Shown here: one piece after another, positions 1 through 64,000 of the stretch
Position numbering within the stretch: the stretch's first letter is position 1
How the letters are laid out: each line of letters begins with the position of its first letter
Source: Odoribacter splanchnicus DSM 20712
GTDB taxonomy: Bacteria; Bacteroidota; Bacteroidia; Bacteroidales; Marinifilaceae
Assembly: GCF_000190535.1 (NCBI RefSeq)
Contig: NC_015160.1
Span: 3,224,001 to 3,288,000, forward strand
Length of the DNA: 64,000 bases
Direction: 5' to 3'
Position numbers and translations under genes: made by a program
Notes under the pieces: model-generated
What the model was told of the DNA's origin: nothing
The model's database searches: none
Seen by the model: only the letters and a program-made list of their open reading frames with translations

Positions 1-932
1 CCATCCAATCTCTGATCAATACGACTACAGACGGAATTACAGTATCAGGAATGGAATTGGTCGACAAAAATACTTCTTATATTTTTATGTCCAATCATCG
101 GGATATCATTCTCGATTCAGCCATCCTGAATGTGCTTTTGCGTCAACATGGTAATAAATACACCCGGGCTGCTATAGGAAGTAATCTCCTGATCAACGAC
201 TGGGTAACCGATTTGGTCAAATTAGATTCTTGTTTTGTCATAGAGAGAGATATAACAGTGAGAGAAATGCTTACGAGTTCGGCTCTCCGCTCAAAATATA
301 TCCGGGAAGTCATCGAAGAAAACGAAGATTCGGTATGGATCGCCGAACGGGAAGGAAGAACTAAAAACGGCGATGATAAAGCCCAACCCAGTCTATTGAA
401 AATGCTGAAGATGAGCGGTCCCACCCAATTCGGGATCAATTTCAGAGAACTACATATCATGCCCCTCGCCATCTCCTACGAATGGGAGCCTTGCGATGCC
501 CTGAAAACCTCGGAATTATATACCAAAACCGTCGGAGAATATATCAAAACTCCCGAAGCCGATATGAACAGTATGCTCACCGGGCTAAGTGACTACAAAG
601 GACGCGTACATTTCCATATCGATCAGCTCACAGATCAGGAATTCGATGAACTGGATCAACTTCCCTCCAATGGAGACAGAATAGAAGCACTCGCCGGAAT
701 TATCGATTCTAAAATTCATCAGAATTTCAAGCTTTGGCCGAATAATTACATTGCCTATGATTTATTACATTCGGTAAATAAATTCAAAGCATTCTATACC
801 GAAGAAGAAAAGAAACGTTTTATCGAAGTGATGACTCAAAAAATGGATAAACTGGAAGGGAATATTTCCCTACTGAACAATATTTATCTGGAAATATATG
901 CTAATCCGGTAAAAAATCAATTGAAATTATAA
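1..932 (+). CDS. Glycerol-phosphate acyltransferase-like protein (5' partial)
   Basis: The frame is open from base 3 through the first internal ATG at 51, so the true start lies left of the window. The visible part begins about 30 residues before the motif SNHRDIILDSA, which resembles the NHxxxxD catalytic block of the PlsC/PlsB acyltransferases that add a fatty acyl chain to (lyso)glycerol-phosphate in membrane lipid synthesis. Here the spacing from His to the second Asp is one residue longer than the classical motif. A later ERDITVRE / AEREGRTKNGDD segment fits the substrate-binding part (EGxR-like). The C-terminal 100 residues are helical and charged, with no membrane segment. The acyltransferase superfamily is fairly clear. 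The exact substrate is inferred. Confidence 0.7.
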   Translation, partial: IQSLINTTTDGITVSGMELVDKNTSYIFMSNHRDIILDSAILNVLLRQHGNKYTRAAIGSNLLINDWVTDLVKLDSCFVIERDITVREMLTSSALRSKYIREVIEENEDSVWIAEREGRTKNGDDKAQPSLLKMLKMSGPTQFGINFRELHIMPLAISYEWEPCDALKTSELYTKTVGEYIKTPEADMNSMLTGLSDYKGRVHFHIDQLTDQEFDELDQLPSNGDRIEALAGIIDSKIHQNFKLWPNNYIAYDLLHSVNKFKAFYTEEEKKRFIEVMTQKMDKLEGNISLLNNIYLEIYANPVKNQLKL

Positions 933-1025
933 TCCTTCGTACAGCAAGGACGAATACAATGTTTAACGGATAGAAAAAACGATTCGCCTGCCGCATTTTA
1001 ATTTTACATATAAGTTATACCCACT

Positions 1026-1205
1026 ATGAAAATTATTCGCCTACTGATAATACTCACTGCTTTCTTACTGATGATATCGAGTGCACTATCTCTATTTAGC
1101 AATACCGATAGGACACCGGTCTATATCAACGTCGCTTCTATGGCTTGTTTAATGATAGTCGTTACACTGTTAAACTTCAAGAATAAAAATAAAAACGAAC
1201 AATAA
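1026..1205 (+). CDS. Small two-helix membrane protein, 59 aa
   Basis: An ATG at 1026 opens a 59-residue frame ending TAA at 1203-1205. The protein has a positively charged start (MKIIR), one hydrophobic segment at about residues 5-25, a short polar stretch (SNTDRTPVY), a second hydrophobic segment at about 34-50, and a Lys/Asn-rich tail. Two short membrane helices with the tail in the cytoplasm is the simplest reading. The stop overlaps the next start by one base (TAATG at 1203-1207), so the two are probably translationally coupled. I recognise no family. Gene status is supported by the overlap and the hydrophobic pattern, not by homology. Confidence 0.55.
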   Translation: MKIIRLLIILTAFLLMISSALSLFSNTDRTPVYINVASMACLMIVVTLLNFKNKNKNEQ

Positions 1206-1498
1206 TGTACAAAGTAAAACGTACAATTTACGTCGATAACCAATCGATTGACGTTTGGTTCGGATTAGTAAGCAAAACCAAAAACGGTAAAAACGGAAAA
1301 TATACGGTCTATCTGTTGACCGACGATCCCAACAATCCTTATAATCACGCGGAGCCTATCTTGAGCAATATCACCTCAAAAGAAACAGCCGTCCGAAAAG
1401 CAATCGAATATACCAAAGAGCTGTTTCATAATATATTGATCAGCCAAAAAAACAACAATAAATCGCAAGAAGACAATGGAAAGAAAAGTCAGAGTTAG
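1205..1498 (+). CDS. Hypothetical 97-aa soluble protein upstream of gltX
   Basis: The start overlaps the stop of the 59-aa membrane gene by one base, and the 3' end overlaps the gltX start by 23 bases (1476-1498), so the three are packed as one transcript. The N-terminal 75 residues look like a small alpha/beta fold ([20 protein letters not shown], then KYTVYLLTD), followed by an amphipathic helix ([18 protein letters not shown]). The last 15 residues are Lys/Asn/Gln-rich and probably disordered. No signal peptide, membrane helix or metal motif is visible. I do not recognise the family and assign no function. Confidence 0.6.
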
Positions 1499-2996
1499 AT
1501 TTGCTCCAAGTCCGACGGGAGCGCTTCACTTAGGAGGAGTAAGAACAGCCCTCTTCAATTATCTGTTTGCCCGCCATTATGGTGGAGATTTTCTTTTAAG
1601 AATCGAAGATACTGACCAAACCCGGTATGTACCCGGTGCAGAAGAATACATTATAGAGTCTTTGAAATGGTGTGGCTTAAAAGTGGATGAAGGAGTTGGG
1701 GTAGGTGGAGAATACAGTCCATATCGTCAAAGTGAAAGAAAAGAAATCTACAAAAAATATGCCCTCCAACTCGTTGAATCGGGAAATGCATACTACTCTT
1801 TCGATACAGCCGAAGAATTGGATGCGATGAGAAAAGAGTGTGAAGGACGTGGGGAAACATTTATTTACAATGCCACGAGCAGAGGTAAATTAAAGAATTC
1901 CCTGAATATGGATGCCGGTAAAGTAAAACAATTGCTGGAAGCGGGTGTGCATTATGTCATCCGTTTTAAAATGCCCGAGCATGAAGATCTTCTCCTTCAC
2001 GACATTATTCGCGGAGAAGTCCATTTCAACAGCTCCCTGCTTGACGATAAAGTGCTCTATAAGTCGGACGGAATGCCTACTTATCACCTGGCCAACATTG
2101 TAGACGACCACTTAATGAAAATCACCCATGTTATCCGTGGAGAAGAATGGTTGCCTTCTCTTCCCTTACATGTGTTGCTTTACAAAGCCTTCGGTTGGGA
2201 AGACACCATGCCTGAATTCGCTCACCTCCCGCTGATCTTAAAACCGGTAGGGAACGGCAAATTAAGCAAACGGGACGGTAACAAAATGGGATTCCCGGTA
2301 TTCCCGATGGAATTTACAGATCCGGCAACCGGAGAAAAATGGCATGGCTACAAAGAAGACGGTTATTTTCCTGAAGCATTCATCAATATGCTGGCCCTTT
2401 TGGGATGGAATCCGGGTACGGACCAGGAAATATTCTCCCTTCAGGAGTTATGCGAACTATTCACTTTAGACAGAGTTAAAAAGTCAGGAGCTAAATTCGA
2501 TCCCGAAAAAACAAAATGGTTTAATCATAAATATTTGGTGGCTAAACCGGATGCTGAATTAGCAGATCTAGTCGACGAAATGCTTAAAGCAGAACAAATC
2601 GTTTTCGACAGGAAAAAAACCGAGAAAATCTGTAGTCTGATGAAAGAACGCTATAATTTTGTAGCCGATTTGTATGCAGACTGCCGCTTTTTCTTCGTTA
2701 CTCCTACCGAATTTAATGAAAAAGATACCAAAAAATATTGGAAAGAAGATACACCTGCTTTAATGCGTGAATTACTGGAAATACTGAAGAGTATCGATGA
2801 TTATTCTTTTGCCAATACGGAGAAAATCATTTCTGCCTGGATCACCGAAAAAGGCTTAGGCTTCGGTAAGGTAATGAATCCTTTCCGGGTAGCCATTATC
2901 GGTGCTGCTAAAGGACCGCATATGTTCGATGTTATCGAAATTATCGGTAAAGAAGAAACGATACGCCGTATGGAAAAAGCATTGTCCACTTTATAA
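1476..2996 (+). CDS. gltX: Glutamyl-tRNA synthetase
   Basis: A 506-residue class I aminoacyl-tRNA synthetase that attaches glutamate to tRNA-Glu in the cytoplasm. The N-terminal nucleotide-binding signature is [20 protein letters not shown], with the HIGH-type motif HLGG at 18-21. RIEDTDQTR follows near 42-50, and the KMSKS-type loop is KLSKRDG at 262-268. The C-terminal third is the helical anticodon-binding region ([10 protein letters not shown], then [12 protein letters not shown]). Length and motif order match bacterial GltX. The start at 1476 gives the expected short leader before the catalytic core and lies inside the end of the preceding 97-aa frame. A DUF4870 gene follows 9 bases after the stop. 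Confidence 0.97.
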
Positions 2997-3005
2997 AACC
3001 AAATC

Positions 3006-3341
3006 ATGGAATCGGAAAAACAATATGCCATGTTTATTCATCTTTCCCAATTGGCCGGAAGTATCGTCGTCGGTTTGGGATGGATATTGCCTTTAGTATT
3101 GTGGCTGACTAAAAAAGATAGCTCCGAATACATCGATGCCAATGGAAAAATCGTGATGAATTGGATTATTTCCTGCTTGATTTACGGTATTGTCAGTGGT
3201 ATACTTTGCCTTATAGGGATCGGTGTCGTCCTGCTCATCGCCCTGGCGATATGTAACCTGACATTTATTATCATAGGTTCCGTCAAAGCAAGCCAGGGAA
3301 ACTTATGGCCTTATCCTTTATCTATTCCATTTATTAAATAA
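3006..3341 (+). CDS. DUF4870-type small membrane protein
   Basis: A 111-residue protein starting 9 bases after gltX. It opens with a short polar segment and the pattern HLSQLAG, has a hydrophobic segment (about residues 16-36), a charged loop with DANGKIVMNW, and then two or three further hydrophobic segments running to GSVKASQGNLWPYP. This pattern (a first helix, an N-G-K-x-x-N-W/F-x-x-S turn, then paired helices and a W-x-Y-P end) is that of the DUF4870 family of small integral membrane proteins, whose function is unknown. An intrinsic terminator follows about 75 bases downstream, closing the gltX transcript. Confidence 0.8.
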   Translation: MESEKQYAMFIHLSQLAGSIVVGLGWILPLVLWLTKKDSSEYIDANGKIVMNWIISCLIYGIVSGILCLIGIGVVLLIALAICNLTFIIIGSVKASQGNLWPYPLSIPFIK

Positions 3342-3416
3342 AGAAAAGCAGTTATATACATATTTGCACTTATAATCGTACATTAGGGTAAACATGTATA
3401 TAAACACTTAAAGAAA

Positions 3417-3450
3417 ATAACCGGAAACTGATATTCCGGTTATTTTTTTC
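3417..3450 (+). terminator. Intrinsic terminator after the DUF4870 gene
   Basis: A 10-bp perfect stem, ATAACCGGAA (3417-3426) with TTCCGGTTAT (3434-3443), has a 7-base loop and is followed directly by a run of T. It ends the gltX-DUF4870 transcript before the separately transcribed secreted-protein gene at 3506. Confidence 0.85.
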
Positions 3451-3505
3451 TCGCTTTGTAACAATCTACAGGTGCTGTTCGTCATAGTTGAAAATTGTCT
3501 TAGCT

Positions 3506-4693
3506 ATGAAAAAATTTATCGTAATCCTTTTATCCAACTTTATTTTCACAATCAGTTTTGCACAAACCGATGCCGCTTACCGGATCTTCGGTGAAATTAT
3601 GACAGTAGAGAATAAAGTCTATAAAGGTTTCATCACTTGGAATGGGAACAAAAATTATTGGATAGATTTTTTTGAGGCCTCGAAAATTGAAAATCCTTAT
3701 CGTTCCTATTTCAAAAGGAGCGACGGATTGGTTTTCAGAGCAAACGACAGGGAATTCATAACACCTCCGACACATAATTTTTGTTGCCGTTTCGGAAATA
3801 TAAAAAGTATCCGGCCCACTGATGTAAATGAAATCGTTCTGCAATTAAAAAACGGAGACCGACTCACTTTGGTCAAAGGGTACTCATCGGACATAAATAC
3901 CCATATACGAATTACTACTCCAACCGAAACGACCTCGATAAAATGGGATCATATCAGTGAAATTCATTTTATGGGAGCAGACAAGGAGGCCATTGCCCCC
4001 GAAACGAACCAAGTCGCCGGTACGGTAAAAAGTACCCAGGGTATATACAAGGGAATCATTTATTGGAATTCCCAGCAAAGACAAAGTCAGGAAAAAATGA
4101 ACCAGATAAATATTTTTTTAAACAAAATAAAGAAGTTATATGCATTCAAAGGTAAAAACGGGAACCATACTTTCGGATTGATCCCCTTAGTCTCTCCAAA
4201 CGATGACCCTGCAGATGCACAGATCAATGCACTTTACCCAGTAGAAAACATAACGATCAACATGCCCAATATCGGTAGCGTATGTGTATCCCGGGCACAA
4301 TTCGAAGAATTGACGATCATCCCCATCTCCGAATTGAATTTATTGAGTTATGACGATTTTCCAAGTCCCCAAGCCATAAAAGGAGAAGTAGTCACCCGCT
4401 CGGGACAAACTTTCGCCGGTAACCTGGCTTACGATCTGGACGAGAGCTATGAATTTGAAGTGCTCGACGGTAAAAACAATACGATCAGCTACCGTATCCC
4501 GTTTCGTTACATCCGCTCCATCGCACCAAAAAATTACAAATATTCCTTTATCACGCTACGGAATAACAGTCAGCTCAGCCTGGGAGAAACTTGTGATGTC
4601 AATCAGGATAACAATGGAATTATTATTTTCAGGAACGGTCAAAATCCAGTATACATCCTATGGTCGGAAATAAAAGAAATCAATCTGAAATGA
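3506..4693 (+). CDS. Secreted protein of three internal beta repeats, unknown function
   Basis: I chose the ATG at 3506 because it opens directly on a signal peptide (MKKFIVILLSNFIFTISFAQ, cleavage after A-x-A-type SFA). The longer frame back to 3488 would need a TTG and adds a non-signal extension. The mature protein shows three related units beginning near GEIMTVENKVYKGFITWN, GTVKSTQGIYKGIIYWN and GEVVTRSGQTFAGNLAYD. Each is followed by a strand such as VNEIVLQLKNGDRLTLVKG or YSFITLRNNSQLSLGE. The predicted fold is all-beta, exported to the periplasm or cell surface. No enzymatic motif, lipobox or C-terminal sorting domain is seen, and I do not recognise a named family. The 3' end overlaps the convergent dihydrouridine synthase gene by 14 bases. 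Confidence 0.75.
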   Translation: MKKFIVILLSNFIFTISFAQTDAAYRIFGEIMTVENKVYKGFITWNGNKNYWIDFFEASKIENPYRSYFKRSDGLVFRANDREFITPPTHNFCCRFGNIKSIRPTDVNEIVLQLKNGDRLTLVKGYSSDINTHIRITTPTETTSIKWDHISEIHFMGADKEAIAPETNQVAGTVKSTQGIYKGIIYWNSQQRQSQEKMNQINIFLNKIKKLYAFKGKNGNHTFGLIPLVSPNDDPADAQINALYPVENITINMPNIGSVCVSRAQFEELTIIPISELNLLSYDDFPSPQAIKGEVVTRSGQTFAGNLAYDLDESYEFEVLDGKNNTISYRIPFRYIRSIAPKNYKYSFITLRNNSQLSLGETCDVNQDNNGIIIFRNGQNPVYILWSEIKEINLK

Positions 4694-5681
4694 TCAGGTT
4701 GTAATCATCTGAATAGCGCTTTTCTATTTCATCGAAAACCTCCCAAAGAACGTCGATCGTCGGAGCCTGTAACATTCGGATCCGAAGATCCCTGAAATGA
4801 GGTAAACCTTTAAACATAGAGGCCATATGACGCCTCATATGCAGTAATCCACGAACCTCGTCGATCCACTCTACCGATAAGAGAATTTGTTCTTTGATCA
4901 CCTCGATCTGTTCTTTTACAGATAAATCGGGTAATAACTCACCCGTTTCAAAATAATGCCTGATTTGTTTAAATATCCAGGGATGCCCGATCGTAGCTCT
5001 TCCGATCATTACGCCATCGACTCCATACCTCTCGAAAGCCTCTTTCGCTTTCTCCGGAGAAGTAATATCTCCATTGCCTAAAATAGGAATTTTTATCCGG
5101 GGATTATTTTTTACCCGGGCAATCGGTTCCCAATCGGCTTCTCCGGAATACATCTGAGAACGGGTACGCCCATGAATAGCCAAAGCCTGAATCCCCACAT
5201 CCTGCAAACGTTCAGCAATGTCTTCGATAATGATATGCTCACAATCCCAGCCTAAACGGGTTTTTGCCGTCACAGGAATCTTAACGGCTTGTACAATCTG
5301 CCGTGTCATTTCAACCATCAAAGGAATGTCCTTCAACATGCCGGCCCCGGCCCCTTTCTGAGCAACCCGTTTCACCGGACATCCAAAATTAATATCTATA
5401 AAATCAGGCCGAACCTCCTCCACAATTTTGGCAGCTTCGACCATAGAATCGATAAAACGTCCGTAGATCTGAATCGTAACCGGACGTTCTGTTTCATCGA
5501 TCGTCAATTTTTTCAACGATTTATTCACCGAACGAACCAACGCATCGGCAGATACAAACTCAGAATACAACCAATCCGCACCATATTTCTTACAAAATTT
5601 CCGGAAAGGAGGATTGGTCACATCTTCCATCGGAGCCAATATCAATGGCCTGTCTCCTACTTCTATCCCAGCTACTTTCAT
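4680..5681 (-). CDS. dus: tRNA-dihydrouridine synthase (Dus, DusB-like)
   Basis: A 333-residue FMN flavoenzyme that reduces specific uridines of tRNA to dihydrouridine using NADPH. The TIM-barrel landmarks are in order: LILAPMEDVTNPPFRKFCKK at 13-32 (FMN-binding start), DINFGCPVKRVAQKGAGAGML around 96-116 with the catalytic Cys101, the strand/loop AIHGRTRSQMYSGEADW, ILGNGDI, and DGVMIGRATIGHPWIF (phosphate binding). The C-terminal 80 residues form the helical tRNA-binding domain. Length and motifs match bacterial DusA/B/C proteins, and DusB-like is the best guess. The gene converges on the repeat-built secreted protein, with a 14-base overlap of the coding ends. Confidence 0.93.
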   Translation of the reverse strand: MKVAGIEVGDRPLILAPMEDVTNPPFRKFCKKYGADWLYSEFVSADALVRSVNKSLKKLTIDETERPVTIQIYGRFIDSMVEAAKIVEEVRPDFIDINFGCPVKRVAQKGAGAGMLKDIPLMVEMTRQIVQAVKIPVTAKTRLGWDCEHIIIEDIAERLQDVGIQALAIHGRTRSQMYSGEADWEPIARVKNNPRIKIPILGNGDITSPEKAKEAFERYGVDGVMIGRATIGHPWIFKQIRHYFETGELLPDLSVKEQIEVIKEQILLSVEWIDEVRGLLHMRRHMASMFKGLPHFRDLRIRMLQAPTIDVLWEVFDEIEKRYSDDYNLIISD

Positions 5682-5772
5682 TTATTATTCAGATATTTTA
5701 AACATTATATTAACGGTCTTCCCGGCAAATACGCTAATTTTACGACAAAAATAAATAAAATGCAGTTGTAAG

Positions 5773-6315
5773 ATGATGTTACTGATAAAAATCAGCCTAT
5801 TATTTAGCCTGTTATTGCCTGACTCCGGAAAATGGCAAAGAATTCAGACCCCGGAATGTATTTCGTTCCTGTTTCCTAATACTCCTGAAAAGATTGTAAA
5901 TACAAACAACGGGATACGTTCCACCATTTACCAAACCAAAGATCTGACCTGCGTATTTGGAATTGTTTGTTCAGATATGTCATCTAAAAAGATCAGAATA
6001 ACAAGTGAATACGCTCAAATACTTTATGAAGAACTTAAAAAAGGGAGTTTATCCATCGAAACGGCGATCCTCAAAGAAGAAAAAACGATTCCTTACGAAA
6101 ATATGATTATCAAAGAAATTCAATACTCTATCTATAAAGATAAGTATGAGATGACCTATATTAAAAGATTTATTTTCAGAGATAATTATATTTATCAAAT
6201 ATCGATAGGAGGACGTACCCGCCATATGTCTGTCATTCAAAACGAAATGGAAACATTCTTCAATTCTATATCCTTCCACGATCCTACAGAAAAGATAAAC
6301 GAAGTTCAGAATTAG
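5773..6315 (+). CDS. Small secreted protein, 180 aa, unknown function
   Basis: It starts with MMLLIKISLLFSLLLPDSGK (ATGATG, so the start could be 5776), a short hydrophobic export signal or anchor. The remainder is about 155 residues of mixed alpha/beta: FPNTPEKIVNTNNG, a central helix (SEYAQILYEELKKG), then two strands ending YIYQISIGGRTRHMSV and a final amphipathic helix, QNEMETFFNSISF. This order (a polar substrate-like sheet and a late helix reading ETFFNSISF) recalls PsbP/DcrB-like periplasmic proteins, but that is only a shape argument. It lies 45 bases ahead of an ECF sigma gene and may belong to its transcript. Confidence 0.65.
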   Translation: MMLLIKISLLFSLLLPDSGKWQRIQTPECISFLFPNTPEKIVNTNNGIRSTIYQTKDLTCVFGIVCSDMSSKKIRITSEYAQILYEELKKGSLSIETAILKEEKTIPYENMIIKEIQYSIYKDKYEMTYIKRFIFRDNYIYQISIGGRTRHMSVIQNEMETFFNSISFHDPTEKINEVQN

Positions 6316-6360
6316 TTTTATTTGTAACTTTTAGCTATATTCGATCGTCATATCTGCAAC

Positions 6361-6846
6361 ATGACGAGAAAAGAATATAATAAATGCGTTGATGATTTCG
6401 CAGATGCTTTGTTCCGATTTATCGTAAAATCCAGTCACAACAAAGCATTAGCTGACGATATCGTACAAGACAGTTTCCTGATTTTATGGGAAAATGTCTC
6501 CGAAATTGCATGCGTTAAAGCGAAGTCATTCCTTTTTACCACCGCCTATCACAAGCTGATCGACACGTTTCGTCATGAAAAAAAGAATGCAGACTTTGAA
6601 AATATAAATCCGACAAGTTATTTGACCGAGGAAAAATTTACCGATTTAAATGAAATCCTCGAATTTGCACTCAATAAATTACCGCCGATACAGAAGACGG
6701 TTGTATTATTAAGGGATTATGAAAATTACTCTTACAAAGAAATTGCAGAAATTACTTCTTTATCCGAGACTCAAGTGAAAGTGTATATTTTCAGAGCCCG
6801 GAATTTTATGAAAGACTTTATTCGTAAACCGGAACTGATACTTTAA
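6361..6846 (+). CDS. ECF-type RNA polymerase sigma factor
   Basis: A 161-residue sigma-70 family member of the extracytoplasmic-function class. Region 2 is visible as FADALFRFIVKSSHNKALADDIVQDSFLILWENV, with the core-binding and -10-recognition helix. Region 4 is LPPIQKTVVLLRDYENYSYKEIAEITSLSETQVKVYIFRARNFMK, a helix-turn-helix recognising the -35 element. There is no region 1 or 3. The next gene encodes a membrane protein with the typical anti-sigma N-terminus and the third encodes an outer-membrane-type barrel, so this factor probably senses an envelope signal and is released from its membrane partner. Its regulon cannot be read from the window. Confidence 0.9.
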   Translation: MTRKEYNKCVDDFADALFRFIVKSSHNKALADDIVQDSFLILWENVSEIACVKAKSFLFTTAYHKLIDTFRHEKKNADFENINPTSYLTEEKFTDLNEILEFALNKLPPIQKTVVLLRDYENYSYKEIAEITSLSETQVKVYIFRARNFMKDFIRKPELIL

Positions 6847-6873
6847 TACAAATACTATTATTAACAATATATC

Positions 6874-7743
6874 ATGAATATAAATAGAAATAATTATGAG
6901 AAATATTTCATCGACTACTTAGAAGGTACTCTTTCTAAGGATGATATTCATGATTTACGGGTATTTCTTTTGTTTAATCAAGATCTGGCGGAATTATTGG
7001 ATGACATAGCAAAAATAAAATTAACCGCTCCCTCGGTCCGATATACCCGTAAAGAAAACCTCAAAAAAGATGAACTCCATGCATGTAAAGATTATTATGC
7101 GATCGTTATTGCTGAGAATTCGCTCAGCACACAAGATATTTCAGACATTAAGCACTCTTCCCGTAAACAAGAAATAACAAAACAGGCAGAAGTATACCGT
7201 CAACTGAAACTAACACCGGACACGAAAATACGTTATACCCGAAAATCCAAGCTTTACCATTCGGCTTACCGGCAATTAGGGTACAAATATAGTTCGATTG
7301 CTGCTATTCTCCTTTTGATACTGACCATCGCTATAACAGTCCTGAAGTCCGATGATATTCACCCCCAGGCAACCGAAATAACCATGGTCCTTCCGCCTGC
7401 GATCGAGATTCCTGCTATAGATCGGGTTCTATTTATAAAAGAGCAATCTTTGCCCCCGCTTCCTTGTCCAAAGCCGGTTATTCCGGTACAACCGACAAGA
7501 ATCCCGGTAATGACCATCCAGGAATTACCCATTTGTGGAATAACTCCTACTTCGGTTCAGGAAGCGGCAAAAATCCGGATGAGTTCTCCTGCTTTTAATT
7601 CTTCGGAACTTATTTTAACAGAAAATGCGATAGCCTGGAAGCCTTCGGAAAGTAAATTTTTAAGTAACAACCTCTTTTCTTCTATGATCAATACAGGAAA
7701 AATGATTGCAGAAAAATTGAAAAACAATATCGGTAAGGAGTAA
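6874..7743 (+). CDS. Probable transmembrane anti-sigma factor
   Basis: A 289-residue single-pass protein just 27 bases after the sigma gene. The cytoplasmic N-terminus reads NYEKYFIDYLEGTLSKDDIHDLRVFL, the pattern common at the start of Bacteroidetes anti-sigma proteins. A duplicated basic motif, RYTRKENLKK and RYTRKSKLYH, brackets a helical region at about 60-120. One hydrophobic helix, YSSIAAILLLILTIAITVL, lies near residues 140-158. The exported part is rich in Pro and Ile and carries no recognisable domain. No zinc-binding HxxxCxxC motif is present, so this is not a ZAS-type anti-sigma. The role is inferred from position and topology. Confidence 0.65.
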   Translation: MNINRNNYEKYFIDYLEGTLSKDDIHDLRVFLLFNQDLAELLDDIAKIKLTAPSVRYTRKENLKKDELHACKDYYAIVIAENSLSTQDISDIKHSSRKQEITKQAEVYRQLKLTPDTKIRYTRKSKLYHSAYRQLGYKYSSIAAILLLILTIAITVLKSDDIHPQATEITMVLPPAIEIPAIDRVLFIKEQSLPPLPCPKPVIPVQPTRIPVMTIQELPICGITPTSVQEAAKIRMSSPAFNSSELILTENAIAWKPSESKFLSNNLFSSMINTGKMIAEKLKNNIGKE

Positions 7744-7804
7744 CAAATATCCCCCTTAATCCGTCACATTCGAAATAACACATAAATAATTAAAAATAAC
7801 AATC

Positions 7805-8728
7805 ATGAAAATTCTACTCGCTATCATTTTGATTTTTCCAATTTTCAATATCGTAGCACAAAATCCGGTTCAACCGAAGGATTCTACTGTAGGAAAAGAC
7901 GAATTGATCATCATTTCACCGGAAAAAAAAGTCCATTCCGATACCTCTGAATTAATGATTATTAGAGACAGTAGTCAAAAACACAAGGAAGCAAATATTT
8001 CCGAATTATTTATCATAGGCCGTAATGCCTATAAACGGGGACATATCTGTAAAAACGACCAATACCCGCCATTCGAAGGACATTGGAGTGGATTCTATTA
8101 TGGTTTCGTCAATTTCGGTAATACCGACTATTCGATGTACGAAGGCACAGCATATGAAGAATACGGAGAATTTATGGAATTGGATTGGAGTCATTCTTTT
8201 GCAATGCAATTCAATGTCTTTAAACACAGTATCAATCTGGTACATCGAAATAACTTCGGTATTGTATGGGGGGCCGGGTTTGAATATCAGCGGCTACGGT
8301 TCGAAAATAATTATAGTTCCGTAACCTGGGCCGATCATCAACTTATTCCGATCGACTTACACGAAAATGATAAAATTGCCAGTGTTAAACGTAGTAGTTT
8401 TAAAACTTTCTACCTGACCATCCCTTTAATGCTTGAACTTCAACTGCCTGCGGCTAAAAGAAACCGATTCTATATTTCCGGAGGTATTATGGGAGGGGTA
8501 AGATTACATTCGAAAACAAAAGTCGTTTATAAAGATAGCAGCGGGGATAAACACAAAAAGAAAGAAAAAAATAATTTCAATATGGTCCCCTTCAAAGCCG
8601 ATCTCGTCGGAAGAGTGGGCTATAAACGCCTGAGCCTTTGGGGAAGCTACACGCTGACCAATATGTTCAAATCCGATAAAGGCCCGGAACTGCATGCTTA
8701 TACGGTAGGCATCGGTGTTACCTTTTAG
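7805..8728 (+). CDS. Outer-membrane beta-barrel protein
   Basis: A signal peptide (MKILLAIILIFPIFNIVAQ) precedes a 65-residue linker with repeated acidic-hydrophobic patches (KDELIIISPEK, SELMIIRDS, SELFIIGRN), then a beta-barrel of alternating aromatic and polar strands. Examples are WSGFYYGFVNFG, HSFAMQFNVFKHSINL, FGIVWGAGFEYQRL, FKTFYLTIPLMLELQL and RFYISGGIMGGVRL. It ends in the aromatic strand ELHAYTVGIGVTF, whose terminal Phe is typical of outer-membrane barrels. A Lys-rich loop (HKKKEKNN) sits between strands. As third gene of the sigma/anti-sigma unit it may be the sensor or the main target. The family resembles the Bacteroidetes porin-like OMP_b-brl group. The substrate is unknown. 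Confidence 0.75.
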   Translation: MKILLAIILIFPIFNIVAQNPVQPKDSTVGKDELIIISPEKKVHSDTSELMIIRDSSQKHKEANISELFIIGRNAYKRGHICKNDQYPPFEGHWSGFYYGFVNFGNTDYSMYEGTAYEEYGEFMELDWSHSFAMQFNVFKHSINLVHRNNFGIVWGAGFEYQRLRFENNYSSVTWADHQLIPIDLHENDKIASVKRSSFKTFYLTIPLMLELQLPAAKRNRFYISGGIMGGVRLHSKTKVVYKDSSGDKHKKKEKNNFNMVPFKADLVGRVGYKRLSLWGSYTLTNMFKSDKGPELHAYTVGIGVTF

Positions 8729-8734
8729 CAAACG

Positions 8735-8796
8735 ATAAAAAGTTTCCGGGAATACAGCAGTCAAATTATTGGCCGGCTGCTGTCACCTGGAAACTT
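8735..8796 (-). terminator. Terminator hairpin ending the aromatic operon
   Basis: An outer stem AAGTTTCC (8740-8747) pairs with GGAAACTT (8789-8796), with an inner stem ACAGCAG (8754-8760)/CTGCTGT (8777-8783). Read on the minus strand the structure is followed by TTTTTAT, so it terminates the aromatic operon. It may also slow transcripts arriving from the + barrel gene. Confidence 0.7.
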
Positions 8797-8807
8797 GAAA
8801 ACACAAA

Positions 8808-9902
8808 CTATTCGTTCATCACCTTTGTTTGCCGGTCGATGGAAGCTTGGTGAATCGCTTTGAAAACTTTTTCTAAAAACTCATTATCCAGTCCCGTCTC
8901 AGCTCCTTTGACAAACACCTTTTCCAGGATTTTATCCCAACGTCCGGGTTGCAGAATAGTAATATTATTTTGCTTTTTATATTTTCCGATTTCGTCGGAT
9001 ACCTTCATCCGCCGGGTCAATAGCTCCAATATATCGTTATCGATATCATCGATCTGCGCCCGCAATTCATCTATGTTTTCCTTGTATTCTATGTTTTCCG
9101 AATCTATATCCCGGATAATCAGTTTTCCTAAAATTTCCCGAAGAGAAGTCGGTGTGACTTGCTGTGCAGCATCACTCAAAGCTATTTCAGGACAAATATG
9201 GGATTCGATGATCAGTCCGTCGAACCCCAAATCCATCGCTTGCTGGGAAACTTCCTGAATATATTCCCGTTTACCTGAAATATGGCTTGGGTCACAAATC
9301 ATCAACATATCGGGAAAACGCCGTTTTATCTCGATAGGTAATTGCCACTGAGGAACATTGCGGTACTTGGATTTTACATAAGCAGAAAAACCCCGATGAA
9401 TCACACCGATTTTTTTCAGTCCTGCCATATTTAAGCGTTCCAAAGCACCGATCCAGAGTTCGACATCCGGATTGACAGGATTTTTCACTAAAACCGGAAT
9501 ATCGGTACCTTTTAAAGCGTCGGCTATTTCCTGCATAGCAAAAGGATTGGCAGAAGTACGTGCCCCGATCCACAACATATCCACGCCGGCTTTCAGAGCT
9601 TCGTACACATGTTTGACATTAGCTACTTCCGTAGAAATTTTCATTCCTAACTCACGCTGCACCCGCTTCATCCAGACTAATCCTTCGGAACCGACTCCCT
9701 CGAAACAATTCGGACGGGTACGGGGTTTCCAGATCCCTGCCCTCAAAACTTCCACTCCGGCGGCCTTCAAACCTTTGGCTGTTTCAAAAACTTGTTGTTC
9801 ACTCTCCGCACTGCAAGGTCCTGCAATAATAATAGGCTTAGTGGTATCTGTAAATAATCTCCAGTCCTCTACTTTTACCAAATCTAATTTTGTCGCTGTC
9901 AT
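8808..9902 (-). CDS. aroF: Bifunctional DAHP synthase / chorismate mutase
   Basis: Residues 1-260 are a class I-beta type DAHP synthase, which condenses phosphoenolpyruvate and erythrose-4-phosphate in the first shikimate-pathway step. Visible blocks are IIAGPCSAES, LRAGIWKPRTRPN, VWIGARTS-like (LWIGARTSANPF), VLVKNPVNPD, GVIHRGFS, and MICDPSHISGKR with metal-binding Cys/His residues. Residues 275-360 are an AroQ chorismate mutase (ELRAQIDDIDNDILELLTRRMKVSDEIGKYKKQN) that turns chorismate into prephenate. This fusion is the usual arrangement in Bacteroidales and explains why the neighbouring pheA lacks a mutase domain. It is the last gene of the four-gene operon. The symbol is by family convention; aroG would be equally defensible. 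Confidence 0.93.
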   Translation of the reverse strand: MTATKLDLVKVEDWRLFTDTTKPIIIAGPCSAESEQQVFETAKGLKAAGVEVLRAGIWKPRTRPNCFEGVGSEGLVWMKRVQRELGMKISTEVANVKHVYEALKAGVDMLWIGARTSANPFAMQEIADALKGTDIPVLVKNPVNPDVELWIGALERLNMAGLKKIGVIHRGFSAYVKSKYRNVPQWQLPIEIKRRFPDMLMICDPSHISGKREYIQEVSQQAMDLGFDGLIIESHICPEIALSDAAQQVTPTSLREILGKLIIRDIDSENIEYKENIDELRAQIDDIDNDILELLTRRMKVSDEIGKYKKQNNITILQPGRWDKILEKVFVKGAETGLDNEFLEKVFKAIHQASIDRQTKVMNE

Positions 9903-9935
9903 ATATTTCTTTTTTATAAATTCAAATCAGTATTC

Positions 9936-10775
9936 TTACCGGATGATCCTTTTTATTTTATTAGCCTTATGGATCAAGTCCTTCACTCCTTTTTCATCAT
10001 AATCTGCAATATGTTTTTTAAATTCCTGCAATTTTTCGATATAGGTATCTAAAACAGTCAATATATTCTCTTTATTCTGAGAGAATATCGGAGCCCACAT
10101 GTCTGCATTACTTTTAGCCAATCGTACCGTCGATGAAAAACCACCGGAAGCCAGGTCAAAGATATTCTTTTCATTCTTTTCTTTTTCCAAAACAGTCAAC
10201 GCAAGTGCAAAAGAAGTGATATGGGAAATATGGGAAATATAAGCCGTATGCATGTCATGATGTGCGGCCCGCATATATATCACCCTCATATTGAGGCAAT
10301 CATACATTTGCTTGACCAGTTCGACGGCTTGCATATACGAATCTTCAGCATTGCAAATAATGCCTGCCCGTCCGTCGAATAATCCGGGCAAAGCAGCCCA
10401 GGGACCCGAATATTCTGTCCCTGCCATGGGATGAGCAGCGACAAAATTCTTCCGGTTCGGATGATAACGAACCATATCGTTGATTTTTTCTTTCGTCGAA
10501 CAGACATCGGTCACTACCTGACGGTCCACCTTATCCAGTATATCCGGGATCATCCGGATAGCTATACTTACCGGCACAGCTACGACAATCATATCGCTCA
10601 TAGCAATACATTCTTCATAACTGACGATTTCGTCGACCAATCCCAATTCCTTCGCAGCCGAAGCATGCAAAGCATCCGCTTCAACCCCGACAACACGATC
10701 GGCAAAACCCCGGTTTTTCAAATCTACTGCCATAGAACCACCGATCAATCCAACTCCTATTATTCCAACTTGCAT
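9936..10775 (-). CDS. tyrA: Prephenate dehydrogenase
   Basis: A 279-residue NAD(P)-dependent enzyme that oxidatively decarboxylates prephenate to 4-hydroxyphenylpyruvate, the tyrosine branch. The Rossmann start is MQVGIIGVGLIGGSMAVDL with GxGxxG at 6-11. VVAVPVS and VTDVCSTKEKI follow, then the substrate-binding FVAAHPMAGTEYSGPWAA and the helical dimerisation domain with HHDMHTAYISHISHI. No ACT regulatory domain and no chorismate mutase domain are attached. The protein is short, as in other Bacteroidetes TyrA. The gene sits between the aminotransferase and the DAHP synthase-mutase gene, 33 bases from the latter. Confidence 0.93.
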   Translation of the reverse strand: MQVGIIGVGLIGGSMAVDLKNRGFADRVVGVEADALHASAAKELGLVDEIVSYEECIAMSDMIVVAVPVSIAIRMIPDILDKVDRQVVTDVCSTKEKINDMVRYHPNRKNFVAAHPMAGTEYSGPWAALPGLFDGRAGIICNAEDSYMQAVELVKQMYDCLNMRVIYMRAAHHDMHTAYISHISHITSFALALTVLEKEKNEKNIFDLASGGFSSTVRLAKSNADMWAPIFSQNKENILTVLDTYIEKLQEFKKHIADYDEKGVKDLIHKANKIKRIIR

Positions 10776-10811
10776 ATCAACATTTCTTTTTATCCGACAT
10801 TTACAACTGCT

Positions 10812-12005
10812 TCAACACCACGAACCATGTTTAAAATGACTCACATGTAAAACCCGGCGAATCCGTCCGGCAGCTTCACGTAATACCTCTTGTTTCGCAC
10901 ACAATGAAATCCGGATATAACGTTCGCCGTTACTTCCAAAAATAAAACCGGGAGTAATAAATACATGCGCTTTTTGCAAAATCATATCCGACAATTTTTC
11001 CCCACTCTCTTCCCGGTCATCGATCTTTCCCCACAAAAACATACCTCCGCTATGTTTATCGTATCTCACACCCAACAGATCGAAAATTTCTCCGGCCAAT
11101 TTCTGTCTTTCCCGGTATTCTGCATTCAATTGTGCATACCAATCGTCTTTTTGGGATAAAGCTTTCACAGCTGCCAATTGGAGCGGTTTGAACATACCCG
11201 AATCCATATTGCTTTTCACTTTCAACACCTGGGAAATGACATCTGCATCTCCGGCAATCATCCCGATTCTCCAACCCGACATATGATGTGCTTTACTCAG
11301 TGAGTTCAGTTCCACACAGCAGGTTTTCGCCCCATCGATACTCAAAATACTCAGTTGTTCATCATTTAATATAAAACTATAGGGATTATCATTACAGATC
11401 AAAATCCGGTGTTTCAAGCCAAACTCTACCAACCTTTCGTATAATGCCATCGTAGCTTTTGCTCCGGTAGGCATATTCGGATAATTTGTCCACATCATTT
11501 TTACCCTGGAAAGATCCCTGTTTTCCAACTGTTCAAAATCGGGCATCCATCCGGTTTCTTCCTTCAAATCATAAAGCACGATCCCGGCTTCTGCCAGTAA
11601 AGAAGCCGAGGAATAAGTGGGATATCCGGGATTAGGTACAAGCACTTGATCTCCTTTATTCAAAAAAGCCAGAGACAATAACAAAATTCCTTCTTTAGAA
11701 CCGGCCAAAGGTTGAATCTCCGTATCCGGATTCAAATCTACCCGATAATATTTCTTATACCAGGTAGCAAATCCTTCACGCAGTTCTTTTATTCCTTTAT
11801 AACTTTGATAAGCGTGATTACCTGGATGCTGAGCCTCTTTGATCAAAGTCAGGATAGCTTCCTCGGGTGGCATCCGGTCAGGGGCACCGATTCCCAGATT
11901 AATCACTTCGGCTCCTTGTCGGTTCATCAAATCAATCTCTTGTAATTTTTTTGAAAAATAGTATTCACTGACACTATTCGTTCTGTTTGCCGGTTTAATT
12001 ATCAT
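10812..12005 (-). CDS. Class I/II aminotransferase (probable aromatic or prephenate aminotransferase)
   Basis: A 397-residue fold-type I PLP enzyme. The signature blocks are INLGIGAPDRMPPEEAI near the N-terminus, the dinucleotide-like turn AGSKEGILLLSLAFL, NPGYPTYS, NYPNMPTGA (Asn contacting PLP), ICNDNPYSFI, and the Schiff-base Lys in SLSKAHHMSGWRIGM. It ends RYIRISLCAKQEV, with the substrate-carboxylate Arg. Its position between pheA and tyrA argues that it transaminates phenylpyruvate and 4-hydroxyphenylpyruvate to Phe and Tyr. Sequence alone does not exclude aspartate or LL-diaminopimelate-type substrates. The start MIIKPANRTNSVSEYYFSKK has the usual short N-terminal arm. Confidence 0.85.
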   Translation of the reverse strand: MIIKPANRTNSVSEYYFSKKLQEIDLMNRQGAEVINLGIGAPDRMPPEEAILTLIKEAQHPGNHAYQSYKGIKELREGFATWYKKYYRVDLNPDTEIQPLAGSKEGILLLSLAFLNKGDQVLVPNPGYPTYSSASLLAEAGIVLYDLKEETGWMPDFEQLENRDLSRVKMMWTNYPNMPTGAKATMALYERLVEFGLKHRILICNDNPYSFILNDEQLSILSIDGAKTCCVELNSLSKAHHMSGWRIGMIAGDADVISQVLKVKSNMDSGMFKPLQLAAVKALSQKDDWYAQLNAEYRERQKLAGEIFDLLGVRYDKHSGGMFLWGKIDDREESGEKLSDMILQKAHVFITPGFIFGSNGERYIRISLCAKQEVLREAAGRIRRVLHVSHFKHGSWC

Positions 12006-12044
12006 CGTTTACGATTTTTGATTTACAACTTATATACTTTCTAA

Positions 12045-12863
12045 TCAACAATAACTTTTATATTCCCCCATCACTGTCAGTTCATCGACCAATGGTCTTA
12101 CAGCATTCATCGCTTCCAGATAATGTCCGTAATCATCGAATTTCAGATCCACATAAAAAAAATACTGCCATTCCTTCCCCGGTATAGGCAAGGATTGTAT
12201 TTTCGTCAGGTTAAGGTCATAAAAGGCAAATATGGAAAGTACCTGCGATAACCGACCTGTCTTATGAGGCAACGTAAAGCAAATCGAGGATTTATCGATA
12301 TCTTTCTCTGATACGGTAATATGGTCGTCCAGGATCAGAAAACGGGTGAAATTTTGCTTATGAGTCTCTATACTAGCCTGAAGAATCTCCAAACCGAATA
12401 ATTCTGCAGCCAATTCAGAAGCAATCGCACCGATCCGTCTTTGTCCGTTCCGCATTATATCGGCAGCACTTTTGGCTGTATCTTCCGATTCTACCAAACG
12501 GATATGTGGATATGATTTAAAAAATTCACGGGTCTGGGCTATAGCCATATAATGTGAATGCACTTCAGTAATCTCTTCTATAGTCTGCCCGGACAAAGCC
12601 ATCAGGTTTTGCTGAATCCGAAGGAATACCTCCCCTTTCACTTTGCGGGAATGTTTATGCAACAAAGAATAATTCGGTAATAATCCTCCTGCCACGGTAT
12701 TCTCGATAGCCATGATAGCTCCCGAAGCTTTTCCCTGATCCAAAGCAACAAACAAATCTTCAAAACTAAGACATTCACACACACCGATCTCATTTCCATA
12801 AAACAACCGGGCAGCTTGCTCGTGAAAACATCCGTGTACTCCTTGAATTGCAATTTTCGTCAT
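12045..12863 (-). CDS. pheA: Prephenate dehydratase
   Basis: A 272-residue monofunctional enzyme converting prephenate to phenylpyruvate. The catalytic domain opens IAIQGVHGCFHEQAARLFYG and contains GAIMAIENTVAGG (the EN(S/T) substrate block) and FTRFLIL with the catalytic Thr-Arg-Phe. Residues from about 190 form an ACT domain (SSICFTLPHKTGRLSQVLSIF, then NLTKIQSLPIPGKEWQYFFYVD), with the GxL and ESRP-like region used for phenylalanine feedback inhibition. No chorismate mutase domain is present. It is the first gene of the operon and lies directly downstream of the two leader peptides and terminators at 12893-13171. Confidence 0.94.
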   Translation of the reverse strand: MTKIAIQGVHGCFHEQAARLFYGNEIGVCECLSFEDLFVALDQGKASGAIMAIENTVAGGLLPNYSLLHKHSRKVKGEVFLRIQQNLMALSGQTIEEITEVHSHYMAIAQTREFFKSYPHIRLVESEDTAKSAADIMRNGQRRIGAIASELAAELFGLEILQASIETHKQNFTRFLILDDHITVSEKDIDKSSICFTLPHKTGRLSQVLSIFAFYDLNLTKIQSLPIPGKEWQYFFYVDLKFDDYGHYLEAMNAVRPLVDELTVMGEYKSYC

Positions 12864-12892
12864 TTTCCGTCACTTTTAATTCGTATATCGGT

Positions 12893-12924
12893 CAATAAAA
12901 AACCCCGGACATTATGCCGGGGTT
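12893..12924 (-). terminator. Attenuator terminator 2 upstream of pheA
   Basis: On the minus strand an 8-bp stem, AACCCCGG / CCGGGGTT (12901-12908 with 12917-12924), closes an 8-base loop and is followed by TTTTTTATT. It lies 21 bases after the stop of the second leader peptide and 30 bases before the pheA start, the place of a transcription attenuator. Confidence 0.88.
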
Positions 12925-12945
12925 TATATTATTCCATTATTATTT

Positions 12946-13038
12946 TCAGGACAAAATACACAGCCTCCGGCTACTCTTCATAAAATAAAAGTAGAAGTAA
13001 AAATAAAACCGGCTGCTAAATCGAAAATACGTCGCCAT
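12946..13038 (-). CDS. Phe/Tyr leader peptide 2 (30 aa)
   Basis: A minus-strand ATG at 13038 opens a 30-codon frame ending TGA at 12946-12948. It contains twelve aromatic residues, including an uninterrupted alternating run FYFYFYFYF at residues 11-19 (five TTT/TAT pairs with TAC/TTC variants), plus MATYFRF at the start. No Trp is present. It lies between attenuator terminator 1 and terminator 2, 83 bases ahead of terminator 2's loop. This is the classic design of an attenuator leader peptide whose translation reads charged tRNA-Phe and tRNA-Tyr. It should have no function as a protein. The element GCCGG (12967-12971) could pair with the terminator's CCGGC. Confidence 0.85.
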   Translation of the reverse strand: MATYFRFSSRFYFYFYFYFMKSSRRLCILS

Positions 13039-13046
13039 CTTTGTCC

Positions 13047-13076
13047 AAATAAAAAAGCCCTGAGTGATCAGGGCTT
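13047..13076 (-). terminator. Attenuator terminator 1 upstream of pheA
   Basis: On the minus strand AAGCCCTGA and TCAGGGCTT (13055-13063 with 13068-13076) form a 9-bp perfect stem with a TCAC loop, followed by TTTTTTATTTG. A second copy of the 3' arm, AGGGCTT at 13108-13114, lies immediately after the first leader-peptide stop codon and can capture the 5' arm as an antiterminator. Confidence 0.9.
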
Positions 13077-13114
13077 ACTTTAATCCTATTTTTTAATCAT
13101 TACACGGAAGCCCT

Positions 13115-13171
13115 TTACTCTCTGCTAAAAAAGTAAAAATAAAAATAATATGCATTCCAAAATGATTTCAT
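13115..13171 (-). CDS. Phe/Tyr/Trp leader peptide 1 (18 aa)
   Basis: A minus-strand ATG at 13171 encodes MKSFWNAYYFYFYFFSRE and stops with TAA at 13115-13117. Ten of its 18 residues are aromatic (five Phe, four Tyr, one Trp). It begins about 18 bases after the predicted transcription start and is followed by the duplicated arm AGGGCTT and terminator 1. Position, length and codon content make it a ribosome-stalling leader for transcription attenuation of the pheA-aminotransferase-tyrA-DAHP synthase operon. It is too short for ordinary gene finding. Confidence 0.9.
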   Translation of the reverse strand: MKSFWNAYYFYFYFFSRE

Positions 13172-13195
13172 CGCTCTGTTTTTGTTTTGTGACGA

Positions 13196-13226
13196 CAAAT
13201 ATACAAACAAATCTATTTCTTGCAAA
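13196..13226 (-). promoter_or_regulatory. Promoter of the aromatic amino acid operon
   Basis: Reading the minus strand, TTTG (13223-13226) is followed after exactly 19 bases by TATATTTG (13196-13203), a full match to the Bacteroidetes housekeeping promoter (TTTG, 19-21 bases, TAnnTTTG). The transcript should begin near 13189, 18 bases before leader peptide 1. Confidence 0.8.
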
Positions 13227-13343
13227 TGTATCCCATTTATTTTTCAGAGAATCTCTCTTTTTAGTACAAATACGATTCTCAATGTTTAGAATATAACATA
13301 TAAAAGCCTCCCTCCGATATACTTACTGATGAGCTTTTTTTTC

Positions 13344-13351
13344 TAACTTTG
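13344..13351 (+). promoter_or_regulatory. -7 element of polA
   Basis: TAACTTTG matches the Bacteroidetes -7 consensus TAnnTTTG and lies 26 bases before the polA start. No convincing TTTG is found 19-21 bases upstream, so the promoter may be weak. Confidence 0.5.
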
Positions 13352-13377
13352 TCCGTATAAATTTTAATCCTATATTC

Positions 13378-16068
13378 ATGTCAGATCCTAAGACCTTATT
13401 CCTACTAGACGCCTATGCACTGATATACCGGTCGTATTATGCTTTTATCAATAATCCCCGGATTACCACCACAGGAATAAACACCTCCGCCACCTTTGGT
13501 TTTTGTAATTTTCTGATCGAATTATTAGAATTAGAAAAACCGACTCATATCGCAGTGATTTTCGATCCCGAAGGTCCCACTTTCCGGCACGAAATGTACA
13601 CACCTTATAAAGCACAACGTCCCCCGATGCCGGAAGATCTGAGAAAATCCATTCCTTATATAAAAAAAATTATCGCAGGTCTGGGTATTTCTTGTCTGGA
13701 TGCGCCGGGTTACGAAGCCGACGATTTTATCGGTACCCTGGCCAAAAGAGCGGAGAAAGAAGGTTATACCGTTTATATGATCACGCCGGATAAAGATTAT
13801 GCCCAGCTGGTCAGTGAAAAAGTTTTTATGTATAAACCCGGACGTTCAGGAAATAAATCGGAAGTCTGGGGTATTCCCGAAGTATTGGATCACTTCGGGA
13901 TCGAACGGGTGGATCAGGTCATCGATATTTTAGGACTGATGGGAGATACGGCGGACAATGTTCCGGGATGTTCCGGAATCGGCCCTAAAAGCGCTGCTGC
14001 CCTGGTCTATAAATATGGAGATATCGACGGAATATATGCCCATATCGATGAACTCAAAGGCAAACAACGGCAGAATCTGCTCGATTGCCAGCCAACCGTC
14101 CATTTGTCACGTACCCTGGTCACTATTTGTACCGAAGTTCCTACCGATATCACTCCCGAAGATCTTGAGAAGAAACATATCGATGTAAAAATTCTGGATC
14201 CTATTTTCAAAGAACTGGAACTCTTTTCATTGGTAAAACGGGTATTGAATACAGATATAGAAGAAGATACCTCAGAGAAATTGTCGGACATCAAAGTCAG
14301 TTATACCGACCATTCCCAAGATCCGGCTTCTTTACTGCAAAAACTGGAAGAAGCAGATCTTTATGCTTTATATGTTGTTTTCAAAAACGGGACTCTGTAT
14401 AATTCCTGGCCGACTCATCTGTGCTTCTCGACAAAACTTCACGAAGTAAGTTATATCAATCTGCCTAATGACAAAAACAAGGCATTGGAAATCATACTCC
14501 AATTCCAGGCCATTTTTGAAAACAAAAATAAAATTTTAATATCGGCCGATGTAAAAAACGATATCATTTGGTTGAAAAGAGCAGGTATCAAACTCAAAAA
14601 TGATATTTTCGACATTAAAATAGCCCATTATGTACTCCATCCGGACATATCACACGACTTAGGCCGGGTTGCTTTGGAATACCTCAATTATAAACTCTCG
14701 GGAAGTAAAAAAGAAGATCAGCAACTCACGCTCCAGTTCGATGAAGAAGCAGGGACGGAAGATAACGATTTTGCAGAGAAAACCGATGTTATCTTCCAGC
14801 TTCATGAAAAACTCTGTGACGATCTGCAACAGACCGGCTTACTGGCACTTTATAACAACATCGAAATGCCACTGGTTTTTGTACTCGCCGACATGGAATA
14901 CGAAGGAGTAAGCATCGATTGTAACGAACTTCAGTCCATTTCAAGCGAACTAAAAGAACGGATCGATATCATTGAAAAAGAAATCTATGAATTAGCTCAT
15001 CAGGAATTCAACATCAGTTCCCCCAAGCAATTGGGTGAAGTACTCTTCGATAAACTGAAAATCGACAGTAATCACAAAAAGACAAAATCCGGTCAATACA
15101 GTACTTCAGAACAAGTGCTTGTAAAATTAGAAGACGAACATCCCATTATCAATAAAATACTGGATTACCGGGGATTAAAAAAACTTTTGACGACATATGC
15201 AGAAGCACTTCCCAGTTTTATCGACCCGGGGACAGGAAAAATACACACTCATTTCAATCAGGCAGAAGCGGCAACCGGTCGTTTAAGCAGCCTGAACCCG
15301 AATCTGCAAAATATCCCTATCCGCACAGAAGAAGGCCGGAAAATCCGTAAGGCTTTCGTTACCGGTAATGACGACTATTTGTTTTTCTCAGCCGACTATT
15401 CCCAGGTCGAATTACGGTTGATGGCTCATTTAAGTCAGGATAAAGAATTGATTCATGCTTTCAATCACGGTATAGATGTACATACCGCTACAGCTTCAAA
15501 AATTTATCATGTCACCTTAGAGGAAGTAACTCCTGAAATGCGCCGCCGGGCTAAAACGGCTAATTTCGGTATCATATACGGTATATCTGCCTGGGGCTTG
15601 GCCGAAAGACTCCACATCAGCCGCAAAGAAGGCAAAGAATTGATCGACGGTTATTTCGATCTTTATCCAGGCGTGAAAAAATACATGGAAGAATCCGTCG
15701 AAAAAGCCAGAAAAAAAGAATTTGTCGAAACAATTATGGGCCGCAGACGTTATCTCCGGGACATAAACTCCCGGAATGCCGTAGTCAGAGGGATGGCGGA
15801 ACGAAATGCCATCAATGCTCCGATACAGGGATCGGCTGCCGATATTATAAAAATGGCTATGATCTGTATCCAAAAACGCATTCAGGAAGAAGGATTGATG
15901 TCCAGAATGATCATTCAAGTTCATGACGAACTCAATTTCAAATGCCATAAATCCGAACAATATCTCCTGAAAAGCCTGGTGACGAATTGTATGGAGCATG
16001 TAATAAAACTCTCTGTGCCTCTAACGGTTAGTACAGGATTCGGAAACAATTGGTATGAAGCACATTGA
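13378..16068 (+). CDS. polA: DNA polymerase I
   Basis: An 896-residue family A polymerase for Okazaki fragment processing and repair. Residues 1-290 are the 5'-3' exonuclease (YEADDFIGTLA, ITPDKDYAQLV, GLMGDTADNVPGCSGIGPKSA). The polymerase domain carries motif A DYSQVELRLMAHL (Asp673), motif B RRRAKTANFGIIYG, and motif C IQVHDE (His849-Glu851). The intermediate domain is odd. Where the proofreading site normally has a DxE motif the sequence reads DLYALYVVFKNG (327-338), with no DxE, although the Exo II-like Asp395 and the Exo III-like Asp412 remain. Proofreading is therefore probably absent or weak. The gene follows divergently from the aromatic operon's leader. Confidence 0.96.
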   Translation: MSDPKTLFLLDAYALIYRSYYAFINNPRITTTGINTSATFGFCNFLIELLELEKPTHIAVIFDPEGPTFRHEMYTPYKAQRPPMPEDLRKSIPYIKKIIAGLGISCLDAPGYEADDFIGTLAKRAEKEGYTVYMITPDKDYAQLVSEKVFMYKPGRSGNKSEVWGIPEVLDHFGIERVDQVIDILGLMGDTADNVPGCSGIGPKSAAALVYKYGDIDGIYAHIDELKGKQRQNLLDCQPTVHLSRTLVTICTEVPTDITPEDLEKKHIDVKILDPIFKELELFSLVKRVLNTDIEEDTSEKLSDIKVSYTDHSQDPASLLQKLEEADLYALYVVFKNGTLYNSWPTHLCFSTKLHEVSYINLPNDKNKALEIILQFQAIFENKNKILISADVKNDIIWLKRAGIKLKNDIFDIKIAHYVLHPDISHDLGRVALEYLNYKLSGSKKEDQQLTLQFDEEAGTEDNDFAEKTDVIFQLHEKLCDDLQQTGLLALYNNIEMPLVFVLADMEYEGVSIDCNELQSISSELKERIDIIEKEIYELAHQEFNISSPKQLGEVLFDKLKIDSNHKKTKSGQYSTSEQVLVKLEDEHPIINKILDYRGLKKLLTTYAEALPSFIDPGTGKIHTHFNQAEAATGRLSSLNPNLQNIPIRTEEGRKIRKAFVTGNDDYLFFSADYSQVELRLMAHLSQDKELIHAFNHGIDVHTATASKIYHVTLEEVTPEMRRRAKTANFGIIYGISAWGLAERLHISRKEGKELIDGYFDLYPGVKKYMEESVEKARKKEFVETIMGRRRYLRDINSRNAVVRGMAERNAINAPIQGSAADIIKMAMICIQKRIQEEGLMSRMIIQVHDELNFKCHKSEQYLLKSLVTNCMEHVIKLSVPLTVSTGFGNNWYEAH

Positions 16069-16154
16069 CCTGTAAAAAAACTTGTTTCAATTTAATAAAT
16101 GTAAATTAATCCCGATTTTTTTATATTATTGCAATAAATTTCAATCAAACCAAT

Positions 16155-17219
16155 ATGCGAGTATTTATTAAAAATAGAATCCTGTTCTATTTTATATTTT
16201 TCATATATACTCCGGCTAGCTTCGCTCAGGATTATTCCTTTTCTCAATTTTGGGAGAATCGGATTTATTATAATCCTTCCTTCGTTGGTTTGAATGAAGG
16301 TGAATTCAACGGACAATTGACCTATCGGAAACTCTGGCCCAAATTTCCGGGTAATTTTTCAACGATTTTTTTTTCCGCCGATTTAAAAACATACAATAAT
16401 TATGGATTCGGATTATCCGTTATTTCAAGTGATGAAGGGGGTGGTTTTATAAAATCGAACAGTATCGGACTATCCTACTCCTGGAGAGGGTATTTCAACA
16501 AAGAAAAAAATATCTACTTTCAATTAGGAGTGAAAGGTTCTTATTATGACGAAAGGCTGAATCCGAACAAATACATTTATTCCGGGAATCTTCATGAAAT
16601 ATACGGTAACATTCTACCGTTACCGGCTTTGGACATTGTCAATGAAAAACAAAATTATTGGGATTTCAGTACAGGTTTTATGATCTATGTTCCCTGGGAA
16701 CGTCATTACCGTGAATTTATGCATAATTTCATCGGATTTTCCGTCAATCATTTCACCCGCCCTAAAGACAATTTTATCGAAGAAAATGCCCGGATTCCGA
16801 TCAAACTGAGTTTACAATGGAATAGTTTTATCAGAACCTCCCTTTATAGCCTCGACAAAAAAAGTAGTTTATATGTTTGTCCGGGATTATTATATGAAAA
16901 CCGAGGAGATCGATTATTATCTTCCTCCTCATTCGATAACTTTATCGTCGGTTCGGATATCACCACCGATCCCTTATTCGGTGGAGTATGGTATAGTTCT
17001 CAGCTCCTGAACAGCGATAAAGAAAATTATAAAGCGATCATTTTCAAACTTGGACTCAAGTTGAATTCTGCCAATAAAAAATTTGAATATCGTCTGGCTT
17101 ATTCCTACGATATGTCTCTTGGAAATTTAGTAAAATCAACAGAAGGATCCCATGAAATCAGTTTCAACATCACCTACAGATTCAATGCCAAATACCGATA
17201 TAACATATTTTCATTCTGA
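16155..17219 (+). CDS. PorP/SprF family outer-membrane protein
   Basis: A 354-residue protein with a signal peptide (ending TPASFAQ). The conserved family start is DYSFSQFWENRIYYNPSFVGL, followed by a series of barrel strands such as YGFGLSVISSDEGG, SNSIGLSYSWRGYF and FKLGLKLNSANKKFEYRLAYSY, and a final EISFNITYRF. PorP/SprF proteins are outer-membrane partners of the type IX secretion or gliding machinery in Bacteroidetes. Some paralogues work with surface adhesins instead. No other type IX genes are in the window, so the precise role is open. The coding end overlaps the following DUF4271 frame. Confidence 0.85.
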   Translation: MRVFIKNRILFYFIFFIYTPASFAQDYSFSQFWENRIYYNPSFVGLNEGEFNGQLTYRKLWPKFPGNFSTIFFSADLKTYNNYGFGLSVISSDEGGGFIKSNSIGLSYSWRGYFNKEKNIYFQLGVKGSYYDERLNPNKYIYSGNLHEIYGNILPLPALDIVNEKQNYWDFSTGFMIYVPWERHYREFMHNFIGFSVNHFTRPKDNFIEENARIPIKLSLQWNSFIRTSLYSLDKKSSLYVCPGLLYENRGDRLLSSSSFDNFIVGSDITTDPLFGGVWYSSQLLNSDKENYKAIIFKLGLKLNSANKKFEYRLAYSYDMSLGNLVKSTEGSHEISFNITYRFNAKYRYNIFSF

Positions 17220-17940
17220 ACAAGATAGCCTGTCTATTCTACCATTACATCAAACTGAAACAGACACATTTGAAATCTATATGCCTGCTGGTCGATTTTT
17301 ACCTTCGACACAGTTGGAACACAATAAAGACCTGTTCGGAAACGTACTATTCACAGTCGGTTTCCTGATTATTTTTGCATTTGTAAGATTAAGAGGTAAA
17401 GATCTGTTTTACAATCTATTGAATACATTATTGAAAAGGAAGAAAGCTGAAATTATTTTGAATGAAGGAATATCTTCCAATCTGATCTGTTATATTCTAT
17501 CCTTATGTTTGTCCTTCTCCATCATTTCTATCGGTATCGTCTATATCATCGAAGGAAATTTTATCAATTTATTTACATTATATCTTTTCATCGGCTTATT
17601 TCTTTATCATTTTCTTCTTCTCTTGATTGTCCGGTTATTCGGATGGACTTTTAACGCTAAAAATATGGCCGACGAAGTCATCGTAAATTTATGGACTTAC
17701 AATATTTTGTCAGGACTTTTGATTTCACCTTTTGTAATTGCAATCTTTTTCGTGAAATCTTTTGCTGTTATTCCTCTATTAAAGATAGTTATATTCGGTG
17801 CAATTTTACTTATGATTGTTAAAATTATAAGATGGATTGAAATATTAATCACGCATAGGGTTTCAATTTTGTATATGATTTTGTACCTTTGTGCCCTCGA
17901 AATCATGCCACTTCTTGTGCTTTACAAGATGGTAGAATAA
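17185..17940 (+). CDS. DUF4271 membrane protein
   Basis: A multi-pass membrane protein of about 251 residues. An ATG at 17152 would give 262 residues but overlap the upstream gene by 68 bases, so I prefer the ATG at 17185 (35-base overlap). The true start could be further downstream. After about 55 polar residues there are hydrophobic segments at roughly LFGNVLFTVGFLIIFAF, LICYILSLCLSFSIISIG, LFTLYLFIGLFLYHFLLLLI, ILSGLLISPFVIAIFF, VIPLLKIVIFGAILLMIVKI and ILYMILYLCALEIMPLLVLY, so six helices. The arrangement and the gene order before hemD match the DUF4271 family of Bacteroidetes. Biochemical function is unknown. Confidence 0.75.
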   Translation: MPNTDITYFHSEQDSLSILPLHQTETDTFEIYMPAGRFLPSTQLEHNKDLFGNVLFTVGFLIIFAFVRLRGKDLFYNLLNTLLKRKKAEIILNEGISSNLICYILSLCLSFSIISIGIVYIIEGNFINLFTLYLFIGLFLYHFLLLLIVRLFGWTFNAKNMADEVIVNLWTYNILSGLLISPFVIAIFFVKSFAVIPLLKIVIFGAILLMIVKIIRWIEILITHRVSILYMILYLCALEIMPLLVLYKMVE

Positions 17941-17971
17941 CATCAGGGTATTAATTTAAAACTTTACTGCT

Positions 17972-18733
17972 TTGAAGATAAAAAAGATACTCGTATCGCA
18001 ACCGCAACCAACTACAGAAAAATCTCCCTATTCTGAACTAGCGGAAAAATACGGTTTAAAACTGGAATTTCGTCCTTTTATTAAGGTTGAAGGAGTTACA
18101 GCTAAAGAATTCAGACAGGAACGGATCAATATTCTTGATCACACTGCTATTATTTTTACCAGCCGTACAGCTATAGATCACTTTTTCAGAATCTGCGGAG
18201 AGTTAAGAATAACGGTACCGGACACGATGAAATATTTTTGTATTTCGGAAGCAACGGCTTTTTATTTACAAAAATACATCGTCTACCGTAAAAGAAAAAT
18301 TTTCTATGGGGATAAGAAAGTGGATGATATGACTAAAATTTTACTGAAACATAAAACAGAAAATTTTCTTGTACCTCTTTCCGATATTCACAAAGAAAAT
18401 ATTCCCGGATTACTGGATCAGTTGAATCTGAAATACACGAAAGCTATTCTTTATAAAACGGTTTCCAGCGATCTGAGCGATATCAAAAATTTGAAAGAAT
18501 ACGATATCATAGCTTTTTATACCCCATCCGGTATAAAATCTTTATTCCAGAATTTCCCGGACTTCGTTCAGGATACCACAGTTATAGCAGCTTTCGGACC
18601 TGCAACTGCAGTTGCAGTCGAAGAAGCAGGATTACGGCTGGATATAAAAGCTCCGACACCCCAATGTCCTTCCATGACAATGGCTATCGAAGAGTTTATA
18701 AAGCGTTATAACAAAGAAAACAAAACAAAATAA
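17972..18733 (+). CDS. hemD: Uroporphyrinogen-III synthase
   Basis: A 253-residue cytoplasmic enzyme that cyclises hydroxymethylbilane to uroporphyrinogen III in haem synthesis. The start is a TTG at 17972: the N-terminus KIKKILVSQPQPTTEKSPYSELAEKYG is the conserved beginning, with no ATG in frame near it. Two Rossmann-like lobes are visible. The first contains IIFTSRTAIDHFFRI. The second contains DIIAFYTPSGIKSLFQNFP and IAAFGPATAVAVEEAGLRLDI, with the conserved Tyr/Thr-Pro-Ser-Gly loop. The sequence is divergent, as HemD proteins usually are. The gene sits 31 bases after the DUF4271 gene and is followed by a strong hairpin and rnpA. Confidence 0.85.
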   Translation: MKIKKILVSQPQPTTEKSPYSELAEKYGLKLEFRPFIKVEGVTAKEFRQERINILDHTAIIFTSRTAIDHFFRICGELRITVPDTMKYFCISEATAFYLQKYIVYRKRKIFYGDKKVDDMTKILLKHKTENFLVPLSDIHKENIPGLLDQLNLKYTKAILYKTVSSDLSDIKNLKEYDIIAFYTPSGIKSLFQNFPDFVQDTTVIAAFGPATAVAVEEAGLRLDIKAPTPQCPSMTMAIEEFIKRYNKENKTK

Positions 18734-18742
18734 TCCAAAAAT

Positions 18743-18783
18743 GAAGCTAATCACAAAAAGTTTGACTTTTTGTGATTAGCTTC
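18743..18783. other. 18-bp perfect hairpin between hemD and rnpA
   Basis: GAAGCTAATCACAAAAAG (18743-18760) is an exact inverted match of 18766-18783 across a TTTGA loop. The right arm begins CTTTTTG, but no T-run follows the stem, so it is not a standard terminator. It starts 10 bases after hemD and ends 25 bases before rnpA. An mRNA processing or stability element is possible. Confidence 0.8.
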
Positions 18784-18807
18784 CCTATAAGTTACCAACC
18801 TGCATTT

Positions 18808-19191
18808 ATGTACTCACTCAGCAAAGCCGAACGTCTATGTAGTAAAATTCTTTTCGAAGAACTATTGACTTCTGAGATCAGCTTTGTAAAATACCCGTTC
18901 CGGGTCGTACTCAAAGATTCGTCTATACCCGGAGAATATCCTGCCAGGATAGCGATCAGCGTGAGTAAAAAGAAATTTAAAAGGGCTGTTAAACGTAACC
19001 GGGTAAAACGGCTGACCCGTGAAGCTTACCGTTTAAACAAACCCGAATTCTATCAGCATATAATCCCCGGACATACAGTAGATATTCTATTTATCTACCT
19101 CGATCAGAATCTTCCGGTTTTTTCTAAAACCGAAAAGGCCATAAAAAGTGTACTGAAGAAGATTCCATCTTTACTATCCTCTGTTTCCTGA
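18808..19191 (+). CDS. rnpA: Ribonuclease P protein component
   Basis: I chose the ATG at 18808 (MYSLSKAERL), giving 127 residues. The longer frame from 18772 needs a GTG inside the preceding hairpin and adds an unconserved extension. RnpA is the basic protein subunit that helps the RNase P ribozyme trim tRNA 5' ends. The family fold is clear: KAERLCSKILFEELL, PFRVVLK, PARIAISVSKKKFKRAVKRNRVKRLTREAYR (the RNR signature helix), and HTVDILFIY. The gene is followed after 18 bases by yidD, the classic rnpA-yidD pairing. Confidence 0.93.
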   Translation: MYSLSKAERLCSKILFEELLTSEISFVKYPFRVVLKDSSIPGEYPARIAISVSKKKFKRAVKRNRVKRLTREAYRLNKPEFYQHIIPGHTVDILFIYLDQNLPVFSKTEKAIKSVLKKIPSLLSSVS

Positions 19192-19209
19192 TCCCGGTAA
19201 AACGATCGT

Positions 19210-19440
19210 ATGACACTTATTAAATGCATAATCAGTCACTTATTACTTTTACCGATTCGGTTTTATCAATACTGTATCTCCCCTCTAAAGCCACCCACCT
19301 GCCGTTTTGTACCCACTTGCTCCCAGTATGCGATCGAAGCTATCCGAAAACACGGACCTTTTAAGGGATTATGGCTGGCTATAAAAAGACTACTCCGCTG
19401 TCATCCCTGGGGAGGCAGCGGCTATGATCCTGTGCCTTAA
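19210..19440 (+). CDS. yidD: Membrane protein insertion efficiency factor YidD
   Basis: A 76-residue protein with the unmistakable YidD pattern: an amphipathic N-terminal helix ([20 protein letters not shown]), then [46 protein letters not shown], including the conserved CRFxPTCSxYAxEAI and RCHPWxxGGxDPVP blocks. It acts at the inner face of the cytoplasmic membrane to aid YidC-dependent insertion. It lies directly after rnpA, as in most bacteria, and probably shares its transcript. Confidence 0.95.
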
Positions 19441-19565
19441 AAAATAACAATCCATCTTAAGGATTTGCTAATTTTCAATTTACCATTTTCAATTATCAAT
19501 TATATATCGTATTTTCGTTAATTAAAAATCAGGTGTTGTATCACAAACAAAAATTTAAAATATAA

Positions 19566-21221
19566 ATGAAAACAAAAAGAATTCTACTTGTTGGCATAGC
19601 ATTCATCTCGATCACTCTCGGATTGACCGCACTGAGAAACGATGATAAAAGCTTTGAAATCAGTAAGCAGCTGAATATTTATGCCACTCTGTTCAGAGAC
19701 GTAAATATGTTTTATGTCGATGAAGTCAATCCCGGTGACCTGGTCACTACAGGAATAAAAGCCATGTTAAAATCTTTGGATCCATATACTGTTTATTATC
19801 CGGAATCCGAAATGGAAGATGTAAAACTGATGACTACCGGAGAATATGCCGGTATCGGTTCCGTCATCAGTAAAAAAGGAGATCAGGTCATTATCCGGGA
19901 GCCTTATAAAGATTCTCCTGCAGATAAAGCCGGATTACTTCCCGGAGATATCATCCTGGCTATCGACGGAATTTCGGTGAAAGGTAAAAATACGGAAGAG
20001 GTAAGTACTTTATTAAAAGGACAACCGGGAAAAGAAATCACCATAAAAGTTCAGCGTGAATTTGAGACTAAACCACTAGAAAAGAAAGCTATACGAGAAA
20101 AAATCCAACTACCGAGCGTCCCTTATTCCGGTATGGTTAACGATACGACCGGATATATCTATCTAACCAGTTTTACCGATAAATCTGCTGCAGATGTCCG
20201 TTCGGCAATTATCTCACTAAAGAACAAAGGAGCCTCTTCTTTAATTCTGGACCTAAGAGGAAATTCAGGAGGTCTTCTGGATCAAGCCGTTGAAATAGTG
20301 AATTTCTTCGTTCCGAAAAATTCCAAAATAGTCGACACCAAAGGGAAAGTAAAACAATGGGATAAAGAATATACAGCCAAAAATAATCCCATCGTACCCG
20401 ATATGCCTTTAGTAGTATTGATCGACCGGGGTTCAGCATCGGCCTCTGAAATCGTATCGGGTGCTCTTCAGGATCTCGATAGAGCTGTTCTAATAGGTGA
20501 ACGTTCCTACGGAAAGGGATTGGTTCAAACAGTCCGCGATCTGGCCTACAATACGAAATTAAAAGTTACCACCGCAAAATATTATATTCCTAGCGGAAGG
20601 TGTATTCAGGCCTTGGATTATTCCCACCGGAACCCTGACGGAAGTGTCGGAAAAGTGCCCGATTCTTTGATTTCAGAATTTAAAACCCAATCCGGAAGAA
20701 AAGTGTATGACGGTGGCGGAATCAGTCCGGATATTAAAATTACTCCGGAAGATTATGCAAGAATCACTCAAGAACTTGTTTTACAAGATCTAACATTTGA
20801 TTTTATCAATAGTTATGCCCTTCGGCACCCCAATATTGCCCCTATCAATGAATTTAAAATTACAGATGAAATATACAACGAATTCAAAACCTATCTGAAA
20901 GAAAAGAAATTCAGTTATGAAACCGAATCACAACAGATATTGAATAAATTGATCGAAGCAGCCAAAGCCGAAAAGTATTATGACACCGCCAAAGAACAAA
21001 TTGCCGCTTTGGAAAATGATTTCACCCATTCTATCGACCGCGATATGGACCTCTTTAAAGATGAGATCACTTCGTTTTTAACAGAACAATTCATTCAACG
21101 TTACTATTATCTGCAAGGGGTAATAGAATATAAAGTCCAGCATGATCAAGAAGTAGCTAAAGCGGTTGAAGTATTAAACGATAAAGAAGTATATCGAAAT
21201 ACCCTGAAACCTGTCAAATAA
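19566..21221 (+). CDS. S41 family carboxy-terminal processing protease
   Basis: A 551-residue exported serine protease. An N-terminal hydrophobic segment (RILLVGIAFISITLGLTAL) serves as signal or anchor. It is followed by the tail-specific domain start LNIYATLFRDVNMFYVDEV, a PDZ domain (GIGSVISKKGDQVIIREPYKDSPADKAGLLPGDIIL), and the catalytic region LILDLRGNSGG, VLIDRGSASASEIVSGALQD (nucleophile Ser in the first S-A-S-A-S-E block) and GERSYGKGLVQ (general-base Lys). The C-terminal 170 residues are helical and charged. CtpA-like proteases degrade or trim envelope proteins from the C-terminus. The gene stands alone, with an AT-rich 125-base leader. Confidence 0.92.
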   Translation: MKTKRILLVGIAFISITLGLTALRNDDKSFEISKQLNIYATLFRDVNMFYVDEVNPGDLVTTGIKAMLKSLDPYTVYYPESEMEDVKLMTTGEYAGIGSVISKKGDQVIIREPYKDSPADKAGLLPGDIILAIDGISVKGKNTEEVSTLLKGQPGKEITIKVQREFETKPLEKKAIREKIQLPSVPYSGMVNDTTGYIYLTSFTDKSAADVRSAIISLKNKGASSLILDLRGNSGGLLDQAVEIVNFFVPKNSKIVDTKGKVKQWDKEYTAKNNPIVPDMPLVVLIDRGSASASEIVSGALQDLDRAVLIGERSYGKGLVQTVRDLAYNTKLKVTTAKYYIPSGRCIQALDYSHRNPDGSVGKVPDSLISEFKTQSGRKVYDGGGISPDIKITPEDYARITQELVLQDLTFDFINSYALRHPNIAPINEFKITDEIYNEFKTYLKEKKFSYETESQQILNKLIEAAKAEKYYDTAKEQIAALENDFTHSIDRDMDLFKDEITSFLTEQFIQRYYYLQGVIEYKVQHDQEVAKAVEVLNDKEVYRNTLKPVK

Positions 21222-21279
21222 CTAAATAAAAGGCTGTTTATAGAAAATTTTTCTATTTTTTGTGACTGCCTTAAAGACC

Positions 21280-21339
21280 GATTGGCGAATCTAAAGTTTA
21301 CAACTTATATTTACGATCGGAACTACAGATTCGCCAATC
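21280..21339. other. Long-loop inverted repeat between convergent genes
   Basis: GATTGGCGAATCT (21280-21292) is an exact inverted match of 21327-21339, with 34 bases between. It lies between the convergent protease gene and uvrC. It has no T-run on either side, so a simple terminator role is doubtful. A remnant of a small mobile repeat is possible. Confidence 0.6.
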
Positions 21340-21410
21340 AGTATTAAAACAATACATATTAAGCTTTAAAGCAGCTGATTTACCTCGGCACTCTTTCGGA
21401 TAAACTCTTA

Positions 21411-23216
21411 TTATTCGGTTTCTTGATGAAAATACTCATGAATAAGTTGTGCTTTCTTCTTCCCGATCACCTTAGCCAGTTCTTCAATAGACTTTTGTTT
21501 GATATTACTAACTGACTTAAACTCATGCAATAATATAGTTTCAGTTGCTTCTCCGATACCCTTAATATCACCTAATATACTGTTAATCTGTGATTTTTCT
21601 CTCAATTTACGATGAAATGTAATACCAAATCGATGGGCTTCGTCCCGGATATGCATCAACGTTTTTAAAGCCATCGAATTTTTAGCCAACAGATAAGGAT
21701 CCTTATCTTCAGGAAAATAAATTTCTTCCATTTGTTTTGCCAATCCTAAAATCGGTACTTTCCCATATAGATCTAATTTTTTCAAACTATTTACAGCCGA
21801 ATGTAACTGTCCTTTTCCTCCATCGATCACGATCAGATCCGGTAATTCCAGACCTTCATCCAATACTCTTTTATATCTCCGGAAAATAATTTCTTCCATA
21901 GAAGCAAAATCGTCCGCCCCGACGACTGTTTTCACGTGGAACTTTCGATATTCTTTTTTAGCCGGTTTACCATCGATAAAAACTACACAGGAAGCCACCG
22001 GATTAGTCCCTTGAATATTCGAATTATCGAAACACTCCATACGATGTGGTAATGTAGGCAGTTTTAGTTCTAACTTAATGGTTTTCAATATATTAAAACT
22101 CGAATCTTCTTTCTTTAGATTCCTCTGCCGTTCTCTATCCAATCTAAAATAGGATACATTTCTTTCGGACAAATCCAATAATTGTTTCTTGTCACCTCGT
22201 TGAGGTATCACATATTGCACTCCTTCCAATTGAACATCCGGATAAAAAGGAACAATAATTTCTTTCGAATTACTATTCACCAATTGGCGGATCTCATAGA
22301 TAGCGAAAGCAAGCAAAGCTTCCTTATCTTCTTCGATCTTCTTTTCTAATTCAACTGTATGTACTTGTATAACAGCACCATGAACAATTCTCAAAAAATT
22401 AACATAAGCATATTTCTCATCTTCCAAATAAGAAAAAACATCTGTATCGTGAATCGTAGTACGGACAATAGTCGATTTAGATTGATAATTTTTAATGGCT
22501 TCAAGTGCTTCTTTCATTCGATTGGCCTCCTCAAAATGCAGTGATTCCGCATACGAATTCATCTTCCTGGTCATAACCTGAATGACAGAAGACAAATTAC
22601 CTTTCAAAATATTCCTCACCTGGCTGATAAATTCATCGTATTCTTCTTCCTGTATTTTACCAATACAAGGCCCGAGACAATTACCGATATGATATTCCAA
22701 ACAAACTTTAAAACGGTTGTTATAGACAGCCTTCGTATTTAATGCAAGCTTACAAGTCCGTAATTTGAATAAAGATTTAATTAAAGAAATCAGTACATGG
22801 GCAAATTTTCCCGAAGTATAAGGACCGAAATATTCCGATCCGTCGTGTACAAAACGGCGGGTAAGAAACACCCGGGGATAAGGTTCTTTCTTAATACAAA
22901 TCCAGGGATAAGATTTATCGTCTTTCAATAAAATATTATAACGCGGCTTATATTTTTTGATCAGATTATTTTCTAAAAGTAATGCATCTTGCTCACTATT
23001 TACAACAATATACCGTAAATCCGTGATTTTATTGACCAAAATCCGGGTTTTATTTGACTGATTACTTTGATTTAAATAAGATAATACCCTATTTTTTAAA
23101 TTTTTAGCCTTTCCAATATATATAATTACTCCAGAAGAATCGAAATATTGATATACTCCAGGTGAAGAAGGTAATTCACTAATCTTTTTTTTCAAATGGT
23201 CATCATATAAAGCCAT
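21411..23216 (-). CDS. uvrC: Excinuclease ABC subunit C
   Basis: A 601-residue nucleotide excision repair nuclease that makes both incisions around a lesion bound by UvrB. Domains in order are the GIY-YIG endonuclease for the 3' cut (GVYQYFDSSGVIIYIGKAKNL, near 20-40), a Cys-rich segment (CKLALNTKAVYNNRFKVCLEYHIGNCLGPC), the UVR motif that binds UvrB (MNSYAESLHFEEANRMKEALEAI), the RNase H-like domain for the 5' cut (MECFDNSNIQGTNPVASCVVF, LIVIDGGKGQLHSA), and a C-terminal helix-hairpin-helix pair (ILGDIKGIGEATETILL). The length is normal. Adenine deaminase lies 7 bases upstream on the same strand. Confidence 0.96.
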   Translation of the reverse strand: MALYDDHLKKKISELPSSPGVYQYFDSSGVIIYIGKAKNLKNRVLSYLNQSNQSNKTRILVNKITDLRYIVVNSEQDALLLENNLIKKYKPRYNILLKDDKSYPWICIKKEPYPRVFLTRRFVHDGSEYFGPYTSGKFAHVLISLIKSLFKLRTCKLALNTKAVYNNRFKVCLEYHIGNCLGPCIGKIQEEEYDEFISQVRNILKGNLSSVIQVMTRKMNSYAESLHFEEANRMKEALEAIKNYQSKSTIVRTTIHDTDVFSYLEDEKYAYVNFLRIVHGAVIQVHTVELEKKIEEDKEALLAFAIYEIRQLVNSNSKEIIVPFYPDVQLEGVQYVIPQRGDKKQLLDLSERNVSYFRLDRERQRNLKKEDSSFNILKTIKLELKLPTLPHRMECFDNSNIQGTNPVASCVVFIDGKPAKKEYRKFHVKTVVGADDFASMEEIIFRRYKRVLDEGLELPDLIVIDGGKGQLHSAVNSLKKLDLYGKVPILGLAKQMEEIYFPEDKDPYLLAKNSMALKTLMHIRDEAHRFGITFHRKLREKSQINSILGDIKGIGEATETILLHEFKSVSNIKQKSIEELAKVIGKKKAQLIHEYFHQETE

Positions 23217-23223
23217 AACAAAT

Positions 23224-24852
23224 TCAATCTGCTAAAAACTTAAATTTACTATATTCGAACAATCCTCTTTCACCTATTTTCAATTCAGGTATCACAATCA
23301 GAGCCATAAAAGAAAGAGTCATAAAAGGTGAATCGAGTATACACCCATTATGATGCAAAATTTGAATTAATTTATTCCAAATCATAGCTACCTTTTCACC
23401 ATTTTCATCAGTCATAATACCGGCAATAGGTAAAGATAAAATGTCAACTTCTCCCTCAGATGCCACTGAAAGTCCTCCTTTTGCTGAAATAATAGAATTA
23501 AGAGCAATCAATAAATCCTGATCATTACATCCTACTGCAATGATATTATGGGAATCATGCGATATACTACTTGCAAAAGCACCTTTTTTCAGACCTATTC
23601 CATGTATAAAAGCAATCTGAGGAGGTTTATTCTCATAACGATTCAGATAAATAATCTTGAGTATATCTCTATCCAAATCAGATTCAAAATTATCGAATGA
23701 ATCATGATTTGAAAAAATTACTTTATCTGTAATTAATTCCCCATCATACACCTTGATAGAAACGATATCGGATGTTATGGGTTTTCTCAAATCGGAAAGC
23801 TGGAGTAATTTCCGATTGAATTGATTCAAATTCGAAAAATCAGAAACTTCAGCTTTAATATCCGGCATAGACCAAGAACTAGAATATTTAAGTTCACCCT
23901 GTATGTAAACTTCCGATACTGAAAATGATTTTAAGTCTTCAAATATACAAAAATCAGCAGGATCTCCTATCCGAAGTGTACCTACCGGTAAGTGATAATG
24001 TTGTATAGGATGAAGAGAAGCTATTCTCAAAACCTGAAATAAATCGAAACCATCAGCAATAGCTCTTCGAACTATCTTATCGATGTGCCCGCAATGAATC
24101 AAATCTCCGGGATGAGAATCATCTGTACAAAACATCAAAGAATAAGGATGACTATTTATCAAGGATTTTAAAGCCTCGTAATTTTTAGCTGCACTTCCTT
24201 CCCGAATTAGAATTTTCATTCCTAAAGAAATTTTTTCCAAAGCTTCGGATAAAGATACAGATTCATGATCAGTAGAAATGCCTGCACTTACATATTGTTT
24301 CAAAACTTCCCCTATTATCCCCGGAGCATGCCCATCGATCGGTATATTATATTTTTCAGCTAATTTCAATTTACGCCATACTTCAGCATCTTTTTGTAAT
24401 ACTCCGGATATATTCATCATTTCCGATAGAGAAACAAACGAATAGTTTTGTAATAATTCCTCGATATGATCAGAATTTATTTCAGCTCCTGAATAATCAA
24501 AAGAAGTAGCGGGAACACAAGAAGGCACTGAAAAGAAAATTTTGATGGGTGCTTTCCAACTATTTTCTATCATAAACCGAATACCTTCTATTCCTAAAAC
24601 ATTGGCTATTTCATGAGGATCATTAATAACGGCTACTGTCCCTTTCGAAATAGCCAGTTTTGAAAATTCTTCAGGCACCAGCATCGAACTTTCAATATGT
24701 ACATGAGCATCTATAAAACCAGGCGCTATGAAATTTTGATAAGAATTGGAATTTTCTAAAATATCGGTAATTATTCCATGGTCTATACAAATTGTTCCGG
24801 GAAAAATCCGGTTATTATAGATATCAATAATATTACCTTCAATTTTTTTCAT
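23224..24852 (-). CDS. ade: Adenine deaminase
   Basis: I chose the ATG at 24852 (MKKIEGNIIDIYNN), giving 542 residues, the usual length. The frame can be extended to 24894 but the added residues are unlike the family. The enzyme hydrolyses adenine to hypoxanthine and ammonia in purine salvage. Amidohydrolase features are FIAPGFIDAHVHIESSML (metal-binding HxH), VINDPHEIANVLG, the IDGHAPG block, STDHESVS and CTDDSHPGDLIHCGHID (metal Asp). The C-terminal part has SHDSHNIIAVGCNDQD and KGGLSVASEGEV, typical of the Ade branch. It is probably cotranscribed with uvrC. Confidence 0.93.
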   Translation of the reverse strand: MKKIEGNIIDIYNNRIFPGTICIDHGIITDILENSNSYQNFIAPGFIDAHVHIESSMLVPEEFSKLAISKGTVAVINDPHEIANVLGIEGIRFMIENSWKAPIKIFFSVPSCVPATSFDYSGAEINSDHIEELLQNYSFVSLSEMMNISGVLQKDAEVWRKLKLAEKYNIPIDGHAPGIIGEVLKQYVSAGISTDHESVSLSEALEKISLGMKILIREGSAAKNYEALKSLINSHPYSLMFCTDDSHPGDLIHCGHIDKIVRRAIADGFDLFQVLRIASLHPIQHYHLPVGTLRIGDPADFCIFEDLKSFSVSEVYIQGELKYSSSWSMPDIKAEVSDFSNLNQFNRKLLQLSDLRKPITSDIVSIKVYDGELITDKVIFSNHDSFDNFESDLDRDILKIIYLNRYENKPPQIAFIHGIGLKKGAFASSISHDSHNIIAVGCNDQDLLIALNSIISAKGGLSVASEGEVDILSLPIAGIMTDENGEKVAMIWNKLIQILHHNGCILDSPFMTLSFMALIVIPELKIGERGLFEYSKFKFLAD

Positions 24853-24943
24853 CGGTTCAAAAATTCTTTTATAAAAATATTTTATAAAACACATATTTCA
24901 CCCTTCGCACCTTTTTTATGTTCCACGTGAAACATTCGCCTCT

Positions 24944-26827
24944 TTACCGTCCCATCAATATCAAAAGAACATTAATATCAGCTGGCGACACACCACTTAT
25001 ACGAGAAGCCTGACCTATTGTTCTAGGTTGAATCTTTGACAATTTTTGACGAGCTTCAATAGACAAATTCGTGAGTTCTTCGTAATTAAATTTTCCAGCA
25101 ATGACTAGATTCTCTAAACGGGATAATTTATCGGCTAACATTCGTTCCCGCTCGATATATCCCGAATATTTTATAGAAATTTCAGCAGCTTCAATGATTT
25201 CATCACGCAAAACAAATTCCCCGATAAAATTATTCAACGAAGGTAAAACATCGATCAAAGCCAATAATCCCACTTGAGGACGACTAAGAATATCCACCAA
25301 CTTCATTCCTTGTCGGATAGGTGCTGTATTCAATGAAAGTAGAAAAGAATTGATTTCATCAGGTTTAACACTAAAATTCTTAATAAAATCAATTAACAAA
25401 TCTCTCTTCTCTATTTTATCCAAATATATCTTATGTCTATTATTAGTAACTAAACCAATCTGAAATCCCTTAGGTGTCAAACGCATATCTGCATCATCTT
25501 GTCTCAATAAAATACGATATTCTGCCCGGGAAGTAAACATACGATAAGGTTCATCCACTCCTTTCGTCACTAAATCGTCTATGAGTACCCCAATATATGC
25601 TTCATCCCGATTCAATACAAATTCAACTGAAGAATGTAAAGATAAATGGGCATTGATCCCGGCCATCAATCCTTGTGCTGCTGCTTCCTCATAACCTGTC
25701 GTTCCATTGATCTGACCGGCAAAATAAAGTCCTTGAATCAATTTAGTCTCTAAAGTATGATAAAGCTGTGTAGGAGGAAAATAATCATATTCTATCGCAT
25801 AACCCGGCCGGAAAATTCTTACATTCTCGAAACCTTCAATCAAACGCAAACCGGTCAATTGTACATCCCAGGGCAATGAAGAAGAAAAACCGTTTAAATA
25901 AAACTCTGTAGTAGTTTCTCCCTCCGGTTCCAAAAATAAATGATGACTGGTCCTATCGGCAAAAGTATTCAATTTAGTCTCTATGCTGGGACAATAACGA
26001 GGACCAACGCTCTGTATAGTGCCGTTGAATAAAGGACTATCGGTAAACCCCTGCCTCAAAGCATGATGTACAGCTTCGTTAGTATAAGCCATATAACAAG
26101 GCCTTTGGATCAGAGTATTCCTATAATCATAATGCAAATAAGAAAAACAATGAAAATCATTATCCCCGCCTTGTTCGGTCAATTTAGAAAAATCGATACT
26201 TTTTCCGTCTATACGGACAGGAGTACCGGTCTTCATCCGCCCCGTTTCGAATCCCAAGCTACACAATTGAGCTGTTAAACCGTGAGAAGCCGGCTCGGAA
26301 ATACGGCCTCCTTCGAAACTTACCCGACCTATATGCATTAGGCCGTTTAAAAAAGTTCCGTTGGTTAAAATCACCCGTTTCGCATTAAAAACGACCCCCA
26401 AGGCTGTCTTAACCCCGTAAACCTGCCCATCTTTCACTACCAACTCTACTACATCATCCTGCCACATATCCAAACCATCCGTATGCTCGAGCTGATACCT
26501 CCAATTAGCAGAAAATTTCATCCGGTCGCATTGTGAACGAGGACTCCACATAGCAGGACCTTTCGAACGATTCAGCATTCTGAATTGAATCGAGCTCTGA
26601 TCAGTCACTATACCGGTCAAACCTCCCAAAGCATCTATTTCTCTCACTATCTGACCTTTAGCAATACCTCCTATCGCTGGATTACAAGACATCTGAGCTA
26701 TCTTATTCATATCCAGGGTGATCAATAAGGTATGAGATCCTAAATGAGCTGCTGCACAGGCAGCTTCACAACCCGCATGTCCGGCGCCGACAACAATTAC
26801 ATCATAATCCGGTAAAAGATTTGCCAT
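24944..26827 (-). CDS. mnmG: tRNA uridine-5-carboxymethylaminomethyl(34) synthesis enzyme MnmG
   Basis: A 627-residue FAD and NADH enzyme that, with MnmE, adds the carboxymethylaminomethyl group to wobble uridine 34 of several tRNAs. The FAD-binding start is DVIVVGAGHAGCEAACAAAHLG, followed by the family block SCNPAIGGIAKGQIVREIDALGG. Mid-protein are RGPAMWSPR-like (KGPAMWSPRSQCDR), ILTNGTFLNGLMHIG, GRMKTGTPVRI and YCPSIETK. The C-terminus is the helical tRNA/MnmE-binding domain (MFTSRAEYRILLRQDDADMRLT). Also called GidA, this gene is near the replication origin in many bacteria. It begins one base from the end of ybeY, in the same operon. Confidence 0.97.
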   Translation of the reverse strand: MANLLPDYDVIVVGAGHAGCEAACAAAHLGSHTLLITLDMNKIAQMSCNPAIGGIAKGQIVREIDALGGLTGIVTDQSSIQFRMLNRSKGPAMWSPRSQCDRMKFSANWRYQLEHTDGLDMWQDDVVELVVKDGQVYGVKTALGVVFNAKRVILTNGTFLNGLMHIGRVSFEGGRISEPASHGLTAQLCSLGFETGRMKTGTPVRIDGKSIDFSKLTEQGGDNDFHCFSYLHYDYRNTLIQRPCYMAYTNEAVHHALRQGFTDSPLFNGTIQSVGPRYCPSIETKLNTFADRTSHHLFLEPEGETTTEFYLNGFSSSLPWDVQLTGLRLIEGFENVRIFRPGYAIEYDYFPPTQLYHTLETKLIQGLYFAGQINGTTGYEEAAAQGLMAGINAHLSLHSSVEFVLNRDEAYIGVLIDDLVTKGVDEPYRMFTSRAEYRILLRQDDADMRLTPKGFQIGLVTNNRHKIYLDKIEKRDLLIDFIKNFSVKPDEINSFLLSLNTAPIRQGMKLVDILSRPQVGLLALIDVLPSLNNFIGEFVLRDEIIEAAEISIKYSGYIERERMLADKLSRLENLVIAGKFNYEELTNLSIEARQKLSKIQPRTIGQASRISGVSPADINVLLILMGR

Positions 26828-26828
26828 T

Positions 26829-27260
26829 TTAAAGCGTTTTAAGAAGATCTAAGCAAATATTTTCATTTTTACGCATTTCCTTACTATCGACATCCGTTTT
26901 ATCTTTAAATCCGATTAAATGAAGAACTGAATGACAAATCACCCTACAGAACTCATTTTCAAAAAAAGTAGAAAACATTTCGGAATTCGATTTCACTGTA
27001 TCCAAACTAATGAATACATCGCCCGAAAGTATATCTCCTTCGCAATAGTCGAAAGTAATAACATCAGTATAATAATCGTGTTTCAAATATTGACGATTTA
27101 CAGCAAGTATATAATCATCGTCACAAAAAATAAAATTGATAGCACCTACCGATTTATTATAATGTCCGGCAATCACCTCGATCCATTTACATATCAGCTT
27201 ATCAGAAAAAAAAGAAGGATAGTCTGCTTTTCCTTCTCTATAAAACAAAATTTCTTTCAT
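26829..27260 (-). CDS. ybeY: Endoribonuclease YbeY (rRNA maturation)
   Basis: A 143-residue metal-dependent RNase for 16S rRNA 3' end maturation and ribosome quality control. The zinc motif is CHSVLHLIGFKDKTDVDSKEMRKNE, where the first two His of HxxxHxxG are intact. The third ligand position, usually His in GxDH, reads KDKT, as is common in Bacteroidetes copies. Upstream are the family blocks VNRQYLKHDYYTDVITFDY and LSGDVFISLDTV. The start is the ATG at 27260. The stop is separated from the mnmG start by a single base. Confidence 0.92.
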   Translation of the reverse strand: MKEILFYREGKADYPSFFSDKLICKWIEVIAGHYNKSVGAINFIFCDDDYILAVNRQYLKHDYYTDVITFDYCEGDILSGDVFISLDTVKSNSEMFSTFFENEFCRVICHSVLHLIGFKDKTDVDSKEMRKNENICLDLLKTL

Positions 27261-27334
27261 TGAAATAGCTTAAAAACGTTATTATAACCCAGGAAATCTT
27301 TCCCACAAAATAAAAACGCTGACACACACATTCA

Positions 27335-27733
27335 CTACAAATTAAAAACCAAAGTCACCGTAGAACCTCCGTTTTCAAATATTAACTCATCGGACAAAGT
27401 TTTCATCAGATATAGCCCACGACCGGTTATTTTATTGATATTATCCGGTAAAGTCGGATCCGGTATAACTTCATAATCGAACCCCTCTCCTTCATCACTG
27501 ACTGTCACCTTAAATTGTTTATCTGTTTTCTCAGCTACTAAACTCACCATTTTATCCGGTTGGCGTTTATTTCCGGATAAAATAGCATTATTAACCGCTT
27601 CGATAACCGATAAGCTGATCTTACCATACAATACAGACGGTAAAGCAAAATAATCAGTAAAAGTTTCTACAAAATTCTCAACTTTGACAATATTACTGAT
27701 TTCTGACGAAATTGAAATTGATAATTTATTCAT
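27335..27733 (-). CDS. RsbW-like anti-sigma/regulatory ATPase (HATPase fold)
   Basis: A small GHKL/HATPase protein. The ATG at 27733 (MNKLSISISSEISN) gives 132 residues. A TTG two codons earlier is possible but unlikely. The ATP-binding blocks are SVIEAVNNAI (N-box), VTVSDEGEGFDYE (G1, DxGxGF), and KITGRGLYLMKTLSDEL (G2). These place it with the serine-kinase/anti-sigma regulators (RsbW, SpoIIAB type), although in Bacteroidetes such single-domain proteins have unknown partners. It overlaps the end of the DUF4175 gene by 8 bases (ATGAATAA), so coupling is likely. No STAS antagonist is next to it. Confidence 0.82.
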   Translation of the reverse strand: MNKLSISISSEISNIVKVENFVETFTDYFALPSVLYGKISLSVIEAVNNAILSGNKRQPDKMVSLVAEKTDKQFKVTVSDEGEGFDYEVIPDPTLPDNINKITGRGLYLMKTLSDELIFENGGSTVTLVFNL

Positions 27734-30700
27734 TCCCAAGCTTTATATAGTAATGGTTGTACATTGATTTAAAATAAGTATTTAACTTCAAATCAGACTT
27801 TTGAATATCCGTTTTAATGAAAGCCGATTTCTTTTGAAATTCAAACATCTGCTCAGGCCGATGAAACCGAGTCTGAGTGGCCGATTCAGATTTACGTTTA
27901 TCTTCAAAATCCTCTTTCTCTTTTGATGCTTTTTCTGACATTAATAATTTATTATAAATTAAGTTATTCCGATTAATTAATTGACCGGAAACCGAATAAT
28001 TAGCCATATCTCTAATATTTTGATCGATCAATTGGTTGATCTCATTCAATAATTGTTTTTCTCTGCTTGACATCGAACCAGCTTCTGAAATAAATTCATT
28101 CAAACTCTTTCTGAAGAGTTCGTTCTCTCTGATCATATTACTGATTCTTTGATGTAAAGGTTTACCTTTTTCACCATTTTTCATTTGAGAAACTAAATCT
28201 TCCAATTGCTTCTTCAGATTACGTTGAAATTGCTTCATTTTAGGATATCCACTATCACCTGATGAATTTCTTTGTCTTTTTTTATCGGAATTTTTTTCTC
28301 CTCGTCGTTTACCGGATCGATTTACTTCTTCCTTAGCTTTTTGTAATGCATCGGTCAAAGATAAAGCAATATCATTCAAATAATTAATAATATAATGCTG
28401 CTCCCTTAATAAATCGCTGCGTCTATTGTCCTGAATGTAACCCGGTAATAATCCGAATTTTACTTCAAGATCATAAAACTTTCGGTCCAAAAGAGAAGCT
28501 AGCATCAAATTCGACTTAGCCAAGACAGATAAACTATCTTTTATTATCTTATATTCCTGTCTTTTTAAATCCTGAATACGGCCTAACTCATTATATTTCA
28601 AACTTTGAGCTTGTACATCAGAAAATTGCTGTAACAATTCTTCCTGTGATAGCGAAATTATTAAAATATTTTGAATTATCAATTCAATATCATTCTGAGG
28701 CAAGGATTTATTAACAAAATTTCGTTCTTGTTGTTGTTTCATTCTTTTTGAAAGTTCGAAAAGATCATCTTCAATCTCTTCTGACAACTTTTTATCTTTC
28801 TTATTCCCGGATATATTTTGCCTTTGTTGCTGCATTTTCCAAGACAATCGATCGAAATCGGTCTTAAAATCTTTCAAATCGAAAGGTTCTGACAAGGTTG
28901 AATTCTCTGTAATCAACTCTTCATAATTATTTTCTATCGCTCTCAAATCATTCAATATGCTTTTGTTCCGGGAATAAGCAGAATCCCGATCGAACGATTT
29001 GTTTTCCAGTAAACGCTCTAAACGGGCCTGATCCGATTTCAATCGATCGATTTGTTTAGAAATCAAATCATGCCTCTCTTCGATTTGAAACCGTTTCAAC
29101 AATTCAATATTCCGATCCAATTCTTCACTGACCTGATCGAAAGTAAATTCCATTCTTTCGTCCAAATTTTTAAATTTATCTTTCGAAAATTCTTCGGAAA
29201 GCTTTGAAAATTCATCCAACAACTGTTTTATTTCACTATCCATCAAACGGTCCAGTAAATCCTGAATCTTCTTTTGCTTATCGATCAATAAACTGTCCTG
29301 AACAGTAAAACTTCGATTCAAATCCGATTTCTTCTGATTATTTTCTTTTACAGCTTCCAATAATCGATCCAACTGCTCTTTTTTCCGGACAACCTCCTTC
29401 GACAACTGTTGCTTTTCCCAATCATCAGTCGTATTATCCAATAATTTTTCCCGTAAATCCTGGATACCGGTAACAATTTCACCTGCTATTTTCTCAGCTT
29501 TCTTCAGATCATTGTTGACCGATTGACTAACTTCCCGGTTATAATCAAAAATAGTATTCAAATCAGGAATCCGGTAAATCAGCCGGGAAGAACGGGTACT
29601 CTTCGGACCGGAGAGATTATCGTTATCAAAAACCTCAAAATAATAATTTATTTCCGTTTTATCGGTACCGGCAAATTCAGCAAAATCAAAACTAAAATAA
29701 AATTCCTGTGTATTCAAATTCTTCATAAAAGATACCGGTACAACGACAGTCCTGTCTGTTCCCAGGGAATAATTGAAGCATAGATCTGAAAATCCATAAT
29801 CATCGGTAATCACCCCATAAAAATAATGAAGAGAATTTTTCAAAGAATCCTGAATCTCCGTAATTTGAATTCCAGGGTATAAATCAGAAATGCATATAAT
29901 ATTGAAATTCAACAATTGACGATGAGAAAAATAAGCATTACTACCGGACAATATATATTCTCCCGAAGCTTTTATCTGTCTGGAAAAATCGGTCTTAGAT
30001 ACCGACTTCAAAGGAATAGAAATACTTTGTTCTTTATCTTCAAAAAATAAAGAATCCAAATTAGAATAGGTCAATTCAAATTGTAAAACCGAACCGTACA
30101 ACACTTGCAAATCGACTGTATTGGTTAAAATTTCGGGCTCCTTTCCTATATAAGCAGGAGGAATAGCTACCACTCGATAACCGTCGATAGAAGGAGTCGG
30201 CAACACCCTCAAAAGATAAGAATCGCTAGTTTGATCCTGCGTTTTAAAATAAAATTTCAAATCATTATTAACCAGTTCGAAATCATACGTAAAAATTGAA
30301 TCAACGGAAGTCATTAAAAATTCTCCTCCGCCATAACAAATAAAAACAGGTTTTACAGTTGCATCGGGAATGGAAAGACTCAATTGCACCTGAAAGGTCT
30401 TACCATATTCTACTTCCAAACTTCGATTTAAAATGTGAAAACCTACCTCATTCGAAGGGCCCGAAACCTGTCTGTAATCTTTTAAATCCGAATAATAATC
30501 ATACCATTCAAAACCGGTAAAGAAAAAAAGAACAAAAAGAAAAACAACAATAACCGATAATTTAAGATACAATATTCTGGGAAAAGACAAAAAAGAACGG
30601 GATGCGGTCAGCTGTCGATATTTTTGATTAAAAGCCGCTTGTTTTAACACTGTTTGTCCGATAACCAATTTATCCCGAAAAGCCAGATTATACACAGATA

Positions 30701-31040
30701 TAAAAATATCGTCGACCTGACGGGGTATAACAGACGAGATTTGTTTTATAAGAATATCCCTGGATAATCGAAAAGACAAGAAAAACCGAATGAACGGTAA
30801 AAGGATAAAAAAGAAAAACTCTACTCCTAAGAGTAAAAATAAAATCAGATAAAGAACATATTTAAAATCGGGTAAAAGTCTGAAAAAAGAAAGAAGTCCG
30901 GCATAGAAGAATAAAAAAAGTAAAAAAGTAAAAAGCACAACCGCTACACCCTTCAACAGATCAAATCCTAATAACTCTAATCTGAAACAGGACAATTTCC
31001 TTCTAAAATGATTCTTCAGATTCTCATACACAGATTCCAT
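27726..31040 (-). CDS. Large DUF4175-type membrane-anchored coiled-coil protein
   Basis: A 1104-residue protein (ATG at 31040; the frame extends one GTG codon further). The N-terminal 190 residues hold three hydrophobic segments, around GVAVVLFTFLLFLFFYAGLL, YVLYLILFLLLGVEFFFFILL and LKLSVIVVFLFVLFFFTG. Residues from about 200 to 500 look like beta-sandwich periplasmic domains. The C-terminal half is a long Glu/Lys/Gln-rich coiled coil (about 510-900). It matches the DUF4175 family, which is found near mnmG/ybeY-type genes in Bacteroidetes, has no known activity and is presumably an envelope scaffold. Confidence 0.78.
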   Translation of the reverse strand: MESVYENLKNHFRRKLSCFRLELLGFDLLKGVAVVLFTFLLFLFFYAGLLSFFRLLPDFKYVLYLILFLLLGVEFFFFILLPFIRFFLSFRLSRDILIKQISSVIPRQVDDIFISVYNLAFRDKLVIGQTVLKQAAFNQKYRQLTASRSFLSFPRILYLKLSVIVVFLFVLFFFTGFEWYDYYSDLKDYRQVSGPSNEVGFHILNRSLEVEYGKTFQVQLSLSIPDATVKPVFICYGGGEFLMTSVDSIFTYDFELVNNDLKFYFKTQDQTSDSYLLRVLPTPSIDGYRVVAIPPAYIGKEPEILTNTVDLQVLYGSVLQFELTYSNLDSLFFEDKEQSISIPLKSVSKTDFSRQIKASGEYILSGSNAYFSHRQLLNFNIICISDLYPGIQITEIQDSLKNSLHYFYGVITDDYGFSDLCFNYSLGTDRTVVVPVSFMKNLNTQEFYFSFDFAEFAGTDKTEINYYFEVFDNDNLSGPKSTRSSRLIYRIPDLNTIFDYNREVSQSVNNDLKKAEKIAGEIVTGIQDLREKLLDNTTDDWEKQQLSKEVVRKKEQLDRLLEAVKENNQKKSDLNRSFTVQDSLLIDKQKKIQDLLDRLMDSEIKQLLDEFSKLSEEFSKDKFKNLDERMEFTFDQVSEELDRNIELLKRFQIEERHDLISKQIDRLKSDQARLERLLENKSFDRDSAYSRNKSILNDLRAIENNYEELITENSTLSEPFDLKDFKTDFDRLSWKMQQQRQNISGNKKDKKLSEEIEDDLFELSKRMKQQQERNFVNKSLPQNDIELIIQNILIISLSQEELLQQFSDVQAQSLKYNELGRIQDLKRQEYKIIKDSLSVLAKSNLMLASLLDRKFYDLEVKFGLLPGYIQDNRRSDLLREQHYIINYLNDIALSLTDALQKAKEEVNRSGKRRGEKNSDKKRQRNSSGDSGYPKMKQFQRNLKKQLEDLVSQMKNGEKGKPLHQRISNMIRENELFRKSLNEFISEAGSMSSREKQLLNEINQLIDQNIRDMANYSVSGQLINRNNLIYNKLLMSEKASKEKEDFEDKRKSESATQTRFHRPEQMFEFQKKSAFIKTDIQKSDLKLNTYFKSMYNHYYIKLGNE

Positions 31041-31045
31041 CACAA

Positions 31046-32239
31046 TTATTTAGCTAACCAAAGCTCCGGATTCAATTTCTCTGTATCCTTAAAAACTTCA
31101 AAATTCAAAACACTCCCTTTTTCTTCGTCATGAGCAACTTTTCCGATCACCTGCTTCGTTTTAACAACATCTCCTTGATTTACTTTTACCTCCTGCAAAT
31201 TAATATAGACAGTAAAATAACTTCCATGACGTATAATAACTACATAACTGTCGATATCATTCATATACATAGCCACACTAACCACTCCTTGAAAAACGGA
31301 ACGCACTTCAGCATTTTTTGAAGTTGTAATTCCAATCCCCCGACTGGCTACTTCAACCAATTTATGTATCGAATGATTAAATACACCGAATTTCTCAGAA
31401 ATGAATCCTTCAGTCACCGGCCAGGGTAACTTTCCCTTATTTTTAGCAAAATCGTTCGATACCAATTGTTCTTCAGGAGTCAGTTTATAAGTCGAAGTAG
31501 TGCTACCGGATTTCTTGATTTGATTGGCTATCAATTTATCCAACTGTTTAGCCAACCTCTGACGTTTTTGCATTTCGGCTTGCAATTTTTTCCGAAAATC
31601 TTTCTCTTTTTTCTGAATCTGAGCAATATATTGATTTTCTTTCAATTGTTCGGATTCTAATTCTTTACTCTGTACACCGATTTCATTCAAAGCAGTATTC
31701 TTTTGTGCAAACAAATCCTTCAATTCTTTGTTTTTAACATCCAAAGAATCGTTTACCGCCTGAATCATATGTAATTGACGTTTAGAATATTCCTGAATCT
31801 GTTGAAAGTATTTAAACCGATTATAAGCCTGATTAAAATCTGCTGAAGAAAAAATAAACATCAATTTATCTGTTTTATTCCGTTTTTTCCAGCTACCATA
31901 CACCAATTTCGCATAAAGATCGAGCATCGACTTTTTGTTCTCTTCCAGTTCTTTAATACGCTGCTCATTGGCAGAAATATTATTCTGAATAAGTCCTACT
32001 TCCTGATTTAAAGAACTTAATAGTTTTTTACTCTGTTGAATCTTCTGCCTTAAAATATTCAATTTCTGAGTAGAAACAGACTTGTTCTTTTCGGCTTCCT
32101 TCAACAATGAATTTAAATAAGCGATCTCCTTTTCAGTCTTAGCTTTTTGTTTTTTAATATCACTGATCGATTGAGCTGAGACATTTATCTCAAGCGAAAA
32201 AAACAAAACTAACAATATACCTAAAAACTTGTAGATCAT
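31046..32239 (-). CDS. EnvC-like coiled-coil protein with degenerate M23 (LytM) domain
   Basis: A 397-residue exported protein (signal MIYKFLGILLVLFFSLEINVSAQ). Residues 25-245 are a long coiled coil (KKQKAKTEKEIAYLNSLLKEAEKN). The C-terminal 130 residues are an M23-like fold, GVFNHSIHKLVEVASRGIGI to VLNFEVFKDTEKLNPELWLAK. The metal ligands are lost: the HxxxD site reads VEVASRGIG and the usual HxH before FE is SVLNFE. That fits an EnvC/NlpD-type activator of cell-wall amidases at division, not a peptidase. It is in an operon with DUF4292 and TPR proteins, 3 bases from the DUF4292 gene. Confidence 0.85.
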   Translation of the reverse strand: MIYKFLGILLVLFFSLEINVSAQSISDIKKQKAKTEKEIAYLNSLLKEAEKNKSVSTQKLNILRQKIQQSKKLLSSLNQEVGLIQNNISANEQRIKELEENKKSMLDLYAKLVYGSWKKRNKTDKLMFIFSSADFNQAYNRFKYFQQIQEYSKRQLHMIQAVNDSLDVKNKELKDLFAQKNTALNEIGVQSKELESEQLKENQYIAQIQKKEKDFRKKLQAEMQKRQRLAKQLDKLIANQIKKSGSTTSTYKLTPEEQLVSNDFAKNKGKLPWPVTEGFISEKFGVFNHSIHKLVEVASRGIGITTSKNAEVRSVFQGVVSVAMYMNDIDSYVVIIRHGSYFTVYINLQEVKVNQGDVVKTKQVIGKVAHDEEKGSVLNFEVFKDTEKLNPELWLAK

Positions 32240-32242
32240 GAA

Positions 32243-33100
32243 TTATTCTATTCTTTTAAATTTAGGAGAAATTTTAAAATTCGGTTCCAAAGGTACGTCG
32301 AAATCTATTTTCAAAAATTTTAATTCCAGACTGGTTTTATTATTTCCAACCGCTAATTGGAAGACAATCTTTTCCGGAAAATTCTTTTCCGAAAACTGTT
32401 TAAATGCTCCATAATTCACACTCACAGACATATCTTCATCCAGATCTTCTACAGATACTTTTACAGGCCGGAAATACTCAGGATCTATTAAAATCCGCTG
32501 CAAAACCAGCATAAAATCTTTATTCTTTCGTTTTTTCTTATAGAATTTTTTGATCTTACGGCTAATTGCCCTTTCTTCTACAGTAGAAAGTTCATATCCC
32601 AATTCTGTCTTATCCAATTTATATTTCTTTTCCTTACCTAAACCTGCACAATCCTGAAAATCAAAAAAAGCATTCGTGATGATCTTCTCGACACAATCGA
32701 AACTTACCCGGACATCGAACTTATCATAAAAATAATCATAATCGGCTACAAAGAAGTTCTTATGATAAGTGTCTACAAATTTGATACTGTCTTTAGTCAA
32801 TAAAATACGCGCTACTTCGATTCCTAATGGTGCTGTAACATTAGCCTGAATAAAACTATCCCGCTTAATTTTCAGAGAAGCCTTTAAACTATTGGATCCT
32901 TTCCCGTCTTTATAGGAAATATCCATCTTTTTAGCAAACAAAGTAGAATATTCCAATTCATTATTTTCGATATTTTTCAATAGCCGGCCTTCCGTTATAG
33001 AAGGAATATTCTTTTTTACCGCTATCTGTTTAGCAGAACGGCAAGACACTATTGAAACAACTACGATTATCAACAAAAATATATGTCCACCCAGTCTCAT
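32243..33100 (-). CDS. DUF4292 lipoprotein
   Basis: I chose the ATG at 33100 (MRLGGHIFLLIIVVVSIVSC). The frame could extend to a TTG at 33109. The lipobox IVSC gives a lipid-anchored mature protein of about 265 residues. Visible features fit DUF4292, a LolA/LolB-like fold of curved beta sheet: a first strand SLKASLKIKRDSFIQANVTAPLG, DSIKFVDTYHKNFF, and a final sheet VSVNYGAFKQFSEKNFPEKIVFQL, TSLELKFLKIDFD. A lipoprotein- or lipid-carrier role in the envelope has been suggested for the fold, but none is shown here. It sits between the TPR and EnvC-like genes. Confidence 0.82.
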   Translation of the reverse strand: MRLGGHIFLLIIVVVSIVSCRSAKQIAVKKNIPSITEGRLLKNIENNELEYSTLFAKKMDISYKDGKGSNSLKASLKIKRDSFIQANVTAPLGIEVARILLTKDSIKFVDTYHKNFFVADYDYFYDKFDVRVSFDCVEKIITNAFFDFQDCAGLGKEKKYKLDKTELGYELSTVEERAISRKIKKFYKKKRKNKDFMLVLQRILIDPEYFRPVKVSVEDLDEDMSVSVNYGAFKQFSEKNFPEKIVFQLAVGNNKTSLELKFLKIDFDVPLEPNFKISPKFKRIE

Positions 33101-33120
33101 TTCATTCAATTCATCGTCTT

Positions 33121-34845
33121 TTAATCGGATAATTTACCGGATTGTATCTTATCATTCAATTCTTCCGAAACCCCACCTCCCATTTCAGCTGCTTTTTTCC
33201 ACATCTTCAAAGCTTCCTGGTGTTCTCCACTCCGATACAGGATATCACCATAATGTTCATAAAGCACACCGGAAGGATCCTTATCCTTTTCTATAGCTAA
33301 TTTAATATAATACCTGGCTTGAGAATATTCTCCCCGTTTATACAACACCCAGGCATAAGTATCCAGGTAAGTTGCATTATCGGACTCCATAGCGACAGCC
33401 TGTGAACTCATTTTTTCCGCTAAAGCCAGTCTTTCATTCCGCAAAGAGAGATAATAAGCATAATTATTCAATACCAATATATCGTTCGGATTAATTTTCA
33501 ATACTTCGTCGAACATCTTGAATGCCCTCTCCACGCTATCCAAATTGTAATAACAATCAGCTAAATAAGAATAAAACTGGGATCTTAATTCGGGCTTATC
33601 GTCTGTCAACTCAACGCCTTTTTCGAACAAAGGCAAAGCTTCGGCGAATTGTTTTTGCATCATCAGAGCGATTCCCGATAAAGCATAGGGTAAAGGTTGT
33701 TCCGGAAAATACTTTATAGCTTCTATTCCATGCCGATACATACAAGTGGTATCTCCCATCTCGTTACACATCAGCAGCAATTCTTCCCAAATCAAATAAT
33801 TATTTTTGTCCTTCGAAAGAATATACTCCAATTCATTCCGTGCTTCAGCCAATTTATGATCTTTTTTCAGAAAATCCGAATGTAAAGCCCTTACCGACAA
33901 ATCGTCGCTATATTTTTGCATCAATAGATTCATATAATTATCCAACTGACTATCGCTTGTCAATGTCGTATCAGGATTCAGAATCAACTTCAGAATATAT
34001 TGTATTTTATATCCATTCTCGATTTTATCACTGACCAAAGCTTCTTTCGTATGTCTATCGGCTTCTTTCAATTCTTTCTTACTCCGATAATAATCAGCCA
34101 AATAGAAATGAACAAAACCGTTATCAGGCTCGGCCTTCAATATACGATCCAGAATTTGTAATCCTTTTTTATCCTGATTATAATTGAAATAAAGTTCGGC
34201 TAATAAACTAAGGTATTCGCTCTTATCCGGGAACTTCCGAATCAACTTTAATAATTCGTTGGATGCTTTCTTAACATCATCGAGTTTAGTATACAACTTA
34301 ATTTTTTCGATAGATACAGGTTCGGTTATGCCGTTCTGTTGTTCATAACGGTCGAATACCTCGATCGCTTTCTGCCATTTTTCGACAGATATATATAACT
34401 CCGCTTCGATCAAATAAAATTCTTCTTTATTCGGATATTTAGCAATGATATCGGCATATACATTACAAGCCTCTTCGATCATCGCTTTCTTTTGCAAAAT
34501 ATTGGCTAACAATATTTTATACCACATATTATCCGGATTTCCGGCCACAGCCTCACGAGCTAACTGCAAAGCACCGTTATAATCTTCACCTGCAGTCAAA
34601 ATACCGGCTATTTCATATTTTGCAACTGAACTGGAAGGAAGGATTTTAAGGCAATTATCGAACCATCCGATAGCAGCCTGATAATCCCCGGTAATTTTAC
34701 TCCTGACCCCTTCCATAAAAGAATAGTCAAATTCTAATCTGGTTTTCTCATCTAGCTCCTGTATGTTCTCCGTTTTCTTTTTTTTATCGGCAAAAGCAGG
34801 TAAAATAAAAAGAAAACAAAGCATGAAAGCAATCCATCTTACCAT
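33121..34845 (-). CDS. Exported tetratricopeptide repeat protein
   Basis: A 574-residue protein with a signal peptide (MVRWIAFMLCFLFILPAFA) followed by a basic stretch (DKKKKT) and then about a dozen tandem TPR helices. Good examples are YQAAIGWFDNCLKILPSSSVAKYEI, DYNGALQLAREAVAGNPDNMWYK, KGLQILDRILKAEPDNGFVHFYL and RAFKMFDEVLKINPNDILVLNNYAYY. The repeats extend to the end (EALKMWKKAAEMGGG). Such proteins form protein-protein scaffolds in the periplasm. It is the first gene after dut in a TPR, DUF4292, EnvC-like series, an order often seen in Bacteroidales and suggestive of a shared envelope task. Confidence 0.88.
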   Translation of the reverse strand: MVRWIAFMLCFLFILPAFADKKKKTENIQELDEKTRLEFDYSFMEGVRSKITGDYQAAIGWFDNCLKILPSSSVAKYEIAGILTAGEDYNGALQLAREAVAGNPDNMWYKILLANILQKKAMIEEACNVYADIIAKYPNKEEFYLIEAELYISVEKWQKAIEVFDRYEQQNGITEPVSIEKIKLYTKLDDVKKASNELLKLIRKFPDKSEYLSLLAELYFNYNQDKKGLQILDRILKAEPDNGFVHFYLADYYRSKKELKEADRHTKEALVSDKIENGYKIQYILKLILNPDTTLTSDSQLDNYMNLLMQKYSDDLSVRALHSDFLKKDHKLAEARNELEYILSKDKNNYLIWEELLLMCNEMGDTTCMYRHGIEAIKYFPEQPLPYALSGIALMMQKQFAEALPLFEKGVELTDDKPELRSQFYSYLADCYYNLDSVERAFKMFDEVLKINPNDILVLNNYAYYLSLRNERLALAEKMSSQAVAMESDNATYLDTYAWVLYKRGEYSQARYYIKLAIEKDKDPSGVLYEHYGDILYRSGEHQEALKMWKKAAEMGGGVSEELNDKIQSGKLSD

Positions 34846-34870
34846 ATTTTTCTATTCTTTAATTTTATAA

Positions 34871-35305
34871 TTATTTTTTTCCTGTATGACCGAATCCTCC
34901 GTCTCCCCGTTCGCTGTCCGATAGTTCATTTACTTCTATCCATTCGGCTTGTTCTACCTTGTTAATGACCATCTGACAAATTCTTTCTCCGTCTTCGATC
35001 GTAATCATATTATTAGAGAGATTCACCACGATAACTCCTAGTTCACCACGATAATCGGCATCTAAAGTTCCCGGACTGTTCAATAGTCCTAAACCTTCAT
35101 TTAAAGCCAACCCGCTACGGGGACGGATTTGTGCTTCATATCCCTCGGGTAATTCGATAAATAAACCTGTTGGGATCAATTTTCTTTCCAAAGGTTTCAA
35201 CGTGACGATTTCTTCCAGATTAGCCCTAATATCCATACCAGCCGAAGCTTTTGTTTTATATTCAGGTAGCGGATGTTTTGAACGATTTACAATTTTGATT
35301 TCCAT
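34871..35305 (-). CDS. dut: dUTP diphosphatase
   Basis: A 144-residue trimeric dUTPase that hydrolyses dUTP to dUMP and pyrophosphate. All five motifs are in order: [11 protein letters not shown] (motif 1), [12 protein letters not shown] (motif 2, with the Ser-Gly-Leu), [21 protein letters not shown] (motif 3, catalytic Asp), GERICQMVI (motif 4), and [12 protein letters not shown] (motif 5, closing over the active site). The length is standard. It is the first gene of the leftward block, immediately beside the large 35.3-35.9 kb gap. Confidence 0.96.
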
Positions 35306-35893
35306 TTATCTTAGATTATTCCTATTTTAATACAATCTTCAAACTTACTACTTTTTATTTTTCAAAGGAAATAGCTTTCCATAAAAATTTGAATAAAGTG
35401 TTTTGCAAAGTTACACAAAGACGTTTTTCAACAATCATATATTCATTATTATATTTTTATTCTTTTATAAAAAAAATGATGATTATAATAGACTGTTAGT
35501 TGTCTTCAAAAATGTTGATCGATTTATTTGATTTTGTCGTTCTTAAAAATTGGAACTGTGTTTCTAACATGATATTGTAATATAATATGTTTTTATTCAA
35601 TAATTTATATGAGTTATTAACAATTGTCAGTAACCTATTTCACAGAAAAAAAATAGATTTTGAACTGTGGTAAACTGTTAGTAATTTGTATAAATGTTTT
35701 GAGATAAAAATGAATTCTTTTCTTGGTTATTCGGGTGAAATATCGAATAAGAGTTGAAAACGAGATATCCAAATAAAGATATGAGTTTCTTTAAGTAGTT
35801 TTCAACAACCGATTAATAACTTTTCAACAATATTTTTCTAAGCAACAATCTCCGGGAATTGATTCGATCAGAAAATATAATTACGCTGATCAA
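35306..35893. other. 588-base AT-rich gap, candidate replication origin
   Basis: No plausible gene is present. The word TTTTCAACA occurs at 35425-35433, 35799-35807 and 35821-35829, with the inverse GTTGAAAAC at 35753-35761. This is two changes from the standard DnaA box TTATCCACA. A very AT-rich stretch runs from about 35435 to 35500. A minus-strand -7 element for dut (CAAACTTA on +, 35340-35347) lies at the left edge. Gene direction points left from this gap for 14 kb, and from 38.5 kb on genes point right. The function as oriC is inferred. Confidence 0.5.
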
Positions 35894-36379
35894 TTATAGC
35901 TTTTGCAGAATAGAAGTGGTAGAAAAACCGGGAGTAAGATCTATTGTTATAATTTCCCCTCCTTTTGCTTTTACGATGTCGTAACCTACAATTTCTTCGG
36001 GTTTATAATCACTTCCTTTTACTAAAATATCGGGTTGAATAAACCGGATCAGTTCCAGAGGAGTATCTTCGTCGAAGAAAATAATTTTGTCTGTAAAAAG
36101 AAGTGAAGCAAGTAAGAGAGCCCGGGCTTCCTGGTTATTGACAGGACGTTTATCACCTTTTAATCTTTTGACCGACGCATCGGTATTCAATCCTATAACT
36201 AATTTTTGGCCAAGACCGGCAGCTTGGGCGAGATATTCGATATGTCCCCGGTGCAGAATATCGAAACAACCATTCGTGAAAACAATTTTTTCTTCTTTAA
36301 ATCTCCATTGACTCAAAGTATGGATCAGAGTTTCTTTTTCTCTGACAATTTTATTTTCTATGAATGATAAGTAATTCAT
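35894..36379 (-). CDS. rfaE2: D-glycero-beta-D-manno-heptose 1-phosphate adenylyltransferase
   Basis: A 161-residue nucleotidyltransferase of the RfaE domain II (HldE C-terminal) type, which makes ADP-heptose for lipopolysaccharide core. The cytidylyltransferase-like signature IVFTNGCFDILHRGHIEYL holds the HxGH motif (HRGH). NTDASVKRLKGDKRPVNN and ILVKGSDYKPEEIVGYDIV follow. The sugar-kinase domain of the bifunctional enzyme is absent, so the kinase must be encoded elsewhere. The sequence before the core (about 30 residues) is a helical extension common in stand-alone forms. It is the last gene before the candidate origin, transcribed towards it. Confidence 0.9.
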   Translation of the reverse strand: MNYLSFIENKIVREKETLIHTLSQWRFKEEKIVFTNGCFDILHRGHIEYLAQAAGLGQKLVIGLNTDASVKRLKGDKRPVNNQEARALLLASLLFTDKIIFFDEDTPLELIRFIQPDILVKGSDYKPEEIVGYDIVKAKGGEIITIDLTPGFSTTSILQKL

Positions 36380-36413
36380 TTACAATTATTTTAATCTGGG
36401 ATTTATTCCCAGA

Positions 36414-36764
36414 TCATATCAATCGATTGGTATTGGTGTCCGGAAATACCAAGGTTGGCGTATGTTTTTTAGCTTCTTCGAAGTCCATCGATGCATAGGA
36501 AATAATGATGACCACATCTCCTACTGCACATTTCCGGGCCGCCGGGCCGTTCAGACATACGACACCTGAGTTTCTTTCGCCTTTAATGACATAAGTTTCT
36601 AATCTTTCTCCGTTGTTTACATTGACGATCTGAACTTTTTCATTCTCGATAATATTAGCGGCTTCCATTAAAGCTACATCGATCGTTATGCTACCTACAT
36701 ATTGAAGGTTAGCTTCAGTGACGGTTGCTTTGTGGATTTTAGATTTGACTACTTCTATAAACAT
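36414..36764 (-). CDS. panD: Aspartate 1-decarboxylase
   Basis: A 116-residue pyruvoyl enzyme converting aspartate to beta-alanine for pantothenate. The proenzyme is cut between Gly24 and Ser25 in [12 protein letters not shown], and the new Ser becomes the pyruvoyl group. Tyr22 and the GERLETYVI and [17 protein letters not shown] segments complete the family pattern. It lies 27 bases downstream of panC, and together they supply beta-alanine and join it to pantoate. panB is not in the window. Confidence 0.96.
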
Positions 36765-36791
36765 GATGATAATTTTAAAATGGATTTAAAA

Positions 36792-37631
36792 TTAGAATAC
36801 AATGTTATCTATCAGTCGGATTTTTCCGGCATATACAGCTACACAAGCTACTTTAGTTCCTTCTTCTGACCAGTTTTCCACAACTTTTAGAGTGGTATCG
36901 TCGACAATTTCGACATACTCTGTTTCCAGGTATGGATTATTGTTGATTTCGTCAGCAATCCATTTTTTCAATTCACTGACATTCATTTGTGAAGCTAAGT
37001 TACGAGCTTTTTTTAAAGTAGCGTATATGTGAGGAGCATTTTTTTTGTATTCTTCATCGAGCAATGTGTTACGTGAACTTTTGGCTAGTCCATTTTCTTC
37101 CCGGATAATCGGACACGGAATGATTTCGATGTTGTATTTTAATTGTTTCACCATATTTTTGATAATAGCGATTTGCTGGAAATCTTTCATTCCGAAGAAT
37201 GCTTTATCGGGTTGAACAATATCGAATAAACGACTCACTACCTGACCTACTCCATTGAAGTGACCCGGTCTTTTCGCTCCTTCCATCACTGTTTCTATAT
37301 ATCCGAAATCGAATTTTCGGGTATCCGGTTCCGGATAAATTTCTTCAACAGAAGGTGCGAATGCGATATCACAATCTACTGTTTTCAGTAATTCGATATC
37401 TTTGTCCAGTGTTCGGGGATATCTTTTCAGATCTTCCTGATCATTGAATTGTGTTGGGTTGACAAATATACTGACTACAGTGATATCACTATTGTGTTTA
37501 CTTTCTTTTACGAGGGATAAATGTCCTTCATGTAAAGCTCCCATTGTGGGAACAAATCCGATTTTTTTCCCTTCTTTACGGAGATTTTCCAGAAGGCTAA
37601 TTAGTTCATTTTTAGTGTTTAAAACTTGCAT
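36792..37631 (-). CDS. panC: Pantothenate synthetase
   Basis: A 279-residue enzyme that ligates pantoate and beta-alanine with ATP. The HIGH-type motif is in FVPTMGALHEGHLSLV (residues 25-40 region), FVNPTQFN binds pantoate, and GVGQVVSRLFDIVQPDKAFFGMKDFQQ is the dimer and active-site region. The KMSKS-like loop is LAKSSRN. The C-terminal domain ends VVENWSEEGTKVACVAVYAGKIRLIDN. The gene is paired with panD on the same strand. A 251-base spacer separates it from argR upstream. Confidence 0.96.
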   Translation of the reverse strand: MQVLNTKNELISLLENLRKEGKKIGFVPTMGALHEGHLSLVKESKHNSDITVVSIFVNPTQFNDQEDLKRYPRTLDKDIELLKTVDCDIAFAPSVEEIYPEPDTRKFDFGYIETVMEGAKRPGHFNGVGQVVSRLFDIVQPDKAFFGMKDFQQIAIIKNMVKQLKYNIEIIPCPIIREENGLAKSSRNTLLDEEYKKNAPHIYATLKKARNLASQMNVSELKKWIADEINNNPYLETEYVEIVDDTTLKVVENWSEEGTKVACVAVYAGKIRLIDNIVF

Positions 37632-37882
37632 GATACTTCGTTAAAAATACGGGATGCAAGTTTACGAACTATTTTTATAATTAGGAAATGAACTAGCTTA
37701 AATTATTTTATTAAGGTTTAAGGAAAAAAAGAAATCTGTTATTTCCGGACTTATCTAATGTATTGAGAGTTAAAACGGATAAAACATTCGATTGTACAGC
37801 ATACTATAGAGTTTATAAAGTTTATAAAAGTATAGAGATGTCCTTCGGACAGGGTTTATGGAACTTTTTATTCAGAAAATAT
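37632..37882. other. Spacer between argR and panC
   Basis: No gene is seen in these 251 bases. A small hairpin with a UUCG-type loop (TGTCCTTCGGACA, around 37840) precedes direct copies of AGTTTATAA on its left. On the minus strand this could end the argR transcript, although the U-run is weak. Confidence 0.4.
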
Positions 37883-38362
37883 TTATTTATATAAGGTATG
37901 GATAGCCGGATGGACGGAAGTCAATGCTTCGATTAATTCGCTTCGGCTGACTCCTTCGCGCATAACGATAAAAATAGTATCGTCTCCTGCAATAGTTCCC
38001 AGAATTTCAAAGTAATTTTCACTGTCTATGAGGACGGTTACTGCATTGGCATATCCGGGCAAAGTTTTGATAACAGCCATATTGCCCGAAAAATCGATAC
38101 TTAGTATGGTGTCGGTGATAATAGCCGAAACTTTTTCTTCCCGTTGTTCATTTTGAATACTTTCAGGAATTACATAAATATACCCTTTTTCTTTATGCGG
38201 GATTTTGGCAACTTTCATAAATTTCAAGTCCCGGGATAAAGTGCTTTGGGTAGCTTCGACGTTCATTTCTTTCAAACGGAACAATAATTCTTCTTGTGAA
38301 GAAATGAGTTCCGATTCGATCAGTTTGCGTATAGTTAAAAGTCTTTTGGTTTTATTTCTCAT
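37883..38362 (-). CDS. argR: Arginine repressor (ArgR family)
   Basis: A 159-residue regulator with the two ArgR domains. The N-terminal winged helix (LLTIRKLIESELISSQEELLFRLKEMNVEATQSTLSRDLKFM) ends in the DNA-contacting STLSRDL. The C-terminal oligomerisation and arginine-binding domain carries TLPGYANAVTVLIDS and GTIAGDDTIFIVMREG, the GTIAGDDT block being the hexamer and Arg-binding signature. It is transcribed away from carAB, sharing a 189-base intergenic region that contains a 29-base palindrome, so carbamoyl phosphate synthesis and argR itself are likely targets. No arginine biosynthesis genes are otherwise present in the window. Confidence 0.93.
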   Translation of the reverse strand: MRNKTKRLLTIRKLIESELISSQEELLFRLKEMNVEATQSTLSRDLKFMKVAKIPHKEKGYIYVIPESIQNEQREEKVSAIITDTILSIDFSGNMAVIKTLPGYANAVTVLIDSENYFEILGTIAGDDTIFIVMREGVSRSELIEALTSVHPAIHTLYK

Positions 38363-38393
38363 AAAATGATATCGTTAAATAATGGTCATAAGG

Positions 38394-38424
38394 CAAAGAT
38401 AGAGATTAAATTCAGAATTTGAAA
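38394..38424 (-). promoter_or_regulatory. Predicted promoter of argR
   Basis: On the minus strand TATCTTTG (38394-38401) matches TAnnTTTG and is preceded 19 bases upstream by TTTC (38421-38424), one base from TTTG. It directs transcription into argR, whose start is 32 bases further on. Confidence 0.5.
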
Positions 38425-38447
38425 TGATATCGATTTTGAATATATGG

Positions 38448-38476
38448 ATATAAATGCATGAAAAATGCATAAATAT
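38448..38476. promoter_or_regulatory. 29-base palindrome between argR and carA, candidate operator
   Basis: ATAT-AA-ATGCAT-GAAAA-ATGCAT-AA-ATAT is symmetric apart from the AA steps. It ends one base before the carA -33 element and lies upstream of the argR promoter. This is suitable for an operator read by the ArgR encoded next door. It is not an exact copy of the E. coli ARG box. Confidence 0.5.
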
Positions 38477-38477
38477 T

Positions 38478-38509
38478 CTTGTGGTGATATGAAAGTTTTT
38501 TTACCTTTG
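38478..38509 (+). promoter_or_regulatory. Predicted promoter of carAB
   Basis: CTTG (38478-38481) and TACCTTTG (38502-38509) are spaced by 20 bases, close to the TTTG/TAnnTTTG consensus. The carA start codon is 42 bases downstream. Confidence 0.65.
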
Positions 38510-38551
38510 CGCCAATTTGGACGTTTGATAAATTAGTTCATTTAAATAGAT

Positions 38552-39634
38552 ATGCAAAATTTAAAGAAAGCGCGTTTAGTTCTGCAGGACGGAACTGTTT
38601 ATGAAGGAACTTCATTCGGATATGAGAAGTCGGTTTCCGGTGAAGTGGTGTTCTACACGGCGATGACCGGTTATCCGGAAAGTTTGACGGATCCCTCCTA
38701 CAAAGGTCAGATTTTGGTTCCTACCTATCCTATGATCGGTAATTACGGAGTTCCGGTGGATGATGAGGAAAACGGGGTTTCAAAATTTTTCGAATCGGAT
38801 AAGATTCATTGTACAGCGATTATCATTTCCGATTATTCATTTGCATATAGTCATTGGAATTCGCAAAAAAGTCTCGGACAGTGGTTGAAAGAACAACAGG
38901 TACCGGGACTTTTTGGTATAGATACGCGGGCATTGACAAAGAAATTGCGTGAACATGGAGCCATGTTGGGAAGAATAGAATTCGATAATATTTCGATTCC
39001 CTTTTATGATCCCAATGAACATAACATTGTAGCCGAAGTTTCTACAAAGGAAGTTGTGGAGTACGGACACGGAAAATATAAAGTGATCTTAGTGGATTGT
39101 GGGGTGAAGTATAACATTATTCGTTGTCTTTTGAAACGGGATGTGACCATTAAACGGGTTCCCTGGGATTATGATTTTACTCAGGAAGAGTGTGACGGAT
39201 ATTTTTTGTCCAACGGTCCCGGTGACCCTGCTAAATGTGATATAACCATCAAGCATATTAAAAAAATTTTGACCGGTGATAGACCGATTATGGGGATTTG
39301 TTTAGGCAATCAGTTGATGGCAAGAGCTGCCGGTGCTGTGACTTATAAATTAAAATACGGTCACCGCAGTCATAATCAACCGGTGATGCAGCCCGGAAGC
39401 AACCGTTGTTATATTACTTCACAAAATCATGGATTTGCTATCGATGATAAAACATTACCGATAGATTGGGAACCTCTTTTTGTGAATGTCAATGACGGTA
39501 CTAACGAGGGGATACGCCACAAAACCAAACCTTTTTTCTCGGCCCAGTTCCATCCCGAAGCTTCCAGCGGGCCTGTAGATACAGAATATCTGTTCGATAA
39601 GTTTATCGAGAACATGGAAAAAGGTAATAAGTAA
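38552..39634 (+). CDS. carA: Carbamoyl phosphate synthase small subunit
   Basis: A 360-residue glutaminase subunit that releases ammonia from glutamine and channels it to CarB. The N-terminal CPSase domain includes GTSFGYEKSVSGEVVFYTAMTGYPESLTDPSY. The class I amidotransferase domain has LSNGPGDPAKC, the nucleophile Cys in IMGICLGNQLMARAAG, and the His-Glu pair in AQFHPEASSGPVDTEYLF. The product, carbamoyl phosphate, feeds both arginine and pyrimidine synthesis. It is followed by carB after 37 bases and is under the predicted promoter at 38478-38509. Confidence 0.97.
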   Translation: MQNLKKARLVLQDGTVYEGTSFGYEKSVSGEVVFYTAMTGYPESLTDPSYKGQILVPTYPMIGNYGVPVDDEENGVSKFFESDKIHCTAIIISDYSFAYSHWNSQKSLGQWLKEQQVPGLFGIDTRALTKKLREHGAMLGRIEFDNISIPFYDPNEHNIVAEVSTKEVVEYGHGKYKVILVDCGVKYNIIRCLLKRDVTIKRVPWDYDFTQEECDGYFLSNGPGDPAKCDITIKHIKKILTGDRPIMGICLGNQLMARAAGAVTYKLKYGHRSHNQPVMQPGSNRCYITSQNHGFAIDDKTLPIDWEPLFVNVNDGTNEGIRHKTKPFFSAQFHPEASSGPVDTEYLFDKFIENMEKGNK

Positions 39635-39671
39635 AACATTTTAGGTAAAACCAGCTAAGATTAAAATCGAC

Positions 39672-42600
39672 ATGAAGGAAATAAATAAAATATTATTATT
39701 GGGTTCGGGAGCATTGAAAATCGGTCAAGCCGGTGAATTCGACTATTCTGGATCCCAGGCTTTGAAAGCCATCCGTGAAGAGGGAAAATACAGTGTGCTG
39801 ATTAATCCGAATATTGCTACTGTGCAGACTTCGGAAGGGGTGGCCGATAAAATTTATTATTTACCGGTTACTCCTGAATATGTAGAAGAAGTCATCAAAA
39901 AAGAACGGCCTGATGGTATTTTGCTTTCTTTCGGGGGGCAGACTGCATTGAATTGTGGTGTCGAATTGTATCAGAAAGGCATCCTTGAAAAATATGATGT
40001 GCAGGTATTGGGTACTCCTGTGCAGGCGATTATCGATACGGAGGACCGGGAGATTTTTGCCAATAAATTACGCGAAATAGATGTAAAAACCCCTCGTAGT
40101 ATTGCTGCCAATAGCATGGAAGAAGCCATCGCTGCTTCGAAAGAACTCGGTTTCCCGATTATTGTACGTGCTGCCTACACTTTAGGAGGTTTGGGTTCAG
40201 GCTTTTGTTCCGATGAAGAAGAACTTCGTAAATTGGCTGCCAGTGCTTTCTCTTATTCGCCTCAGGTGTTGATCGAAGAATCTTTGAAAGGTTGGAAAGA
40301 AGTAGAATATGAAGTTGTCCGTGATCAGTACGATAACTGTATCACCGTATGCAATATGGAAAATTTCGATCCACTGGGAATTCATACCGGTGAAAGTATC
40401 GTAGTGGCTCCTTCTCAGACTTTGAGTAACAGTGAATATCATAAACTTCGGGCTATCGCTATCAAGATTATTCGTCACATCGGAATTGTCGGAGAATGTA
40501 ATGTTCAGTATACCCTGGATCCGAACTCTGAAGATTACCGGGTGATCGAGGTGAATGCCCGTTTGTCCCGTTCCAGTGCTTTGGCTTCGAAAGCGACGGG
40601 TTATCCCCTGGCTTTCGTAGCTGCCAAATTAGGATTGGGATACGGTTTACATGAGATTAAAAATTCTGTTACAAAAGTGACTACCGCTTGTTTCGAACCG
40701 GCTTTGGATTATGTCGTTTGTAAAATTCCGCGCTGGGATTTGAATAAGTTCGAAGGAGTGTCCAAGCTGATCGGATCCTCTATGAAGAGCGTCGGAGAAA
40801 TTATGGCTATCGGACGTACTTTTGAAGAAGCGATACAAAAAGGACTCCGGATGGTGGGACAAGGTATGCACGGATTTGCCGGAAATAAGATTGAAATCCC
40901 GGATATCGATGAAGAATTGGTGAATCCCACGGATAAACGGGTTTTTGCTATCGCCGAAGCTTTCGACAGAGGATACGATGTGGATAAAATACATGAGATG
41001 ACACGTATCGATAAATGGTTTTTGGAGAGGTTACAAAATATCCATTATCTGAAAAATGAGCTGAATAAATATTCGACCATTACAGGAGTGAGTTCTGTTC
41101 TGCTTCGGAAAGCAAAACAAATGGGATTTTCAGATTTTCAGATCGGACGTCTGACAATCAAAGACGATCGGCTGACTGCTCATCAAAAAATGCTGGAAGT
41201 GCGTGAATATCGGAAAGGATTGGGAATTTTACCTTGTGTTAAACAGATAGATACGTTGGCCGGAGAATATCCGGCAATGACCAATTACCTGTATGTGACC
41301 TATAATGGGACGGAAAACGATATTCAGTATGAACATGACGGCCGGTCGGTCATTGTACTGGGTTCCGGTGCCTATCGGATCGGTAGTAGCGTAGAATTCG
41401 ACTGGTGTGGGGTCAGTGCTTTGAATACGATCAATAAGATGGGATACCGTTCTGTGATGATTAATTATAATCCGGAGACGGTGAGTACGGATTACGATAC
41501 CTGCGATCGTCTTTATTTCGACGAATTGTCTTTCGAGCGTGTGATGGATATTGTAGAGCTGGAAGAACCGAGGGGAGTGATTGTTTCTACCGGTGGACAA
41601 ATTCCGAATAACCTGGCGATGCGTCTGAACGGTCAGCATGTCAATATTTTAGGTACATCGGCAGAATCCATCGACCGGGCCGAAGACCGTCAGAAATTTT
41701 CTACGATGTGTGATCACTTGGGTATCGATCAACCCCGCTGGAAAGAATTGACCAGTCTGGAGGATATTTATACGTTTGTCGATGAGGTCGGATTTCCTTT
41801 GTTGATTCGTCCTTCATATGTCCTTTCGGGAGCTGCAATGAATGTTGTATCCAATAGGGAAGAATTGGTTCATTTTCTCGAACTAGCTGCTGAAGTATCT
41901 AAAGATCATCCGGTTGTGGTGACCGAATTTATCGAACAGGCTAAAGAAGTAGAGATAGACGCCGTAGCTCAGCATGGAGAAATAAAAGCCTATGCCATTA
42001 GTGAACACGTAGAGTTTGCCGGCGTACATTCCGGAGATGCTACGATTGTCTTTCCGGCACAAAAACTATACGTGGAAACCATGCGGCGGATTAAAAGGAT
42101 TGCCCGTGCTATTGCGAAAGAACTGAATATTTCCGGGCCTTTCAATATGCAATTCCTGGCCAAAGACAACGATATCAAAGTGATCGAATGTAATCTGCGT
42201 GCTTCGCGGAGTTTTCCGTTCGTATCGAAAGTTTTGAAATATAACTTTATCGAAATGGCAACCCGGATTATGTTGGGTGAACATGTAGCCGAATTGAATA
42301 AATCGGTTTTCGATTTGGATTATGTCGGAGTCAAAGCTTCTCAATTTTCGTTTGCCCGTTTGTTAAAGGCCGATCCGGTGTTAGGAGTGGATATGTCGTC
42401 TACCGGAGAGGTGGGATGTATCGGTGAAAACTATTACGAAGCTATCTTAAAGAGTATGATTTCTGTAGGTAACCGGATTCCTGAAAAGAATATTCTGATT
42501 TCTTCGGGCCCCAGCCGTTCAAAAGTGGAATTACTCAATTCTACAAAAATGCTCATTGCCAAAGGATATCATATTTTTGCAACAGCAGGTACGGCTAAGT

Positions 42601-42887
42601 TCTTTGAGGAAAACGGTATTCGTGTCACCATCCTTCATTGGCCCGACGAAGAGAAAGAACCGAATATTATGGACTACCTGCGGAATAAAAAAATAGATAT
42701 GGTGATTAACATTCCGAAGAATCATACAAAACGGGAATTGGATAACGGTTATAAAATCCGCCGGGCTGCCGTGGATTATAATATCCCTCTGATTACCAAT
42801 GCTCGTCTGGCCAGTGCTTTCATTTATGCCATCTGTAAAGTCGACCGGCAAGACATGGCGATCAAGAGTTGGGACGAATACAAATAA
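39672..42887 (+). CDS. carB: Carbamoyl phosphate synthase large subunit
   Basis: A 1071-residue enzyme with two homologous halves. The first begins KILLLGSGALKIGQAGEFDYSGSQALKAI and the second VIVLGSGAYRIGSSVEFDWCGVSALNTI, each an ATP-grasp unit (LGGLGSGFCSDEEEL; IRPSYVLSGAAMNVV). The first half phosphorylates bicarbonate and the second carbamate. The C-terminal allosteric domain (ILISSGPSRSKVELLNSTKMLIAKGYHIFATAGTAKFFEENG) binds regulators such as UMP and ornithine in known homologues. The length matches the family. It forms the carAB operon with carA. Confidence 0.97.
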   Translation: MKEINKILLLGSGALKIGQAGEFDYSGSQALKAIREEGKYSVLINPNIATVQTSEGVADKIYYLPVTPEYVEEVIKKERPDGILLSFGGQTALNCGVELYQKGILEKYDVQVLGTPVQAIIDTEDREIFANKLREIDVKTPRSIAANSMEEAIAASKELGFPIIVRAAYTLGGLGSGFCSDEEELRKLAASAFSYSPQVLIEESLKGWKEVEYEVVRDQYDNCITVCNMENFDPLGIHTGESIVVAPSQTLSNSEYHKLRAIAIKIIRHIGIVGECNVQYTLDPNSEDYRVIEVNARLSRSSALASKATGYPLAFVAAKLGLGYGLHEIKNSVTKVTTACFEPALDYVVCKIPRWDLNKFEGVSKLIGSSMKSVGEIMAIGRTFEEAIQKGLRMVGQGMHGFAGNKIEIPDIDEELVNPTDKRVFAIAEAFDRGYDVDKIHEMTRIDKWFLERLQNIHYLKNELNKYSTITGVSSVLLRKAKQMGFSDFQIGRLTIKDDRLTAHQKMLEVREYRKGLGILPCVKQIDTLAGEYPAMTNYLYVTYNGTENDIQYEHDGRSVIVLGSGAYRIGSSVEFDWCGVSALNTINKMGYRSVMINYNPETVSTDYDTCDRLYFDELSFERVMDIVELEEPRGVIVSTGGQIPNNLAMRLNGQHVNILGTSAESIDRAEDRQKFSTMCDHLGIDQPRWKELTSLEDIYTFVDEVGFPLLIRPSYVLSGAAMNVVSNREELVHFLELAAEVSKDHPVVVTEFIEQAKEVEIDAVAQHGEIKAYAISEHVEFAGVHSGDATIVFPAQKLYVETMRRIKRIARAIAKELNISGPFNMQFLAKDNDIKVIECNLRASRSFPFVSKVLKYNFIEMATRIMLGEHVAELNKSVFDLDYVGVKASQFSFARLLKADPVLGVDMSSTGEVGCIGENYYEAILKSMISVGNRIPEKNILISSGPSRSKVELLNSTKMLIAKGYHIFATAGTAKFFEENGIRVTILHWPDEEKEPNIMDYLRNKKIDMVINIPKNHTKRELDNGYKIRRAAVDYNIPLITNARLASAFIYAICKVDRQDMAIKSWDEYK

Positions 42888-42900
42888 TGTTGTAAAGGGT

Positions 42901-42969
42901 ATCGGGACCTCTATCCCGATCGTAGCGAAGGATTTTCGGATGGCAGAGGGCCAAAGGAGATCCTTCGCT
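42901..42969 (+). other. Two stem-loops after carB
   Basis: ATCGGGA (42901-42907) pairs with TCCCGAT (42914-42920). AGCGAAGGAT (42924-42933) pairs with ATCCTTCGCT (42960-42969) over a 26-base loop. No T-run follows, so they may protect or process the carAB transcript end. The rest of the 279-base gap up to the sigma gene shows no gene. Confidence 0.5.
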
Positions 42970-43166
42970 TTGTATTGGTTTATTTCAACCATCTTTTCAT
43001 GGTTTGTCCTTGACACGGCATAACGTTGTTTCCGCATCGCTATATGCGAATTTAAAGCTTTTTTTTAGAATACCAGGCTGTAGATATAAACCAGCATGGA
43101 AAAAATCGATACGATTATGTCACGATTCTAAATAATTTGATATTTTTAGGCGGTTTAAATTTGATT

Positions 43167-43745
43167 ATGCCTGGTAAAAAGATAGAAATTTCGGATGATT
43201 GCTTGATGAAACAACTGAAACTTAAGTCGTATAGGGCTTTTGAAGTGGTTTTTAATCGTTATTATGCGGGATTATATCGTTTTGCTTTGGCTTATCTGAT
43301 GAATCGTGAATTAGCGGAAGATGTGGTTCAGGAAGTGTTTTGTTCGCTCTGGACTTCTTCGCTTTCAATTCCCGAAAGTACCCATCTGAAAAGTTATCTT
43401 TATGCTTCTGTAAAACATGCTTGTCTGGATTATTTTAAACATTTACAGGTGATAGACATCAATCAGGATAAATTGACAGAAGCTTTGATTTTTTCCGGGA
43501 CAATAGAATATGAAGATAATGAGGATTTATTGGAAAAGGTGAAAGCATGTCTGGATAAATTACCTGAGCAACAAAGACGGGTATTGGAATTAAAAGTATT
43601 CCGCGATATGAGTTATCGTGAGATAGCAGAAACATTGAATATTTCAGAATTGACAGTCCACACCCACATAAAGAGAGCATATAAATTTATACGGAGTTCT
43701 TTGCCTTTGCTCTATTGTTTCCTGAAATATTGGGAGCAATTATAG
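43167..43745 (+). CDS. ECF sigma factor of the SusCD locus
   Basis: I chose the ATG at 43167 (MPGKKIEISDDCLMKQLK), giving 192 residues. The frame back to 43137 needs a TTG. Region 2 is AFEVVFNRYYAGLYRFALAYLMNRELAEDVVQEVFCSLW. Region 4 is LPEQQRRVLELKVFRDMSYREIAETLNISELTVHTHIKRAYKFIR. This is the sigma class that Bacteroidetes place ahead of FecR and SusC genes, where a substrate at the outer membrane receptor releases it from FecR and switches on transport genes. Gene order here is exactly sigma, FecR, SusC, SusD. Confidence 0.92.
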   Translation: MPGKKIEISDDCLMKQLKLKSYRAFEVVFNRYYAGLYRFALAYLMNRELAEDVVQEVFCSLWTSSLSIPESTHLKSYLYASVKHACLDYFKHLQVIDINQDKLTEALIFSGTIEYEDNEDLLEKVKACLDKLPEQQRRVLELKVFRDMSYREIAETLNISELTVHTHIKRAYKFIRSSLPLLYCFLKYWEQL

Positions 43746-43833
43746 AATTTTTATTTTTTTTCTAAAAAAAATTTCGTTTTTGTACCCTGATTTAAAAAAT
43801 ACTCGTCTTTATATAAAGAGAGTGTGAAAAATT

Positions 43834-44943
43834 ATGAAAATTGATTGGAAAATTATAAGGAATTGGGCTTTGGGAGAAGCTTCAGAAAAAGAAAAACAAG
43901 AAGTGGAGAGATGGGGGGAGATGGGAGAAGAAAACCGGAATTTTCTCGAAGATACTTATAACTATTATTGTGAAGAAAGTATGGTAGAGAATCCTTCTCC
44001 GGAAAATATGAAACGTGTTTGGAGAAAATTGGATCCTTACAGGCAGATGAGAAGACGTCGGATGAGGCAGATGAGTTTGGTTGCCGCCAGTGTGATTCTT
44101 GGGATTGGAATATTTTGGGGAGATCATTTTTTCTCCGGGGTAAAAATGGAGAAAACTTTTTCAAGAACGATTCCTGTACGGTTGATAACCTCAGACGGTA
44201 TTCAGCATGATCTGAATAAAGGTACATTGAAAGATTCTTTAAAAGTTGGTTTTAAGAATGAAATTTCAGAGGGATTGCAACTCGGTACTGTCATTCAGAA
44301 GAAAGAAATGACGGAGCGTTTCCATGAAATTATTGTTCCGCGTTGTGGAGAATATCGATTGGTTCTGTCCGATGGGACACGGATATACCTGAATGCCGAA
44401 TCGTCCCTTCGTTTTCCGGATGTTTTTGGGGATGAACGAAAAGTATATTTGACGGGAGAAGCCTATTTTGAAGTTACACAGGATAGTCTGCGTCCCTTTT
44501 TGGTGGAATTTGAAGGAGCCTGCGTTAAGGTGTTGGGAACGCAATTTAATGTAAGAGCATATCCGACGGGCCCTTCTTTCACGACATTGGTTTCCGGTTG
44601 TGTGAAAATAGTGCATAAAAATCAGGTTTTGCAGTTGGAACCTGGTCAGCAGTGTGAAGTAAGAGAAGAGAAGATGTTGTTGCATAATGCGGATTTGATG
44701 ACTGTTTTAGCTTGGAAAAACGGGGAATTCATTTTTAAGGATGTTGCTTTGGAAACTATAATGGATGAACTAGCCCGTTGGTATGATATGCAAGTGGACT
44801 ATGAAACGGAAGATTTGAAAAAAATGCGGTTTTACCTTTATGTGGAGCGAAGTGAAAACCTCGAAGAAGTGCTGCAGAAAATAGCTTTGACAAACCAGGT
44901 AAAATACCGGGTTAATGGAAAGAAAATCATTATACAGAGATAA
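43834..44943 (+). CDS. FecR family anti-sigma factor
   Basis: A 369-residue membrane protein. The cytoplasmic N-terminus (KIIRNWALGEASEKEKQEVERWGEMGEENRNFLEDT) binds the sigma factor. A single transmembrane helix lies at about 80-97 (MSLVAASVILGIGIFWG). The periplasmic FecR domain contains EIIVPRCGEYRLVLSDGTRIYLNAESSLRFPDVFGDERKVYLTGEAYFEV and FLVEFEGACVKVLGTQFNVRAY, followed by the C-terminal DUF4974-type domain (WKNGEFIFKDVALETIMDELARWYDMQVDYE). It relays the receptor's signal to the ECF sigma factor encoded 88 bases upstream. Confidence 0.94.
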   Translation: MKIDWKIIRNWALGEASEKEKQEVERWGEMGEENRNFLEDTYNYYCEESMVENPSPENMKRVWRKLDPYRQMRRRRMRQMSLVAASVILGIGIFWGDHFFSGVKMEKTFSRTIPVRLITSDGIQHDLNKGTLKDSLKVGFKNEISEGLQLGTVIQKKEMTERFHEIIVPRCGEYRLVLSDGTRIYLNAESSLRFPDVFGDERKVYLTGEAYFEVTQDSLRPFLVEFEGACVKVLGTQFNVRAYPTGPSFTTLVSGCVKIVHKNQVLQLEPGQQCEVREEKMLLHNADLMTVLAWKNGEFIFKDVALETIMDELARWYDMQVDYETEDLKKMRFYLYVERSENLEEVLQKIALTNQVKYRVNGKKIIIQR

Positions 44944-44946
44944 AAA

Positions 44947-44977
44947 ACACGAAAAGTGTTGACCCCACTTTTCGTGT
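44947..44977. other. 12-bp stem-loop between fecR and susC genes
   Basis: ACACGAAAAGTG (44947-44958) and CACTTTTCGTGT (44966-44977) pair perfectly around TTGACCC. No T-run follows on the + strand, so it is more likely a partial terminator or processing site separating regulator from transport transcripts. On the minus strand TTTTTTA follows, so it could stop antisense transcription. Confidence 0.7.
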
Positions 44978-45023
44978 AAAACCTGCTAATAATATTAACA
45001 AGTTGTATTAATTCTACAAAACT

Positions 45024-48000
45024 ATGAAAAAAAAACGAAGATTATACTTCGGTAATCTGCCGAAGTATAGAATTTTTAAACTCAAACCATTTATTTTCTT
45101 GATTTTGAGTGTCTTTTATTTCGGACAGTTATTTGGACAAAGAGATAATCCGAAAATAACATTCAATTTTCAACGGGCTCCGTTTTTCAAGGTCATAGAG
45201 AATATCCGGCAGCAAATTCCTTATGAATTTGTATTTAATTCAGAGGATGTCCGCTCTTTGAACAACATTACCCTTTCCCTGAAAGAGGTTACTTTACAAC
45301 AGGCATTGGATGCCCTGTTGGAAGGTTCCGGTATGGAATATGTGATTGAACAAAAAACAGTGGTAATTAAAAAGAAGGTAAATTCTCCGTCAGAAAAATC
45401 AAAATCGATTTTATTGAAGGGATTTGTTACTGATCGCCAGAAACATCCGTTACCGGGAGTAACGGTAAAATTGATAGATATGATGTTGGGGACTTCTACC
45501 AATCATAAAGGTTATTTTTCCATTCAACTTCCGTTGGAGCGGGGAACACTTGAGTTTTCTTTTATAGGATATGTTTCACAGAAAGTGAATTTTACAGAAC
45601 GAACGACAGATACACTTCGGATTGTGATGGAAGAGTTGATTGTAGGGATGGAAGAAGTTGTGGTAACCGGCTATCAGAAAGTCGATAAGCGGCGTTCTAC
45701 CAGTGCTATTACCTCGGTGAAGGCTTCGGATGTATTGGTTCCCGGAATGAGTAGTATTGACCAGGCTTTGGAAGGAAGGATTCCCGAACTGATGTTAATT
45801 ACCAATTCCGGTGAAGTGGGTGCAACTCCCAGGATACGGGTACGCGGAACTTCAACTCTGATTGGTAACCGTGAACCTTTGTGGGTACTGGATGGTTTTA
45901 TTATGCATGATCCGGTGAATGTCAGTGTGGAGGATTTGAATAATCCGGATTATATCAATATTGTCGGAAATGCGATTGCCGGAATAAATCCTCAGGACAT
46001 AGACCGGATCGATGTGTTGAAGGATGCTTCGGCGACAGCACTTTACGGAACTAAGGCTGCCAATGGCGTGATTGTCGTAACAACAAAAAAAGGTTCTATT
46101 GGACCTGCCCGTTTTTCCTATAACCATACATCGAAATTGACCCGCCGTCCCCGGTATTCGGACCGGAGCATAAATCTGATGGATTCCCGGGAACGGGTAC
46201 AGTTCGGAAAAGAATTGAGCGATTTACATTATCAGTTTCCGTCGAATATGCCTAAAGTCGGATATGAAGGAGCTTTGTACCGTTATTATTCCGGTCTGAC
46301 TGATTATGCTGGTTTTAAACAGGAAGTGTTGCGTTATGAGACAGTCAATACCGATTGGTTCGATATTTTGACTCAGGATGCCTATTCCCATGACCATACC
46401 TTCGGGGTGTCCGGAGGATCGGAAAGTATGCGTTATTACGTTTCATTAGGAGCCAACTTCGAGGATGGGGTATCGAAAACAACAAAAACGGAACGGTATA
46501 CGGCAATGGTAAACCTGGATATTAATTTTTCACCGAAAATAAGGGCTAATTTTTCTTTAAACGGGAATATTCAGCGGAAAAATCACCTGATGCCTGATAT
46601 TGATGCGATGGATTATGCTTATAATACTTCCCGGGCTATTCCGTGTTATGATGAAGACGGTTCTTTATTTTATTATGATGCTATTGGTTATGGAGGAAGT
46701 AATGTAAGTCATAAACAGTTCAGATATAATATTCTGAATGAAATCAGAAATAGTTCTAATGATTACCGGGGAAGTACTTTAGGGGCGAATCTGACTTTGC
46801 GTTACAACATCCTGGAAGACCTGGAGCTTTCCGTTGCTGGAAATTATATGCACAGCAGCACTTTACAGGAGCAATGGTGGGGAGAAAAAAGCCATTATAT
46901 AGCCCGCTTGAAAAATGCCGAATATGAAGAACTTGGAAAAACGGGAGATGCAGGGAATTGTATTTTACCTTATGGAGGTATACTGAACACCAATAATTCG
47001 GAACAAGATTCTTATACTTTCCGGACTCAGGTGGAATACCGGAAGATGTTCGGGGAAAATCAGCAACATTTGGCATCTGTGATGGGAGGTTTTGAATTGA
47101 ACGGAAGTACTTCCAGGAGTATTGCGGATGAGAACAGAGGATTTGTGAAAGAACGGGGATTGCAGTTCATTGACAATGTGAATCTGGAGGATTATCCGCA
47201 CTACCAGACCTGGATCAATAAAAATCACCGGTCATTGTTACATGGTATCAACCATGAGATTTCGGGTTACCTGACATTAAGTTACAGCTATAAAGATTAT
47301 TTCACCTTAAATGCCAACGGACGTTTTGACGCTTCCAATAAATTCGGAAGCCGTAGTAATGAAAAATTCCTCCCTATCTGGTCGGTTTCGGGAATGTGGA
47401 ATCTGAAAGAAACATTTATGAAGCATGCAGATTTTATTTCAAATATGCGTTTAAGGACTTCTTACGGAATACAGGGAAATATGTTGGAAGACCAGAGTCC
47501 GAACCTGATACTGAGACAAGGGACAATTAATCCGATGTATAATGAAAATATTTCAACTGTAGCCCGTTATCCGAATCCGAATCTGAAATGGGAAGAAACC
47601 CGTCAGTTCAATGTGGAATTGGATCTTTCCTTTCTGGACAACCGCATAGGGATAAACGGAACATTATACCTGAAAAAGACGGAAGATTGTTTTACGACCG
47701 TGCAGGTCTCTTCTGTGAACGGGGTACCGGGCCATTCTTATGTCATGAATGGGGGGAACCTGGAAAATAATGGTTATTCTGTCGGTTTGTCCGGAATTCC
47801 GGTGAAAACCCGTGACTGGCAATGGAATCTGTATACTTATTTTTCAGGTAACCTGAATAAAGTGCGTTCTCAGACAGTAGAAAAATATACGATAGATTCT
47901 TATTTAAACGGAACTGCATTGGTAGATGGAGAGGCGGTCAGTAGTTTTTATTCTTATCGTTTCCTGGGCCTTAATCCTGCGAACGGCATCCCTGTATTTA

Positions 48001-48665
48001 ATGATTATGCAGATCGTATGCATTTACTGGAAGACCGGGAATTGGAAGATATTGTTCTGATGACTATGGAAAAAAGCGGGCAACGGGATCCGATTTTTAC
48101 AGGTAGTTTGTCGACTTCACTAACCTATAAAAGTCTTTCACTTTCTGTGAATATGTCTTATAGTCTGGGATCGAAAGTGCGTTTATTCAGTCTTTATGAA
48201 CCGATTTTGAATGGAGTAAGTGCTGAAAAAAATATAAGAAAGGAATTTGTTAATCGTTGGATGGCTCCGGGAGATGAATTGAATACCAATGTTCCGGTGA
48301 TTTTAAGTCCTTCGGATCCAGATTATTTCAGTTCTCTTGTTCATTTTTCTTCTGTGACGAGTTCAGATATTTCTCACATTCAGCAATTTGCTAATAGTGT
48401 GTGGGATATGTACGATAAATCCGATATACGTGTAGTGAGCGGTAATTATTTGAAATGTTCTTCTTTGTCGTTGCGTTATACGCTGAATACCGAATGGTTG
48501 AGGAAGACTCCGTTTTCAAATGTGCAATTGAGCCTCAACAGTATGAATCTTTTTACAGTTTCTGCAAAAGCTCTGAAGGGACAGGATCCGTCGCAGGCTG
48601 GTTTTGCAAAACCCAATTTGTCGGTAAGGCCTTCGTATACTTTCCAATTGAATGTAACTTTTTAA
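45024..48665 (+). CDS. SusC/RagA family TonB-dependent receptor
   Basis: A 1213-residue outer-membrane transporter. After a membrane-targeting start (PFIFLILSVFYFGQLFGQ) come a secretin/TonB STN domain (FNFQRAPFFKVIENIRQQIPYEFVF, residues about 47-110), a carboxypeptidase regulatory-like domain (ILLKGFVTDRQKHPLPGVTVKL, about 130-205), the plug (MEEVVVTGYQKVDKRRSTSAITSV; LWVLDGFIMHDP; INPQDIDRIDVLKDASATALYGTKAANGVIVVTTKKG) and a 22-strand barrel ending YTFQLNVTF. The STN domain is the sign of signalling to FecR. With the SusD partner 12 bases downstream it takes up a glycan or peptide-type nutrient. The substrate cannot be read from sequence. Confidence 0.95.
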   Translation: MKKKRRLYFGNLPKYRIFKLKPFIFLILSVFYFGQLFGQRDNPKITFNFQRAPFFKVIENIRQQIPYEFVFNSEDVRSLNNITLSLKEVTLQQALDALLEGSGMEYVIEQKTVVIKKKVNSPSEKSKSILLKGFVTDRQKHPLPGVTVKLIDMMLGTSTNHKGYFSIQLPLERGTLEFSFIGYVSQKVNFTERTTDTLRIVMEELIVGMEEVVVTGYQKVDKRRSTSAITSVKASDVLVPGMSSIDQALEGRIPELMLITNSGEVGATPRIRVRGTSTLIGNREPLWVLDGFIMHDPVNVSVEDLNNPDYINIVGNAIAGINPQDIDRIDVLKDASATALYGTKAANGVIVVTTKKGSIGPARFSYNHTSKLTRRPRYSDRSINLMDSRERVQFGKELSDLHYQFPSNMPKVGYEGALYRYYSGLTDYAGFKQEVLRYETVNTDWFDILTQDAYSHDHTFGVSGGSESMRYYVSLGANFEDGVSKTTKTERYTAMVNLDINFSPKIRANFSLNGNIQRKNHLMPDIDAMDYAYNTSRAIPCYDEDGSLFYYDAIGYGGSNVSHKQFRYNILNEIRNSSNDYRGSTLGANLTLRYNILEDLELSVAGNYMHSSTLQEQWWGEKSHYIARLKNAEYEELGKTGDAGNCILPYGGILNTNNSEQDSYTFRTQVEYRKMFGENQQHLASVMGGFELNGSTSRSIADENRGFVKERGLQFIDNVNLEDYPHYQTWINKNHRSLLHGINHEISGYLTLSYSYKDYFTLNANGRFDASNKFGSRSNEKFLPIWSVSGMWNLKETFMKHADFISNMRLRTSYGIQGNMLEDQSPNLILRQGTINPMYNENISTVARYPNPNLKWEETRQFNVELDLSFLDNRIGINGTLYLKKTEDCFTTVQVSSVNGVPGHSYVMNGGNLENNGYSVGLSGIPVKTRDWQWNLYTYFSGNLNKVRSQTVEKYTIDSYLNGTALVDGEAVSSFYSYRFLGLNPANGIPVFNDYADRMHLLEDRELEDIVLMTMEKSGQRDPIFTGSLSTSLTYKSLSLSVNMSYSLGSKVRLFSLYEPILNGVSAEKNIRKEFVNRWMAPGDELNTNVPVILSPSDPDYFSSLVHFSSVTSSDISHIQQFANSVWDMYDKSDIRVVSGNYLKCSSLSLRYTLNTEWLRKTPFSNVQLSLNSMNLFTVSAKALKGQDPSQAGFAKPNLSVRPSYTFQLNVTF

Positions 48666-48677
48666 AAAAACAGTAGA

Positions 48678-50222
48678 ATGAAAAAGAATATATTACTTGT
48701 ATTGGCTGTGATGATATTGGTTCGCTGTGGCTATCTGGATGACTACTCCCAGGATATGGTCGTGGTGAAATCGGTATCGGATCTGGATGAGGTATTACTT
48801 GGAAGTGTATATATACCCAGCAAGGAAGAAGTACAAGATTTAGCTTGGGGAGATATTGGTTGGTGGCTGCATATACTGGACGACGATATCAATACCGTAA
48901 TTACTGATCAGGCTGAAAACAGAATATGGAATTCAGCTATGAATTCGGCTTATTTCGGTTATACCACCTGGCAAATGGAGGTGGGAAGGAGCTATAAAGG
49001 AGATGAGCTGGCTGCAGATAATGCCCTTTGGGATGATCTTTATCGCCGGATCAATGTCACTAATATTATTTTGGATGAAATCGAAGATTTAAATCCGGCT
49101 ACCGAAGAAGAACGGCTGGATGCTTTGAGAGTCAGAGGGGAAACGCATTTTTTACGTGCACAGTTTTATTTCCTGCTTGTAAACATTTATGCTCAGGCCT
49201 ACGATCCGGAAAATGCAGAGACAACCCTGGGAATTCCTTTGAAACTGACAGGATATGTAGAGCACGATAAAGACAAGGCTTCTCAGTTTGAACGTGTACC
49301 GGTTGCGAAAGTATATGAACAAATCGTGAAAGATCTGAAAGCAGCAGTGGATTATTTTACCCAAAGTCCGCAGACACGTTTATTTTACAGGGCTTCCGGG
49401 GAAGCTTCGCTATTACTGTTAAGCCGTGTATATCTTTACATGCAGGATTGGAAAAACGCCTGGCAGGCTGCAGATGATCTGTTAAAAATCAAATCTTCAC
49501 TGAAAGATTATGCTGTTGTGAAGGATGAAGATGAGGTTATTTCCAGGACCAATCCGGAAATATTGTTTTCTCAGGGCTCATTAAACGTACAAAATGCTTT
49601 TACCGGTAATGGCGGTGATTTTTGTATTGCTAACGGATTGTATCGGTTATATGCAGATAATGATTACCGGAAAGAATTGTTTTTTACTCCGGCTTCTTCC
49701 AGTGACAGCATAGCATTGGGACGTAAATATAAACGTGGTTTACATCAGTCATATGTTTCGGATTTATTTTTATTACGGATTTCAGAAGCTTACCTGAATA
49801 TTGCTGAGGCGTGTGCGATGCTTGACGATCCCTCAGGGGCGTCGGATTGGTTGAATATTTTCCGGAGAAACAGGATTGAAGGTTGGCAGGATGTAAGTTA
49901 TGATCAGAACACTGTGATAGAGGAAGTACGGAAAGAACGTCGCAGGGAATTGTGTTTTGAAGGGCACAGGTGGTTTGATCTGCGGAGGTATGCTGTGTGT
50001 CGGAAAGCTCCTTTACGGAAAGCAATAGAGCGTGTTTTTGCTGTATACGATTGGGATAGTAAAATGAAATTCATGCGTGGAGAAGTTTTCCGTCTGGAAA
50101 TCGATGATCCGGCTTATGTATTTTCTATTCCTAAATCAGTATTGGAATTTGATACCGATATGCCTGATAATGTCAGACCGATGCGAAGATTAACAGAGGT
50201 AATTAATGCAAATTTTGATTGA
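48678..50222 (+). CDS. SusD/RagB family surface lipoprotein
   Basis: A 514-residue lipoprotein (signal ILLVLAVMILVRC, lipobox LVRC) that caps the SusC barrel and captures substrate. The SusD fold is shown by TPR-like helices (NALWDDLYRRINVTNIILDEIEDL, EERLDALRVRGETHFLRAQFYFLLVNIYAQAY). The C-terminal signature is VSDLFLLRISEAYLNIAEACAML and VIEEVRKERRRELCFEGHRWFDLRRY, ending with the usual W/Y-rich tail. The next gene starts 3 bases after the stop, so the accessory lipoproteins are in the same operon. Confidence 0.95.
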   Translation: MKKNILLVLAVMILVRCGYLDDYSQDMVVVKSVSDLDEVLLGSVYIPSKEEVQDLAWGDIGWWLHILDDDINTVITDQAENRIWNSAMNSAYFGYTTWQMEVGRSYKGDELAADNALWDDLYRRINVTNIILDEIEDLNPATEEERLDALRVRGETHFLRAQFYFLLVNIYAQAYDPENAETTLGIPLKLTGYVEHDKDKASQFERVPVAKVYEQIVKDLKAAVDYFTQSPQTRLFYRASGEASLLLLSRVYLYMQDWKNAWQAADDLLKIKSSLKDYAVVKDEDEVISRTNPEILFSQGSLNVQNAFTGNGGDFCIANGLYRLYADNDYRKELFFTPASSSDSIALGRKYKRGLHQSYVSDLFLLRISEAYLNIAEACAMLDDPSGASDWLNIFRRNRIEGWQDVSYDQNTVIEEVRKERRRELCFEGHRWFDLRRYAVCRKAPLRKAIERVFAVYDWDSKMKFMRGEVFRLEIDDPAYVFSIPKSVLEFDTDMPDNVRPMRRLTEVINANFD

Positions 50223-50224
50223 TT

Positions 50225-51196
50225 ATGAGAAGGTTTATATATATATGTTTCTGCCTGCTAATGATAGCGTGCAGTAAGGAAAGTACATTGGAATCCCGGA
50301 TAAATCTGGATGAATTGTATGTTATACAGGATGATCCTGACGATCCTGTAAAGCATCGGATTTATGAAATTTATGAAACTTATGGGATACCGGTATATTT
50401 CAATGATACGATCGGGAGGATATTTTTGAAAACAGACGTCCATGGGCAACCGGTTTATCAATATGAAAAACTGGATTTGGCTTGGGGATACGATAGTTAT
50501 AAAAAACTGGAATATCATTATCAGTATATAACTGATCCGGAAAAACAATTGGAAGTACTGACCTGGATCGGGCAATACCTGAGAGATGCTGACAAAGCTT
50601 TATTCCCTTTTTGTTTTTTTGTCCCGGAATCGGTGACAACTAAAAATTTGGATAACAGGGAGGTGACAGAAGTCGATCAACAGTTTATGATAGGTTTCCG
50701 TACGTTAACTATGATTATGGGAAATTGGGAAGGAGAAAATCCCGGGGATATTCTGTTGAATATGAAAAGGAATATGGTAACTCAAAAAATCAAAAATTAT
50801 TCAGAAGACTTGGCATATTTCAACAAAGTTTCCGATGCGAACTGGTACGGGACAAAGTATTGGTCGGAGGTGGATAATACCATTACTACTTACTGGAATT
50901 GTGATGTCTTGAATCCGGATTATACGGGTAGTCTGACCGGGGAGGCTTTGGAAGAGCAACGGGTAGAGGCGCGGGCTGTTACAGGCCGTTTCGGTTTCGT
51001 TATGGGAGATGAGTGGGGAGGTGGATTGTTTACTCCTTATGATACCCAGAGAGATCTGGAGTGTTTTGTAAAAGTTATACTGGCTACTGGTTCGGATGAG
51101 GTTTTCCGTGAACAATGGGGTACTTATCCCCTGGTCATGGAAAAATATGAGGTGTTGTATGAGATTATTACTGAAAAATTGGGTGTTGAATTGTAA
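50225..51196 (+). CDS. SusCD-associated lipoprotein, metallohydrolase-like but without HExxH
   Basis: I chose the ATG at 50225 (MRRFIYICFCLLMIAC), two codons into a TTG-initiated frame that would overlap susD. The protein has 323 residues, with lipobox MIAC. The mature start SRINLDELYVIQDDPDDP, then YEIYETYGIPVYFNDT and YHYQYITDPEKQLEVLTWIGQYL, resembles the lipoproteins annotated as substrate-import-associated zinc metallohydrolases in SusCD loci. The zinc motif HExxH that defines those is absent. A catalytic role is therefore doubtful, and a binding role is more likely. It is followed by a FISUMP-type lipoprotein gene. Confidence 0.6.
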   Translation: MRRFIYICFCLLMIACSKESTLESRINLDELYVIQDDPDDPVKHRIYEIYETYGIPVYFNDTIGRIFLKTDVHGQPVYQYEKLDLAWGYDSYKKLEYHYQYITDPEKQLEVLTWIGQYLRDADKALFPFCFFVPESVTTKNLDNREVTEVDQQFMIGFRTLTMIMGNWEGENPGDILLNMKRNMVTQKIKNYSEDLAYFNKVSDANWYGTKYWSEVDNTITTYWNCDVLNPDYTGSLTGEALEEQRVEARAVTGRFGFVMGDEWGGGLFTPYDTQRDLECFVKVILATGSDEVFREQWGTYPLVMEKYEVLYEIITEKLGVEL

Positions 51197-51206
51197 AACG
51201 GGTATT

Positions 51207-52172
51207 ATGAAAAAGATCATATATATATTATTCGGAATGTTGGCGTGGTGGTCTTGTGAAGATGAAAATTCTTTGATCGGACCGGAAGGAGTCTTTTCGG
51301 AATATACTGATTCAAGGGATGGAAAGATCTACCGTTGTGTGACTATCGGAGACCAGACCTGGATGGCGGAAAATTTGGCCTACCGTCTGCCTTTAGGAAG
51401 TGTAGACGGTTGTTATACTTATCGGGAGGAGAATTTGGATACAAACCGCATTGAACCTGCTCGGGCCCTGTTCGATGAGGTTGTACAGAATGCTATAAAT
51501 GACGGGAAGATCAGTAGCGATCCTTTACCGGAAGTACCTTTTTTTTCCCCGGCATCTTTTGTTATGATGTATCTTGACTACCCTGGTTCGGCAGTGAGTA
51601 TTGTAAATTTAATTGCTAATACGGTAACGTGGTATCCTTCCATGCAATCCACGGTGGAAACATTAAATCAAATCCTGGCAGAAACTAAAACAAAGACTAT
51701 CGGTTTGACGGCAGAGGAATATTTTTTGAATGCGGAGGAAGAGAATGACGGATATGCAGAAAAGTACGGTTTGTTGTATACTTATGATGCAGCTCTAAAG
51801 GCTTTGCCAGATGGATGGCGTTTGCCGACCGATGAAGACTGGAAAAAATTGGAAACAGAACTTTATATGGACGGCGATGAACTCGGATTATTGGAACAAT
51901 GGCGCGGGAAACAGGCCGGTATGCTATTGAAGGAAGAAGGTACCGGTTTCAGAATATTGTATGGAGGTACCCGGGCCTATGGAACTTTTGCCTATGGAAC
52001 TCCTTATATGAATAAAGATATGAATGCTTATTTTTGGTCATCTTCCAAGATTGTGCAGAGTGATTCCGTTCAGACAGGTATTATTCGTGCTGCTTCAAAA
52101 GTGTATGAAGGGATTCTGCGGGGAACCTCCAATTTGACGGCGGCTTATAGCGTACGTTGTATAAAAGAATAA
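51207..52172 (+). CDS. Lipoprotein with a FISUMP-type domain
   Basis: I chose the ATG at 51207 (MKKIIYILFGMLAWWSC, lipobox WWSC), giving 321 residues. The longer frame from 51096 overlaps the upstream gene by 100 bases and lacks a signal peptide. The mature protein carries DGKIYRCVTIGDQTWMAENLAY, DGWRLPTDEDWKKLETEL, LYGGTRAYGTFAYG, AYFWSSS and AYSVRCIKE, the order of the Fibrobacter succinogenes major paralogous domain (FISUMP). That domain is found in surface proteins of gut Bacteroidetes and has no known activity. It is part of the SusCD operon, 10 bases after the previous gene. Confidence 0.85.
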   Translation: MKKIIYILFGMLAWWSCEDENSLIGPEGVFSEYTDSRDGKIYRCVTIGDQTWMAENLAYRLPLGSVDGCYTYREENLDTNRIEPARALFDEVVQNAINDGKISSDPLPEVPFFSPASFVMMYLDYPGSAVSIVNLIANTVTWYPSMQSTVETLNQILAETKTKTIGLTAEEYFLNAEEENDGYAEKYGLLYTYDAALKALPDGWRLPTDEDWKKLETELYMDGDELGLLEQWRGKQAGMLLKEEGTGFRILYGGTRAYGTFAYGTPYMNKDMNAYFWSSSKIVQSDSVQTGIIRAASKVYEGILRGTSNLTAAYSVRCIKE

Positions 52173-52246
52173 GCCGGTAGTATGGAGTTATTCAGATATG
52201 TTACAGGAATAATTTGGGATTGTTAATTAATTTAAAAGAAGATTTT

Positions 52247-53704
52247 ATGAAAAAATTGATGTTGGCTTTTGTGCTGCTTTTAGGTGTAGTAGTGAGTGTA
52301 AAAGCACAGAGTATATATGGAGATAAAGTAAAAACAGATGTAAAAATGAAATATATTTATTCATTTGAGGAGGCTTTAAAAAAAGCCCGGGAGGTGAATA
52401 AGCCTATTTTTGTGAATTGTTTTGCTGATTGGGCTGTGCCTTGCCACGGGATGAACCAACTGGTTTTCAGTGACCAGCAGTTTGCCGACTGGATGGACCG
52501 GCATTTCGTAAACCTTTTTATCGATATAACTACGAATGAGGGACGTCCGTTAGCTACCAAATACAATACACTCCAAATGGCCCATTATATTGTATTGGAT
52601 CAGGACGGAAATTTGATTTACCGGATTGTTGGCGGGCATCAGTTACCGGAATTTCAGGAATTGCTTGCGAAGTCCCTGGATCCGAAAACTACACTGCCGG
52701 AAATGAACCGGCGTTATGAAAAAGGAGAACGTAACCTGAAATTTTTACGTGCTTATGCCGATGTTTTAAATACAGCCTCTGAGGATGAGAAAGCTAAAAA
52801 AGTGATAGAAGATATTTTTGCCCGTTTAAAGGATAAACAATTGCCGAAGGAAGAGAACTGGAAATATTTTATGCAGAAAATACGGACCAATGAAGATGAA
52901 TTGTTTAAAAAGCTGATTACCCGGAAAGCTGAGTTTGTGAAAAATATAGGGCAGGAGAAAGTGGATAGATTTATTTCCGGGATTTACTTTGCCAAATTGT
53001 TCCCTTATGCCTGCGGAACGACTCCTTATGATGGTAATCTGATGGTAGATCTGGCATTGGAATTGCACAAATGTAATCTACCCGATACAAACGGGGTTTT
53101 TGCTTTGTATAATATAACCAAGTATCGGGGAGAAAAGAAGTACGATAAAATGATTGAAGCCATGCGGGCTGGAATTCCGGGATGTCATAAGGAATTGGCC
53201 ATGAATCTGGATGTGTGTTTGGGGGATATCAAAGGATTACCCAATCAAGAGCGGGATTTGTTGATCGGATACTTGAAAGAACGTTCCAAAGATTTGCAAA
53301 GACCTCCTTTGAGCTATTATGAACAGGCTATTTCCAATCTGGAAAACCGGGAAGGTGTCCAATTTCAGGATTTGATTTATGAAGAAGCCTTGAAGAAAGC
53401 GGGCAAAGAGGGGAAAATGGTGTTTATGGATTGTTATACCGTTTGGTGTGGCCCTTGTAAGATGATGAATGAACGGGTATTTACACAAAAGGTTGTCGGT
53501 GACTATTTTAAAAAACATTTTATTCCTTTGAAAGTAGATATGGAAAAAGGTGAAGGGATTGCTTTACGCAAAAAGTTTGATGTAAATGCATTTCCGACAA
53601 TGTTTATTTTGGATGCTGAAGGAAATATTGTGGGTAAATTGCAGGGAGCACGGGATACGGATATTTTTTTGAAAGAATTGAAAGAAATTTTGGGAGATGA
53701 ATAA
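52247..53704 (+). CDS. Exported protein with two thioredoxin-fold domains
   Basis: I chose the ATG at 52247 (MKKLMLAFVLLLGVVVSVKAQ), giving 485 residues and a clear signal peptide. The N-terminal domain (about 25-150) is thioredoxin-like but carries a single Cys in ADWAVPCHGMNQLV, so it is probably redox-inactive. A long helical linker (about 160-370) joins a second thioredoxin domain with the intact CGPC motif in CYTVWCGPCKMMNE. The second domain should reduce or shuffle disulfides in the periplasm, perhaps for substrates brought in by the SusCD system. It is the last gene of that operon, followed by a terminator. Confidence 0.85.
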   Translation: MKKLMLAFVLLLGVVVSVKAQSIYGDKVKTDVKMKYIYSFEEALKKAREVNKPIFVNCFADWAVPCHGMNQLVFSDQQFADWMDRHFVNLFIDITTNEGRPLATKYNTLQMAHYIVLDQDGNLIYRIVGGHQLPEFQELLAKSLDPKTTLPEMNRRYEKGERNLKFLRAYADVLNTASEDEKAKKVIEDIFARLKDKQLPKEENWKYFMQKIRTNEDELFKKLITRKAEFVKNIGQEKVDRFISGIYFAKLFPYACGTTPYDGNLMVDLALELHKCNLPDTNGVFALYNITKYRGEKKYDKMIEAMRAGIPGCHKELAMNLDVCLGDIKGLPNQERDLLIGYLKERSKDLQRPPLSYYEQAISNLENREGVQFQDLIYEEALKKAGKEGKMVFMDCYTVWCGPCKMMNERVFTQKVVGDYFKKHFIPLKVDMEKGEGIALRKKFDVNAFPTMFILDAEGNIVGKLQGARDTDIFLKELKEILGDE

Positions 53705-53845
53705 TTTTGGGTCGTTATGTACTATTTTACAGGAAGTTAAGATTTTGTAGAGTTCGTAAAAAATTTAAAAATAATACCTCTTAAAGTTTACTTTTGATGA
53801 GGCATTATTTAATGTATCGTGAATGTAAGATTTCTGAAATTACTA

Positions 53846-53876
53846 AATCCTCTGAAAAACTCAGGGGATTTTTTAT
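53846..53876 (+). terminator. Terminator of the SusCD operon
   Basis: AATCCTCTGA (53846-53855) pairs with TCAGGGGATT (53861-53870), with one T-G pair, around an AAAAC loop and is followed by TTTTT. A second stem AAATCCCAG/CTGGGATTT (53881-53889 with 53902-53910) follows without a good T-run. Confidence 0.75.
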
Positions 53877-53910
53877 GCACAAATCCCAGACTTTCCTAAG
53901 CCTGGGATTT

Positions 53911-54173
53911 GTTATTACTCAAAGATCTTTGTTCCGGTATTAATATTTTGTCCCGACTATTTACGATATGTATACCTCAAACAAAATAGAAGATTTGATA
54001 TTTTTTTGTTGTTTTTATTTCTCAATCGGTCTGCATCTCTACAGCAAAGTGATCCGCAGCAATATTTCGGTGGCCGACCTGTGGCAGCGGCCCGGAAGTG
54101 CCCGAAGACAAAGTGTTTTCGCTCTCCGACTTTGAGTGTTAAGCGGAAAAGCTTCTGGTTCAATCTGATAGAA
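53911..54173. other. Gene-free stretch with a GC-richer core, possible small RNA
   Basis: Short open frames here (for example a 61-aa frame from 54006) look like no real protein, with an unconvincing start and basic, low-complexity composition. Positions about 54050-54140 are GC-rich compared with the flanks. The whole stretch ends in a strong terminator (54174-54225), so an untranslated RNA transcribed rightward is possible. No promoter of the TTTG/TAnnTTTG type was found for it. Confidence 0.3.
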
Positions 54174-54225
54174 AAGAATGATTTCCTCTGAAAATGATGT
54201 TTTTAGAGAAAATCATTCTTTTTTA
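54174..54225 (+). terminator. Intrinsic terminator before the ATPase gene
   Basis: AAGAATGATTT (54174-54184) pairs with AAATCATTCTT (54210-54220), extended by CTCT/AGAG, and is followed by TTTT. No protein gene lies immediately upstream, so the RNA it ends is unidentified. Confidence 0.8.
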
Positions 54226-54257
54226 ATTGTCTCGAAGCATAGATTATCCTATATTTG
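54226..54257 (+). promoter_or_regulatory. Promoter of the ATPase/TOPRIM-like pair
   Basis: ATTG (54226-54229) and TATATTTG (54250-54257) are separated by 20 bases, a near-perfect Bacteroidetes promoter. It lies just after the upstream terminator and 42 bases before the ATPase start, giving the gene pair its own transcription unit. Confidence 0.75.
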
Positions 54258-54299
54258 TCATTCAAGCTGATTTTGCTGAATTTTAAAATATAGGGCACC

Positions 54300-55472
54300 A
54301 TGATTATTTCTAAAATCGAATTATTTAACTGGAAAAACTTTCACCGATGTGAGGTTGGAGTGCAAGAGCGGTGCTTTGTTGTGGGAGCGAATGCTGCAGG
54401 AAAATCCAATTTTATCGATGCACTTCGCTTTTTGCGGGATGTTGCTAAGCAAGGTGGGGGACTTCAAACGGCTGTGCGGGTGAGGGGCGGTATTACAAAA
54501 ATACGTTGCCTGGCAGCCCGTGAGCAATCGAATGTAAAGTTGGCTATCGAATTAAGTGAGTCGGATAGTCGGGAGCTGTGCTGGCACTATGAATTGAACT
54601 TTAAGCATACGGGAGGAGGAATACGGGAAAATCAGGTAAAAATTGTTTCTGAGAAAGTTTTTTCGGGGAGAGAACAGCGCTATGTACTGGATCGTTCGGC
54701 TGAAACCTTGGGAGAGGATGAAGAAACATTGAAATATACTTATTTGGAACAGCCGAATGCCAACAAAGATTTCCGGGTGATTCAGCAATTCCTGCAAAAT
54801 GTCGAATATCTCAATGTCGTCCCACAAATGGTCCGGGAATCAGCTTCGTCTAGTTATAGCGGGGATAAGGAGGATTATTATGGACGTAATTTTTTGAAAA
54901 GACTGGCTTTGTTAAATGATAATACCCGTCGCTCTTATTTTCGGAAAATCAATGAATTTTTGAAATTGGCGGTGCCCCAGCTGGAGGAATTATCTTTTGT
55001 TAAAGATGAGATAGGAGTTCCGCATCTGGAGGCACGTTATGTACATTGGAGGACCCGGGGGAGTAAACAGCAGGAAATGCAATTTTCTGATGGAACTTTG
55101 AGGTTGATCGGTTTTTTGTTTGCATTGATTGATTCGAACGGAGTGTTATTGTTGGAAGAACCTGAAATAAATCTTCATCCTGGGATTGTGGCCCAATTCC
55201 CTGAATTTATAGCAAAAATTCAGCGAGTGAAAAAGGGAGGCAGGCAGGTGTTCATCACTACACATAGTTATGATATTTTGTCGAATGAAGGAATAGCTCC
55301 CGAAGAAGTATTGTTGTTGACCAATAGTCCGGAAGGAACTGAAGTGGAAGTGTTGTCAAACGTAGAAAAGGCAAAAAATATTTTGGCAGCCGGTTTCTCT
55401 ATGGCGGATGTGGTAATGCCATTGACAAAACCCTGGTCGATCGAATCGATGTCTCACATAAAATTAGACTGA
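54300..55472 (+). CDS. AAA/ABC-type ATPase (RecF/OLD-like)
   Basis: A 390-residue ATPase starting MIISKIELFNWKNFHRCEV, the conserved beta-strand opening of RecF/SMC/OLD-type ATPases. Walker A is GANAAGKSN (29-37), the ABC signature is FSDGTLRLIGFL near 265, Walker B is VLLLEEPEINLHP near 283-295, and the H-loop is TTHSYDIL near 320. No long coiled coil or fused nuclease is present. The next gene, 3 bases downstream, encodes a TOPRIM-like protein, so the pair resembles the two-gene versions of OLD/PARIS-type defence systems, where the ATPase senses and a separate TOPRIM protein acts. A housekeeping role is not excluded. Confidence 0.82.
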   Translation: MIISKIELFNWKNFHRCEVGVQERCFVVGANAAGKSNFIDALRFLRDVAKQGGGLQTAVRVRGGITKIRCLAAREQSNVKLAIELSESDSRELCWHYELNFKHTGGGIRENQVKIVSEKVFSGREQRYVLDRSAETLGEDEETLKYTYLEQPNANKDFRVIQQFLQNVEYLNVVPQMVRESASSSYSGDKEDYYGRNFLKRLALLNDNTRRSYFRKINEFLKLAVPQLEELSFVKDEIGVPHLEARYVHWRTRGSKQQEMQFSDGTLRLIGFLFALIDSNGVLLLEEPEINLHPGIVAQFPEFIAKIQRVKKGGRQVFITTHSYDILSNEGIAPEEVLLLTNSPEGTEVEVLSNVEKAKNILAAGFSMADVVMPLTKPWSIESMSHIKLD

Positions 55473-55475
55473 TCT

Positions 55476-56105
55476 ATGATAGGTGTGTATATTGTGGGAG
55501 AAGACGATGTCACCCGGCATGTCATTTACCGGATATTGAGTTATTGTGGTGCCGGGCGGTTTACTGTTTTGATGGAATTACCGGCAAGGGGAGGAGAAAT
55601 TAAGAATAAAATTCCGAATTTCAATCAATTAGCGATGAAATTTCCGGTTATCTTATTGACGGATTTGGATGCGGATAATTGTGCACCTGAATTAAAGAGA
55701 AAATTACTCGGAGGGTTGGAACAGGCGGAGAATTTAGTGTTTAATGTAGCTGTAGATGAAGCTGAAGCCTGGTTAATGGCTGATCGGGATGGATTTGCAA
55801 AATATATCTCTGTCGATGTCGATCAGTTACCTTGTGCCGGACTGCAGAAACAAGGAGGAGCAAAAGCCTGTATGGAAATGCAGTTTAGTTGTAAGTCTTC
55901 TTATTTTCTGACCCATATTCTGATTCGGGAAAGTTCGGACCAGACGTTGAAAAAACAGTTGATGGCTAAAGGGAAAGCAAGTAAAGGACGGGAATACAAT
56001 ACGGCAATTCTGCCCTTTATCAATGAGTGCTGGGATATTGAATCGGCTATGAGGAATTCGGATAGTCTGTGTCGTATGGTGGGACGTATAAAAGCGTTAT
56101 TATAA
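55476..56105 (+). CDS. TOPRIM-like partner protein of the ATPase
   Basis: A 209-residue protein beginning MIGVYIVGEDDVTRHVIYRIL, with an early acidic residue (Glu9) after the first strand as in TOPRIM domains. A second strand, FPVILLTDLDADN (Asp63, Asp65, Asp67), gives the DxD metal site, and AVDEAEAWLMADRDGFAKYI (about 92-110) is a pattern common in DUF4276-like proteins. The C-terminus is helical and basic. I infer a metal-dependent nuclease or nucleic-acid-binding effector working with the upstream ATPase (3-base gap). Family membership is judged by motif order only. Confidence 0.65.
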   Translation: MIGVYIVGEDDVTRHVIYRILSYCGAGRFTVLMELPARGGEIKNKIPNFNQLAMKFPVILLTDLDADNCAPELKRKLLGGLEQAENLVFNVAVDEAEAWLMADRDGFAKYISVDVDQLPCAGLQKQGGAKACMEMQFSCKSSYFLTHILIRESSDQTLKKQLMAKGKASKGREYNTAILPFINECWDIESAMRNSDSLCRMVGRIKALL

Positions 56106-56133
56106 TTTATAGATAGTTTGAATATTAGGTAAA

Positions 56134-58470
56134 ATGTTTAAAAAATATTGGAAATTCTTTGTGATCTTTTGGTCGGTAGTGCTGGTAGGCATTATCGGAG
56201 TTTTTGTTTTCTTTTGGTTGATATCGGCCGGGAAATTAGGATTTATGCCTACATTTGAAGAATTGGAGAATCCCAATAATCGGTTTGCTTCCGAAGTTTA
56301 TTTTGCCGACGGGCCTATCATGAACCGTTATTTTGAGAAGGAGAACCGGAAATATATCGAATACCGGGAAATTCCACAATCTGTGATCGATGCGTTGATC
56401 GCTACCGAAGATGTCCGTTTTTACGATCATAGCGGAGTCGATGTGAGGGGATTGTTCCGGGTAGCTAAGGGATTACTTACGGCTAATACTTCGGCCGGAG
56501 GTGGAAGTACCATTAGTCAGCAATTGGCGAAAATGCTCTTTCCCCGTGAATCCGATTTGAATGTGTTTGAATTGGCGATTCGTAAATTCCGGGAATGGGT
56601 GATTGCAGTACGTTTGGAAAAAAGCTATACGAAAGAAGAAATTCTGACCATGTATCTCAACAAATATGATTTTCTGAATCTGGCTGTAGGAATCAGTTCG
56701 GCTGCAGATATTTATTTCCAGGTTCCCTTGGATTCGTTGAAAGTCGAACAGGCGGCTATGTTGATCGGGATGGCTAAGAATTCTTCTTACTATAATCCGG
56801 TCCGTCGTCCTGAGCTCACTCTAAATCGCCGGAATGTCGTTTTATCTCAAATGTATAAATACGATAAAATCACCCGCGAAGAGTGTGATTCTTTAAAGAA
56901 GTTACCTTTGGGATTGAATTTTAAACGGGTCGATCATAAAGAAGGATTAGCAACTTATTTCCGGGAATATCTTCGTTTGTTTATGACTGCGAATAAGCCC
57001 GATAGAAAACGTTACAGAGATTTATCACAGTTCAGGCTGGATTCGGTTGCCTGGAAAACCAATCCTTTGTATGGGTGGTGTAAAAAGAATGTAAAAGTAG
57101 ACGGTTCGCATTATGATCTGTATTCCGATGGATTGAAAATCTATACGACTCTGGATTCCCGGATGCAGAAATATGCTGAAGAAGCCGTACGCGAGCATCT
57201 TTCCCAGGATTTACAGCCTTTATTCGATAAAGAAAAAGTGAAAAAACACCGTCCTCCTTTTTCTAACGACATGACACCTGCCGAGATTGAAGAGGTGCTG
57301 GACCGTTCTATCCGTCAGTCCGAGCGTTATCGGGTACTGAGTAAGCAAGGGATGAGTTTCGACGAAATCCGGAAGACGTTCGATCAACCTTTGGAAATGC
57401 AGGTATTTACCTGGAGCGGTATCCGGGATACAGTGATGACACCTTTGGATTCTATCAAACATTATAAATCATTTTTCCGCTCGGGATTTATGGTTATGCA
57501 GCCTCAGACAGGTTATATCAAAGCTTATGTCGGCGGACCGGATTACCGTTATTTTATGTACGATATGGTGAGTGCCGGAAAGCGACAGGTCGGTTCTACC
57601 ATCAAACCGATCTTATATACCCTGGCTATGCAGGAAGGTCTCGGGCCTTGTGATAAAGTGCCGAATATTCCCCAAACCTTTATCCTTCCGACAGGTGAAC
57701 CCTGGTCGGCACGGGGAGGTACGAAACGTCAGGGAGAAATGGTTACTTTACGTTGGGGATTGGCCAATTCGGAGAATAATATTTCGGCTTGGGTATTGAA
57801 ACAATTTACTCCCGAAGCTGTTGCTCAAATGGCCCATAAGATGGGGATTACCAGTTTTATCGATCCGGTACCTTCTGTATTTTTAGGTACTGCTGAAATT
57901 ACGGTAAAAGAAATGGTGGCTGCTTACTCGATTTTTGCGAATAAGGGTGTATACAATTCTCCGCTGCCTGTCTATCGGATTGAAGATAAATATGGGAATG
58001 TACTTCAGGAATTCCGTCCCGAATCCCGGGAAGTCATCACTGAGAATACGGCTTATCTGATGTGTAATTTGCTGGAAGGCGTAGTGACTGGCGGGACAGG
58101 TGTCCGTTTGCGTTATAAATATAAACTGATGAATCCGATGGGGGGAAAGACCGGTACCACCCAAAAGCATGCCGATGGTTGGTTTATGGGTGTTACTCCC
58201 GACTTGGTCGGTGGCGTTTGGGTTGGAGCAGAAGATCGTTCCATCCATTTCCAAAATCTGGCTAATGGACAGGGAGCTAGTATGGCCTTACCTATTTGGG
58301 CTAAATTTTTGCTGAAAGCTTATGCCGATCCCCGATTGAAAATGTCCGACCGTCCTTTCGACCGTCCTGCCGGAATCAATAAGCGTCTGGATTGTGATGA
58401 GACGATTTCCGAGGCAGAAGTGAAAGAAATGAATAACGGTATCCGGGAAGATGAGGAAGAATTTTATTAA
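56134..58470 (+). CDS. Class A penicillin-binding protein (PBP1A-like)
   Basis: A 778-residue bifunctional peptidoglycan synthase. A transmembrane anchor lies at about 8-34 (FVIFWSVVLVGIIGVFVFFWLI). The glycosyltransferase domain has ALIATEDVRFYDHSGVD, GGGSTISQQLAKMLF, and RKFREWVIAVRLEKSYTKEEILTMYLN. The transpeptidase domain has the catalytic SxxK in QVGSTIKPILYTLAM, SxN in NSENNISAWVL, and KTG in GGKTGTTQKHADGW. It polymerises lipid II and crosslinks the strands in the periplasm. It starts 28 bases after the TOPRIM-like gene and is followed 17 bases later by radA, but function does not link it to either. Confidence 0.94.
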   Translation: MFKKYWKFFVIFWSVVLVGIIGVFVFFWLISAGKLGFMPTFEELENPNNRFASEVYFADGPIMNRYFEKENRKYIEYREIPQSVIDALIATEDVRFYDHSGVDVRGLFRVAKGLLTANTSAGGGSTISQQLAKMLFPRESDLNVFELAIRKFREWVIAVRLEKSYTKEEILTMYLNKYDFLNLAVGISSAADIYFQVPLDSLKVEQAAMLIGMAKNSSYYNPVRRPELTLNRRNVVLSQMYKYDKITREECDSLKKLPLGLNFKRVDHKEGLATYFREYLRLFMTANKPDRKRYRDLSQFRLDSVAWKTNPLYGWCKKNVKVDGSHYDLYSDGLKIYTTLDSRMQKYAEEAVREHLSQDLQPLFDKEKVKKHRPPFSNDMTPAEIEEVLDRSIRQSERYRVLSKQGMSFDEIRKTFDQPLEMQVFTWSGIRDTVMTPLDSIKHYKSFFRSGFMVMQPQTGYIKAYVGGPDYRYFMYDMVSAGKRQVGSTIKPILYTLAMQEGLGPCDKVPNIPQTFILPTGEPWSARGGTKRQGEMVTLRWGLANSENNISAWVLKQFTPEAVAQMAHKMGITSFIDPVPSVFLGTAEITVKEMVAAYSIFANKGVYNSPLPVYRIEDKYGNVLQEFRPESREVITENTAYLMCNLLEGVVTGGTGVRLRYKYKLMNPMGGKTGTTQKHADGWFMGVTPDLVGGVWVGAEDRSIHFQNLANGQGASMALPIWAKFLLKAYADPRLKMSDRPFDRPAGINKRLDCDETISEAEVKEMNNGIREDEEEFY

Positions 58471-58487
58471 TCGGATTATAAGTTGAT

Positions 58488-59849
58488 ATGGTAAAGTCGA
58501 AAACAATATATGTGTGCCAGAATTGCGGGGCGAAAGAGACTAAGTGGACCGGGCGTTGTAATGTTTGCGGCGAATGGAATAGTTTTGTGGAAGAAGTCGA
58601 GGTAACTTCGAAAAGCCGGGGGAATGCAGTAATAGGTAATCCTTCCTCCAAAGCGTTGCGTTTGTCTGAGATCAAAGTGAATGCAGATGTTCGGATGGAT
58701 ACCGGAGATAACGAGCTGAACCGGGTATTGGGAGGAGGTATGGTTCCGGGATCGATGATTCTGTTAGGTGGTGAACCGGGTATCGGTAAATCGACTTTAG
58801 TATTGCAGTTCGCTCTTCATAACCGTTGTGGAAAAGTGTTGTATGTATCCGGTGAAGAAAGTATTTCGCAAATAAAGATGAGAGCTCAGCGTTTAGGAGC
58901 CGAAAACGACGAATGTCTGTTCCTTTCCGGAAATTCTTTGGAAATGGTCTTGCAGCATGCACGTGCTATTTTGCCCGATTTATTGATTATCGATTCGATA
59001 CAGACTTTAGCTACCGAAGCTGTAGACTCTATTCCCGGTAGTCTGTCTCAGATTCGTGAATGTACCAATACCTTACTCCGTTTTAGCAAAGAAAATACGA
59101 TTTCTACTATATTGATCGGCCATATTACGAAAGACGGCCAATTGGCCGGTCCCAAGATATTGGAACATATGGTGGATACTGTTCTGCAATTTGAAGGTGA
59201 TCAGCAATATATGTACCGTATTTTACGTTCGATGAAGAACCGGTTCGGTTCGACTTCCGAAATCGGGATTTATGAAATGTTGCAATCAGGATTGAGGCAG
59301 GTCACCAATCCTTCCGAACTACTTTTGTCCAATCATGATCAGGAATTGAGTGGAATAGCGGTTTCTGCTACTGTAGAGGGCGTGAGACCGATTTTATTGG
59401 AAGTACAGTCTTTGGTGTCGACAGCCGCTTACGGAGTTCCTCAGCGCTCTGCTACGGGCTTTGATTCGCGTCGCTTGAATATGCTATTGGCAGTGCTCGA
59501 AAAACGGGTCGGTTTTAAATTGGCTGCTAAAGATGTTTTCTTGAATATTGCCGGTGGTATCCGGGTGAGTGATCCGGCACTGGATTTAGCCGTAGTCATG
59601 GCTGTTTTGTCGTCGAATATCGATGCAGCTCTTCCGGCAGATACGGTTTTTGCCGGAGAGGTCGGGCTTTCAGGTGAGATTCGGGCTGTCAGTCGCATCG
59701 AACAGCGGATATCGGAAGCTGAAAAACTAGGTTTTAAACGAATCTTTGTGCCCTTGGGAAATAAAAAAGGATTTACCCGCAAAGCGACTCATATCGAAGT
59801 GGCATTCGTTTCCAGAATAGCGGACATCTGCCGCAGTCTGTTCGGGTGA
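58488..59849 (+). CDS. radA: DNA repair protein RadA
   Basis: A 453-residue RecA-related helicase that promotes branch migration during recombinational repair. The zinc finger is YVCQNCGAKETKWTGRCNVCGEWNSF (residues 8-33). Walker A is GGEPGIGKSTLVLQFA (about 91-106). The RadA-specific KNRFGSTSEIGIYEM block (KNRFG) follows the recombinase core, and the C-terminus is a Lon protease-like domain (VFLNIAGGIRVSDPALDLAVVMAVLSS, VFAGEVGLSGEIRAV). The length and order are standard. A 19-bp bidirectional terminator separates it from the opposed surface-protein gene. Confidence 0.97.
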   Translation: MVKSKTIYVCQNCGAKETKWTGRCNVCGEWNSFVEEVEVTSKSRGNAVIGNPSSKALRLSEIKVNADVRMDTGDNELNRVLGGGMVPGSMILLGGEPGIGKSTLVLQFALHNRCGKVLYVSGEESISQIKMRAQRLGAENDECLFLSGNSLEMVLQHARAILPDLLIIDSIQTLATEAVDSIPGSLSQIRECTNTLLRFSKENTISTILIGHITKDGQLAGPKILEHMVDTVLQFEGDQQYMYRILRSMKNRFGSTSEIGIYEMLQSGLRQVTNPSELLLSNHDQELSGIAVSATVEGVRPILLEVQSLVSTAAYGVPQRSATGFDSRRLNMLLAVLEKRVGFKLAAKDVFLNIAGGIRVSDPALDLAVVMAVLSSNIDAALPADTVFAGEVGLSGEIRAVSRIEQRISEAEKLGFKRIFVPLGNKKGFTRKATHIEVAFVSRIADICRSLFG

Positions 59850-59945
59850 TTCGGGAAAGTTCAGCGATCACAGCGATCATCTGCCCTGAAGCGGGAATAA
59901 GCGAAATGTTTTACAAAAATTGCAGATCTACCGAAGACCTGTCCT

Positions 59946-59987
59946 AATAAATATTCCTCGGATCAAACGATCCGAGGAATATTTATT
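59946..59987. terminator. Bidirectional terminator between radA and the surface-protein operon
   Basis: A 19-bp perfect inverted repeat (59946-59964 with 59969-59987), core CCTCGGATC/GATCCGAGG, has a four-base AAAC loop and A/T-rich ends on both sides. It suits termination of both convergent transcripts. Confidence 0.85.
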
Positions 59988-60001
59988 AAATGTCATTATA
60001 C

Positions 60002-62017
60002 CTATTGCGTAGGCATCGAGCTTATCCCATATATGACTTTCGTTATTTGGAAATTATTGGGGGCAGCCCAATAATCCGGCCAAGCTTGTCTGTATGTTTC
60101 GAGTTGTTCGTCAGGAACATATATTCTATAGCTGGCATTGGTGACTGTCCAGCCGTCTGCTACGGGAAAAGCACCTTTCCCCAAGGTAGCCGGAGTCTCA
60201 TCCGGACATAAGATCGTTTCCAATGCAGAACATCGATTGAATGCATTTGTACCGATTCTTTCGAGTTGTGTTCCGAGAATTACTTTTTTCAATGATGAAC
60301 ATTGACTGAAAGCTTTATCATCAATCACGGTAACTGCATCGGGAATTGTGATCTCTTCCAAGAGAGAACAATTTATAAAAGTATTATTAGATATTCTTTT
60401 TAGTGATTCCGGCAATTTGATATTTTGTAATTTAGAGCATTGCTCAAATGTATTGGAGGGTAATTCTTCAATATTGGCCTGAATATCGGCCGAAATCAAT
60501 TCGGCGCATTTACTAAATACAGCCCTATCCAATGAGACAACACTTTTCGGTATGGTAATTCGGGTCAGTTTTGAATACCCGAAACAAGTATTTCCAATTG
60601 ATTTTAAAGTATTCGGTAATTCAATTGTTTCTATGCTGCTCTGCTGAAAAGCGACACCCTCTATTATCTCGATCCCTGAAGGTAAGACAATGCTTATTAT
60701 TTGGTCTTCATAGAGGAATGCACCGTCGTTCACCCGTTCGACCGTTCCGGTATAAGCCCATTTACCCTCTTTGGTATTTTTGTCGTATGTACATTGCTCG
60801 TCAAGAAACGTGCAGTTTTTACCCCCGAAACGAGGGCCATATGCACCATTATTCCACCCAAGTTGTTGGTGTGCCGTATATTCGATATACTTCATCTGTT
60901 TGACAACCAGTTTTCGCATTATGGTGCGTTCGTCGTCTGAAGCGAATACCAGTATCCCGCTTTCCGGTTCGCTGATCGCTGCCGGATCGTCGGGAGCGGA
61001 AACAGAGATTTTCTTACCGGTTTTATCTACCGTGACCTTGTATCCGCTGTGCGAAATGCATGCGATGGAAATTTGTGCGTTCAAAGGATTCGTCAATTCG
61101 TAGTTTACTACTGCCGTTGTACCTGCGCTACAGTAAACCGTCATCTCTTTCACTTTGTCGGTTCCCGAGACGAACAAAAGGTCGAATTTGTCTTTGTAGT
61201 AAGGCAGTTTTATCTGTTCGCCGTTTTCAGACAGTGTCAGAACGAGATAATCCGGATCGGAATTGTCAACATCGCTGAACATCGAATCTCCGTTCTGGCC
61301 GGGATCGCCCGTAGCCCGATCCAGTTTAGTCCACATTTGTCCCCCGTCGTAAGAGATATACCAATAACCGTCTTCCCTGATCTCCAACTTAGGGGTGATG
61401 CCGTTATCGCCTTTGTTTCCGTTATCGCCTTTGAGGGATTCCAGCCATTCTTCTTCGGTGCCCCGATAACCATTTTCGACCGCCAGTTCATAGGCCGATT
61501 TGCCGTCGTTGCCATTACTTCCGTTGAGCGATGCAAGCCATGCTTCGAGCGTGCCCCGGTAGCCTTTCTCGACTGCCAGTTCGTAGGCCGATTTGCCGGC
61601 CATACCTTGTGCCATGACCCGATCCCCACGGTCGTCCGTCAGCCATTCACCGTCGAACGTCCAATAATAGATGCCGCCATCCTGTTTGATCCCGATCACC
61701 GGCGCCGTACCTTGCTGGCCGTCTTTTCCGTGGTATATCGTTACAGGACCGCTTTTGATGAAGGTGATCGTGTAGCCGATCGTTTTCCCGTTTTCTACTA
61801 CCGGGGTTACACCGGTCACGTAATCGTTGCCCTGCAATGCTTCTACGATCAGTTGAAGGGAGGTTATATTGGTGTTCATCCGGCTGCACAACTCTTCGAG
61901 CGCGGCCAGACGCGAATCTATATACTCGCTCTTGTTCCATATGGCGATTTCGTCGTACTCCGTACAGGAAATCAACGACAATAAGCCAAAAATCATACAA
62001 GTTATTATCTTCTTCAT
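60002..62017 (-). CDS. Surface lipoprotein with DUF4988-type domain and leucine-rich repeats
   Basis: A 671-residue lipoprotein (lipobox LISC, Cys18). An N-terminal DUF4988/PL29-like region (EYIDSRLAALEELCSRMNTNITSLQ) is followed by TIYHGKDGQQGTAPV. Two copies of a GKSAYELAV-GYRGT-WLxSL unit follow at 141-166 and 172-197. A short Gly/Asn linker then leads to a Bacteroidetes-type beta-sandwich, and from about 440 there are at least six BspA-like leucine-rich repeats (IVLPSGIEIIEGVAFQ, IELPNTLKSIGNTCF, ITIPKSVVSLDRAVF and others). These repeats bind host or bacterial surfaces in known proteins. It is downstream of the OmpA-like gene, 12 bases away, in one operon. Confidence 0.85.
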   Translation of the reverse strand: MKKIITCMIFGLLSLISCTEYDEIAIWNKSEYIDSRLAALEELCSRMNTNITSLQLIVEALQGNDYVTGVTPVVENGKTIGYTITFIKSGPVTIYHGKDGQQGTAPVIGIKQDGGIYYWTFDGEWLTDDRGDRVMAQGMAGKSAYELAVEKGYRGTLEAWLASLNGSNGNDGKSAYELAVENGYRGTEEEWLESLKGDNGNKGDNGITPKLEIREDGYWYISYDGGQMWTKLDRATGDPGQNGDSMFSDVDNSDPDYLVLTLSENGEQIKLPYYKDKFDLLFVSGTDKVKEMTVYCSAGTTAVVNYELTNPLNAQISIACISHSGYKVTVDKTGKKISVSAPDDPAAISEPESGILVFASDDERTIMRKLVVKQMKYIEYTAHQQLGWNNGAYGPRFGGKNCTFLDEQCTYDKNTKEGKWAYTGTVERVNDGAFLYEDQIISIVLPSGIEIIEGVAFQQSSIETIELPNTLKSIGNTCFGYSKLTRITIPKSVVSLDRAVFSKCAELISADIQANIEELPSNTFEQCSKLQNIKLPESLKRISNNTFINCSLLEEITIPDAVTVIDDKAFSQCSSLKKVILGTQLERIGTNAFNRCSALETILCPDETPATLGKGAFPVADGWTVTNASYRIYVPDEQLETYRQAWPDYWAAPNNFQITKVIYGISSMPTQ

Positions 62018-62029
62018 GACATTTCCAGA

Positions 62030-63337
62030 TTAAAAATTAATTCCCATTCTAACGATGAAACAGTGGTTCCTGACATGTTTGTATCCTACTTTGTGGTTGT
62101 CTTCCCCGTACATCGTGTCGGTTTTGTCGATATCGATAAGTCCTGTATGGTAATCCGCTCCGATAATGAAGCGACCGAACGCAGCATCGACCCCGCACGA
62201 AACGCCCATGTCGTGGCGCGAAAATCCACCTTCTTTTTTAAAGATGGAGATTTTTTCATCTTCAACCTCACGTTTCCCGCCTATACCGACTGCGTAATAT
62301 AATCCTGCGAACGGTATAAATGCGAAGTGTTTTCCTAACGCGACGGTGTAGTCGATACCCACAGGGATCTGTATGTAATTCATCGTGGTACGACTGTCGT
62401 CGAATCCGTTGACTTCGTATCCTTTGTTTATAAAGCTCACTCCTGTTCGCAGGTAGAACGGCAGTTGCCGGCTGAGCCTGACCCGGTCGGTTACGCCGAT
62501 TTCGTAACCCGGTTTTGCCGATGAGGTCAGTCCGTAAGAGGTGATCCATGAGGTACAGTATCCAGCGTGTACACCGACGGTATTTGCCGGATACGAACGT
62601 ACCGGCTTTACATCGACGGTTGTCGGTGTCGATGTTGCAGGAGGGGCTATTTCCTTATCCGCAGGTGCTTTGGCCAGGATAGTTTGTAAAGACTCGGTGT
62701 TTTCGGCTTTGTATGATGGAGCCGCTTCAGCTTGTTTTTCGCAGTTTTTCTCTACGACATGCAGATAGAGCGTGATATTGACGCTGTTGCGCAGATCGGG
62801 AAAGAAGTGCTCCAACATATAATTATACGGTTTACCTTTCTGCAAATCCATCAACTGCTTTTTACGGCCGTCGACGATGTGTCCCTTGTCATCGTAAATC
62901 CATAGCGGAGTATGGTCGAGAATGTCCAATACTTCGTTACGTCCTGCCATGTCGGATGCTACGACTTGCTCCCGTAGCATGTTCCATGCGACACCTTCGG
63001 CGTGATGTTCGATCAGATGGGGAGGAACGTTTCCTTCGCGGACAAGATAGGCTTTCAGCTCTTCCGCCCGCCGGGCCGCCAATTGTTCGTTTGCCTGCAC
63101 CGCTCCGTCGGGAGAGGCATATGAACGGATGACGATCTTTTCTACACGGTCGTTTTTTAATGTCGCGCCGATCGAATTTAAGAAATACTCCAGCTGTGAC
63201 CGATTGTCCCGGAATGAAGGATCGACATTACGGTACCCGCGGCGATAATAGATTTTTATAGAATCCGCCGCTTCCTGTGCCTGCACGCTTCCAATGGTCA
63301 ATGCACAGGTAAATAGAAAGAATAAGATTTTTTTCAT
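62030..63337 (-). CDS. OmpA-like outer-membrane protein
   Basis: I chose the ATG at 63337 (MKKILFFLFTCALTIGSVQAQ), giving 435 residues. The frame runs back to 63376 without a better start. An OmpA-like peptidoglycan-binding domain is N-terminal (KIVIRSYASPDGAVQANEQLAARRAEELKAYLV), reversing the usual order. After a Pro/Thr-rich linker (APPATSTPTTVDVKP) an eight-strand-type barrel follows (NTVGVHAGYCTSW, FYLRTGVSFINKGYEV, FAFIPFAGLYYAVGIG, FIIGADYHTGLID), ending CFIVRMGINF with the terminal Phe. It is the first gene of the surface operon, about 75 bases from the candidate invertible segment. Confidence 0.85.
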   Translation of the reverse strand: MKKILFFLFTCALTIGSVQAQEAADSIKIYYRRGYRNVDPSFRDNRSQLEYFLNSIGATLKNDRVEKIVIRSYASPDGAVQANEQLAARRAEELKAYLVREGNVPPHLIEHHAEGVAWNMLREQVVASDMAGRNEVLDILDHTPLWIYDDKGHIVDGRKKQLMDLQKGKPYNYMLEHFFPDLRNSVNITLYLHVVEKNCEKQAEAAPSYKAENTESLQTILAKAPADKEIAPPATSTPTTVDVKPVRSYPANTVGVHAGYCTSWITSYGLTSSAKPGYEIGVTDRVRLSRQLPFYLRTGVSFINKGYEVNGFDDSRTTMNYIQIPVGIDYTVALGKHFAFIPFAGLYYAVGIGGKREVEDEKISIFKKEGGFSRHDMGVSCGVDAAFGRFIIGADYHTGLIDIDKTDTMYGEDNHKVGYKHVRNHCFIVRMGINF

Positions 63338-63412
63338 TCGACATTCAAATATCATCGGATTAATACTTCTAACCAACGATAAACTTGGATGTTATCCTTT
63401 GTATCTATCTTG

Positions 63413-63575
63413 TTTAAACGTTCCTCTGAACGCCTCGGACGAATAATACATGGTATAAAACCATATAACGGCACATATGGGCAATCATAATTCTTTGATT
63501 ATAAAAATATTATATATTAATCTTGTACATATACTAAAAACGATATAAATTTGTAGTTGAAAACCAACGTTTTAA
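63413..63575. repeat. Candidate invertible promoter segment (inverted repeat ends)
   Basis: TTTAAACGTT (63413-63422) faces AACGTTTTAA (63566-63575). The arms match 9 of 10 in inverted orientation and, allowing one gap, partly match over about 17 bases including TTG outside. The 163-base segment between holds a consensus promoter. A serine invertase gene lies 90 bases to the right. Inversion has not been seen, only inferred. Confidence 0.45.
63522..63553 (+). promoter_or_regulatory. Consensus promoter pointing away from the surface operon
   Basis: CTTG (63522-63525) is followed after 20 bases by TAAATTTG (63546-63553), a full match to TAnnTTTG. It reads rightward into the 3' end of the invertase gene, an unproductive direction. 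If the surrounding segment inverts, the same promoter would point at the OmpA-like gene. Confidence 0.7.
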
Positions 63576-63606
63576 TCAACGTATAAACACATAAAGGAGG
63601 ATAGTT

Positions 63607-63678
63607 ATGGCGGCTTTCTGTCAAATCGAGCGGGAATCCGGTGATATACCTGAATTTCCGTCATTTCTTAAGCATTGA
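63607..63678 (+). CDS. 23-aa open frame with strong ribosome binding site
   Basis: An ATG at 63607 opens MAAFCQIERESGDIPEFPSF and three more residues, ending TGA. It is preceded by AAAGGAGG, an unusually good Shine-Dalgarno sequence for this genome, and lies 54 bases after the rightward promoter. Its end overlaps the opposing invertase gene by 11 bases. It may be a leader peptide, a remnant or chance. Confidence 0.3.
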   Translation: MAAFCQIERESGDIPEFPSFLKH

Positions 63679-64000
63679 TTTGTTTGTTTTTAAATCGACT
63701 GATTCTAAGCTGTTCTTTTTTGTTCAGCGCCTTCTGGACAGATGGGTATTTCATCCTGAATTTGGCAAACGTATCGCGTGAAAGATCGAAATGTTTGCAA
63801 ATATCGTTTATGGACTTCCCTTTATTAAGCATCGCAATGACGACCTGTCGATTCTTGATCAGTACGTTCATCTTGGTATAGCTACCGTGGCGCCGTCCCA
63901 AAACCATTCCCTCCGCACGCCGTAGTGCCAACGCTTCGCGTGTACGCATAGAGATAAGGTTACGTTCGATCTCCGCCACCAGTCCGAAAGCGAAACACAG
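63668..64000 (-). CDS. Serine site-specific DNA invertase, C-terminal part (window-truncated)
   Basis: The frame runs off the right edge: codons beyond the internal GTG at 63979 read CFAFGLVAEIERNLISMRTREAL, the E-helix block of the resolvase/invertase family, so only the C-terminal 110 residues are visible. The end is a DNA-binding helix-turn-helix (GKSINDICKHFDLSRDTFAKFRMKYPSV). Such Hin/Pin- or Mpi-like enzymes invert DNA between short inverted repeats, often switching surface-protein promoters in Bacteroidales. The position beside a surface operon fits that. The catalytic Ser lies outside the window. Confidence 0.85.
   Translation of the reverse strand: MCFAFGLVAEIERNLISMRTREALALRRAEGMVLGRRHGSYTKMNVLIKNRQVVIAMLNKGKSINDICKHFDLSRDTFAKFRMKYPSVQKALNKKEQLRISRFKNKQINA

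Follow-up and report, generated by a model that had tools for sequence, protein, structure and literature searches.

Two predicted Phe/Tyr leader-peptide attenuators in series before the pheA operon of Odoribacter splanchnicus and their distribution in Bacteroidota

Why would one operon for phenylalanine and tyrosine biosynthesis be preceded by two leader peptides, each with a run of codons for the end products of the operon and each followed by a terminator? The question is raised by the pheA locus of Odoribacter splanchnicus DSM 20712, which lies in a stretch of 64,000 nucleotides that was analysed as a whole and is called the window here. A preliminary description of this locus had proposed two tandem Phe/Tyr leader-peptide attenuators ahead of pheA, and we ask here whether relatives, controls and predicted RNA structures agree with that proposal.

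Anatomy of the leader and the operon

On the minus strand, the sequence reads in the order promoter, leader ORF1, terminator T1, leader ORF2, terminator T2 and pheA. The promoter (13196-13226), read from the sequence, is made up of TTTG (13226-13223), a 19-nt spacer and TATATTTG (13203-13196), an arrangement (TTTG-N19-TATATTTG) that fits the Bacteroidota promoter consensus. Its -7 box is aligned in six of six genomes of the nearest group, by which we mean the pheA-bearing genomes of g1 and g13, the two nearest genera found, and both gates are present in all six. ORF1 (13115-13171, minus strand) encodes the peptide MKSFWNAYYFYFYFFSRE, with a run that is kept in 6/6 group genomes. Immediately 3' of its stop codon lies the antiterminator strand of gate 1, AGGGCTT (13108-13114, minus strand), which pairs with AAGCCCT of T1 (13051-13076, minus strand; hairpin 13076-13055, U-run to 13051, -14.3 kcal/mol). 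ORF2 (12946-13038, minus strand), which starts 12 nt behind the U-run of T1 and encodes the peptide MATYFRFSSRFYFYFYFYFMKSSRRLCILS, is likewise kept in 6/6 group genomes. The antiterminator strand of gate 2, CCGGAGG (12964-12970, minus strand), is found within ORF2, in its Arg-Arg codons, and pairs with one bulge to CCCCGG of T2 (12897-12924, minus strand; hairpin 12924-12901, U-run to 12897, -14.9 kcal/mol).

Each leader thus has a Phe/Tyr codon run that contains both Phe and Tyr codons, and in both gates the strand that competes for the 5' arm of the terminator lies downstream of this run. Two short ORFs with codons for Phe and Tyr precede the Phe/Tyr genes, with an intrinsic terminator, T1 or T2, between each leader ORF and the first gene. 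This anatomy bears out the tandem attenuators of the preliminary description, whose coordinates are correct to within a few bases, and its main attenuator interpretation is right as far as sequence goes.

Downstream, four genes follow on the minus strand with spacings of 33 to 39 nt: pheA, prephenate dehydratase (12045-12863; Pfam PF00800), a class I/II aminotransferase (10812-12005; PF00155), tyrA, prephenate dehydrogenase (9936-10775; PF02153 and PF20463, with NF006307 above cut-off), and a DAHP synthase fused to chorismate mutase (8808-9902; PF00793 and PF01817), for which the best NCBIfam matches are DAHP synthases below their cut-offs. The Pfam matches uphold the earlier statement that the downstream Phe/Tyr genes and the DAHP synthase fit the logic of the leader. 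The DAHP synthase of the operon is the only complete one found in the genome; the remaining PF00793 matches belong to a KDO8P synthase and to a truncated hybrid, and nothing in the genome matches PF01474. As a side observation, a 345-aa frame at L315:847-1881 (minus strand; G000:C1 near 2302729) consists of an N-terminal fragment of a DAHP synthase (residues 57-127) followed by a chorismatase part of the Rid/FkbO-like kind. The upstream neighbour of the leader, named by eye from the sequence, is polA, which lies on the opposite strand with its start at 13378.

Chance controls, conservation and distribution

We searched for gates with a finder that requires a short ORF beginning with ATG, in it an aromatic run of either five Phe/Tyr among eight codons or four consecutive aromatic codons, and behind it an intrinsic terminator with a folding energy of -8 kcal/mol or lower; the rule of four consecutive aromatic codons is a loosening that was added once, after relatives had been seen and before the controls were run. 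Upstream regions of pheA were compiled from 179 genomes of Bacteroidales, among the matches listed (183 matching of 392), with the exclusion of G225 and G184 (near contig ends), of G224 (stops inside) and of G285, which nearly duplicates G211. Of these regions, 177 are long enough (L011 and L139 are too short), and the sample spans 88 genera and 48 families.

One explanation of these features would be that the aromatic runs simply reflect T-rich DNA, or that they belong to small functional proteins, with the hairpins as ordinary terminators. The runs are indeed T-rich, and UUU and UAU codons easily arise in AT-rich DNA. Against this, the finder returned no gate in dinucleotide shuffles of the pheA upstream regions (0/885) and none in flanking real windows (0/1452), results on which we reject chance or T-richness as the origin of the gates; it also found none on the reverse strands of the upstream regions (0/177) and none elsewhere in the 64-kb window (500-nt tiling, both strands). 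Seven-codon Phe/Tyr runs (pattern TWY x7) occur at few places in the genome, among them a TTC repeat tract near 2427270-2427818. At four other such places, read by eye, no short leader ORF was seen, and the runs there either lie within genes (antisense or out of frame), belong to the reading frame of a membrane protein, or are of low complexity. Furthermore, T1 ends no upstream gene on its own strand, because polA diverges from 13378, and the leader peptides differ strongly between families, save for their aromatic content.

The codons of the runs speak to the same point. Among four genomes of the same genus, six of the eight codons of the ORF1 run vary, all of them synonymously, and this restriction to synonymous change indicates selection for the amino acids in ORF1, contrary to what a by-product of base composition would lead one to expect. 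With these observations, we regard T-rich DNA or small proteins as a hardly credible source of the gates. In the ORF2 run, three of nine codons vary (one synonymously, one by a change from Tyr to Asp in a single genome and one from Phe to Tyr), and the block TTC TAC TTT TAT is identical in the six group genomes, in all of which it makes up the 5' strand of a hairpin of eight pairs that spans the run. The ORF2 run seems to be constrained at the RNA level as well.

Across the 177 compiled regions, again among the matches listed, strict gates number none in 24, one in 111 and two in 42, such that 153 have at least one gate. Two gates are found in 10 of the 48 families and 18 of the 88 genera of this compilation. 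The 24 regions without a strict gate include five that gain one when GTG/TTG starts and a cut of -7 kcal are allowed, and several more that have an aromatic ORF and no detected terminator. The preliminary description had proposed a comparison of relatives as a check; the aromatic runs are kept in relatives, and the opposite outcome, runs that are not conserved, is absent. It had also called the arrangement unusual for a Bacteroidales genome; as a statement on rarity, this is incorrect for the single gate (153/177) and goes too far for the pair (42/177). L006, which groups with the g1 and g13 genomes in the tree, has one gate only. In several genera of family f1 (L016-L019, L021, L025, L026, L028, L029, L141, L142, L144-L146), we observe nearly Phe-only runs in both leaders and a short first leader of the RFFFFS type.

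Outside Bacteroidales, a Phe/Tyr leader gate stands before pheA in all 27 scored regions of a phylum sample (L284-L312), with two gates in L285 and one gate each in the Flavobacteriaceae regions; the sample holds the 29 best of 258 matches, two of which are genomes already counted, and it is narrow, with 13 of the 27 from one genus. A tree of 65 pheA proteins (loci with a whole pheA; quick search, with long-branch warnings) requires at least eight changes of the two-gate state, and five of these changes are forced by strongly supported branches; gain and loss of the second gate cannot be told apart from this tree. More than two gates were not found in any of the 64 regions with over 900 nt upstream.

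Recent duplication was considered as the source of the gate pair and rejected, since similarity behind the run averages 16.2 within a genome, compared with 14.7 for other families and 14.0 for shuffles. Whole-gate similarity averages 26.8 in the same genome, 21.9 against gates of other families and 17.4 for shuffles, and shared codon runs may account for the higher values. As an exception, the gates at L281 (G247, upstream of pheA) have a post-run likeness of 46, compared with 18 for other pairs, which suggests that this particular pair is a recent duplication.

Pairings, folding and the proposed mechanism

The pairing of the antiterminator strand with its terminator arm is matched by at most 5 of 100 shuffles in 96/111 single gates, 30/42 first gates and 39/42 second gates, and in the nearest group by the same test in 6/6 first and 6/6 second gates. 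An earlier test with shorter arms gave weak results, above all for first gates (12/42), and with the longer arms 8/17 first gates outside family f1 pass. In single gates, own terminator arms pair better than the arms of other families (-14.53 versus -9.13 kcal/mol), as would be expected if both strands change together.

Folds of the nascent RNA point in the same direction. When the RNA is folded up to the middle of the terminator hairpin with a ribosome in mid-run, the antiterminator forms in 12/12 group gates; when folds start just behind the stop codon, as with a ribosome at the stop, the terminator forms in 12/12. In these folds, antiterminator and terminator exclude each other and a stalled ribosome frees the antiterminator, with reservations that concern the short-arm test and the whole terminator: when the whole terminator is included and folding starts downstream of the run, the terminator beats the antiterminator in both gates of this genome. 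Complete terminators thus out-fold antiterminators at equilibrium, and the switch must therefore be kinetic. The antiterminator is also the favoured fold of nascent RNA when no ribosome is placed on it. A protector hairpin is seen in 0/6 first and 3/6 second gates of the group, 25/111 single gates, 8/36 other first gates and 5/36 other second gates, and a classical protector hairpin appears poorly supported by these sequences. We do not claim termination of an untranslated leader, because the protector is poorly supported and ribosome-free RNA favours the antiterminator. In gate 2, the strand ends at least 14 nt before the stop codon, and a ribosome at the stop would therefore cover it only partly.

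Could it be that only one of the two gates regulates, with the other as a leftover, or with gate 2 under its own promoter and the gates as alternatives and not in series? That a single gate suffices in most relatives (111/177, among the matches listed), that gate number is labile on the 65-protein tree (at least eight changes, five of them forced) and that the pairing evidence is weaker for first than for second gates would all fit such a reading. It is, however, difficult to reconcile with the six group genomes, which keep both gates and their pairings, and with the distribution of promoter motifs. The full motif TTG-N18-20-TAnnTTTG stands before the first leader in 75/153 gated regions (1.05 expected) and between the ORF1 and ORF2 starts in 0/42 two-gate regions (0.8 expected). 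TAnnTTTG alone is found before ORF1 in 31/42 two-gate regions (5.2 expected), between the two ORF starts in 1/42 (7.2 expected) and between T1 and ORF2, where the median gap is 22 nt, in 0/42 (1.9 expected). Given the lack of a promoter motif between the gates, we reject, at the level of sequence, a promoter belonging to gate 2, and both gates apparently lie in series on one transcript. We therefore consider regulation by one gate only to be unlikely.

The reading that we prefer, and hold to be very probable from these sequence features, is that of two serial ribosome-mediated attenuators on one leader RNA, both of which would sense charged tRNA-Phe and tRNA-Tyr. When the leader is freely translated, the ribosome would cover or sweep past the antiterminator strand, the terminator would form and RNA polymerase would stop. 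When the ribosome is held on the Phe/Tyr codons, the antiterminator strand would be free to pair with the emerging 5' arm of the terminator before the 3' arm is made, and the polymerase would continue. Translation, stalling, termination, the kinetic race and any gain in tightness or steepness from a second gate are what we infer here. Both gates must be passed to reach pheA, and read-through would therefore be the product of the two. For independent gates it would equal Q1 times Q2, such that sensitivities would add and basal leaks would multiply, which is arithmetic on the assumption of independence; the steeper response put forward in the preliminary description would follow from it on the same assumption. 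Sensitivity is used here in the sense of PMC1183508, where it is the ratio of the relative change in Q to the relative change in supply.

A further question is whether the first gate reports another signal, for example tryptophan, with the two gates integrating different cues as in Salmonella mgtCBR; the preliminary description had likewise suggested that gate 1 could sense Trp. Leader 1 does contain a Trp codon here, no complete DAHP synthase was found outside the operon, trpA is present in the genome, and Trp codons occur in 17/42 first leaders and 25/42 second leaders of two-gate regions. Yet the Trp codon of leader 1 is found in only 3/6 group genomes, and the stretch in which it lies is, when folded without a ribosome, base-paired to the antiterminator region. 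Moreover, leader 2 has no Trp codon and both serial gates must open, and a shortage of Trp alone could therefore not open the operon. The Trp suggestion finds no support at this locus, and a different signal at the first gate is very improbable; judging from the leaders of the other two-gate regions, Trp may matter in other lineages. No Trp-rich leader with a terminator was seen near trpFA in the 10 kb read. Upstream of trpF-trpA, at L317:2321-9979 (minus strand; G000:C1 about 937300-945000), we observe a strong terminator, behind which lie a DNA methyltransferase of the D12 class, a reverse transcriptase similar to defence RTs and three frames that match no Pfam family, and the trp genes look as if they had been split from the rest by an island.

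Gate designs and comparison with known systems

With respect to their construction, gates can be divided into class S, in which the antiterminator strand starts behind the stop codon, and class L, in which it starts inside the leader frame. Single gates comprise 43 S and 68 L, first gates 34 S and 8 L, and second gates 1 S and 41 L, counts that take in all gates and are inflated by related genomes, yet show an order that holds across families. Pairs run S then L in 34/42 cases (seven families), L then L in seven (three families) and L then S in one; the pair in this window is S then L. When only well-supported pairings are counted, first gates are 26 S and 4 L, and second gates 1 S and 38 L. 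We are evenly divided on the wider proposition that a double-gated attenuator has been gained or lost repeatedly in Bacteroidota, with two differently built gates, S before L, that read a single amino-acid signal one after the other; such a pair would multiply read-through probabilities, cut leakage and sharpen the response of an operon that in this genome contains the only complete DAHP synthase found.

The closest familiar system is the proteobacterial pheA leader (pheL), in which a short leader rich in Phe is combined with an antiterminator and an intrinsic terminator. The locus described here shares this layout of short leader, antiterminator and intrinsic terminator before pheA with pheL (Rfam RF01859, Phe_leader), and differs from it by having two gates and Tyr codons beside the Phe codons. 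Phe_leader is also the best-scoring Rfam family here, with 37.2 bits at 13164-13049 and 24.8 bits at 13016-12894, both below the gathering score of 55, and the evidently unrelated GcvB nearly equals it by E-value. No known Rfam element is present in the window at the gathering level. Together with the distribution of gates, this points to a widespread pheA leader element in the phylum that falls below every Rfam gathering score in this window. The Bacteroid-trp RNA motif (RF01692), which contains a Trp leader peptide, belongs to another pathway than the pheA gates, and its covariance model has 0 matches in this genome, with a control Bacteroides genome positive. It has been described as a candidate cis-regulatory RNA in Bacteroidetes (PMC2864571).

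Within the same bacterial order, Bacteroides thetaiotaomicron has a putative attenuator, in print since 2005 (PMC1173090, Table 7), ahead of pheA > hisHb > aroA-aroQ > tyrA, an operon with the same gene set and the same type of gene order. This attenuator comes from a database of predictions, and the passages on it mention no leader peptide and indicate no double gate (PMC1173090). The same paper gives two attenuator units for the aromatic supraoperon of Streptococcus pneumoniae, which its table places before different genes (PMC1173090). The transcriptome paper on B. thetaiotaomicron mentions that some long 5' UTRs contain sORFs that recall leader peptides (PMC7366714), and in Acholeplasma a Phe-coding uORF motif has been proposed before aroF (PMC8632094). 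In Flavobacterium psychrophilum, thus in the same phylum and before the same gene, a structured 5' element without an Rfam match precedes pheA, and strong clues for leader-peptide attenuation before amino-acid operons are reported; unlike in the window, the main-text section on this element describes no tandem gates (PMC9723704).

In terms of serial architecture, the nearest parallel is the Salmonella mgtCBR leader, in which tandem attenuators respond to two signals and which its authors call a "singular example" (PMC3641672). It too has two leader ORFs that follow each other in a single leader RNA, each in an attenuator, and the attenuator with mgtP (Pro codons) is ribosome mediated and responds to amino acid supply (PMC3641672). 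It differs in that the signals are ATP and proline, the effects are additive, no intrinsic terminators are involved and the genes do not serve biosynthesis of the sensed amino acid (PMC3641672). Of the two hallmarks of mgtCBR, the serial attenuators are found here in the sequence and the two different signals are not, both runs being Phe/Tyr. We recognised no two same-signal leader-peptide attenuators in series in the literature searched, chiefly freely accessible papers. A comparative study by Vitreschak and co-workers from 2004 is said to include attenuators in Bacteroidetes/Chlorobi, and Lopatovskaya 2010 reportedly treats attenuation in bacteria; one or the other may describe pheA leaders of Bacteroidota. 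Attenuation is a textbook mechanism that is known mainly with a single gate, and with a natural series of one- and two-gate versions of one operon, the benefit of a second gate (lower leak, steeper response, robustness) becomes directly testable.
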